A stretch of 30,578 nt of DNA from a virus. Position numbers and translations under genes: made by a program. The stretch is from positions 1-30,578 of the IMG/VR virus record IMGVR_UViG_3300032236_001189, one strand, 5' to 3'. The notes beneath the pieces were generated by a model. It saw only the letters and a program-made list of their open reading frames with translations, made no database searches and was not told the DNA's origin. Below are positions 1-30,578 of the stretch, in pieces (positions within the stretch are counted from its first letter, which is position 1; every line of letters starts with the position of its first letter).

Positions 1-2
1 AC

Positions 3-1265
3 TATACGTTCAATGTTCCTCAAATCAACTTTCAATGGGGCGGAGGTCCAGTTCTTGGGACTTACTACGACCACGTTCTAGTTCGTTTCACGGGAAACAT
101 CTTGTTTCCTAGCGATGGCGACTACTGGTTCTACGCACCTGGCGATGATGGAGTTACGTTCAATCTTGCAGGTATGCAACTAATCAACGACTGGTATGAC
201 AAAGGTGGCGGCGGTTCCGTTTCCGACTGGGTTCACATCCGCGGTGGTGTTCTCTATCCATTCACTCTTTACTACTACGAGAACGGTGGTGGAGCTAACG
301 TCTGGCTCTACTACTACACCTCGACTGACGGATTCCAACTCGTCCCTGCCGATTGGTTTGGCACAGAGGTTTCAACTTCAACAACCTACACAACCGAGCC
401 TGACCCCAACGCGCAGCAACCTTACATCAAAGACCCATCATTACTTCCAGCATTAGAGCAAGCAAACCAGGCCCTCGATGACGCAACTTCTAACGAACAA
501 CACGCACGTCAATCACAGAAGGAAGCACAAGCCGCAGCAGATACAGCAGAACAAAACTTGCTAACTCTAACTAGCAATCAAGCCGCTGCTTCGCTTCAAG
601 CTTCCGATGACCAGGCCCGTCAAGACGCGCAGCAACTTTTAACGAACCAAGCAACAACGGACCAAGCACAGGCGCAAGCTTCCAACGACCAAGCTGCCGC
701 TGCTGTCCAAGCTGCTCAATCAGATGTTGCAGCGAAAACTCAAGCGCAAACTGACGCACAAACATCATCAAGTAATGCAGATAGTTCCGCAGCCGCAGCG
801 CTACAAGCACAAACAACTGCACAACAACTTTTAACGAACCAATCTACCAGCGTCAGCACCGACTTCACCGACACATCTTCTACACTTCAAACGGCGTCGG
901 ATTTGGTCACACCAATTCAAGACCAACTCAACACAGTAGACCCAGCGCCAACCCCAACGCCAACACCGACACCGACACCAGACCCACAACCAGCGATTCT
1001 TGCAGTCCCACTATTAGGAGACGCAATCAAGGGCATCTCGGATGCAGTCGCAGCGCTCTCAAACATTGGTGCAGATATGAAGCCAGCAACTCGCGCGAAA
1101 GCTAAGAAGGTTGTTGTTTCAGCCATCATTGTTACTCAGGTTGCAACTCAAGCCGCTTCTATCGCCACACAAGCCGCCGCTTCCGCGGCCTCAACAGCTT
1201 CCGCCTCTGCTTCCAGCGGCGCGGGGAGAAAGACAAACTCATCTAATAGAAAGAACAACAAATAA
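3..1265 (+). CDS. PA14-domain phage tail/appendage protein (5' end outside window)
   Basis: The frame is open from the window edge, so the N-terminus is missing; the TTG at 102 is internal. The first 120 or so visible residues read like a PA14 beta-barrel (VLVRFTGNILFPSDGDYWF, then APGDDGVTF, then aromatic-rich strands), a fold that binds carbohydrate in surface proteins. Next comes a long Ala/Gln/Asp-rich stretch predicted to form a coiled coil, with QQLLTNQ twice (18-bp direct repeat at 633-650 and 825-842), then a TPTPTPTPTP hinge, a second Ala-rich helix and a basic tail. The layout suggests a fibrous host-contact protein at the end of the tail module. It overlaps the next gene as TAATG. 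The exact role is inferred. Confidence 0.75.
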   Translation, partial: YTFNVPQINFQWGGGPVLGTYYDHVLVRFTGNILFPSDGDYWFYAPGDDGVTFNLAGMQLINDWYDKGGGGSVSDWVHIRGGVLYPFTLYYYENGGGANVWLYYYTSTDGFQLVPADWFGTEVSTSTTYTTEPDPNAQQPYIKDPSLLPALEQANQALDDATSNEQHARQSQKEAQAAADTAEQNLLTLTSNQAAASLQASDDQARQDAQQLLTNQATTDQAQAQASNDQAAAAVQAAQSDVAAKTQAQTDAQTSSSNADSSAAAALQAQTTAQQLLTNQSTSVSTDFTDTSSTLQTASDLVTPIQDQLNTVDPAPTPTPTPTPTPDPQPAILAVPLLGDAIKGISDAVAALSNIGADMKPATRAKAKKVVVSAIIVTQVATQAASIATQAAASAASTASASASSGAGRKTNSSNRKNNK

Positions 1266-1438
1266 TGAAGCACTTCTTAAATGACCTAATTGGTCAAATC
1301 TGGACACTTCTTGGAATGTTCGTTGCTTGGATTGTGCTAGACGGCTCTGCAAAGGTAGTAGTTGGCTGGTGCATCGTTGCTTCGCTCGTACTCTGGGTTA
1401 TCACATTCAGACTAAGAAATCCGTCCGATAAAGAATAA
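1265..1438 (+). CDS. Small two-helix membrane protein, probable holin
   Basis: A 57-residue protein starts at the ATG overlapping the previous stop (TAATG). It has two hydrophobic segments, about residues 11-26 (IWTLLGMFVAWIVL) and 31-48 (VVVGWCIVASLVLWVITF), joined by a short DGSAK turn, and ends in a charged RLRNPSDKE tail. Small size, two membrane helices and a place directly before the endolysin gene fit a holin, which would open the membrane for the lysin. A second candidate lies at 12555-12905, so the two may share or split the holin/antiholin role. The call rests on topology and context only. Confidence 0.6.
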   Translation: MKHFLNDLIGQIWTLLGMFVAWIVLDGSAKVVVGWCIVASLVLWVITFRLRNPSDKE

Positions 1439-1496
1439 CTTGCTATACTAGAAACACAACTTAACATCTAAACCCATCTATCTAAGGACATATTAA

Positions 1497-2297
1497 ATGA
1501 ACCTAACGGCTCACGATGTGCTTGACCACTTCCGTTCCTACGTTGGCAAGCATGACCGTACCCTTTACCCTTGGCTAAACGGCACAGTAAAGGGCTTCCC
1601 TAACCGTGTTCACGGCTTCTACGACTGCGCTCTTGGCGTTTCGTACTTCACTGGCGTTCGCCCAGTGATGACCATGTGCCACGAGTGGCGCAACTACTGT
1701 GTCGCAAACAAGACTTGGCACACAACTTGGGACGGAATCCAAGCTGGAGATATCGTTATCTTCGACTGGGAGTCTGGCAAGGGTCTAGGCAAGAACACCA
1801 ACACTGACCACATCGGTCTTGTTATCTCGGTTGACCTACACCACAAGACTGTAACCTACGTCTCAGCTGACTCGACCAACCCATGTCCAGGATTCGTCAC
1901 AACCAACACCGTTGGCGACAAGTGGATTTCGGGCTTTGGCCGTCCAGTGCAGTACGCACAGCCAGCTCAGGTCGTCCCTGCTCCACACCCAATTCAGCAG
2001 GACGTCCACAACGCACCAGCACCAGCCCCAGTTGACGCTCCGTTGGTACACCCAACAACCCCTAGCGTTCCAGCAGCGGCTACTCCAGTTGTTCTCTCTA
2101 ACCCAGGCTACCCAGGTCACTACCTACAGACTGGTTCTTCAGGAGATGCAGTGAAGTATCTTCAGCAGCAGCTTCACGTTCCAGTAACTGGCATCTTTGA
2201 TGGCACTACGGACACCGCTGTAAAGGCACTTCAGACCAAGGCTAAGATTCAGGTTGATGGCGTAGTTGGACCTATCACTTGGTCAAAACTAGGCTAG
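1497..2297 (+). CDS. Endolysin: CHAP-like peptidase/amidase with C-terminal peptidoglycan-binding domain
   Basis: The 266-residue protein has an N-terminal cysteine-peptidase-like domain with candidate nucleophile C44 (FYDCALGV), the segment GDIVIFDW near residue 85 and the likely catalytic H105 in TDHIGLVISVD, as in CHAP/NlpC-type cell-wall hydrolases. A Pro/Ala/Val linker (about 150-200) leads to a PG_binding_1 domain (about 205-266: SGDAVKYLQQQL, then DGVVGPITWSKL). It would cut peptidoglycan at lysis. The start has a good ribosome site, AAGGAC, and TATACT at 1444-1449 may be a -10 box without a clear -35. A terminator follows. Whether it is an amidase or an endopeptidase cannot be read from the sequence. 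Confidence 0.88.
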   Translation: MNLTAHDVLDHFRSYVGKHDRTLYPWLNGTVKGFPNRVHGFYDCALGVSYFTGVRPVMTMCHEWRNYCVANKTWHTTWDGIQAGDIVIFDWESGKGLGKNTNTDHIGLVISVDLHHKTVTYVSADSTNPCPGFVTTNTVGDKWISGFGRPVQYAQPAQVVPAPHPIQQDVHNAPAPAPVDAPLVHPTTPSVPAAATPVVLSNPGYPGHYLQTGSSGDAVKYLQQQLHVPVTGIFDGTTDTAVKALQTKAKIQVDGVVGPITWSKLG

Positions 2298-2345
2298 TGA
2301 GCAATAAAAGCGCCTGACGCATAATACAAACGGGCTCACAGAAAG

Positions 2346-2380
2346 AAACCCCCATCCTTGCGGATAGGGGGTTTTCTTTT
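2346..2380. terminator. Bidirectional intrinsic terminator between convergent genes
   Basis: AAACCCCC-ATCC pairs with GGAT-A-GGGGGTTT around a TTGC loop (one bulged A), followed by TTTTCTTTT on the plus strand. It separates the endolysin from the convergent gene ending at 2379. Confidence 0.85.
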
Positions 2381-2954
2381 ACGCTTTTGCTTTTGCTTTT
2401 GGCTTTGCTTTTGCTTTTGCCACAGGCTTTTTGCGCGGTAGTTTAGGTAGATATCCACCAGCCCTAGCACGCGCGATTCGGTCATGTGCAGTTCTAACCG
2501 AGTCTAACTCCTCAATGTCGGTTAGCACCTTAGCTACGTCCGCTACACCAAACTGCTCTAGCAACTTCACAATCATAGCCGTGCGCTCCAAAAGGTTCGC
2601 GTAATACTTTGGCAAAAGCGTGATGTGACTACGAACGTGTATCTTTGCAATCTCTTCACGCCTAGACGGAACAGGTAGTTGCCAGTTGGCGATGTTTCCA
2701 TCTCCGCCATAGGTTTTGTATGTGAACATAAGGATGTCGTCCAGTATGAATCGAGCGCGTTGCTTGACTTCTTCGAGCGTTGCGCCATAAATCGGGAAGT
2801 TGAAGTTTCCTACAACCTGTAAGTCATAAGCAAACTTACTGGAAATCCACCACTCAGACGAGTAGCCTTTGCCATCGAAAGACCCATGCACAGATACGCA
2901 GTGGTCGATGCTGCCCCAAGAGAGCAGTAGTTCTGGTTTATTTAGTGTGTTCAT
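2379..2954 (-). CDS. Hypothetical protein with Lys/Ala-rich tail
   Basis: A 191-residue protein I do not recognise. The first 150 residues look globular, with beta strands rich in W, Y and F (LLLSWGSIDHCVSVHGSFDG, then SSEWWIS) and then helices. The last 25 residues are a histone-like KAKAKPKAKAKA tail, encoded by repeats of CTTTTG read on the plus strand, which suggests nucleic-acid binding. No ribosome site precedes the ATG; instead a strong promoter ends six bases before it, so the message is probably leaderless. It is the last gene before the convergent terminator. Confidence 0.7.
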   Translation of the reverse strand: MNTLNKPELLLSWGSIDHCVSVHGSFDGKGYSSEWWISSKFAYDLQVVGNFNFPIYGATLEEVKQRARFILDDILMFTYKTYGGDGNIANWQLPVPSRREEIAKIHVRSHITLLPKYYANLLERTAMIVKLLEQFGVADVAKVLTDIEELDSVRTAHDRIARARAGGYLPKLPRKKPVAKAKAKPKAKAKA

Positions 2955-2960
2955 ACAGCA

Positions 2961-2989
2961 AGTCTAGCACAGACTTACCTGAAAGTCAA
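2961..2989 (-). promoter_or_regulatory. Sigma70-type promoter giving a leaderless mRNA
   Basis: On the minus strand: TTGACT (2989-2984), a 17-bp spacer, TAGACT (2966-2961), then six bases and the ATG of the gene at 2954. The expected start site falls on or next to the A of the ATG. Confidence 0.75.
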
Positions 2990-2995
2990 TTACGT

Positions 2996-3190
2996 CTAGC
3001 GTTCGTTGTCGTCTCGGTCACGAAACTTTGCGGCTGCGGTTAGTCCAGCCATACCTAAAGATAGGATTACAAGAAGCGGTTGAAAGGTAAGCCAAACAAA
3101 TATAGGAGTATCAATCGTTAGAAAAGTAACCACAATGTTGCTACTTATAAAGTAGATAAAGAAAGCTATCCACATATCATTTCGTTTCAC
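2996..3190 (-). CDS. Small two-helix membrane protein
   Basis: A 64-residue protein starting at GTG, overlapping the thyX stop as GTGA, so translation is probably coupled. Hydrophobic stretches at about residues 7-25 (WIAFFIYFISSNIVVTFL) and 30-52 (IFVWLTFQPLLVILSLGMAGLTA) predict two membrane helices; the tail is charged (KFRDRDDNER). Function unknown. Confidence 0.6.
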   Translation of the reverse strand: MKRNDMWIAFFIYFISSNIVVTFLTIDTPIFVWLTFQPLLVILSLGMAGLTAAAKFRDRDDNER

Positions 3191-3891
3191 GGAGCTACTC
3201 GACCATTCTTGTTAAAAGCTGCATAAGTAAGAGGCATCTTTTCAGCAAAGCAATTCTCCATCTTCTCAGCAACCATTTCGATTTCACGCTGAGGGAAACT
3301 AGGGAAGTGCGAACCCTCACGCTTTGTTCGCAAAGACAAGAAGTTCATAAGCGAGCGAGCGTTCATAGTTACATACATAGATGAGTAGATGTTTAGCGGA
3401 AGAACAATACGAGCAACCTCACGGGCAATCTCAGCCTTGAGCATCTCCTGATACATCTCCCATGCGGCGTTTACGCCAGAGTAGACACTAGACATAACCA
3501 CCGAGTATTGGTGATGCGTTCCTTCTTCAAATTCATAAGCGCCAGGTTTACCGAGTTGAACCAGAGGACGGTCTAGATTTGGCATGTAAAAGACAGGAGA
3601 AAGCTCCTTGTATCGTCCGCTTTCCTCATTGTAAGAAGCGATGCGGTGACGCATGAACTCGCGGAACACAAAGATTGGTGCTTCTATATAGAAGGTAAAA
3701 GAGTTGTGCTCAAACGGAGAACCGTGGCGGTCTCGCATAAGGTAGTTGATTAGGCCAACCTCGCGAGCCTCATCTCCACCGCCAGCACCTGTTGATACAC
3801 GCGCTGCCATAGTTACTGCCGAGTCCGAAGCCATCGAGCTAATCAACTCAACGGTCATGTCATCTCGAAAGAGAATCTCTTCTACCATCAC
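3187..3891 (-). CDS. thyX: FAD-dependent thymidylate synthase ThyX
   Basis: Flavin-dependent thymidylate synthase, making dTMP from dUMP with methylene-tetrahydrofolate and NADPH. The signature RHR-x7-S is intact at residues 81-91 (RHRIASYNEES, continuing GRY), preceded by HGSPFEHNSFTFYIEAP. At 234 residues it is of usual length. Two starts are possible, GTG at 3891 (GTGA overlap with the upstream stop) and ATG at 3888; AGAGGG lies 7-10 bases upstream. ThyX is common in actinobacteria and their phages, and here it joins the ribonucleotide reductase and dNMP kinase elsewhere in the window in supplying dNTPs. Confidence 0.96.
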   Translation of the reverse strand: MMVEEILFRDDMTVELISSMASDSAVTMAARVSTGAGGGDEAREVGLINYLMRDRHGSPFEHNSFTFYIEAPIFVFREFMRHRIASYNEESGRYKELSPVFYMPNLDRPLVQLGKPGAYEFEEGTHHQYSVVMSSVYSGVNAAWEMYQEMLKAEIAREVARIVLPLNIYSSMYVTMNARSLMNFLSLRTKREGSHFPSFPQREIEMVAEKMENCFAEKMPLTYAAFNKNGRVAP

Positions 3892-4136
3892 TCAGAACCC
3901 TCTGCGGTTCCCATGTATGTAAGAACAGCAATAGCAGTCCACGGGATAAAGACATCTTGTTTCTTACTGACGTCGGTTGGACCGTACTTGGCCCCTAGGA
4001 CTCCGATGTTAGTTTCCTGAAGGACGTCTACGAAAATGTCCGTCACGTCCTGCGCGTTAAAAGTTACGCGAGCTTTGCGGCCTATAAGCCCAACAGGGCT
4101 AGCCGCTTGTTTCATTGCGTCTAGTAGATTAGTCAT
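3888..4136 (-). CDS. Small hypothetical protein upstream of thyX
   Basis: An 82-residue protein. I chose the ATG at 4136 (MTNLLDAMKQAA) over the longer frame because the extra 14 codons run through a terminator hairpin and because AGGA lies eight bases before this ATG. The C-terminal half (GRKARVTF, DVTDIFVDVLQE, VFIPWTAIAVLTYMG) looks like a compact small beta-barrel, possibly SH3- or Sm-like, but I do not recognise a family. Its stop overlaps the thyX start, so the two form a coupled unit. Confidence 0.6.
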   Translation of the reverse strand: MTNLLDAMKQAASPVGLIGRKARVTFNAQDVTDIFVDVLQETNIGVLGAKYGPTDVSKKQDVFIPWTAIAVLTYMGTAEGSE

Positions 4137-4149
4137 ACCTAATATCCTA

Positions 4150-4184
4150 TAACAAACCCCCGCTAACCGAAAGGTCAACGGGGG
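4150..4184 (-). terminator. Intrinsic terminator, 12-bp stem
   Basis: A 12-bp stem (CCCCCGTTGACC with GGTTAGCGGGGG on the minus strand, two G-U pairs) closes a TTTC loop and is followed by TTTGTTAT. It ends the transcript of the gene at 4200-4562; GGGGGCTTATTTATT on the other strand gives weaker plus-strand activity. Confidence 0.85.
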
Positions 4185-4199
4185 CTTATTTATTGATGA

Positions 4200-4562
4200 C
4201 TAGAATTCATCCTCATCTTCATCTTCATCTTCTTGGTCCTTAGGGTCGATGTAGACATAGTCCACACCAACAGGAAGACCAGTGAAAACACTTGACGAAT
4301 AGAAGCCAATCCACTCACCCTTTGCTAATGCAAGAATGGTGTAGGTTTGCTCAGAGTCGATGTATTTACCAGCTTCTTTATTCCAGAAACTATTGCTTAC
4401 AGCTATCAAGTCACCGTTGTCTGTTACAACCGCTTTGTCAGCGTGGAAGTTTACTTCGCGGCCATCTTTCAAAACAGCTGTGTGGAAGTAGCGTCCGTAG
4501 TTGGAAGACTGAGGGTTTTCACCGACACGCATTCCATACGCCATAAAAAGGGATTTTTCCAT
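4200..4562 (-). CDS. Hypothetical protein with acidic tail
   Basis: A 120-residue protein I cannot place in a family. It appears all-beta (YGRYFHTAVLKDGREVNFHADKAVV, then DLIAVSNSFWNKE, then YTILALAKGEWIGFYSS) and ends in QEDEDEDEDEF. The acidic tail is typical of DNA-mimic or charge-screening proteins, but that is only a suggestion. The start has a strong ribosome site, AGGAG. The upstream AT-rich TATATATA stretch (4577-4590) may hold its promoter, and a terminator lies directly after the stop. Confidence 0.68.
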   Translation of the reverse strand: MEKSLFMAYGMRVGENPQSSNYGRYFHTAVLKDGREVNFHADKAVVTDNGDLIAVSNSFWNKEAGKYIDSEQTYTILALAKGEWIGFYSSSVFTGLPVGVDYVYIDPKDQEDEDEDEDEF

Positions 4563-4627
4563 TTGTATCTCCTATCTATATATATATGTTTATTTGGATA
4601 CACATAGATAGTAGCACTAAATACTAA

Positions 4628-5608
4628 CTAAAGCCACCCACGTTTACGGAAGGAGATGTATAGCGCACCAGAAATTCCAACAATCAAACCAATTGACATC
4701 CACCAACCCCAGACTAGCCCAAAGCCAGGATATGGAATGTTCTGTCCGTAGAACCCCGTGATGGCCGTTGGTACGGATATAATAGCTGCCCAAGAAGTAA
4801 TCTTCTTCATAATGATGTTCATGCGGTAGCCCTGAATGTTTAGGTTTGTATCCACCAGCGTTGTAATCAAATCGCGAACAGACTCGACCCAATCCCCCAA
4901 ACGAATTGAGTGGTCATAAAGGTCTTGAAAGTAAGAAGCCATCGTGCCGCGAATAACTCGGTTATCGTGCTTGACTAACGAGTTCAAGATTTCACGAATC
5001 GGCGTAGCAAGATGCTTAACCGAAACCAACCCTTTCCTGAATCGGTATGTCTTCTTTTGGATTTCACTGTCTGCGTTCTTTTCCGAAACTTTACCTGAGA
5101 AGATAAGTTCCTCCAGCTTCTCCAGCTCTACGTCGAACACATTAAGGACGTCGAAGTATTTGTCTATCAAGCAATCAAGAATCCCCCAAAGCAGATACGC
5201 CACTCCGTTGTCTGCCAACCTAGTTGCTGTATCCCAATACTTCTCAAACTCACTTACGTCGAAGCCACTGCCCGAGCGAACAGTAATGATTACTTGCGGC
5301 GTTACAAAGATACCAATCTCATGGACGTCGATGCCACCATCTGCGAGCGCGTTAATCCAATAAGTGTTGATGAAAAGATGCGTAGGGTAGATATCCAGCT
5401 TTGGCCGTTGCTTACCTTTATATACGTCTTCTACTGAAAGCTCGTTTAGTTTGAGTCTAACGCCCAGTTGTTTTAGTTCCTCGCGGGATGGGGATACTAA
5501 ATCTACCCATGCAAAGTTGCCATCAACCGAGATATGACTCGACAGGTCATCTAGGCTAAAGTTTGTATCGACTAAAGTTCCGAGCTTGTAAAGTCTGCCG
5601 TCGGTCAA
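4628..5608 (-). CDS. CorA-family divalent cation transporter
   Basis: A 326-residue CorA-type channel protein that would move Mg2+ (or Co2+/Ni2+) across the host membrane. The N-terminal 250 residues form the usual cytoplasmic alpha/beta funnel (WVDLVSPSREELKQLG, then LSVEDVYKGKQRPKLDIYP). The tail carries the long stalk helix and two membrane helices, about 270-290 and 300-320, joined by YGQNIPYPGFG. The canonical selectivity motif is GMN; here it is GQN, a variant I recall from actinobacterial relatives. The start is TTG after GAGGGGAT. A complete cation transporter in a phage is unusual. Confidence 0.85.
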   Translation of the reverse strand: MTDGRLYKLGTLVDTNFSLDDLSSHISVDGNFAWVDLVSPSREELKQLGVRLKLNELSVEDVYKGKQRPKLDIYPTHLFINTYWINALADGGIDVHEIGIFVTPQVIITVRSGSGFDVSEFEKYWDTATRLADNGVAYLLWGILDCLIDKYFDVLNVFDVELEKLEELIFSGKVSEKNADSEIQKKTYRFRKGLVSVKHLATPIREILNSLVKHDNRVIRGTMASYFQDLYDHSIRLGDWVESVRDLITTLVDTNLNIQGYRMNIIMKKITSWAAIISVPTAITGFYGQNIPYPGFGLVWGWWMSIGLIVGISGALYISFRKRGWL

Positions 5609-5650
5609 AGTATCCCCTCAAAGGTTGTGTTTACTTCTCCCTAAACAAGT

Positions 5651-6328
5651 TTACCTTACGCGGTTTCCCGCTATGTGCTCGAGCATCAGGTCTTTGTGCT
5701 TAGCCAAGAACTTGTATTGATTGAAAGCTTCCCTATTTGATTCCAAGCTTTTTACATCACGTTCGTCGTGATTCATTTTGAAGCATCTACCATAGGAACG
5801 TCGAACAACTTTTCCCAGAACTGCCTTGTGCGCTTCCCCAAATGCATTGTCTTCAAACCCCCAACCAACGAAGCGCTCATCCCACCCGTTCAAAGTCCAG
5901 AAGGTTTGCGCGGTCATAACCCAACCGCTTCCAGGGTGCTTTTCTTGCGGGTGCTTTCCAATCAACGCTTCGTCAAAAGTTATATGGCCGCGTTGAAAGC
6001 GGAGCGATTCCTCGGTATCTAAATCCACAATTCTTGTGTAAGGGTGGCAGACTAATCCAGTCTCAACTGCAATCTCGATTGCATCTCTCACGCTCTCTAC
6101 CAAAAAGACGGTGTCTGCATCTGCAACAATAAGGACGTCGATGCCAGAGCGTATCGCTTTCTCGCAGCCAAGATTTCTAGCTTCCGATACGTTAAAAGTT
6201 TCTCCGCGAGAATCTTGAATAAACATAGGGACGTCGGGGAAATTTAATTCCCAAAACTTTCGCGTTGCATAGTAAGCTCCCAACCGAGATGTAGTTGGAC
6301 GCCAAGGAATTACTATGCCTAGCTTCAT
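5651..6328 (-). CDS. Glycosyltransferase, GT-A fold, family 2/7 type
   Basis: A 225-residue nucleotide-sugar transferase. The N-terminal VIPWRPTTSRLG and IDVLIVADADTVF carry a DxD metal-binding motif (about residues 70-72); the C-terminal half has GSGWVMTAQTFWTLNGWDE followed by FVGWGFEDNAFG, the acceptor-side signature of the galactosyltransferase C-terminal domain (Glyco_transf_7C). It could glycosylate phage DNA, virion proteins or a host surface polymer; nothing here says which. The ATG starts one base after the tRNA-Gln gene ends, so the leader lies inside the tRNA sequence. Confidence 0.85.
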   Translation of the reverse strand: MKLGIVIPWRPTTSRLGAYYATRKFWELNFPDVPMFIQDSRGETFNVSEARNLGCEKAIRSGIDVLIVADADTVFLVESVRDAIEIAVETGLVCHPYTRIVDLDTEESLRFQRGHITFDEALIGKHPQEKHPGSGWVMTAQTFWTLNGWDERFVGWGFEDNAFGEAHKAVLGKVVRRSYGRCFKMNHDERDVKSLESNREAFNQYKFLAKHKDLMLEHIAGNRVR

Positions 6329-6329
6329 G

Positions 6330-6400
6330 CTCCCCGACCTGGACTCGAACCAAGAAAGCCGCCTCCAAAGGGCGGAGTGTTGCCATTACACCATCGGGGA
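6330..6400 (-). tRNA. tRNA-Gln (anticodon TTG)
   Basis: Complete cloverleaf: acceptor TCCCCGA with TCGGGGA, D-arm GTGT/ACAC, anticodon stem CCGCC/GGCGG with loop CTTTGGA, T-arm CTTGG-TTCGAGT-CCAGG. Discriminator G; CCA is not encoded. The start codon of the next gene follows after one base. Confidence 0.94.
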
Positions 6401-6401
6401 A

Positions 6402-6489
6402 TGGCGGAAGCGGTAGGATTTGAACCCACGGATGCTTTCACATCAACAGTTTTCAAGACTGCCACCTTAGGCCACTCGGTCACGCTTCC
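6402..6489 (-). tRNA. tRNA-Ser (anticodon TGA)
   Basis: Class II tRNA with long variable arm: acceptor GGAAGCG/CGCTTCC, anticodon loop CTTGAAA, T-loop TTCAAAT, discriminator G and encoded CCA. It is the only tRNA in the cluster with a genomic CCA. It reads UCA codons. Confidence 0.94.
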
Positions 6490-6493
6490 AAAC

Positions 6494-6549
6494 GCAAGAC
6501 CCATGCTCCCCAGTCGATACCAACATCTCTGGCTACCAAAAGGTCTTGC
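6494..6549. repeat. Nested inverted repeat between tRNA-Ser and tRNA-Thr
   Basis: GCAAGACC (6494-6501) pairs perfectly with GGTCTTGC (6542-6549), and CCAG (6510-6513) with CTGG (6529-6532) inside it. It is shorter than a tRNA and has no T-loop consensus. It could be a small structured RNA, a processing spacer or a decayed tRNA. No gene is seen in the rest of 6490-6590. Confidence 0.5.
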
Positions 6550-6590
6550 TATGAAGCAGCTGAGTTGGTTGTCGCTACACTACTCCATTG

Positions 6591-6663
6591 AGCCTCAAGC
6601 AGGAATCGAACCCGCGACATCTTCATTACAAGTGAAGCACTCTACCAACTGAGTTATTGAGGC
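6591..6663 (-). tRNA. tRNA-Thr (anticodon TGT)
   Basis: Acceptor GCCTCAA/TTGAGGC, D-arm with AGTTGGTAGA, anticodon stem CTTCA/TGAAG around CTTGTAA, T-loop TTCGATT, discriminator T; no encoded CCA. The stop codon of the HNH gene upstream lies inside its 5' acceptor strand. Confidence 0.94.
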
Positions 6664-7046
6664 ATTTTTCTACTGCCCCGACCTTTTCCTTTATTTAACG
6701 CCTTATAGGTGCTAGTTAAGGAATGGCAGTTCGGGCAAAGAAGTTTTAAATTATCAAGTTTATTGTTGGTATAGTCACCATCAACATGCTCTACATCTAA
6801 AGGTACTTTTCCAGTATATGGATTAATTTCAGCCCAAGAACATTTCTCACAGCAATTGTTGTACTTTTCTCTAAGAAATCTTTTAATATGCCTAGAGACT
6901 AGACCAGTAGATAGTCCACCATTGATGTCCCCTGCTAACCAAGATTTAATGTACATCTGATACTGATAATCTAGTTGGCATTGATTACTACAGTAGGTGT
7001 AGCTTTTTCTAGCAGTAGGTCCGTTGCAAGTTTTACAGGAGTTCAT
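6654..7046 (-). CDS. Free-standing HNH endonuclease in the tRNA cluster
   Basis: A 130-residue HNH nuclease. Residues 4-23 hold a first zinc knuckle (CKTCNG, then YCSNQC). The HNH core includes CCEKC, LDVEHVDGDYTNNKLDNLKLLCPNCHSLT, giving the catalytic His (EH), the central Asn and the last His (CHSLT). Such nucleases often act as homing endonucleases that spread phage loci. It ends within tRNA-Thr (ten-base overlap). No ribosome site is seen; TATACT (7059-7054) lies seven bases before the ATG, without a clear -35, so the mRNA may be leaderless. Confidence 0.88.
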   Translation of the reverse strand: MNSCKTCNGPTARKSYTYCSNQCQLDYQYQMYIKSWLAGDINGGLSTGLVSRHIKRFLREKYNNCCEKCSWAEINPYTGKVPLDVEHVDGDYTNNKLDNLKLLCPNCHSLTSTYKALNKGKGRGSRKMPQ

Positions 7047-7144
7047 AAAAAACAGTATACCATCTAATTTAGATATCGATGGTCTACTTTACCACTAAGC
7101 TGTCTGGGCAACACATCAACTATACCTTAGGGACGTCGATGAAA

Positions 7145-7255
7145 TCAAAAGCTACGCTCTTTAGCTCGGCGCTCTTTGTAGCACTCAGGGCAGTAGCTAC
7201 CCTTGAACCAAATTCGATGCTTTCGACATGGATAACCTTTACGTTTAGCAGCCAT
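7145..7255 (-). CDS. 36-residue zinc-finger protein
   Basis: This very small gene starts at the ATG overlapping the upstream stop as TAATG. The product is basic and has CRKH (residues 10-13) and CPEC (22-25), a C-x2-H...C-x2-C zinc knuckle, with a lysine/arginine-rich end (YKERRAKERSF). It probably binds nucleic acid or bridges proteins. The tight overlap, metal-binding pattern and absence of any competing gene support it. Downstream, 7047-7144 holds no gene I can see apart from the HNH promoter. Confidence 0.6.
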   Translation of the reverse strand: MAAKRKGYPCRKHRIWFKGSYCPECYKERRAKERSF

Positions 7256-7746
7256 TACACTGGCCAAACATAATTATAGGTTTCTGGCTTGACTCCGCCA
7301 TCTTCATCCCAACCGAACTGCGAGTACCACTCATAGTTCTTGTTTAGTAGCGCAGTTCGATGGCTTGATGCAATCTCGCTGTGCAGGTGTGAATCCTGAA
7401 TCCACTCTGGGTAGTTTACCTCACGGACGTCGATGATTCCGAGTTCGTGTGCACGAAGCAGTGTCGCAGTTGCTTTGTCACCGATAGTCGAATTGTAGCC
7501 ACGAGCTTTCCACTCTGTAACCATTGACTGGATGTATCGGTATAGGGCGGTCTCGTATCCACGCCACATCTTTACTGCTGGATGATTGACCCAGCCTTTA
7601 GGCTCACGATGTTCGCCCTGCGGGTCTAGCTCCAAAAGGGTCAGCATAATCTGCCACCCCTCGAGGGCTTGCTTGTTTAGTCGTTGTCTGTCGAGCACCT
7701 TAGCGATGTCGTCGAATGATGATGTTGTCGTTATGAATGTTTGCAT
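7255..7746 (-). CDS. MSMEG_6728-like / pyrimidine dimer DNA glycosylase-related protein
   Basis: A 163-residue protein. I placed the start at 7746 because a strong promoter ends exactly six bases before that ATG. The sequence follows the actinobacterial MSMEG_6728 pattern, which I link to the pyrimidine-dimer glycosylase fold of T4 endonuclease V: LDRQRLNKQALEGWQIM near the N-terminus, NHPAVKMWRGYETALYRYI in the middle, and SHRTALLNKNYEWYSQFGW followed by YVWP at the end. If the function holds it would start base-excision repair of UV dimers, useful to a phage in sunlit water. Activity is inferred from family resemblance. Confidence 0.78.
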   Translation of the reverse strand: MQTFITTTSSFDDIAKVLDRQRLNKQALEGWQIMLTLLELDPQGEHREPKGWVNHPAVKMWRGYETALYRYIQSMVTEWKARGYNSTIGDKATATLLRAHELGIIDVREVNYPEWIQDSHLHSEIASSHRTALLNKNYEWYSQFGWDEDGGVKPETYNYVWPV

Positions 7747-7752
7747 ATGTCT

Positions 7753-7782
7753 ATGATAGCACGCATCCCCTAAGGATGTCAA
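7753..7782 (-). promoter_or_regulatory. Consensus promoter giving a leaderless mRNA
   Basis: Minus strand: TTGACA (7782-7777), 18-bp spacer, TATCAT (7758-7753), then AGACAT and the ATG at 7746. It sits just downstream of tRNA-Asp. Confidence 0.8.
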
Positions 7783-7791
7783 GCACATTTG

Positions 7792-7865
7792 CGAACCTAA
7801 CCAGACTTGAACTGGCGGCCTCCGCCGTGACAGGGCGGCGCTCTAACCAACTGAGCTATAGGTCC
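7792..7865 (-). tRNA. tRNA-Asp (anticodon GTC)
   Basis: Acceptor GGACCTA/TAGGTTC (one G-U), D-arm with AGTTGGTTAGA, anticodon stem CCGCC/GGCGG around CTGTCAC, T-arm CCAGTTCAAGTCTGG, discriminator G; CCA not encoded. Confidence 0.94.
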
Positions 7866-7906
7866 ATATCAACACTATACACCATAAATCAGGCTCTACG
7901 CCCTAT

Positions 7907-7996
7907 AATGATATAATAATGTATCAAATTGTACAGAATAAGGCTCTGCCAAAGACCCCGATTTTGTCGTATAACTTTAAACCTAAGTTTATAAAA
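7907..7996 (-). promoter_or_regulatory. Duplicated two-block regulatory element, copy 1
   Basis: The spacer between tRNA-Asp and the gene at 8015 has no gene but carries two blocks that recur at 26669-26746. Block A (7996-7966, 31 nt) runs from TTTTATAAA to TATACGAC; block B (7935-7907, 29 nt) is TGTACA plus TTGATACATTATTATATCAT. Block B contains the palindrome TGATA-N8-TATCA and could supply a TATCAT -10 box 16 bp after TGTACA. In this copy CCCCGTTTT also pairs with AAAATCGGGG around block A, a possible terminator for the small-gene operon. Confidence 0.65.
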
Positions 7997-8014
7997 CGGG
8001 GTTTTGGCTAGGCT

Positions 8015-8245
8015 TTACTTGACCTTTTTCTTCTTCTTTTGAAGGCTCTGGTCCACATAACCGAGGCGTCGAAGGTCGTGCTTAATCTTCATCAGCACTC
8101 TCCAATCAGACGGGGTGCTGGAAGAGAAGAAAAAGTCGCCATTCGGATTAGTCCATCTGTAGTGACCGTTCTTATTCTTTTCGACTCCCCAGCCAGCAGC
8201 TTCAACCTGCCCAATTAGGATATTCATGTCTTTGCGTAAACTCAT
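8015..8245 (-). CDS. HicA-like (YcfA family) small protein
   Basis: A 76-residue protein with the HicA mRNA-interferase pattern: an N-terminal helix (LIGQVEAAGWGVEKN), the strand with the catalytic-type histidine (NGHYRWTNPNG), then the STPSDWRVLMKIKHDLRRLGY helix. The lysine-rich end (KKKKKVK) adds RNA affinity. HicA normally pairs with a HicB antitoxin, and no HicB is visible nearby, so it may be a solitary RNA-binding protein. The ribosome site AAGGAC lies six bases before the ATG. It is the last gene of the small-gene operon. Confidence 0.72.
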   Translation of the reverse strand: MSLRKDMNILIGQVEAAGWGVEKNKNGHYRWTNPNGDFFFSSSTPSDWRVLMKIKHDLRRLGYVDQSLQKKKKKVK

Positions 8246-8254
8246 CTTTTGTCC

Positions 8255-8443
8255 TTAGTTTTTCTTGTCTTGCTCTATAAACTCCAAAAGCGATTCTGAG
8301 TTGAAGTGGTCACGATACATAAATACGTCACCCTCTATTAGCTCAAACCCCTCTCGGTGTTCCTTAATCCAATCGGTGATTCGCTTTCGCTCCTCAGCGA
8401 TTCCATCTTCACGACCTAGGTCGTAGGCTTCAATTCCGCTCAC
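8255..8443 (-). CDS. Small hypothetical protein
   Basis: A 62-residue charged, mostly helical protein (YDLGREDGIAEERKRITDWIKEHREGFELIEGDVF) starting with GTG after a strong AGGAGG. The start overlaps the previous stop as GTGA. I do not recognise it; GREDGIAEERKRI resembles helices in other small phage proteins that start with a tryptic-like charged helix. Confidence 0.6.
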   Translation of the reverse strand: MSGIEAYDLGREDGIAEERKRITDWIKEHREGFELIEGDVFMYRDHFNSESLLEFIEQDKKN

Positions 8444-8550
8444 TCGTTCTCCTCCTTTGAAGAATTAGATTGCCCAGCTCGATACCCCAAGAAGTATCCA
8501 ACTACTCCAGGGGTCAAAACAATAAGAGCCAATACACACCCTAAGCCCAT
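8440..8550 (-). CDS. 36-residue single-span membrane protein
   Basis: A tiny gene fitted between its neighbours by TGATG and GTGA overlaps. Residues 2-24 (GLGCVLALIVLTPGVVGYFLG) form one hydrophobic helix with a small-residue face, followed by a hydrophilic, acidic tail SNSSKEENE. The AGGAGG used by the next gene lies inside its last codons. Function unknown. Confidence 0.58.
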   Translation of the reverse strand: MGLGCVLALIVLTPGVVGYFLGYRAGQSNSSKEENE

Positions 8551-8750
8551 CAGCTTTCCCGTTCTAGGATTTCGATAATCTCAAGGTTGCCATAGCACTC
8601 ACGATGTTCGCAAGTGTTGTTTTCCAAGTGGTCAAAACAGAGTCGATTCTTTAGCAACTCGATGAAGCTTTGACGCTGCTCTCGTTTCCCAAAGTCAATC
8701 CAATATTGATACTTGCGTTCAATGTCTGCTGCTCCTGGTACTGGACTCAT
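8550..8750 (-). CDS. Small hypothetical protein with Cys/His pair
   Basis: A 66-residue protein with AGGAGG eight bases before the ATG and TAATG overlap with the upstream gene. After a helical part (RKYQYWIDFGKREQRQSFIELLKN) comes LCFDHLENNTCEHRECYGN, where three or four Cys/His residues could hold a metal ion. No family recognised. Confidence 0.6.
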   Translation of the reverse strand: MSPVPGAADIERKYQYWIDFGKREQRQSFIELLKNRLCFDHLENNTCEHRECYGNLEIIEILERES

Positions 8751-8929
8751 TACTTACCTCCTAATAAAGTGAAGCCTTTGTATTTCTCTACTTTGTATTC
8801 GTCTGTTTGGTATTGCTGGTTCAGCTCACGAGCCTTGGCCTTAGCCTCATCAAAGGTTCCAACAAACACGATGCTGCTCCAATCACCACGAACAATCTTT
8901 ACGCAATACTCGTCCTTATGGAGTTTCAA
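8750..8929 (-). CDS. Small hypothetical protein, TTG start
   Basis: A 59-residue protein starting with TTG seven bases after AAGGAGG, the start overlapping the upstream TGA. The pattern (YCVKIVRGDWSSIVFVGTFDEAKAKARELNQQY) suggests a beta-beta-alpha fold of the kind common in small phage proteins where a strand pair is followed by an amphipathic helix. It ends with GGK and a TAATG overlap. Confidence 0.6.
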   Translation of the reverse strand: MKLHKDEYCVKIVRGDWSSIVFVGTFDEAKAKARELNQQYQTDEYKVEKYKGFTLLGGK

Positions 8930-9096
8930 CTGGTTGCCTCCTTAATACGAGCAATCAGATATTCACGCCAGCCGCCTTTTGTTCCGAGCATTGGCTCCTC
9001 GGAGTCTTTTAGCTCTTCCTTAATGATTGAAATTATTAGCTCAGTCTGCGACTCACGCGCTAGGTCCATAAGCATCTTGTCTGTTTCAACGCTCAT
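8926..9096 (-). CDS. Small hypothetical helical protein
   Basis: A 56-residue, mainly helical acidic protein (MLMDLARESQTELIISIIKEELKD, then GGWREYLIARIKEA). It overlaps the upstream gene as ATGA and the downstream one at TTGA. Its helix RESQTELIISIIKEEL resembles NSRIIEIIQTELL in the protein at 9398-9742, hinting at a shared ancestral module, but the match is short. Confidence 0.58.
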   Translation of the reverse strand: MSVETDKMLMDLARESQTELIISIIKEELKDSEEPMLGTKGGWREYLIARIKEATS

Positions 9097-9353
9097 TTGT
9101 TTCCCCCCAACATGTCCTTAATGCGCTGCTCCTCATCTGGGTCGATGGTAGCAAGTAGGGCAATAATTGCATTTGCAATCTCTGGATAGAACCCAGCGTA
9201 TAGCGATACAGCGATTCGAATTTGTTGAACAAAGCGCTCACGCTCTAGATTTCGACCAGCGTTGATTAGTGTTAGGTAAACACTAGGAGCATCTTTGAGT
9301 CCAACCGACTCCAAGAACTCTTCATTCTTTTGCTGAATTTGAATGTTTGTCAT
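9093..9353 (-). CDS. Small hypothetical helical protein
   Basis: An 86-residue protein. The ATG at 9353 (MTNIQIQQKNEEF) is preferred because AAGGAA lies nine bases upstream, though in-frame ATGs at 9377 and 9362 are possible. The chain is helical (SVYLTLINAGRNLERERFVQQIRIAVSLY, then EIANAIIALLATI) and ends with an acidic-basic stretch. No family recognised. Confidence 0.6.
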   Translation of the reverse strand: MTNIQIQQKNEEFLESVGLKDAPSVYLTLINAGRNLERERFVQQIRIAVSLYAGFYPEIANAIIALLATIDPDEEQRIKDMLGGNK

Positions 9354-9397
9354 TTTTATCATTTCCTTATTTGTCATTTGTTGTTTTTGCAACTCTT

Positions 9398-9742
9398 TTA
9401 TTCTAGCACGGATATCTTAATGTTGTCAAGTACCCATTTGAGCCCAGCTATAAAACCTTCATCTTGATTCTTCCATAGAAGCTCGGTCTGAATGATTTCA
9501 ATTATTCGACTGTTCTCAGCACGGGTTGCTGAATCGCATGAGTCATCAGTTTCATCAAGTTCACTGACAACCTCATATTCCAACTGCGCTAGTTTTGCGG
9601 CCTCATCCATTCCGTTTTCACGGAGCAGTGAGACAAGTCGCTCGTTTTCACGCAAGCGTCCCTCGCCAATCAGAGAGGCAACAAGAATCTGTTGACCTTT
9701 TTCTGTTAGCTCTAGTTGCAGTCTAGTGTAACGCTCTGACAT
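9398..9742 (-). CDS. Hypothetical helical protein
   Basis: A 114-residue protein with ribosome site AAGGAC. It begins with a winged-helix-like stretch (LQLELTEKGQQILVASLIGEG) and ends in NSRIIEIIQTELLWKNQDEGFIAGLKWVLDNIK. It may be a small regulator, but I cannot assign a family. It heads the string of tiny genes that follows. Confidence 0.6.
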   Translation of the reverse strand: MSERYTRLQLELTEKGQQILVASLIGEGRLRENERLVSLLRENGMDEAAKLAQLEYEVVSELDETDDSCDSATRAENSRIIEIIQTELLWKNQDEGFIAGLKWVLDNIKISVLE

Positions 9743-9749
9743 TTTGTCC

Positions 9750-10235
9750 TTAGATAAATAGCAGACGCTCTGCTAGGTCCGATGGAGTGACTAAGTAGTC
9801 TGGCTTATCAACCAGAACAACACCAGTTTCGTGATAACACTCGGCTACCAGCTCGGAGCAGATGTATCCCTCGCGTTGCGCCAAGTTTTTGATGAATGGA
9901 ACATTAGCCAAAGCTCGTAGTCCCAAGATACGAAATGCAATTACAGCAATGTCGATAAAGCCATAAGGAGCTCCGACTTTCGAAAGAGCATTAGTGACAA
10001 TAGCTGCACGAGTTTCTGAGTCGATGTTGTCATGGCGGTTCCACACAATCTTTGAATATTTAGATACTGGACTGACTTCAATACCAGTCGGGTTAGCCTC
10101 AACAATGTGCCCACCACCAACATAAACAATTGCGTGGTTCCAGTGCGAAAGCGTTCCGATGCGAATTAGTAGCCCAATAATTCCAGTAGTTTTTACTACC
10201 CCATAATCGCCAGGCTGCGGAAGGTATTCAGTCAT
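9750..10235 (-). CDS. Permuted papain-like (YiiX/NlpC-P60 superfamily) enzyme
   Basis: A 161-residue protein with the circularly permuted order of this fold: the catalytic-type His comes first (PQPGDYGVV, then SHWNHAIVYVGGGHIVEA near residues 31-49) and the Cys later (GYICSELVAECYHETG, near residue 126). Relatives cut amide or ester bonds in cell-wall or lipid substrates. It lacks an obvious signal peptide, so its site of action is unclear; host-wall processing and a virion role are both possible. The ribosome site is AAGGAG; TATAAT at 10259-10254 may be a -10 box. Confidence 0.78.
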   Translation of the reverse strand: MTEYLPQPGDYGVVKTTGIIGLLIRIGTLSHWNHAIVYVGGGHIVEANPTGIEVSPVSKYSKIVWNRHDNIDSETRAAIVTNALSKVGAPYGFIDIAVIAFRILGLRALANVPFIKNLAQREGYICSELVAECYHETGVVLVDKPDYLVTPSDLAERLLFI

Positions 10236-10263
10236 AATTCTCCTTAGTAATTAAATTATACTA

Positions 10264-10611
10264 CTACTCAGATTCTTGACTAGCTTTCTCAGCTTTGATA
10301 GCTTTTTTCTTTTCTTTAAATTCTTTGGCTAGATTCATCTCGCTCTTATTTTTAGAGTGGACGGTCTTCACTCTTTCTGGTCGAAAACTACGAATGCAAG
10401 CAGCACCCTTAGGTCCACCCCATACGTCAATCCATTGAACACCAGCTTCAGTGGTTACATGTTTGATGAAGTTAAATCGACCACGCTCGCCAGAGATTTT
10501 GAGCTCAGTTCCTTTAACTACGTTTCTCCCGTTGATTTGCATCTCGGTAAGAATTATCCATTTAGCGTCAGGCCGCGGTGCAGCGGGGACGGAAGATTTC
10601 TTTTTTGCCAT
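10264..10611 (-). CDS. Hypothetical basic protein
   Basis: A 115-residue protein that starts MAKKKSS and ends in a lysine/glutamate-rich helix (EFKEKKKAIKAEKASQ). The middle (WIILTEMQINGRNVVKGTELKISGERGRFNFIKHV, then WIDVWGG) looks like a small SH3/KOW-like barrel with an RGRF loop, of the kind that binds nucleic acid or ribosomes. No ribosome site is visible; TATCTT lies exactly six bases before the ATG, so the mRNA is probably leaderless. It lies just after the terminator of the large non-coding RNA. Confidence 0.66.
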   Translation of the reverse strand: MAKKKSSVPAAPRPDAKWIILTEMQINGRNVVKGTELKISGERGRFNFIKHVTTEAGVQWIDVWGGPKGAACIRSFRPERVKTVHSKNKSEMNLAKEFKEKKKAIKAEKASQESE

Positions 10612-10646
10612 AGTTGTAAGATAGCATACACTACCGACACTTAAAC

Positions 10647-10675
10647 AAAAAACCCACCTCTTGCGAGATGGGATT
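10647..10675 (-). terminator. Intrinsic terminator of the structured ncRNA
   Basis: CCCATCTC pairs with GAGGTGGG (one G-U) around a GCAA tetraloop and is followed by six T on the minus strand. Confidence 0.9.
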
Positions 10676-10851
10676 TAGTGTGAGTAGATGGGTTGCGTTT
10701 TACCACCAATGCGTCGCCACCAGGTTCTCTAGCGCTTACTCGCATACTTGCCGTTAGGTTATCAGCCCAGTTGATTAGACCCGACAATGCTTTCTCCCTG
10801 TTGGCACAGAGATTCAGCCATACTCCATCTGACTTGCAATTCAGATGTTTG

Positions 10852-10924
10852 AGCAAATGGATGGATTCGAACCACCTCTGCCAGTCAGGGGAAACTGGCG
10901 TTCTTCCTATTGAACTACATTTGC
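10852..10924 (-). tRNA. tRNA-Gly with eight-base anticodon loop (CCCC)
   Basis: Acceptor GCAAATG/CATTTGC, D-arm GTTC/GAAC, T-arm GGTGG-TTCGAAT-CCATC and discriminator T are regular; G1-C72, C2-G71 and U73 match bacterial tRNA-Gly identity. The anticodon stem CCAGT/ACTGG leaves an eight-base loop, TTCCCCTG, one C more than a normal CCC loop. The same change makes the classic sufD frameshift suppressor, which reads GGGG. CCA is not encoded. It lies inside the large structured RNA. Confidence 0.85.
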
Positions 10925-11222
10925 AGGTTCACTCTAGTTGAACACGGAACTTCCGTTATCGCATCTATGCCTAGAGTGAGGGGTGAGTATGAGGATTCCA
11001 CCTCAATGAGCGGGCAACCATTTGGATTCATTAAATCCGCTCAACCACAAGTTGTCTGCTAAGACAAACAATTTGCTGACCGCTAAATCAGCTAGGCTCT
11101 GAAGCTAACCATTTGGCATTGCTTACCAGAACTTAAGTTGTTCCTCGTGTGCGTTAGGACTGCGTTTGCTACAGCCACATTCCGCCATACTCCAAGCTTC
11201 CCGTCGGAACCTTGTTGCTTAT

Positions 11223-11252
11223 AGTCTAACAAACCTTTTATCACTTTGTCAA
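11223..11252 (-). promoter_or_regulatory. Consensus promoter of the structured RNA
   Basis: Minus strand: TTGACA (11252-11247), 18-bp spacer, TAGACT (11228-11223). It lies in a 60-bp AT-rich gap after tRNA-Asn and predicts a start near 11216. Confidence 0.8.
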
Positions 11253-11280
11253 GTTAAAATAAAAAAATTTTTTAGACTCG

Positions 11281-11353
11281 CTGCCTCACCTGGACTCGAA
11301 CCAGGAACCTTGGAGTTAACAGCTCCCTGCGCTGCCGATTGCGCCATGAGGCA
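11281..11353 (-). tRNA. tRNA-Asn (anticodon GTT)
   Basis: Acceptor TGCCTCA/TGAGGCA, D-arm GCGC/GCGC, anticodon loop CTGTTAA closed by GGAG/CTCC, T-arm CCTGG-TTCGAGT-CCAGG, discriminator G. CCA not encoded. It follows the tmRNA by four bases, so they may share a precursor. Confidence 0.93.
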
Positions 11354-11357
11354 TTAG

Positions 11358-11708
11358 TGGAGATGGGGGGAGTCGAACCCCCGTCCTGAAAGGTTTATAT
11401 GTTCTTCTACACGCTTAGGCAGTTTATATTTTCAAGACCGAACTGCCACATCTTGTGGTGCTTGAGTTTTACATCTCCAGCATTGATGTTGTTGCCATAG
11501 TTGTTCTCTTTATTTGAAACCTAGATGCTCAGCGAGAACTACTGCTTTTCTAGGGGCAAATGCGCTTCTTCTTTACGAATAAAGATTAGGCAGCAAGAGC
11601 GAATGCAGAACGTGATTCAGCATTTATTTTTGCGGTGGGTTCAAGAGATACCACCATCTCTGCGTGCTTCACCATACTAAAGTCTCCCAGTCGAAACCAG
11701 GCATCCCC
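11358..11708 (-). ncRNA. ssrA: tmRNA (ssrA)
   Basis: The tRNA-like ends pair as GGGGATG with CATCTCC. The third pair is G-U, the alanine identity element, and the discriminator is A. The 3' T-arm is GGGGG-TTCGACT-CCCCC and the 5' part reads CTGGTTTCGACTGGG, both typical of tmRNA. The tag reading frame (11633-11586) encodes AKINAESRSAFALAA and then TAA; ALAA is the usual protease-recognition end. At about 351 nt the length is normal. It would rescue stalled ribosomes and tag their products. CCA is not encoded. A weak TATACT lies upstream. Confidence 0.95.
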
Positions 11709-11749
11709 GTATGTTTCACTATTTAGTTGTAAAACAAGTATAACATACT

Positions 11750-11884
11750 TTAGCCATTTTTGCGAACTAGACGTCGCTTTACTGCATCAAACACCCAAGG
11801 ATTCTTTTTGAAAGCCTTGCCATTCTTGCGCTCGTCGTTAGCGCCTTTCTTTGGAGCTGGACCGCCGCCTTTACCTTTTGCCAT
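11750..11884 (-). CDS. 44-residue basic protein
   Basis: A small gene upstream of the tmRNA on the same strand. The product begins with a glycine/lysine-rich MAKGKGGGPAPKKG and continues NDERKNGKAFKKNPWVFDAVKRRLVRKNG; about a third of residues are K or R. It probably binds nucleic acid. Ribosome site GAGGAT lies six bases before the ATG. TATCAT near 11916, with TTGCTC 18 bp further upstream, may be its promoter. Confidence 0.62.
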   Translation of the reverse strand: MAKGKGGGPAPKKGANDERKNGKAFKKNPWVFDAVKRRLVRKNG

Positions 11885-11968
11885 TTTTTATCCTCAGTTC
11901 GATTTGACTTCTTTATGATACATGATTATTGTGTATTAGAGCAAGTTAAAAATATATTGGTTTTGGAT

Positions 11969-11997
11969 TTGACATTTGTATAATCCTCAACTATAAT
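11969..11997 (+). promoter_or_regulatory. Perfect consensus sigma70 promoter
   Basis: TTGACA (11969-11974), 17-bp spacer, TATAAT (11992-11997); the predicted start is near 12004, 37 bases before the ATG at 12041. This is the strongest promoter in the window and drives the helix-turn-helix gene. The divergent gap 11885-12040 otherwise holds no gene. Confidence 0.88.
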
Positions 11998-12040
11998 AGA
12001 TTTATAGCTACAAAACGACACATAACAAAAGGAGAAACAA

Positions 12041-12511
12041 ATGGACCAAGAACAGCTAATTGCGGAATACGCAGAACAAATCAAGCCACACCTTACGTTG
12101 GCAAAGAAAGCCTATGGCTCTCGAGACACAGTATCACCTCAGCACGATGCTTCGCGCGAGTACACCAGACTTCTAGTTGAGTACTACAAAAAGGGTGGAA
12201 GTCTTATGGACATGGCCAAGGAGCTAGGTGTAACTTACGCGGGTGTTAGACGTCGCGTAACCACTAACGACATTCCACCAAAGGACAAGCGAATCCGTAG
12301 CAAGGCTACGCCAGAGCAGGTCACAGTCGCAGTGCAACTAATCAGAGCAGCTAAGGAAATTGGCACTGAGGAATATCACGAAGAGCTTCGCGTGCAGTAT
12401 GAAGTCAACGGAATCTCGCTGACCAAGATTGCAAAGGCTATGGGCCTAAGCTCCGCGAACCCTCTCTATTACGGAGTGGCTAGAACAAAAATCCGCGAGC
12501 GCGAGATTTAA
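12041..12511 (+). CDS. Helix-turn-helix DNA-binding protein, likely phage regulator
   Basis: A 156-residue protein with two similar helix-turn-helix segments: SLMDMAKELGVTYAGVRRRVTTNDIPP (about residues 54-80) and SLTKIAKAMGLSSANPLYYGVARTKIR (about 126-152). The duplication suggests binding to paired sites. It stands alone on the plus strand between minus-strand operons, has AAGGAG six bases before the ATG, the best promoter of the window and a perfect terminator. That isolation fits a highly expressed, probably early, regulator. No enzymatic domain is present. Confidence 0.78.
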   Translation: MDQEQLIAEYAEQIKPHLTLAKKAYGSRDTVSPQHDASREYTRLLVEYYKKGGSLMDMAKELGVTYAGVRRRVTTNDIPPKDKRIRSKATPEQVTVAVQLIRAAKEIGTEEYHEELRVQYEVNGISLTKIAKAMGLSSANPLYYGVARTKIREREI

Positions 12512-12516
12512 AAGAA

Positions 12517-12543
12517 TAACCCCCTAGGTAAACTAGGGGGTTA
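12517..12543. terminator. Bidirectional intrinsic terminator
   Basis: TAACCCCCTAG pairs perfectly with CTAGGGGGTTA (11 bp) around a five-base loop and is followed by CTTTTTAA. It separates the convergent genes at 12511 and 12555. Confidence 0.9.
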
Positions 12544-12554
12544 CTTTTTAACTG

Positions 12555-12905
12555 TTACTTAGAAGGCTTGGATACAGACTTAGCAAAGTCCTCAATCAAA
12601 GCAGGGGCTTCAGCAACTACAGTGTCCTCAACGCTCTTAACGATGTCAGCAGCAGTAGCAGGTGTTTCCACTACAGAGCCGTCAGGGTTTTGAAGATTGA
12701 AGGCTGCGTTAACTTCATCCTTGGTGATTTTTCCATCATCGAGGTATGCACGAGACAAACGCTCAAGAACGGTAGCAACACCACCGACACCAGCCATCAG
12801 TGCAGCTTGCCAAGTTTGAACTCCGACAACTGCACCAGTACCAATTACACCTAGGGCGGTAGCTACAAAAGTTGCTACAATCCTGCGGGCAATATCTTTT
12901 ACCAT
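12555..12905 (-). CDS. Holin-like membrane protein (r1t type)
   Basis: A 116-residue protein with hydrophobic stretches at about residues 7-28 (RIVATFVATALGVIGTGAVVGV) and 31-48 (WQAALMAGVGGVATVLERL), then RAYLDDGKITKDEVNAAF, a segment I associate with actinophage holins of the r1t group. The tail is a hydrophilic Ala/Val/Asp stretch. It could form the lysis pore, but lies 10 kb from the endolysin on the opposite strand, and a second holin candidate sits beside that lysin. Ribosome site GGGAGA. Confidence 0.72.
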   Translation of the reverse strand: MVKDIARRIVATFVATALGVIGTGAVVGVQTWQAALMAGVGGVATVLERLSRAYLDDGKITKDEVNAAFNLQNPDGSVVETPATAADIVKSVEDTVVAEAPALIEDFAKSVSKPSK

Positions 12906-12971
12906 ATATTTCTCCCGAAATTAGAGACGAATAATTACGCCCTCTCCCAGGCAATACAATTTTATCGCAGT

Positions 12972-13289
12972 TTAACGATGGCGACTTGGTGGTAAGCCCA
13001 GCTTTACGGGCTGACCGCGGAGCATAGCTCGACGCTGCTTCTCCGTTGTGCCACCCCAAATGCCCTGTAGCTCAGGATGCTTGAGAGCGTAGAGTAGGCA
13101 CTGCTGCCGATAGTCACAGCTAAAGCATGTTTGTTTAGCTTCTTTTTCCATCGTATAAGTGGGGCGCTTGGCTAGCATCCCGTCGGGAAAATCATCAGCA
13201 AAAAAGGCATCTGGATAACTTGAAGCACAAGGTGGCTCACCGAATTCTTCAAAGTCTGGGTAGTCTGGGTCTTTGTAGAATTCTGACAT
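12972..13289 (-). CDS. WhiB-family iron-sulfur transcription factor
   Basis: A 105-residue protein with the four WhiB cysteines C21, C55, C58 and C64 (CFSCDYRQQC) that hold a 4Fe-4S cluster, followed by the GIWGG turn (76-80) and a basic DNA-contacting tail (TTEKQRRAMLRG). WhiB proteins bind host sigma factor and are restricted to actinobacteria and their phages, which makes this gene a good host marker. The phage copy may switch host or phage promoters. Ribosome site weak (GAGAGAC). Confidence 0.93.
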   Translation of the reverse strand: MSEFYKDPDYPDFEEFGEPPCASSYPDAFFADDFPDGMLAKRPTYTMEKEAKQTCFSCDYRQQCLLYALKHPELQGIWGGTTEKQRRAMLRGQPVKLGLPPSRHR

Positions 13290-13307
13290 TTAGTCTCTCT
13301 ATAGTTA

Positions 13308-13493
13308 TTATCCGTGTTTGGCGCTAAATCCAGTTCCGTTAAAAGTAATCGGAGGAGCACTGAATACTCTTATAAGTTTACCGTCACACCCATCTTCGGC
13401 GCAAGTCAGGCGCTTAGCATCTTCAGTTATTCCGCGGATTTCAGAGTATTTGTGTGACTCATCTTTGTCACATTTGTATTCGTAAGTAGGCAT
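13308..13493 (-). CDS. FmdB-like zinc-ribbon protein
   Basis: A 61-residue protein starting MPTYEYKCDK, with LTCAEDGCDGKLIRVFSAPPITFNGTGF in the second half. Opening and ending both match the FmdB/CxxC-zinc-ribbon regulator family; the second Cys pair is widened to C-x4-C. It is probably a small nucleic-acid or protein binder. It lies between whiB and nrdH with three bases to the latter. Confidence 0.82.
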   Translation of the reverse strand: MPTYEYKCDKDESHKYSEIRGITEDAKRLTCAEDGCDGKLIRVFSAPPITFNGTGFSAKHG

Positions 13494-13496
13494 CAG

Positions 13497-13724
13497 TTAC
13501 TCGGTCACCAGTGAGTTCAATTTATCAAGACGAAATCCAGACCAGCTCACGTCTCCAGCAACTACAACAGGAGCCGATGTATAGCCGTTTGCCTCAATGA
13601 TTGGGAAAACTTCAGGACTGTCTTGAATCATTTTAGATTCAAACTCGATACCTTTTACGTTCAAGAATCGTTTGGTCTGCTCACACTGGACGCAGTTCGG
13701 GTTGCTGTAAACAATTACACTCAT
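13497..13724 (-). CDS. nrdH: NrdH-like glutaredoxin/redoxin
   Basis: A 75-residue thioredoxin-fold protein with the redox pair C11-VQ-C14, the cis-proline loop (TSAPVVV) and WSGFRLDKL at the end, all NrdH marks. It would pass electrons to ribonucleotide reductase, whose gene (15406-17451) lies upstream in the same transcription direction and keeps the C-terminal cysteine pair that such a redoxin reduces. The ribosome site is AAAGAAAG, modest. Confidence 0.9.
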   Translation of the reverse strand: MSVIVYSNPNCVQCEQTKRFLNVKGIEFESKMIQDSPEVFPIIEANGYTSAPVVVAGDVSWSGFRLDKLNSLVTE

Positions 13725-13736
13725 GTTTTTCTTTCT

Positions 13737-13907
13737 TTAGCAGGATGGACAAACCAGTAGACGCCAAACATAGACGCCAACAGGAATTAGTGCGTATAGC
13801 GCAGCAAGTTGAATCGCAACAATGCCAGCAATTTTTAGAGGAGATACTAGAGCTTTCTCAATGTCTACTTCTAGTTCCTTGGTCCTTGGGATTGAGATAA
13901 CACTCAT
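13737..13907 (-). CDS. Single-span membrane protein with CPSC end
   Basis: A 56-residue protein; the ATG at 13907 overlaps the upstream stop as TAATG, while a GTG at 13919 would add four residues. It has a hydrophilic N-terminus (SVISIPRTKELEVDIEKAL), one hydrophobic helix (IAGIVAIQLAALYALIPVGVYVW, about 29-50) and ends RLLVCPSC. A C-x2-C pair at the membrane end, between the B12-binding-like protein and NrdH, could be redox or metal active. Function unknown. Confidence 0.6.
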   Translation of the reverse strand: MSVISIPRTKELEVDIEKALVSPLKIAGIVAIQLAALYALIPVGVYVWRLLVCPSC

Positions 13908-14356
13908 TATTTTGGCCACCTAACCTTGCCATCAATTGTGTAGGACAGAGCAACGGAGTCTCCAGCCTTTAGCTTCAAATCAGCTACGCCTTTATCTGCC
14001 CAGTTCCATGCAGATACCACGCCTGAGTGCTTAACTAGAACAGCCCAATATGCATTCTCTGGAGGCATGTCCGAGCAGTCTGCTTTCTTTGGTAGGGCAT
14101 TGACTAGACAAACAATCTGGTCGCCATACTTATCTGAACCAGTAAGTTTTAGACCTTGCAAATTAAAAATTTTTAAAGCTGTTTGTTCTCCGTTAATAGT
14201 TATGCAATTACTAACTGGAGGTTCTTTGCTTAGTTTTCCAAAATCTACATAGGTATTTACGCAACCAGAACCAACTGCCGCTACGTCAGCTTTTACCCAA
14301 ATCCCGCCAACAATTAGAGCAGTAATGCCAGTTGCAATTAAAATTTTATTTTTCAT
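13907..14356 (-). CDS. Secreted transcobalamin-like (DUF4430-type) protein
   Basis: A 149-residue protein from the ATG at 14356. Residues 5-22 form a signal peptide or anchor (ILIATGITALIVGGIWV). The outer domain has four cysteines (C32, C51, C83, C94) placed as two likely disulfides, then ALKIFNLQGLKLTGSDKYGDQIVCLVNALP, PPENAYWAVLV and SAWNWADKGVADLKLKAGD. This order matches actinobacterial secreted proteins related to the C-terminal cobalamin-binding domain of transcobalamin/intrinsic factor. Its neighbours are cobalamin adenosyltransferase (11-base overlap) and the B12-dependent reductase, so I infer cobalamin capture. Confidence 0.68.
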   Translation of the reverse strand: MKNKILIATGITALIVGGIWVKADVAAVGSGCVNTYVDFGKLSKEPPVSNCITINGEQTALKIFNLQGLKLTGSDKYGDQIVCLVNALPKKADCSDMPPENAYWAVLVKHSGVVSAWNWADKGVADLKLKAGDSVALSYTIDGKVRWPK

Positions 14357-14921
14357 TAGTACCACCAGGAATCCATAGAACATCACCAATCTCGCGATTA
14401 GCGTGTCTAGATAAAACGAATAGAAGGTCTGATAGTCGGTTCAGATATTGCGCTGTAAGGATGCTGACACCATCGCCAAAGGCGTGGATAGCACTCCAAG
14501 TATCGCGTTCTGCTCGACGAGTAACCGTTCTTGCTACATGTAGCTGGGCCGCTAGCGGAGTTCCACTAGGGAGAACAAAGCTCCTAAGCACTGGAAGATT
14601 CTCGTTGTATTTGTCAATAAGTAGTTCCAGATTGGAAATTTGTTCTTGCGTAACTCGTAGTGGAGTTACTTTAGGCTCATCAATTACTGGAGTGCAGAGG
14701 TCTGCTCCGACATCAAACATATCGTTTTGAATACGAAGCAGAACCTCACGCACATCCAATTCAGTAGCGTGGCACAGGGCAACACCGATAGCTGAGTTAG
14801 CCTCGTCTACCGTTGCAAACGCCCCAAGCCTGGCGTCATTCTTAGAGGTCCTACTTCCGTCTCCGAGAGCAGTTGTTCCAGAATCGCCAGTCTTGGTGTA
14901 TACGCTACTGATTACTACCAT
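14346..14921 (-). CDS. pduO: ATP:cob(I)alamin adenosyltransferase, PduO type
   Basis: A 191-residue enzyme that makes adenosylcobalamin from cob(I)alamin and ATP. The N-terminal ATP-binding signature TKTGDSGTTALGDGSRTSKN is followed by DARLGAFATVDEANSAIG, and the later helices carry RTVTRRAERD and LNRLSDLLFVLSRHAN, all typical of the PduO/MMAB trimeric fold. It lies in one transcription direction with the AdoCbl-dependent reductase, to which it would supply cofactor. An HNH gene now sits between the two. Confidence 0.93.
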   Translation of the reverse strand: MVVISSVYTKTGDSGTTALGDGSRTSKNDARLGAFATVDEANSAIGVALCHATELDVREVLLRIQNDMFDVGADLCTPVIDEPKVTPLRVTQEQISNLELLIDKYNENLPVLRSFVLPSGTPLAAQLHVARTVTRRAERDTWSAIHAFGDGVSILTAQYLNRLSDLLFVLSRHANREIGDVLWIPGGTNEK

Positions 14922-14927
14922 TTACTT

Positions 14928-15371
14928 TTACTTTCCACATGTGCATGTTGCACAATGATTTCTATCCCATGCTCTCTGAGTATTTTTAGAGGATGTTACT
15001 GCCTCTAAATGCTCAGGGTTTACACAAAGTTTTACACTACATAAATGGTCAATTACCAAACCTGCTGGTATCTCACCATTTACTAATTCATAGATAACTC
15101 TATGAGCAACAGTGGATTTTCCTTTCCACTTAATTTGTCCATAACCAGTTTTATGAACTGACCCAGACCAAATATGACAACCACGCTCATCAACTGTATG
15201 CCTGATTAGTGGGTTAATAGCCACTGGTCCTGGAGGATTGCCATTAGTCAGACAAGACCTGCATTTAGACCTACGACCATCTTTTTTAACTCTACTATCT
15301 TCATAGAATTCTTCTAATGGTTTATCTATCTGACAAGACCGACAAAGCCTTGTGGTAGTTTTACTTTTCAT
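14928..15371 (-). CDS. HNH endonuclease between reductase and adenosyltransferase genes
   Basis: A 147-residue protein with an N-terminal zinc knuckle (CRSCQIDKPLEEFYEDSR, then KCRSC) and an HNH core: GCHIWSGSVHKTGYGQIKW, HRVIYELVNGEIPAGLVIDHLCSVKLCVNPEHLEAVT. This is the HNH_3/AP2-like layout of phage mobile nucleases; the C-terminus has CATCTCGK. Its insertion into the B12/reductase operon fits a homing nuclease that targets reductase genes. No ribosome site is seen; TAGAAT lies six bases before the ATG, inside a perfect inverted repeat. Confidence 0.88.
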   Translation of the reverse strand: MKSKTTTRLCRSCQIDKPLEEFYEDSRVKKDGRRSKCRSCLTNGNPPGPVAINPLIRHTVDERGCHIWSGSVHKTGYGQIKWKGKSTVAHRVIYELVNGEIPAGLVIDHLCSVKLCVNPEHLEAVTSSKNTQRAWDRNHCATCTCGK

Positions 15372-15391
15372 AATTAAATTCTACCACAAGG
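15348..15391. repeat. 11-bp inverted repeat bracketing the HNH start codon
   Basis: CCTTGTGGTAG (15348-15358) and CTACCACAAGG (15381-15391) are perfect complements 22 bases apart; the ATG of the HNH gene is in the loop and the TAGAAT -10 overlaps one arm. It may be an operator or an mRNA hairpin that controls expression. Confidence 0.75.
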
Positions 15392-15405
15392 ATTAGTCGT
15401 CTATA

Positions 15406-17451
15406 CTACTGTCCCTTGAGATTTTCTACAATGAGTTTAATTTCACATGCGTCAGTAGTGCAATATTTCTCAGATACAGCGTCGATACCCATACCTGCGT
15501 AGATACCTGCGAAGTCAATAGGGAACAACTTGCCCGCTGCTTCGTTGTATTCTTCTTCAGTAATCTGGGTGTAAGGCATCTGAGGGTAGGTGTAGTTTCC
15601 GCTAGGCAGGAACGATACAGTCTTCAGGCTACCGTCATACATATGTAGAACCTTTTCGATGTCTCCAGCCTCAGTGTCTGGGTTGAACGAAATGGTTACA
15701 GACACAGAGTTGTCTGACCAGTAACGCTGAGCAGTAGCCGCGATGTTCATCTTCTCGTAGATGCTTACATCCTTTTCAGCACGCTTAGCGCCTGACTTGA
15801 TTGGGAAGTAAACAACCGAAGTGTGCTCAGGGTTCTCTGCTGCTGGCTCGACTGTGTAGTTGGCCATCTTGAAAAGAGCCAACTGAGGGTCGTCGTTACC
15901 AAAGCGAATAGCACGGTTAAAGAACTGACCACCTGGGGACCAGTGAGCACCTGGAGATTCACCAGCGAGAATCGAAACGGTTCCCGATGGCTTCACGGTT
16001 GTAGTCTTGATTGACTCACGGACACCAAGCCACTCAGAGTAGATGTTGTCATACTTCTTAACTACTGCGTAGCCCTCGTCCATCCAAGTGCGAAGAGCTG
16101 GTAGACCTTGGTTGTCAGCGAAGTTAGCAATACCAGAAATCGAAGTTCCGATACGACGGTTGCGTTGCATGATTGCGTTGGTCTCTTCCCAGTGAGTGGG
16201 GAGCAGGGTCACGGTCTTAGCGTAAAGGTAGGCGAACTTTAGGGTGCGCTTGAAATCTTCGATATCTTCGTGACGGTTTAGGTAGGTCTCAACGAGAGTA
16301 CACATTTCGTACGACTCAAGCGACTGCTCAGCACAAGGGTTGTAGCCAGCGATGCGCCAATCCTTGTTGTTGATGCCATCAGCCAAACGACCATACTGCT
16401 TAGACATGTCTTCCCAGATAACGCCTGGCTCACCGTTGCGAACGATGCCATCGATAATCTTTGAGAAGTCAGTTCCAACATTCACCATTACCGAGTTGTT
16501 CGACAACCAACCCCAACCTGGAGTTTCTGGGTCATACGAGTTACGGTCTGGGAAAGCCTCAGCGTTCTTGAGGTTTAGGAAGTTGTCATCAGTGATACGG
16601 CCAATAAGAAGCTCGGCAGAACGACGAACGTTACCCGAAACAACACAGCGACCAATCAAGTTACCAATGTCCGCGATATCGACAGTAGTCAAAAGCTGAC
16701 CAGCACGTCCCATAAAGATTTTACGAATCTGGTTGTGCAGTGCGATTAGCGGGTCTGGACCTGAAGCTGTTCCACCAAAGGTTTTGATAGGAGCGCCATA
16801 TGGACGAATCTGGTCATAGTTCATGTCCCAGTTAGGCTGGTCTGGCTTTAGGAACGAGTTGATTAGTGCAACCGTTGACTCCATCCAACCCTCACGAGTA
16901 TCTGGAATGTCGTATGGCTGCGGAGCGCCAGGAGCGTAAATCTCAAAGCCCTTGTCTGCACCCTTGTCATCAAATCCAACACCGACACCAAGCATTGAAG
17001 CTTCCATTAGGAATGCAAATGGCTTGCCAGGGTTTTGCTTAGTCATCTCATTAGTAGAGACAAAAGCACAGTTCTGAAGTGATGCAGAATTCTTCTGACG
17101 GTTTACTAGGTCAGTTCCCATCTGAGATAGACCACGACCTGGAGGCGACCACTTCAGGTGGAACAAGCGGTCAAAAAATTCTTTTGCTGAAGCAGCAGCT
17201 TTAGCATCCGACCAAGGTAGTCGCTGCTGACGAGCGTAATCTTTTTGAAGTGAGTATGTGCCGTTAGTCACACGCTCACATACTTCGGACCAAGTTTCCT
17301 TAGTTCCGTCTTCTTTCTTTCGCGAGTAAGTACGAAGAAAAGTAATCTCGCCAACCGAGTTACCAGCAGCATCCTTGAAACCGAATGGAGATTCTTTAGC
17401 CTTGTACTCTGCCACGAAATCTTTATTTAGTTCAAATGAGAACAGAGACAA
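15406..17451 (-). CDS. nrdJ: Adenosylcobalamin-dependent (class II) ribonucleoside-triphosphate reductase
   Basis: A 681-residue monomeric class II enzyme that turns NTPs into dNTPs. The radical and redox cysteines are visible: an N-terminal Cys in SASLQNCAFVS, NPCAEQSLESYEMC with the C-x10-C spacing and Glu of the Lactobacillus leichmannii active site (C408, E410, C419), and a C-terminal pair YCTTDAC at the C-x4-C spacing that a redoxin reduces. GNVRRSAELLIG and GESPGAHWSPGGQFFNR are family marks. It starts at TTG after AAGGTGG. Downstream genes supply its cofactor (PduO) and its electrons (NrdH). Confidence 0.95.
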   Translation of the reverse strand: MSLFSFELNKDFVAEYKAKESPFGFKDAAGNSVGEITFLRTYSRKKEDGTKETWSEVCERVTNGTYSLQKDYARQQRLPWSDAKAAASAKEFFDRLFHLKWSPPGRGLSQMGTDLVNRQKNSASLQNCAFVSTNEMTKQNPGKPFAFLMEASMLGVGVGFDDKGADKGFEIYAPGAPQPYDIPDTREGWMESTVALINSFLKPDQPNWDMNYDQIRPYGAPIKTFGGTASGPDPLIALHNQIRKIFMGRAGQLLTTVDIADIGNLIGRCVVSGNVRRSAELLIGRITDDNFLNLKNAEAFPDRNSYDPETPGWGWLSNNSVMVNVGTDFSKIIDGIVRNGEPGVIWEDMSKQYGRLADGINNKDWRIAGYNPCAEQSLESYEMCTLVETYLNRHEDIEDFKRTLKFAYLYAKTVTLLPTHWEETNAIMQRNRRIGTSISGIANFADNQGLPALRTWMDEGYAVVKKYDNIYSEWLGVRESIKTTTVKPSGTVSILAGESPGAHWSPGGQFFNRAIRFGNDDPQLALFKMANYTVEPAAENPEHTSVVYFPIKSGAKRAEKDVSIYEKMNIAATAQRYWSDNSVSVTISFNPDTEAGDIEKVLHMYDGSLKTVSFLPSGNYTYPQMPYTQITEEEYNEAAGKLFPIDFAGIYAGMGIDAVSEKYCTTDACEIKLIVENLKGQ

Positions 17452-17495
17452 TTAAGCCACCTTAGATAGATTCGAGTGATTGAGTTTCAAGTATA

Positions 17496-17517
17496 ACTCG
17501 GCTAAAAAATACCGAGT
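17496..17517 (-). terminator. Weak hairpin between DUF3039 gene and nrdJ
   Basis: ACTCGG pairs with CCGAGT around a T-rich ten-base loop right after the upstream stop codon. No T-run follows, so it may be an attenuator or mRNA-processing signal rather than a strong terminator. Confidence 0.4.
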
Positions 17518-17518
17518 A

Positions 17519-17746
17519 TTACTCTTTATCTAAGAATAGTGCGTCTGCAATTTCTTTGCAAATCGGGCAAATCCTTAGTTTTTCGGGGTTTCTAGAGGGT
17601 ATAAATATTTTTCCGCACAGGGCTATTACGGGAGTTCCCATAATATACCCCTCAGTTACCTCGGCAGCTTCGGCATAGTGAGCAAGAAAACTGTCTTCAT
17701 TTTGGTCAGCCTTATCAAGCTTTTCATCTAAATCTAGAAGGACCAT
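17519..17746 (-). CDS. DUF3039 zinc-binding protein
   Basis: A 75-residue protein with the DUF3039 pattern: VTEGYIMGTPVIALCGKIFIPSRNPEKLRICPICKEIADAL, the single Cys and following CPIC making a zinc site. The family is found in actinobacteria and their phages; no function is established that I know of. Its start lies inside the end of the propeller gene (13-base overlap). A shorter cousin is at 26439-26609. Confidence 0.85.
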   Translation of the reverse strand: MVLLDLDEKLDKADQNEDSFLAHYAEAAEVTEGYIMGTPVIALCGKIFIPSRNPEKLRICPICKEIADALFLDKE

Positions 17747-18720
17747 GCATCATCCTCATACTCGCCAACTGGCTGCAACATGTCTAAAACATTCTGCTTC
17801 GGAATGATAGCCAAGTGAGCACTTACATCCTTGCGACCATAGGAAACAATAAAGTTTCCCTCATGTTCAATCAGACCTGCTGCAAACTCAACCCCAGGTG
17901 CATCAAAAATAAATTCTTCACTTGCTTCTAGAATCTTGCCATAGTAGTCATATCGAACAAATTGATGAGTGTAATTTCGCACCCCACCTTGGACCATACC
18001 AAAAGTTCGGTCATCATAAAAAGTTACTTTACGGACATAGACGCTGTGGGTTACAGCTAAATATGTGCCATCACCCAGCGGCCACAAAGAGCTACCGCCG
18101 CGAATAGATGCAATAGCTTCATCGATATTTGCTTTAGCAATTACGGTGTCATTTTTATAGATAGAAGTTGCCCCATAAATGAACTCCCAGTTTGGGTTGG
18201 CTTCATCGTAGGCAGACATCCAATTCTTTTCAGCTTTGTAGATTTCAGGTCCATTGTATTTTTTAACAAATGTAGCCTCGGCTTTTTCGAGGTCCAGTTT
18301 GTATACAGCCAACCGAGCGTACTGGGTGTGGGCTTTCTCTAGAATTACTCCAGAAAAATACCATTCTCCGTTTCGTCTAAAAATTCGGCAGTCTTCAACG
18401 CCGCGAGGGACAGCTGGCCCATCAATAAATGAAATTTTTCTAATGTTGTATGCATCTAGATTTTCATCCAAATTACAAACATGAAGCTCATTTTTTACCA
18501 AACTACCGACGGTCACATGGATTAGCCCAGTGTTCTCATCTAGGGTGTAATTGCTAGCACGAAGCAAGCAAATTAGTCCATCTTCTTCGGAGTAGCCTAT
18601 CGATGGATTTAAAGCGTTCCAATTCGGACGTTTTTCATCAAGTTGCTTGACAAACTGCTTTGTAGTACCCCCAAAGTCTTCAATGTAGGGGTAATCAAAT
18701 TTCATTGGTTTGGCTGCCAT
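17734..18720 (-). CDS. GH130-like five-bladed beta-propeller protein
   Basis: A 328-residue protein resembling GH130 glycoside phosphorylases/hydrolases: NPSIGYSEEDGLICLLRASNY, VEDCRIFRRNGEWYFSG (catalytic-type Asp/Arg loop), PEIYKAEKNWM, GGSSLWPLGDGTYLAVTHS, then further strands. The family acts on mannose-linked oligosaccharides. In a phage it might modify host glycans or, with the two glycosyltransferases, build or trim a sugar on virion or DNA. The variant motif EDCR instead of the usual EDPR and the distant similarity make the substrate uncertain. The transcript appears leaderless. Confidence 0.74.
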   Translation of the reverse strand: MAAKPMKFDYPYIEDFGGTTKQFVKQLDEKRPNWNALNPSIGYSEEDGLICLLRASNYTLDENTGLIHVTVGSLVKNELHVCNLDENLDAYNIRKISFIDGPAVPRGVEDCRIFRRNGEWYFSGVILEKAHTQYARLAVYKLDLEKAEATFVKKYNGPEIYKAEKNWMSAYDEANPNWEFIYGATSIYKNDTVIAKANIDEAIASIRGGSSLWPLGDGTYLAVTHSVYVRKVTFYDDRTFGMVQGGVRNYTHQFVRYDYYGKILEASEEFIFDAPGVEFAAGLIEHEGNFIVSYGRKDVSAHLAIIPKQNVLDMLQPVGEYEDDAWSF

Positions 18721-18727
18721 AAGCCCA

Positions 18728-18756
18728 ATTCTATACTAAAACTCAGTATTACTCAA
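18728..18756 (-). promoter_or_regulatory. Promoter giving a leaderless mRNA for the propeller gene
   Basis: Minus strand: TTGAGT (18756-18751), 17-bp spacer, TAGAAT (18733-18728), then seven bases and the ATG at 18720. The divergent fibre genes must start from the same 88-bp gap; TAAAAT near 18769 is a possible -10 on the plus strand. Confidence 0.65.
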
Positions 18757-18808
18757 CCATAAGTGTAGTAAAATTATAAGAAGCGCAACCATCTCCCAAA
18801 GGACTAAC

Positions 18809-19168
18809 GTGAGTCAATCTTTAGCTGGACCCTACAATATCACCTGTGAACAAGGTGCTACTTTCAAGCGCTCAATTTCTTGGACAGACTCTAAAAAAGT
18901 TCCCCACGATTTGACGGGATATACGGCTCGTATGCAAGTTCGAGCTACAGTAGATTCCAGCTCAGTCATCCTTAGTTTGACTACCGAAAATGGAAGAATA
19001 ACTGTAGGTTCTGGAACATACAACATCAATCTTCTAGTTAATGCAACCACCACAGCTGCTCTTACCCCTGGTCAATATGTATATGACCTAGAAGTAGTGT
19101 CTGGTGGCGGAGAAGTAACTCGCATCGTGCAGGGTAATTTTAAAGTTTCTGCCGAGGTGACTCGATAA
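18809..19168 (+). CDS. Small tail structural protein, first of the fibre cluster
   Basis: A 119-residue beta-rich protein starting at GTG after AAGGAC. The opening YNITCEQGATFKRSISWTDSKKVPHDLTGYTARMQVRA is a recurrent pattern in phage and cyanophage structural proteins that precede fibres (QGATF...W.D....DLTGYTAR.QVR). The rest alternates strands (GRITVGSGTYNINLLV, then YVYDLEVVSGGGEVTRIVQGNFKV). It is probably a baseplate or fibre-hub component. It overlaps the next gene as TAATG. Confidence 0.7.
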   Translation: MSQSLAGPYNITCEQGATFKRSISWTDSKKVPHDLTGYTARMQVRATVDSSSVILSLTTENGRITVGSGTYNINLLVNATTTAALTPGQYVYDLEVVSGGGEVTRIVQGNFKVSAEVTR

Positions 19169-19623
19169 TGGCAGTAGATTTTGAAGATGCAAGAGGTAAG
19201 GTCAACGTAAATCAACGTGACCAAAACATCGTCACCGTCCAAGAAGTAATAAATAAAGTAGAGATTGGTATTGGTGGCCCTCAAGGTATTCAAGGCCCAG
19301 CGGGTGCGCCAGGCTCATACACCGTCTCAGCTACAGAACCAGTAAGTCCAAATGTCGGAGATACTTGGTTTAATTCTTCTACAGCTCAAATGTATATTCG
19401 ATACGATGGATACTGGGTAGAAACATCATCTAGTTATGTAGGTCCTCGCGGAACTACTAGCGTATTAAGTGTTCAAAAACCTGCACACAGCTACGGAGCA
19501 GCGGGAGACGTGGCAGGGCAACTTGCTTTTGATTCACATTACTTATATTGCTGTGTTGCAGATTATGTAAATGATTCGACAAATATCTGGAAACGCGTTG
19601 CTTTAGATGCTACTTCCTGGTAG
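19168..19623 (+). CDS. Collagen-like tail-fibre protein
   Basis: A 151-residue protein with an N-terminal attachment part (VTVQEVINKVEIGI), one short collagen stretch GGPQGIQGPAGAPG (about residues 36-49), and then two domains: SATEPVSPNVGDTWFNSSTAQMYIRYDGYWVE, a carbohydrate-contact-like loop common in fibres, and YGAAGDVAGQLAFDSHYLYCCVADYVNDSTNIWKRVAL, seen at the ends of many phage fibres. It should form a trimer. Confidence 0.78.
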   Translation: MAVDFEDARGKVNVNQRDQNIVTVQEVINKVEIGIGGPQGIQGPAGAPGSYTVSATEPVSPNVGDTWFNSSTAQMYIRYDGYWVETSSSYVGPRGTTSVLSVQKPAHSYGAAGDVAGQLAFDSHYLYCCVADYVNDSTNIWKRVALDATSW

Positions 19624-19656
19624 TCGCCACTAACAACCCCAAAAAGAAAGAACAAA

Positions 19657-20262
19657 ATGCCAGATTATCAACCAGAATACAAAATGATTGCAGATGTAAT
19701 TGTGTCTCCGACGGACACTATTATTCTGGGACTAAGTGATGAACAAGCTTATGTTCACTCAACCGATGCAAACAATAAAATTGCCACTATTGGCGACATA
19801 CAGAATCTTTATTGCGGTTCGTTCGAGAATACAACAACACTAAATAGCGCTGGGACTACATCCTCTAACTTGGTTACTTTTGATACAACATCTGTGTCTA
19901 AAGGAGTATCTCTAGTTTCTGGTTCTCAAATTACTTTTGCTAATTCAGGTCGTTATTTGATGAATTTCCTTGGTCAGTTTGCTTTTACTGGTGGTGCTAG
20001 CAACTACAACATCACCGTTTGGTGGACTCTAAACGGAAACATTATCAACAATGGTGCTTCTACTTTCACCACATCTAGCGCACAAAGCGCTCAGACAATG
20101 GCAAATGTTGAAGACATCATCACAGTAAATGCTGGAGACTACATTCAGTTCTACTGGTGGTCAGGAGCAGCAGGTATGGCGCTAACAGCAACCGCCGCTG
20201 CAACTAACCCAACCCGCCCCGCTTCCCCAAGCGTAAAGCTAAATATTTTTAACGTAGGATAA
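19657..20262 (+). CDS. Tail-fibre protein with C1q/TNF-like head
   Basis: A 201-residue protein. The first 50 residues hold strands that resemble fibre attachment (VIVSPTDTIILGLSDEQAYVHS). From about 60 the pattern is that of a C1q-like jelly roll: SGSQITFANSGRYLMNFLGQFAFTG, ITVWWTLNGNIINNG, VEDIITVNAGDYIQFYWWSG, VKLNIFNVG. Such heads bind ligands as trimers, so this may be a receptor-binding protein. Ribosome site AAAGAAAG. Confidence 0.72.
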   Translation: MPDYQPEYKMIADVIVSPTDTIILGLSDEQAYVHSTDANNKIATIGDIQNLYCGSFENTTTLNSAGTTSSNLVTFDTTSVSKGVSLVSGSQITFANSGRYLMNFLGQFAFTGGASNYNITVWWTLNGNIINNGASTFTTSSAQSAQTMANVEDIITVNAGDYIQFYWWSGAAGMALTATAAATNPTRPASPSVKLNIFNVG

Positions 20263-20265
20263 AAA

Positions 20266-20730
20266 ATGACAGCAATTAATTTTCCAGATAATCCTCAGGT
20301 AAACGATACGTTTTCCGTAGGAGAACGCACTTGGAAATGGACTGGCTTAGCCTGGGACGTTGTTGCAACACTGGAAGTAGTTGGCCCCCAAGGTGAGCGA
20401 GGCCCCGTTGGTCCTACAGGTCCTCAGGGAACTACTGGACCAGCAGGTATAGGAATTCCGTCTGGTGGTTCTACAGGACAAATCCTCACCAAATCAACAA
20501 GCACAGACTATGACACATCTTGGCAGAGCACCAAAGCCGCCTCTTATCGTCATAGCCAATCAAACCCATCTGCTACTTGGGTAATTGCTCACAACCTTAA
20601 TTTTTATCCAAATGCCACCGTCGAGGAGACTACTGGCCATCTCATTGAAGGAATTATAACGTATAATGATACCAATACTGTCACGCTATCTTTCAGTCAA
20701 GCTGTGTCTGGTATCGCCTACCTCTCCTAA
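20266..20730 (+). CDS. Collagen-like tail-fibre protein
   Basis: A 154-residue protein four bases after the previous gene. It opens with a short module (NFPDNPQVNDTFSVGERTWKWTGLAWDVV) often found in phage fibres, followed by a collagen stretch GPQGERGPVGPTGPQGTTGPAG (about 40-61) and a hinge GIPSGGSTGQILTKSTSTDYDTSWQS. The C-terminal TWVIAHNLNFYPNATVEE, then IEGIITYNDTNTVTLSFSQAVSGIAYLS is a common fibre tip. Likely trimeric. Confidence 0.82.
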   Translation: MTAINFPDNPQVNDTFSVGERTWKWTGLAWDVVATLEVVGPQGERGPVGPTGPQGTTGPAGIGIPSGGSTGQILTKSTSTDYDTSWQSTKAASYRHSQSNPSATWVIAHNLNFYPNATVEETTGHLIEGIITYNDTNTVTLSFSQAVSGIAYLS

Positions 20731-20745
20731 AAAAGGAACAAATAA

Positions 20746-23262
20746 ATGTCAGTAAATAACAAGAAATTTTTAGTTGGTCTAGACCTCTCTCAGAACCAGC
20801 TAGTAAACGCTGTTATCCAGGGTGCTACTACTGCTCCAAGCGGTGCAGTCAAGGGTCAAATCTACTATGACACCACTGGTAACGCTACTTATGTCTACAA
20901 TGGCTCTGCTTGGGAAAAGCACCTTGTAGGTGGCGGTGTAACCAGCAATGACATTTCGGGCACAATTCCAAACAATAAGCTTGCAAACTCGACCATCACT
21001 CTTGGGTCTAGCACTCTTACTCTAGGCTCAGCTACCACAACAGTTGCAGGTCTAACACTCACCTTGCCAACATTTGGCGGTACTGGTGCAAACTTCAACG
21101 GTTCAACTTCTGGAACCATTACCGTTGTTGCTAACGCAACAGCTGGAACCAATACGCTTACACTTCCACCTGTAACTGGAAACGTTGTAACCACTGGTGA
21201 TACTTCAACAGTCACAAACGCAATGCTTGCTGGTTCTATTGCCAACTCTAAGCTTGCTAACTCATCAGCAACAATCGGTTCAACTTCCGTTGCTCTAGGC
21301 TCAACGGTTACAACAATTGCAGGTCTGACACTGACCAGCCCAGCATTTGGAACCAGCTTTACTCTTCCAGGAACTACCTCTGGAACAACTACTATTACAG
21401 GTGCTCCAATTGCTGGAACTACAGCAATTGCATTCCCAGCAACTTCGGGAACTGTAATCACCTCGGGTGATACTGGAACAGTAACTAACAACATGCTTCT
21501 TGGCTCTATCGCTAACGCCAAGCTTGCAAACTCATCTGTAACTATCGGCTCTACTTCAGTCGCTCTCGGTTCAACAATTACTGGTGTCACAGGTCTAACC
21601 CTGACATCATCAAGCATCGCTGGTGCTGGTATTACCATCAACGGTTCTACTTCAGGTGCAACCGTATTTAGGGCTGCCGCAATTGCTGGCTCAACTACAA
21701 TTACTCTTCCAGCTGTTACAGGTACAGTAGTCACCACTGGTGATACAGCTTCAGTCACCAATACAATGCTGGCTAACGCCTCGGCAACAATTGGTTCGAC
21801 TTCAGTAGCCCTTGGTTCGACAGTAACAACAATTGCAGGTCTAACTCTTACAACTCCAAACCTTGGAACACCTTCAGCTATTACGCTGACAAACGCTACT
21901 GGTCTTCCAGTATCAACAGGTATTTCTGGTCTTGGAACTGGTGTTGCTACATTCCTTGCAACTCCAACCTCTGCTAACTTTGCCGCAGCTCTTACCGATG
22001 AGTCGGGAACTGGAACTGTTGCCTTTACAGCAAGCCCAACATTTACAGGAACAGTCACCGTCCCAACCCCTGTAAACCCGACAGATGCCGCTAACAAGGC
22101 TTATGTAGACACAACTGCCGCTGGATTCAACGTCCACAATGGTGTATCGGCAGCAACAACTGCAAACTTGGTTGGAACCTACACTGCTGGAACTACTGGA
22201 GCAGACGGTGGAACGGGTGTTGGCGCATACTTTAAGCTCACTGCAACTGGAAGTCTAACCCTAGACACCAACTATGTTCTAGCACTAGGTGACCGTGTTC
22301 TCGTAAAGAACCAATCCACTCAAACTCAAAATGGTATCTATGTAGTGGTCTCGGATGGTATCGGTGGAAGCACTACTGGAACTGGATATCCAGCCGCTGA
22401 TTCAACTCACGTCGTTCTTATGCGTGCCACTGACTACGATAACAGTGTTGCTGGTGAAGTCTTTGAGGGTGACCTTATTTATGTAGGCTCTGGTCAGTCC
22501 TTGGCAGCTACATCGTGGGTTATGAGCGCTCTTGGTACATCCACCACCCCACACGATGGTATCAAAATTGGTACTGACAATATTATCTTTAGTCAGTTTG
22601 CTGGTGCTGGAAGCTATACCGCCAACAACGGTATCACCCTAACAGGTAACAACTTTACCGCTAACCTAACTGCCCGCCTTGCTCTAACAGGTAACGCAAT
22701 TGACTTGGCTTCACTGGGAACCATTACTCCTGGCTCTAGCGGTGCTGTTAGCTCGTTTATTACCTCTGTAACAGTAGACACCTATGGCCGTGTCACTGGA
22801 TACAGCACAGGCACACAAGCAATTGCCACATCTTCAGTTGCTGGTATCGCATCATTTAGCTCTACCAACTTTACAATCACTGGAAACAACGTTGCAGTTA
22901 CTAACGTTGCAAACACAATAATTAGCGGTTACATGACAATCGCTCAAGGTGGTACTGGAGCTACGACAGCTGCTGCTGCTCGCACCAACTTGTCATCAAC
23001 AAGCTTTGCACTTCCACAGAAGTACACAGCAACCAACAGCGCATTGACTCAAACAGGTGGTCAAGTCTCGTGGTCTATCCCACAGGCAACACACCTTCTG
23101 ACTGCTTCTGGTGGTTACATTATTCAAGTTAAGGACACATCAACACTTTCAGTTGTGGATGTAGATATTCAAATCAACGACTCGACAGGAGATGTGACTC
23201 TAGGTTGGAACTCTGCGTCGAACGTTAGCGCAGGAGCATACCGAGTCACTATAATTGGATAA
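20746..23262 (+). CDS. Long repeat-rich tail fibre, 838 residues
   Basis: After an adaptor (KFLVGLDLSQNQLVNAVIQ, then GQIYYDTTGNATYVYNGSAWEKH) come at least four diverged 80-100-residue repeats with the core ANSSATIGSTSVALGSTVTT-x-AGLTL and ITSGDTGTVTNNML. The middle has NPTDAANKAYVDTTAAG and a domain with LALGDRVLVKNQSTQTQNGIYVV, both standard in cyanophage and lake-phage fibres; the end carries a beta-sandwich tip. The DNA repeats (21280-21340 and 21795-21850 are alike) could recombine. Ribosome site AAAGGAAC. It overlaps the next gene as TAATG. Confidence 0.88.
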   Translation: MSVNNKKFLVGLDLSQNQLVNAVIQGATTAPSGAVKGQIYYDTTGNATYVYNGSAWEKHLVGGGVTSNDISGTIPNNKLANSTITLGSSTLTLGSATTTVAGLTLTLPTFGGTGANFNGSTSGTITVVANATAGTNTLTLPPVTGNVVTTGDTSTVTNAMLAGSIANSKLANSSATIGSTSVALGSTVTTIAGLTLTSPAFGTSFTLPGTTSGTTTITGAPIAGTTAIAFPATSGTVITSGDTGTVTNNMLLGSIANAKLANSSVTIGSTSVALGSTITGVTGLTLTSSSIAGAGITINGSTSGATVFRAAAIAGSTTITLPAVTGTVVTTGDTASVTNTMLANASATIGSTSVALGSTVTTIAGLTLTTPNLGTPSAITLTNATGLPVSTGISGLGTGVATFLATPTSANFAAALTDESGTGTVAFTASPTFTGTVTVPTPVNPTDAANKAYVDTTAAGFNVHNGVSAATTANLVGTYTAGTTGADGGTGVGAYFKLTATGSLTLDTNYVLALGDRVLVKNQSTQTQNGIYVVVSDGIGGSTTGTGYPAADSTHVVLMRATDYDNSVAGEVFEGDLIYVGSGQSLAATSWVMSALGTSTTPHDGIKIGTDNIIFSQFAGAGSYTANNGITLTGNNFTANLTARLALTGNAIDLASLGTITPGSSGAVSSFITSVTVDTYGRVTGYSTGTQAIATSSVAGIASFSSTNFTITGNNVAVTNVANTIISGYMTIAQGGTGATTAAAARTNLSSTSFALPQKYTATNSALTQTGGQVSWSIPQATHLLTASGGYIIQVKDTSTLSVVDVDIQINDSTGDVTLGWNSASNVSAGAYRVTIIG

Positions 23263-26255
23263 TGGCTCAAAATCCTCGTAAATTTCTTGAGACCCTAGAC
23301 CTCAATGCACCACTAACCCTGGCTGGAGCTGCTGGCTCATCAGGTCAAGCACTCGTATCTCAAGGTGCTGGAAACACTCCTATCTGGCAAAGCATTTCTA
23401 GCGGTGCTGGCGGCTCATTGAATTATGCCCAAACTGTGGGAACAAAAGTAAATGTGCCTCTGGCATCAACATACCCATACACAATTGTTAGCGTAACTAT
23501 CACAACTAGCGGAAACCCAGTTCTAGTTACAGTTTCTGGAGATGCAGAAAACCAGAGTGCTGGAACTTGGGGTCGTGCCCAGTTATATCGTGGAACTACT
23601 GCTATCGGTAACGATATTCAGTATGAAGGCTCTGCTGCCTCTGAGAATAGTCCGTACTCAGTCCATGTTATTGATACGCCATCTGCTGGAACATATACTT
23701 ACAATTTCAAAGTCACAACTCAATCTGGTGGTGGATTTAACTATGGAGAAAACACTGGACCAGTTATTTCGGCTATTGAACTTACCTCAGTTTTACCTAA
23801 CACAGCCATAACACTAAATGGAGCTGCCCCGCAGATTGCTTTAACTAATAGCACAGCAAATCAAATTAAGATGTCTTCTAGTGGTTTGGCTTCACCAACA
23901 TTTACTTCTTATAGTGCTGGTGCAAAACTTATTACTTTCGACAACATCACAAGCAGTTCTGCTGGACACGCTATTGGAACTGAATCTGGCGCTATGTGGT
24001 TCGGAGTATCAGATACAACTAACGGTTTCAAATGGTATGGCGGAACAACCCTTGCTGCCACACTTTTAGGGAATGGCGCTCTAACCACCATTGGAAATAT
24101 TTCTGCACCAGTCTACATTTCTACAGTTGCTCAAGGAACAGCACCATTTACTGTGACTTCTAACACAGTAGTCACTAATCTAAACTCTCAACTACACAAC
24201 GGATACGGCACGGCCACAACCGCCACAGCCAACACTGTTGCAGTGCGAGATTCCTCTGGAAACTTAACCGCTAACGTAGCTACGTTTACTAATGCAAACG
24301 TTTCTGGATATGTAAACGGTTCTGGTGTTTTGTATATCGGCCCAACCTCCTTTACTCAAACTTCTGTAACTACTGCACCAGCTGCTGTATTGACTGCCTC
24401 GGGCATCAACTACGCCCAAGTTGCGATGATTAACAGCACAAACAGTGGTTCATCTGACTTTGCTGCTTATGGCGATAATGGAACAGATGCATCTGGCTGG
24501 GTAGACATGGGCTTTACAGGCTCAAACTTCTCGGATACTAACTACACCATTACAGGTAAAAATGATGGTTATGTTTTTGCTAATGCTGTAACTGGAACAG
24601 GTCTAACAGGTAGCTTAGTTCTAGCTACTGGCTCTGGCGGTAGTGCAAAGGACATTGTCTTTGCAACAGGTGGCTTCTTATCTGTAAACGAAAAAATGCG
24701 TCTAGTCAATTCGACTGGAACTCTTGCAATTAAAACTGGAACAACTTCATCTAGCACAACTACAGGCGCACTGGTTGTTACTGGTGGTGCAGGTATTTCG
24801 GGAGCACTTTACGTCGGAGGTGCAGTAAATGCTACAAGCTTTACAGGCTCTGCATCTGGTCTAACTTCTATCCCAACTGCAAACCTAAACGGTTTAATTA
24901 CTAACTCACAACTAGCAAACACATCTGTGACCGTAAATGGTTCGTCAGTTGCGCTAGGTTCATCAATTACAGTGACTGCTACACCAACTGATGGAACGGT
25001 TACTGATGCAAAAATTGTTTCAGGTGGTCTGGCCCAATCTTCGGTTTCTGGTTTAACTACTGCACTATCTGGAAAAGCTGCACTATCTGGTGGTAACTCA
25101 TTTACGGGTACGCAGACAATATCTACTGCCGCCGATGCAAATAAAGGTTTAGTAGTTAAGGCAAACTCTGCGACCCAATCAGCAGCACTACAAGAGTGGC
25201 AAAATAACAGTAGTAGCGTTTTAGCAAACGTAAGCTCAACTGGCGATTTTACAACAATCGGTACAGTAACCGCTAATGCAGTTTCTGCTTATCAAGGTCC
25301 ATTTACGGTATCTACTCCTGCAACTTCATCTGGTGTATCAAATACCATAACAATTCAGACTGGAAATGCTGCCGCCGCCAACTCTGGTGCAATCACTATT
25401 ACTACTGGTAATACTGCATCTTCTTCTGCTGGTGCACAGTCTGGTAACTTTACAATTGCAACTGGTAATGGAACATCTTCTCAGGCAAACTCTGGAACTA
25501 TTACCATTCAAACTGGTGTTGGTTCGGGTAGCTCTGGTAACTCTGGAAGTATTGGAATCGACTCTGGTGCAAAATCAGGTGCTGGAACTGCTGGAGCTAT
25601 CTATATCGGTGCTACTAATGCTCCTACAATTTCAGTCGGACACACTGGTGCAACGATTACTATGGCTGGAACCGTATCAGTCACTGGTAACGTATCGGCT
25701 ACAAACCTAACCTCTACCTATCTATATACCCCAATCTCTAACAATACAGTAGCAAGCACATCAACGGCTTTGGGAGCTATGTCAGGTGCTGCTTTTGCAA
25801 AAAACCCTACACTACTATCTGGATATACATATCTACTTGATTTGGTTCTTTTTGTTCAAACTACTATTGGTTCTGGAACAGGAAGCGCTTTTGCATTGGG
25901 TTGGAACACTGGTGGTGGTAGCGGAACTATTGGTGGAAACGTAAACCTATTAGCTACAGCAGGTCTAGCTACACTAACCACATCAAGCACCACCATAACT
26001 AGCTTAGAAGTTAGCAACTTTACATCAACTACACTGGTTAGCTCTCCAACAGGGACTCAATTCCACAAAATTAGTGCTAAGGGAATCGTTAGAACTGGTA
26101 ACGTTGCCGCCTTTACCATCTACCCCACTCTATCTATGACTAATGGAAGCGCACCCGTCTCAGCATCAATTACTACGCTTGTTGGTTCCTACTACCAACT
26201 AACACCACTATCGTCTGCATCAGCTGACGTCACGCAGGGAGGAGTCTGGGCCTAA
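23262..26255 (+). CDS. Long repeat-rich tail fibre, 997 residues
   Basis: The largest gene. It shares the adaptor plan of its neighbour (KFLETLDLNAPLTLAGAAGSSGQALVSQG, then TPIWQSIS), then holds a jelly-roll-like region (23450-23790), fibre repeats (QLHNGYGTATTATANTVAVRDSSG, GALVVTGGAGISGALYVGGAVNATSF, ANTSVTVNGSSVALGSS) and Ser/Thr/Gly-rich shallow repeats (TITTGNTASSSAGAQSGNF). The last 160 residues look like a separate compact tip. With the preceding gene it probably forms the long fibres that meet the host. Confidence 0.88.
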   Translation: MAQNPRKFLETLDLNAPLTLAGAAGSSGQALVSQGAGNTPIWQSISSGAGGSLNYAQTVGTKVNVPLASTYPYTIVSVTITTSGNPVLVTVSGDAENQSAGTWGRAQLYRGTTAIGNDIQYEGSAASENSPYSVHVIDTPSAGTYTYNFKVTTQSGGGFNYGENTGPVISAIELTSVLPNTAITLNGAAPQIALTNSTANQIKMSSSGLASPTFTSYSAGAKLITFDNITSSSAGHAIGTESGAMWFGVSDTTNGFKWYGGTTLAATLLGNGALTTIGNISAPVYISTVAQGTAPFTVTSNTVVTNLNSQLHNGYGTATTATANTVAVRDSSGNLTANVATFTNANVSGYVNGSGVLYIGPTSFTQTSVTTAPAAVLTASGINYAQVAMINSTNSGSSDFAAYGDNGTDASGWVDMGFTGSNFSDTNYTITGKNDGYVFANAVTGTGLTGSLVLATGSGGSAKDIVFATGGFLSVNEKMRLVNSTGTLAIKTGTTSSSTTTGALVVTGGAGISGALYVGGAVNATSFTGSASGLTSIPTANLNGLITNSQLANTSVTVNGSSVALGSSITVTATPTDGTVTDAKIVSGGLAQSSVSGLTTALSGKAALSGGNSFTGTQTISTAADANKGLVVKANSATQSAALQEWQNNSSSVLANVSSTGDFTTIGTVTANAVSAYQGPFTVSTPATSSGVSNTITIQTGNAAAANSGAITITTGNTASSSAGAQSGNFTIATGNGTSSQANSGTITIQTGVGSGSSGNSGSIGIDSGAKSGAGTAGAIYIGATNAPTISVGHTGATITMAGTVSVTGNVSATNLTSTYLYTPISNNTVASTSTALGAMSGAAFAKNPTLLSGYTYLLDLVLFVQTTIGSGTGSAFALGWNTGGGSGTIGGNVNLLATAGLATLTTSSTTITSLEVSNFTSTTLVSSPTGTQFHKISAKGIVRTGNVAAFTIYPTLSMTNGSAPVSASITTLVGSYYQLTPLSSASADVTQGGVWA

Positions 26256-26437
26256 TGGATAAAGAATTATTTAGATGGCACATCAAGTGCGATTCAGATT
26301 GTAAAAATAAAGATGGCATTATGGAACTTATTTTTGTTACCGATACGTTTGAAGTTCCCGCCATGAGCTGTAGTCCGTGCGGTGGAAAACCAATAGATGA
26401 TATTACCTTTTTAGATTCCTACACAGTAACCGAATAA
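26255..26437 (+). CDS. Small cysteine-containing protein after the fibres
   Basis: A 60-residue protein whose ATG overlaps the fibre stop (TAATG). It holds four cysteines, KCDSDC (about residues 11-16) and MSCSPCGG (about 37-44), arranged C-x3-C and C-x2-C, a likely zinc site. Its place at the end of the fibre operon could mean an assembly factor, but no family is recognised. Confidence 0.62.
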   Translation: MDKELFRWHIKCDSDCKNKDGIMELIFVTDTFEVPAMSCSPCGGKPIDDITFLDSYTVTE

Positions 26438-26438
26438 A

Positions 26439-26609
26439 CTACTTTTCTTTTTTCTTTTTAGTATTTTCTAAACTTTCCAAGTATGCATCTACACCAGTTT
26501 TAAAAACAACACCTTCATGTTTTTGTTCGCAAATTCTAGCTAGCGAATCAACTACAAATATTTCTCCACAAACTTTGCATTTGTTTGGAGGGGTGTTATC
26601 ACTTTTCAA
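26439..26609 (-). CDS. Small zinc-ribbon protein, DUF3039-like
   Basis: A 56-residue protein starting at TTG with AGG seven bases upstream. NKCKVCGEIFVVDSLARICEQKHEG resembles the zinc core of the DUF3039 protein at 17519 (ALCGKIFIPSRNPEKLRICPICKE), with one extra Cys in front and the last CPIC reduced to a single Cys and His. It ends KKKKEK. It runs convergent to the fibre operon; its stop is two bases from the neighbouring stop. The TTG start and small size keep confidence moderate. Confidence 0.55.
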   Translation of the reverse strand: MKSDNTPPNKCKVCGEIFVVDSLARICEQKHEGVVFKTGVDAYLESLENTKKKKEK

Positions 26610-26668
26610 TTTATACCTAACTGGATATTGGCTTGTAGTTCTATTTTCTCATGCCTAGTGGGTTTCGA

Positions 26669-26746
26669 TTTTATAAATTTAATCCTAAATTTATACGACG
26701 TTTTTTATGAAAAGTTGTGTACAGATTGATACATTATTATATCATT
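26669..26746 (+). promoter_or_regulatory. Duplicated two-block regulatory element, copy 2
   Basis: Block A (26669-26699) and block B (26718-26746) match the element at 7996-7907 in the same order, with an 18- instead of 30-base gap. Block B differs from copy 1 at 2 of 29 positions. It lies 45 bases upstream of the dNMP-kinase fusion gene; TTGACT overlaps its end (26744 onward) and may be a -35 box. Nothing else is seen in 26610-26790. Confidence 0.68.
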
Positions 26747-26790
26747 GACTATATCTCACTTTTCTTACATAAATCCGATAGGATTATTGA

Positions 26791-27678
26791 ATGAAGATTT
26801 ATATTGCAGGGCCAATGACTGGCTACAAAGATTGGAACTTTCCAGCATTTTTTGAGGCTCAGGAGATTCTAGAATCTCTTGGACACGAAGTGATAAACCC
26901 TGCACACAATGATGGAGACACGGTTGAAGCTGCCCTTGCGAGTGCGGGACATCCTGACCGCCCTAATAATTCTTGGGCTTATTACATGCGCCGTGATTTG
27001 CCTAACGTTCTCAACGTGGATGCGCTGTGCCTACTTCCAGGTTGGCAAGACTCTAAAGGTGCTTCGCTCGAAGTTCATGTCGCGGAAGCCATAGGACTCC
27101 CTCTCTACATAATTAAAGACAATCAGCTTGTCCCTAGAATTACAGTAATAGGCATGTCTGGCTGGGCGCGAGCAGGTAAAGATACAGTTGCTGACCACCT
27201 AGTTGCTAACTACGGCTATACAAAGATGTCTTTTGCAGAACCAATGAAGCGTGCCCTTGTCGCACTAAACCCCAAAATCGACTATGGAAACATGCGTTTA
27301 AACCTCAGCTGGTTGGTCGATAGGGGCGGCTGGGAAGAGCTAAAAAGTCTCAGCACCGAGATTCGTCCACTGCTACAGCGTTTTGGGACCGAAGTTGGTC
27401 GCGAGATGTTTGGAGAGAATTTCTGGGTAGACCTAGCCATCTCACAAATCCCAGACGGAGCAAAAGTAGTATTCGCAGATGTTCGCTTCCCAAACGAAGC
27501 AGATGCAATTCGAAACCTACACGGGGAGGTTTGGCGTATCACTCGAGACGGATTTGGTCCAGCCAATGACCACATCTCAGAGCACGCTCTCGATGATTAC
27601 ACTTTTGACCAAGCTATAGATAATGACTCTGACCTTGAATCCCTTTATCGAGTTGTAGATGAGCGAATTAATAACTAA
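26791..27678 (+). CDS. DUF4406-deoxynucleoside monophosphate kinase fusion
   Basis: A 295-residue two-domain protein. Residues 1-112 are a DUF4406/nucleoside 2-deoxyribosyltransferase-like Rossmann domain (MKIYIAGPMTGYKDWNFPAF, then NPAHNDGD, MRRDLPNVLNVDALCLLPGW, SKGASLEVHVAEAIGLPLY). Residues 116-295 are a dNMP kinase like T4 gene 1: P-loop VIGMSGWARAGKDTVADHL, then SFAEPMKRAL, LLQRFGTEVGREMFGENFWV and VVFADVRFPNEADAI. The kinase would phosphorylate dNMPs; the fused domain may release or recycle modified or host nucleotides. AGGA precedes the ATG. Confidence 0.86.
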   Translation: MKIYIAGPMTGYKDWNFPAFFEAQEILESLGHEVINPAHNDGDTVEAALASAGHPDRPNNSWAYYMRRDLPNVLNVDALCLLPGWQDSKGASLEVHVAEAIGLPLYIIKDNQLVPRITVIGMSGWARAGKDTVADHLVANYGYTKMSFAEPMKRALVALNPKIDYGNMRLNLSWLVDRGGWEELKSLSTEIRPLLQRFGTEVGREMFGENFWVDLAISQIPDGAKVVFADVRFPNEADAIRNLHGEVWRITRDGFGPANDHISEHALDDYTFDQAIDNDSDLESLYRVVDERINN

Positions 27679-27805
27679 AGAGTTTGTATTAAAACTAATC
27701 GACCAACAACTAGATGCTATAAAAGACTTTGACCCCACGGGTCAAATGACTCAACTTTTAATGAACTTAGCAAAAGTTATTGAAAAGGAAACAACAAATG
27801 GCTGA
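27659..27805 (+). CDS. 48-residue hypothetical protein
   Basis: A small gene whose ATG lies 20 bases inside the end of the kinase gene and whose stop overlaps the next start. The product is helical and acidic (ITKEFVLKLIDQQLDAIKDFDPTGQMTQLLMNLAKVIEKE). The ribosome site is weak (GAG). Overlap at both ends is typical of the phage's small genes; no family recognised. Confidence 0.5.
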   Translation: MSELITKEFVLKLIDQQLDAIKDFDPTGQMTQLLMNLAKVIEKETTNG

Positions 27806-28046
27806 GCTAAAGTTATTCAAAGTGACTTATGTGGATACGACTAATTACGGAGATAACGAGCCTCCATTTACAGTCAAGTCATATGCCTGGGGGGAAAAAT
27901 GGCAAGACGTTGTTCCGTTTGAGATTTTTGAAACTTTAAAAATTGAAGAGGCTACCCCTCAAGAAATAGAAGCCTATGAAATAGGCTTCGAGGATGGCGT
28001 TGATGTGGCGCTCGCCACGCAACGATTAAAGGGAACACTGCCCTAA
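27798..28046 (+). CDS. Small hypothetical protein
   Basis: An 82-residue protein. The start at 27798 (MAELKLFKVTYVD) is preferred over the TTG six codons earlier because AAGGA lies eight bases before it. The N-terminal half looks beta-rich (LFKVTYVDTTNYGDNEPPFTVKSYAWGEKWQDV) and the end is an acidic helix (ATPQEIEAYEIGFEDGVDVALATQRLKG). Function unknown. Confidence 0.6.
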   Translation: MAELKLFKVTYVDTTNYGDNEPPFTVKSYAWGEKWQDVVPFEIFETLKIEEATPQEIEAYEIGFEDGVDVALATQRLKGTLP

Positions 28047-28066
28047 ACCAGTGAGATAATAGATGT

Positions 28067-28645
28067 ATGAAGAAAACACTCATTACATCCGTGTCTGCTC
28101 TAGTTGTTGCTGGGGGGGCTGTTGTTCTACCAACTGCACTTCACACTTCTACTGTTTCGACACCCACACCAACCGCCTCTATTAGCACCGATTGGGTACT
28201 ACCAGATTCATCGCTAACCCCAGGGGCATTGAATCCTGATGTCACCCAAGCCAACATTGCTGATAACGTATGCAAGGCTAACTGGACTAGCACCGTGCGA
28301 CCACCAGTTTCTTACACCAATAAACTAAAAGCTGACCAGATGGCTGGTTCATACCTAAGCGAAACCAAAACTTTTGGCCTAGATGCTTCTGGTTATGAAG
28401 AAGACCACCTAATCTCGCTTCAGCTTGGTGGTTCCCCTACTGACCCAAAAAACCTTTGGCCTGAGCCTTACGCTGGTAATAATGCTCGCAAGAAAGACGT
28501 TATTGAGACCGCATTAAAGCGCCTAATCTGCTCCAACCAGATTACTTTAGCTGAAGCTCAGCAAGCCATTGCAACCAACTGGGTCGCTGCTTACAACAAG
28601 TATGTAACCCCTGCGGACGTCAAAGACTCAAGCGCTAACGGATAA
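28067..28645 (+). CDS. Secreted HNH-like nuclease-fold protein
   Basis: A 192-residue protein with a signal peptide (residues 1-24, KKTLITSVSALVVAGGAVVLPTA), a Thr/Pro-rich linker and a domain with YEEDHLISLQLGGSPTDPKNLWPEPYAGNNARKKDVIE: an HNH-type DH pair (113-114), NLWPE and the N-N of the third element, as in secreted actinobacterial proteins. C69 and C155 may form a disulfide. It could degrade DNA outside the cell. No good ribosome site is seen; GATAAT ends about nine bases before the ATG. A run of seven G lies in the signal peptide. Confidence 0.78.
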   Translation: MKKTLITSVSALVVAGGAVVLPTALHTSTVSTPTPTASISTDWVLPDSSLTPGALNPDVTQANIADNVCKANWTSTVRPPVSYTNKLKADQMAGSYLSETKTFGLDASGYEEDHLISLQLGGSPTDPKNLWPEPYAGNNARKKDVIETALKRLICSNQITLAEAQQAIATNWVAAYNKYVTPADVKDSSANG

Positions 28646-29337
28646 TGTCAGAATCAGACCTCGGCCTTGCATTACTCTATGCAAGAGTGTCTACCCAGCT
28701 CCAGGTGAACGATGGTGTCTCACTTGATGTTCAAGAGCGTCAACTCCAGCAAGCTGCCGAGCTTGCTGGATTCACCAATATTGAAATAATTAGGGAAGAA
28801 GGTCGCTCAGGAAAATCTATTTCTGGTCGCCCAGCCCTTACAGAAGCTTTAAAAAGATTAGATGCTGGAGATGCCCAGGCTCTTTTTGTGACCCGTATTG
28901 ACCGCCTAGCCCGCTCTACGAAAGACTTTCTAAGTATTATTGACCGAGCCAACACGAATAAGTGGCGTCTAGTAATGCTAGACCTAAACCTAGATACATC
29001 TTCCTATCAAGGTCGTTTCGTGGTTACTATTATGTCCGCCCTAGCGGAAATGGAGCGCGGAATTATTGCCGAGCGCCAAAAAGATGTTCACAAAGACCGT
29101 CGAGCACGCGGAGTCGTATGGGGCGTAGATATGGGACCTATGAATAAAACCCCCCAAGGAATTCGAGATAGAGTGCTACTCGAACGTTCTCAGGGGGCTT
29201 CGCTTCAGCAAATTGCCGATGGCCTAAATGCTGACGGAATTCCTACTCAGAATCAGCGTCGCTGGTATCCGACGACTGTGAAGAATCTTCTGGAGCATCT
29301 TCAGGAGTTACAGTCCGATTCTGAATCTCGAGCATAG
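28645..29337 (+). CDS. Small serine recombinase (resolvase/invertase type)
   Basis: A 230-residue serine recombinase. The catalytic Ser is S16 in LLYARVSTQLQ, the arginines lie in SISGRPAL and LFVTRIDRLARSTKD, and ALAEMERGIIAERQKD forms the dimer helix. The C-terminal QQIADGLNADGIPTQNQRRWYPTTVKNLLEHL is a helix-turn-helix like that starting the DNA-binding part of larger recombinases. It is far shorter than phage large serine integrases, so it is more likely a resolvase or invertase, perhaps acting on the repeated fibres. The last 95 bases overlap the convergent glycosyltransferase gene. Confidence 0.9.
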   Translation: MSESDLGLALLYARVSTQLQVNDGVSLDVQERQLQQAAELAGFTNIEIIREEGRSGKSISGRPALTEALKRLDAGDAQALFVTRIDRLARSTKDFLSIIDRANTNKWRLVMLDLNLDTSSYQGRFVVTIMSALAEMERGIIAERQKDVHKDRRARGVVWGVDMGPMNKTPQGIRDRVLLERSQGASLQQIADGLNADGIPTQNQRRWYPTTVKNLLEHLQELQSDSESRA

Positions 29338-30049
29338 CCAAGAAGCTTCCATTGAAGTTGTACTCACCAGCGTGAGTGATTCGAACCCAAGGCGCAGCAT
29401 AGACATCTCCGCCAGCTTGACGCCACATCTCACAGAATGCGTAGTCTTCTGACAGAAGAATTGACTCTGGCTCTGGAGTGATTCGTGTAGTGAAGTATTC
29501 AGTAATTTCTTCACCCATGTTTACGCTGATACCAAGAGAGTTGCTCTTATATTTAGGAAGAGTCTTATCTAGGGTCTCAAACACATTGCGACTGATAAAC
29601 ATCATTCCAGTACCGATGTCACGAACCTTGAAAGGTTCATTGGCTTTGAAGGTCTGGTCCTCTGGCAGGAAGTTGATAGCAAATGCACCAGAGTAGTGGT
29701 CGAGGTTTGGTTTACCCGCGAGCGCCGCAGCACGAACATTGTCCCAGTTAATAATCTTCATTGGGTAGACAGCACCAATTAGGTCTTTACCAGATTCAAC
29801 CATGTCTGCCACATCTTCGGCAACAAACCCGTGGTCTCCATCAATAAAAAGGAGTGCATCGTAGTCGCTCTTTACAAATTCGTGTGCAAGAGTATTGCGG
29901 GCACGGGTGATAAGGCTTTCGTTGGTAATAGAGATGTGTCGAACGGTGTGGCCGCGCTTAGTTAGCTCTTGAGTCAAGTCTGAGACCGAAGCCACATACA
30001 CGCTCTTAGCATTACCGCCATACATCGGGGTAGCAAGGAAAATTTTCAT
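29243..30049 (-). CDS. Glycosyltransferase-like protein, GT-A fold
   Basis: A 268-residue protein starting FLATPMYGG, with ITNESLITRARNTLAHEFVKSDYDALLFIDGDHGF giving the DxD-type metal site (about 70-72), then AVYPMK and a central acceptor domain with IGTGMMFISRNVFE, LLSEDYAFCEMWRQAGGDVYAAPWVRITHAG. This is the MNN9/ANP1-like or GT2-like pattern seen in several phage genes. The serine/aspartate-rich tail (EDAPEDSSQSSDTSDADSE) is encoded antisense to the recombinase gene. The start has only a weak GGA site. Confidence 0.82.
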   Translation of the reverse strand: MKIFLATPMYGGNAKSVYVASVSDLTQELTKRGHTVRHISITNESLITRARNTLAHEFVKSDYDALLFIDGDHGFVAEDVADMVESGKDLIGAVYPMKIINWDNVRAAALAGKPNLDHYSGAFAINFLPEDQTFKANEPFKVRDIGTGMMFISRNVFETLDKTLPKYKSNSLGISVNMGEEITEYFTTRITPEPESILLSEDYAFCEMWRQAGGDVYAAPWVRITHAGEYNFNGSFLAMLEIQNRTVTPEDAPEDSSQSSDTSDADSE

Positions 30050-30075
30050 TTCATATATCCAATCTAGTTTTTGTG

Positions 30076-30113
30076 GTGGGGGTTAGGGAAACTATGCAAA
30101 ACCTAACCCCCAC
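30076..30113. repeat. Perfect 12-bp inverted repeat in the leader of the glycosyltransferase gene
   Basis: GTGGGGGTTAGG and CCTAACCCCCAC are exact complements 14 bases apart, 27 bases before the ATG on the minus strand. No T-run follows on either strand, so it may be an operator or an RNA element rather than a simple terminator. Confidence 0.8.
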
Positions 30114-30114
30114 A

Positions 30115-30141
30115 GTGCTTCTCTCCCAAGAGCACATTTTT
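30115..30141 (+). terminator. Possible plus-strand terminator
   Basis: GTGCT-T-CT pairs with AGAGCAC (one bulged T) and is followed by ATTTTTATT. It could stop plus-strand transcripts that pass the recombinase gene. Confidence 0.5.
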
Positions 30142-30181
30142 ATTCTATAGCATTTTTTGATAAAAACACTATTTGAAACTG

Positions 30182-30578
30182 CTAAAAGATTTTAGCCATT
30201 CGTGTTGCTTGCGTCCAATCAACTTCGCCAGTTGGGACAGCACGAGGAGTGCCAACACGGTTCTGAATCATTGCACGAGCACCCTGACCAACAATCGGCA
30301 GACCGCGGTCAGTCAGCTTACGCTGGAATGCAATCTGAGTCATAGGACGCTCACCGCGCTCATCCGACCACATACGATATGTTGAGTAGATAGACTTTAG
30401 CGAAACACTTGAACCCTCAGATTCGCGAGTCTCTTCATCTAGGAAGATACCAATACGGTCCTCGTTCTTGCGGTAAATTTCAGCAGCTTCTTGAACTGCC
30501 TTACACCAACCTAGAGGGTCGCGAGCGCTAGAGTTTAGATACTTAATTGCACCCTCAACAGCCCAAGCCAAGATTGCT
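30182..30578 (-). CDS. C-terminal end of D5/P4-type primase-helicase (5' end outside window)
   Basis: The frame is open to the window edge. The visible 132 residues begin AILAWAVEGAIKYLN and continue with PLGWCKAVQEAAEIYRKNEDRIGIFLDEET, VSLKSIYSTYRMWSDERGERPMTQIAFQRKLTDRG, the layout of the C-terminal domain (D5_N/P4 primase C-terminal) after the helicase core of phage and plasmid D5-type proteins. The ATPase motifs should lie beyond 30578. It would unwind and prime phage DNA. Confidence 0.8.
   Translation of the reverse strand, partial: AILAWAVEGAIKYLNSSARDPLGWCKAVQEAAEIYRKNEDRIGIFLDEETRESEGSSVSLKSIYSTYRMWSDERGERPMTQIAFQRKLTDRGLPIVGQGARAMIQNRVGTPRAVPTGEVDWTQATRMAKIF

What the first reader, a model, noticed from the sequence alone, without database searches (positions are those of the whole stretch)
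10647..11216. A large structured non-coding RNA with a tRNA-Gly inside it, its own promoter and terminator
Seen: promoter TTGACA-18-TAGACT, about 570 gene-free bases, four or more perfect stems, a 16-base motif on both sides of the tRNA (15 of 16 identical) and a terminator with GCAA loop and six T. Known: giant ornate RNAs such as GOLLD and ROOL occur in phages, often beside or around tRNA genes. Inference: this is a member, or a new class with the same plan, and the two motif copies build matching domains on both sides of the tRNA.
Basis: partly seen in the sequence, partly recalled or inferred. Interest (0 to 1): 0.87.

Follow-up and report, generated by a model that had tools for sequence, protein, structure and literature searches.

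The report
Twin manA-type RNAs around a phage tRNA
A phage carries a small gene unit in which a glycine tRNA sits between two copies of a structured RNA of the manA family; relatives show that this RNA, filed as a regulatory leader of metabolic genes, is usually a free-standing RNA slotted between tRNA genes.

Summary
On the minus strand, TTGACA-18-TAGACT, about 570 gene-free bases, a tRNA-Gly, a 16-base motif on both sides (15/16 identical) and a GCAA-loop terminator are all present.

It is not GOLLD or ROOL. The 3' flank matches Rfam manA (RF01745) over its full length (E 4e-10, below the curated cut-off). The 5' flank is a longer, divergent relative that Rfam misses. A covariance model built from 23 manA RNAs finds it full length (54 bits, E 4e-15), and counterparts occur in Microbacterium and Curtobacterium phages. 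The motif is the shared 5' core of both RNAs. Covariation is strong (35 of 37 pairs change on both sides).

In 37 manA-type loci the RNA abuts a same-strand tRNA (within 5 nt) in 15 cases (0.3 expected). In 11 it is sandwiched between two tRNAs, including cyanophages whose flanking tRNAs are partly unannotated. Elsewhere its ends coincide with a promoter start and a terminator. This fits a free RNA released by tRNA processing better than the published 5'-UTR cis-regulator. So the 570-nt transcript is probably a precursor of RNA + tRNA + RNA, not one ornate RNA. A trans role in translation or counter-defence is inferred, not shown. In Photobacterium it is not beside a tRNA.

The parts
11223..11252 (-). 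sigma-70-type promoter: -35 TTGACA 11252-11247, 18-nt spacer, -10 TAGACT 11228-11223; predicted start about 11216
   Evidence: Sequence. Score 10/12 at the offset seen before stand-alone manA RNAs, shuffle p = 0.02.
10983..11218 (-). 5' manA-family RNA, 'type B' (236 nt): P1 hairpin, outer stem GAGUA/UACUC, P3, P4, enlarged P5 with two UUAGC(G/A)-loop hairpins, P6, P7
   Evidence: Full-length hit to model R1, 54.4 bits, E 3.7e-15, not in its training set; alignment with Microbacterium and Curtobacterium phage RNAs, 30 of 51 pairs changed on both sides; single-sequence fold gives the same plan. No RF01745 match of its own.
10929..10979 (-). linker hairpin between the 5' RNA and the tRNA (UCACUCUAG/CUAGAGUGA outer stem, inner ACGGAAGUUCCGU)
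   Evidence: Sequence and fold; conservation not tested.
10851..10924 (-). tRNA-Gly gene with 8-nt anticodon loop UUCCCCUG, no encoded CCA
   Evidence: ARAGORN; Rfam tRNA 55.3 bits. U73 and C2-G71 agree with glycine identity (own knowledge).
10680..10851 (-). 3' manA RNA, 'type A' (172 nt), starting directly at the tRNA 3' end
   Evidence: RF01745 at 10846-10677, 44.5 bits, model 1-192, E 3.8e-10, below the gathering score of 55.2; R1 121 bits (this copy is in R1's training set).
10647..10676 (-). intrinsic terminator starting 3 nt after the 3' manA RNA
   Evidence: 10 of 16 manA loci tested have one within 8 nt (0.29 expected).
11280..11708 (-). tRNA-Asn (11353-11280) and tmRNA (11708-11357) just upstream on the same strand: context, separated by a T-run and the promoter
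10264..10611 (-). downstream conserved 115-aa gene, used to fetch relatives; a possible leaderless promoter precedes it
   Evidence: promoter read by eye.

Best explanation
This is a compact non-coding transcription unit: promoter, manA-type RNA (B), tRNA-Gly, manA-type RNA (A), terminator. Shown by computation: both flanks are manA-family structured RNAs, and the unit has a promoter-like site at its 5' boundary and a terminator at its 3' boundary. Inferred: one precursor of about 570 nt is transcribed; RNase P and tRNA 3'-end processing cut out the tRNA and thereby release two separate, stably folded manA-type RNAs. These act in trans as stable RNAs of the phage's tRNA/tmRNA island rather than as a leader controlling a downstream gene. 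The most likely arena is translation during infection: supporting phage translation, or blocking or decoying host enzymes that attack tRNAs. That last step is a hypothesis (about 0.35).
For: Identity: full-length RF01745 hit for the 3' flank; R1 hit for the 5' flank; 97.5% of cells paired against 39-43% when slid, 35 of 37 pairs with double changes, 0 of 500 shuffles. Specificity control: 236 kb of unrelated viral DNA gave only a 12-bit fragment. Free-standing nature: in 37 manA-type loci, 15 lie within 5 nt of a same-strand tRNA (0.33 expected), 11 on both sides, 26 within 200 nt (5.06 expected), none near an opposite-strand tRNA. Sandwiched cases include cyanophages S-CREM1, ACG-2014f and S-H68/S-B43, Rhodococcus phage Francesca and Microbacterium and Curtobacterium phages. 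Where no tRNA precedes, a -10 box usually ends 4-5 nt before the RNA; where none follows, a terminator usually starts 2-3 nt after it (10 of 16, 0.29 expected). The same boundaries set by interchangeable means point to a free RNA with defined ends.
Against: No expression data. Photobacterium manA RNAs (6 of 297 Vibrionaceae genomes) are not beside a tRNA and keep one place upstream of a 91-aa gene and an SPFH gene, so a cis role is possible there. Several phage loci have no recognised tRNA nearby (L033, L035, L046, L062, L069, L039). The 3' copy scores below Rfam's cut-off and the 5' copy is not found by RF01745. Twelve loci were retrieved with a motif shared with the window, and 37 loci are not 37 independent events.
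Confidence: 0.72

Rival explanations
1. Cis-regulator: the manA RNA is a riboswitch or attenuator, as published, that controls the terminator at 10647 and so the 115-aa gene (or controls the tRNA operon).
For: manA is classed as Cis-reg in Rfam and described as lying in 5' UTRs (PMC2864571). In the window a terminator and a gene follow directly. P7 3' strand and terminator 5' strand share CCCAUCU, which could allow alternative pairing. Photobacterium copies keep a fixed gene neighbourhood.
Against: In 11 loci the RNA is followed directly by a tRNA, not by an mRNA. Its downstream neighbours differ from locus to locus. Terminator sequences vary while the P7 5' strand stays GGUGG, and the minimum-energy fold forms manA and terminator together. 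In ACG-2014f the RNA is parted from the oxygenase gene by a tRNA-Asn missing from the record's annotation.
Confidence: 0.15
2. One large ornate RNA of about 570 nt with an embedded tRNA, working like GOLLD or ROOL (for example forming a homo-oligomeric cage).
For: One promoter and one terminator for the whole unit; tRNA inside; GOLLD and ROOL lie near phage tRNA islands and GOLLD linkers may hold tRNAs (PMC12286853).
Against: No GOLLD or ROOL match. Each flank is a closed domain that occurs alone in relatives. No supported pairing joins the two flanks. The tandem arrangement was seen in this window only.
Confidence: 0.08
3. tRNA-processing aid: the manA folds are spacers or insulators that help fold, protect or process the neighbouring tRNAs, without a function as free RNAs.
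For: Tight abutment to tRNAs; in L034, L041, L044, L084 and L085 unrecognised tRNA-like ends in CCA abut the RNA.
Against: About ten loci have the RNA with its own promoter and terminator, some with no tRNA nearby. Conservation of loop sequences and covariation far exceed what a spacer needs.
Confidence: 0.12

Closest known systems
manA RNA (Rfam RF01745; Weinberg et al. 2010, PMC2864571)
   Same: Full-length match of the 3' copy and of most relatives; same helix order (P1, outer stem, P3/P4, P5, P6, P7) and conserved core GGAGU..GGCUGAAU..UAAGGC.
   Different: Described as a 5'-UTR regulator of mannose, nucleotide and photosynthesis genes; here two copies flank a tRNA, with their own promoter and terminator. 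The 5' copy has an enlarged P5 and GGCGGAAUG in place of GGCUGAAUAA.
manA of Bifidobacterium megaplasmid pMP7017 (PMC10832533)
   Same: manA inside a tRNA array with a tmRNA, 16 nt after tRNA-Phe. The paper states that manA can lie next to tRNAs.
   Different: A single copy, 138 nt before the next tRNA, still called a cis-regulator there.
GOLLD and ROOL RNAs (PMC12286853)
   Same: Structured phage and prophage RNAs beside tRNA islands, function unknown.
   Different: Much larger, different sequence and structure; no Rfam hit here.
Phage tRNAs that escape tRNA-targeting defence (PMC10264068; PMC11555353)
   Same: Same genomic setting; the tRNA here has an altered anticodon loop.
   Different: Those are tRNAs only; no link to manA RNA has been shown.

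Membership tests
manA RNA (RF01745) | Covariance-model match over the full model | tested here: met
   3' copy: model 1-192, E 3.8e-10. The 5' copy gives none but matches R1 over 1-185, E 3.7e-15.
manA RNA (RF01745) | Score at or above Rfam's gathering cut-off (55.2 bits) | tested here: not met
   3' copy 44.5 bits, 5' copy no hit. Close relatives with the same neighbour gene pass: L005-L007 give 64.5-67.8 bits. Hence filed as 'manA-type', not as a curated member.
manA RNA (RF01745) | Shared secondary structure supported by covariation | tested here: met
   Both window copies aligned with 30 others: 97.5% paired, 35 of 37 pairs with double changes. The alignment was fitted to the model, so the count leans its way; MAFFT alignments A3 and A1 agree.
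manA RNA (RF01745) | Lies in the 5' UTR of a protein gene (published cis-regulatory role) | tested here: not met
   5' copy precedes a tRNA; 3' copy is closed off by a terminator; across relatives mostly tRNA neighbours or own terminator. This counts against the role, not against the fold.
GOLLD / ROOL | Covariance-model match | tested here: not met
   No match up to E 10 in 10600-11290, both strands.
GOLLD / ROOL | Large homo-oligomeric RNA assembly | not testable with these tools
   Needs native gels or cryo-EM.
tRNA-Gly | Cloverleaf, glycine identity elements, anticodon NCC in a 7-nt loop | tested here: inconclusive
   Cloverleaf met. Loop has 8 nt, UUCCCCUG; relatives have UUUCCAA with anticodon UCC.

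The most novel reading that the evidence does not exclude
manA RNA is not primarily a riboswitch-like leader but a trans-acting phage RNA that travels as a cassette in tRNA/tmRNA islands and is released by the tRNA-processing machinery. The window shows two divergent subfamilies of it paired around a tRNA with a rebuilt anticodon loop, possibly as part of a defence against tRNA-targeting host enzymes.
Probability: 0.4. Interest if true: 0.78.

Novelty: new variant of a known kind. Interest (0 to 1): 0.62.

Why it matters
manA has been filed for 15 years as a candidate cis-regulator with unknown ligand. If it is a free RNA made by tRNA processing, the search for a ligand and a regulated gene has been aimed at the wrong target, and the question of its function becomes directly testable in cultured phages (Francesca, Pumpernickel, Yappy, S-CREM1). 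It also suggests that phage tRNA islands are stores of structured RNAs beyond tRNAs, with unannotated tRNAs hiding that context.

Tried and rejected
GOLLD, ROOL and all other Rfam families: no match besides tRNA and manA. A single 570-nt fold: rejected because each flank folds and occurs on its own. blastn of the region against phages: only a 47-nt hit to Pumpernickel was useful, the Staphylococcus hits are about 78% over 50 nt at E up to 8. Plasmids by blastn: nothing useful. Type-B pattern scans of IMG/VR gave chance coding matches only, which served as a negative control for R1. The exact anticodon arm of the window tRNA was found nowhere else in IMG/VR. Actinobacterial genomes: 1 weak hit in 396, near a holin-like gene. 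A wrong structure string, an over-long source list, an over-short query and two unusable genome handles cost calls without result.

Full report
What is there. The unit lies on the minus strand of a 30.6-kb phage fragment (virus record), downstream of a tmRNA and tRNA-Asn and upstream of a conserved 115-aa gene.

Identity of the 3' flank. cmscan at gathering thresholds shows only tRNAs and tmRNA. At relaxed thresholds the 3' flank is a full-length manA RNA (RF01745), 44.5 bits, E 3.8e-10, against a gathering score of 55.2. Relatives fetched through the neighbour gene carry a manA RNA above the cut-off 33 nt before a tRNA-Gly at the corresponding place (L005-L007; 64.5-67.8 bits).

Identity of the 5' flank. 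RF01745 does not find it. Model R1, built from 23 manA RNAs with the 5' flank left out, finds it over positions 1-185 with 54.4 bits, E 3.7e-15. R1 gave only a 12-bit fragment in 236 kb of unrelated viral DNA. The nearest counterparts are unannotated RNAs in Microbacterium phages Pumpernickel, Cece, A3Wally and Zooman and Curtobacterium phage Yappy. The Yappy copy also matches RF01745 (E 6e-11), which links the variant to manA. R1 itself finds the A3Wally and Zooman copies but listed neither Pumpernickel, Cece nor Yappy at E up to 1; those were placed by alignment. I call this variant type B: larger P5, core GGCGGAAUG.

Structure. MAFFT-based folds give 27 of 37 pairs with double changes for type A and 30 of 51 for type B. 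On the joint alignment of 32 sequences, 97.5% of cells pair (39-43% when slid), 35 of 37 pairs change on both sides, and no shuffle of 500 comes near. That alignment was fitted to the model, so the count is inflated to some degree. The 5' copy folded alone reproduces the plan, with two hairpins carrying UUAGC(G/A) loops.

Context, the main result. For 37 manA-type loci I measured the distance to same-strand tRNAs and compared it with random placements in the same loci: within 5 nt on some side, 15 seen and 0.33 expected; on both sides, 11 seen; within 200 nt, 26 seen and 5.06 expected; opposite-strand tRNA nearby, none. Sandwiched cases span cyanophages (S-CREM1, ACG-2014f, S-H68/S-B43), Rhodococcus phage Francesca, Microbacterium and Curtobacterium phages and uncultured phages. 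In the ACG-2014f, S-H68 and S-B43 stretches the flanking tRNAs are not annotated, so the RNA looks as if it preceded a protein gene. Where no tRNA abuts, other elements set the same ends: of 16 loci tested, 10 have a terminator starting 2-3 nt after the RNA (0.29 expected), and most loci without an upstream tRNA have a TAnnnT box ending 4-5 nt before it (in several the -35 is poor and the single-locus p is not significant). In L034, L041, L044, L084 and L085 unrecognised tRNA-like structures ending in CCA abut the 5' end.

Interpretation. Fixed ends produced by interchangeable means (tRNA processing, or promoter and terminator) are what a free RNA needs and are not expected of a leader. I therefore read the window as a precursor from which tRNA maturation releases a type-B RNA, a tRNA-Gly and a type-A RNA. 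Transcription, processing and trans action are inferred; nothing was measured. The presence of tRNAs, tmRNA and in S-CREM1 an abiF RNA in the same islands makes a role in translation or counter-defence the best guess, in line with work on phage tRNAs that escape tRNA-targeting defences, but no direct evidence ties manA to it.

Limits. Six of 297 Vibrionaceae genomes carry manA without a tRNA nearby, at one conserved place, with a TATAGT box just before the RNA. A cis or mixed role is possible there. The association of manA with tRNAs has been mentioned before (PMC10832533); the systematic sandwiching, type B and the tandem around a tRNA I did not find in the papers searched, which cover open-licence literature only.

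Noticed in passing
10851-10924: The tRNA-Gly has an 8-nt anticodon loop UUCCCCUG (CCCC); relatives have UUUCCAA (UCC). It could read GGGG, or be insensitive to an anticodon nuclease. The exact arm was not found elsewhere in IMG/VR.
   Followed up: partly
L034, L041, L044, L084, L085, just upstream of manA: tRNA-like structures that ARAGORN does not call, some apparently reduced to acceptor, T arm and one hairpin, end in CCA directly at the manA 5' end.
   Followed up: partly
L058:1150-1300 and L070:1080-1305: A tRNA- or tmRNA-like RNA (T arm plus CCCU acceptor) called by neither ARAGORN nor Rfam precedes manA; a module of about 43 nt (AACAAACGTCCG..AGAGGAAACGGCCC) lies before manA in L070 and after it in L058.
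   Followed up: no
L012:4680-4980: Between tmRNA and the same neighbour gene, where the window has its manA unit, L012 has a different stretch with a promoter-like site and a terminator, possibly another structured RNA. R1 does not match it.
   Followed up: no
L207, L208, L209: The flanking tRNAs of cyanophages ACG-2014f, S-H68 and S-B43 are missing from the annotation of the stretches read.
   Followed up: yes
L205:1246-2144: In S-CREM1 one island holds wcaG RNA, manA RNA, abiF RNA and several tRNAs, so wcaG may deserve the same recheck as manA.
   Followed up: no
L232-L237: Vibrionaceae manA RNAs sit at one conserved place upstream of a 91-aa gene and an SPFH gene, with a TATAGT box at the RNA's 5' end.
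   Followed up: partly
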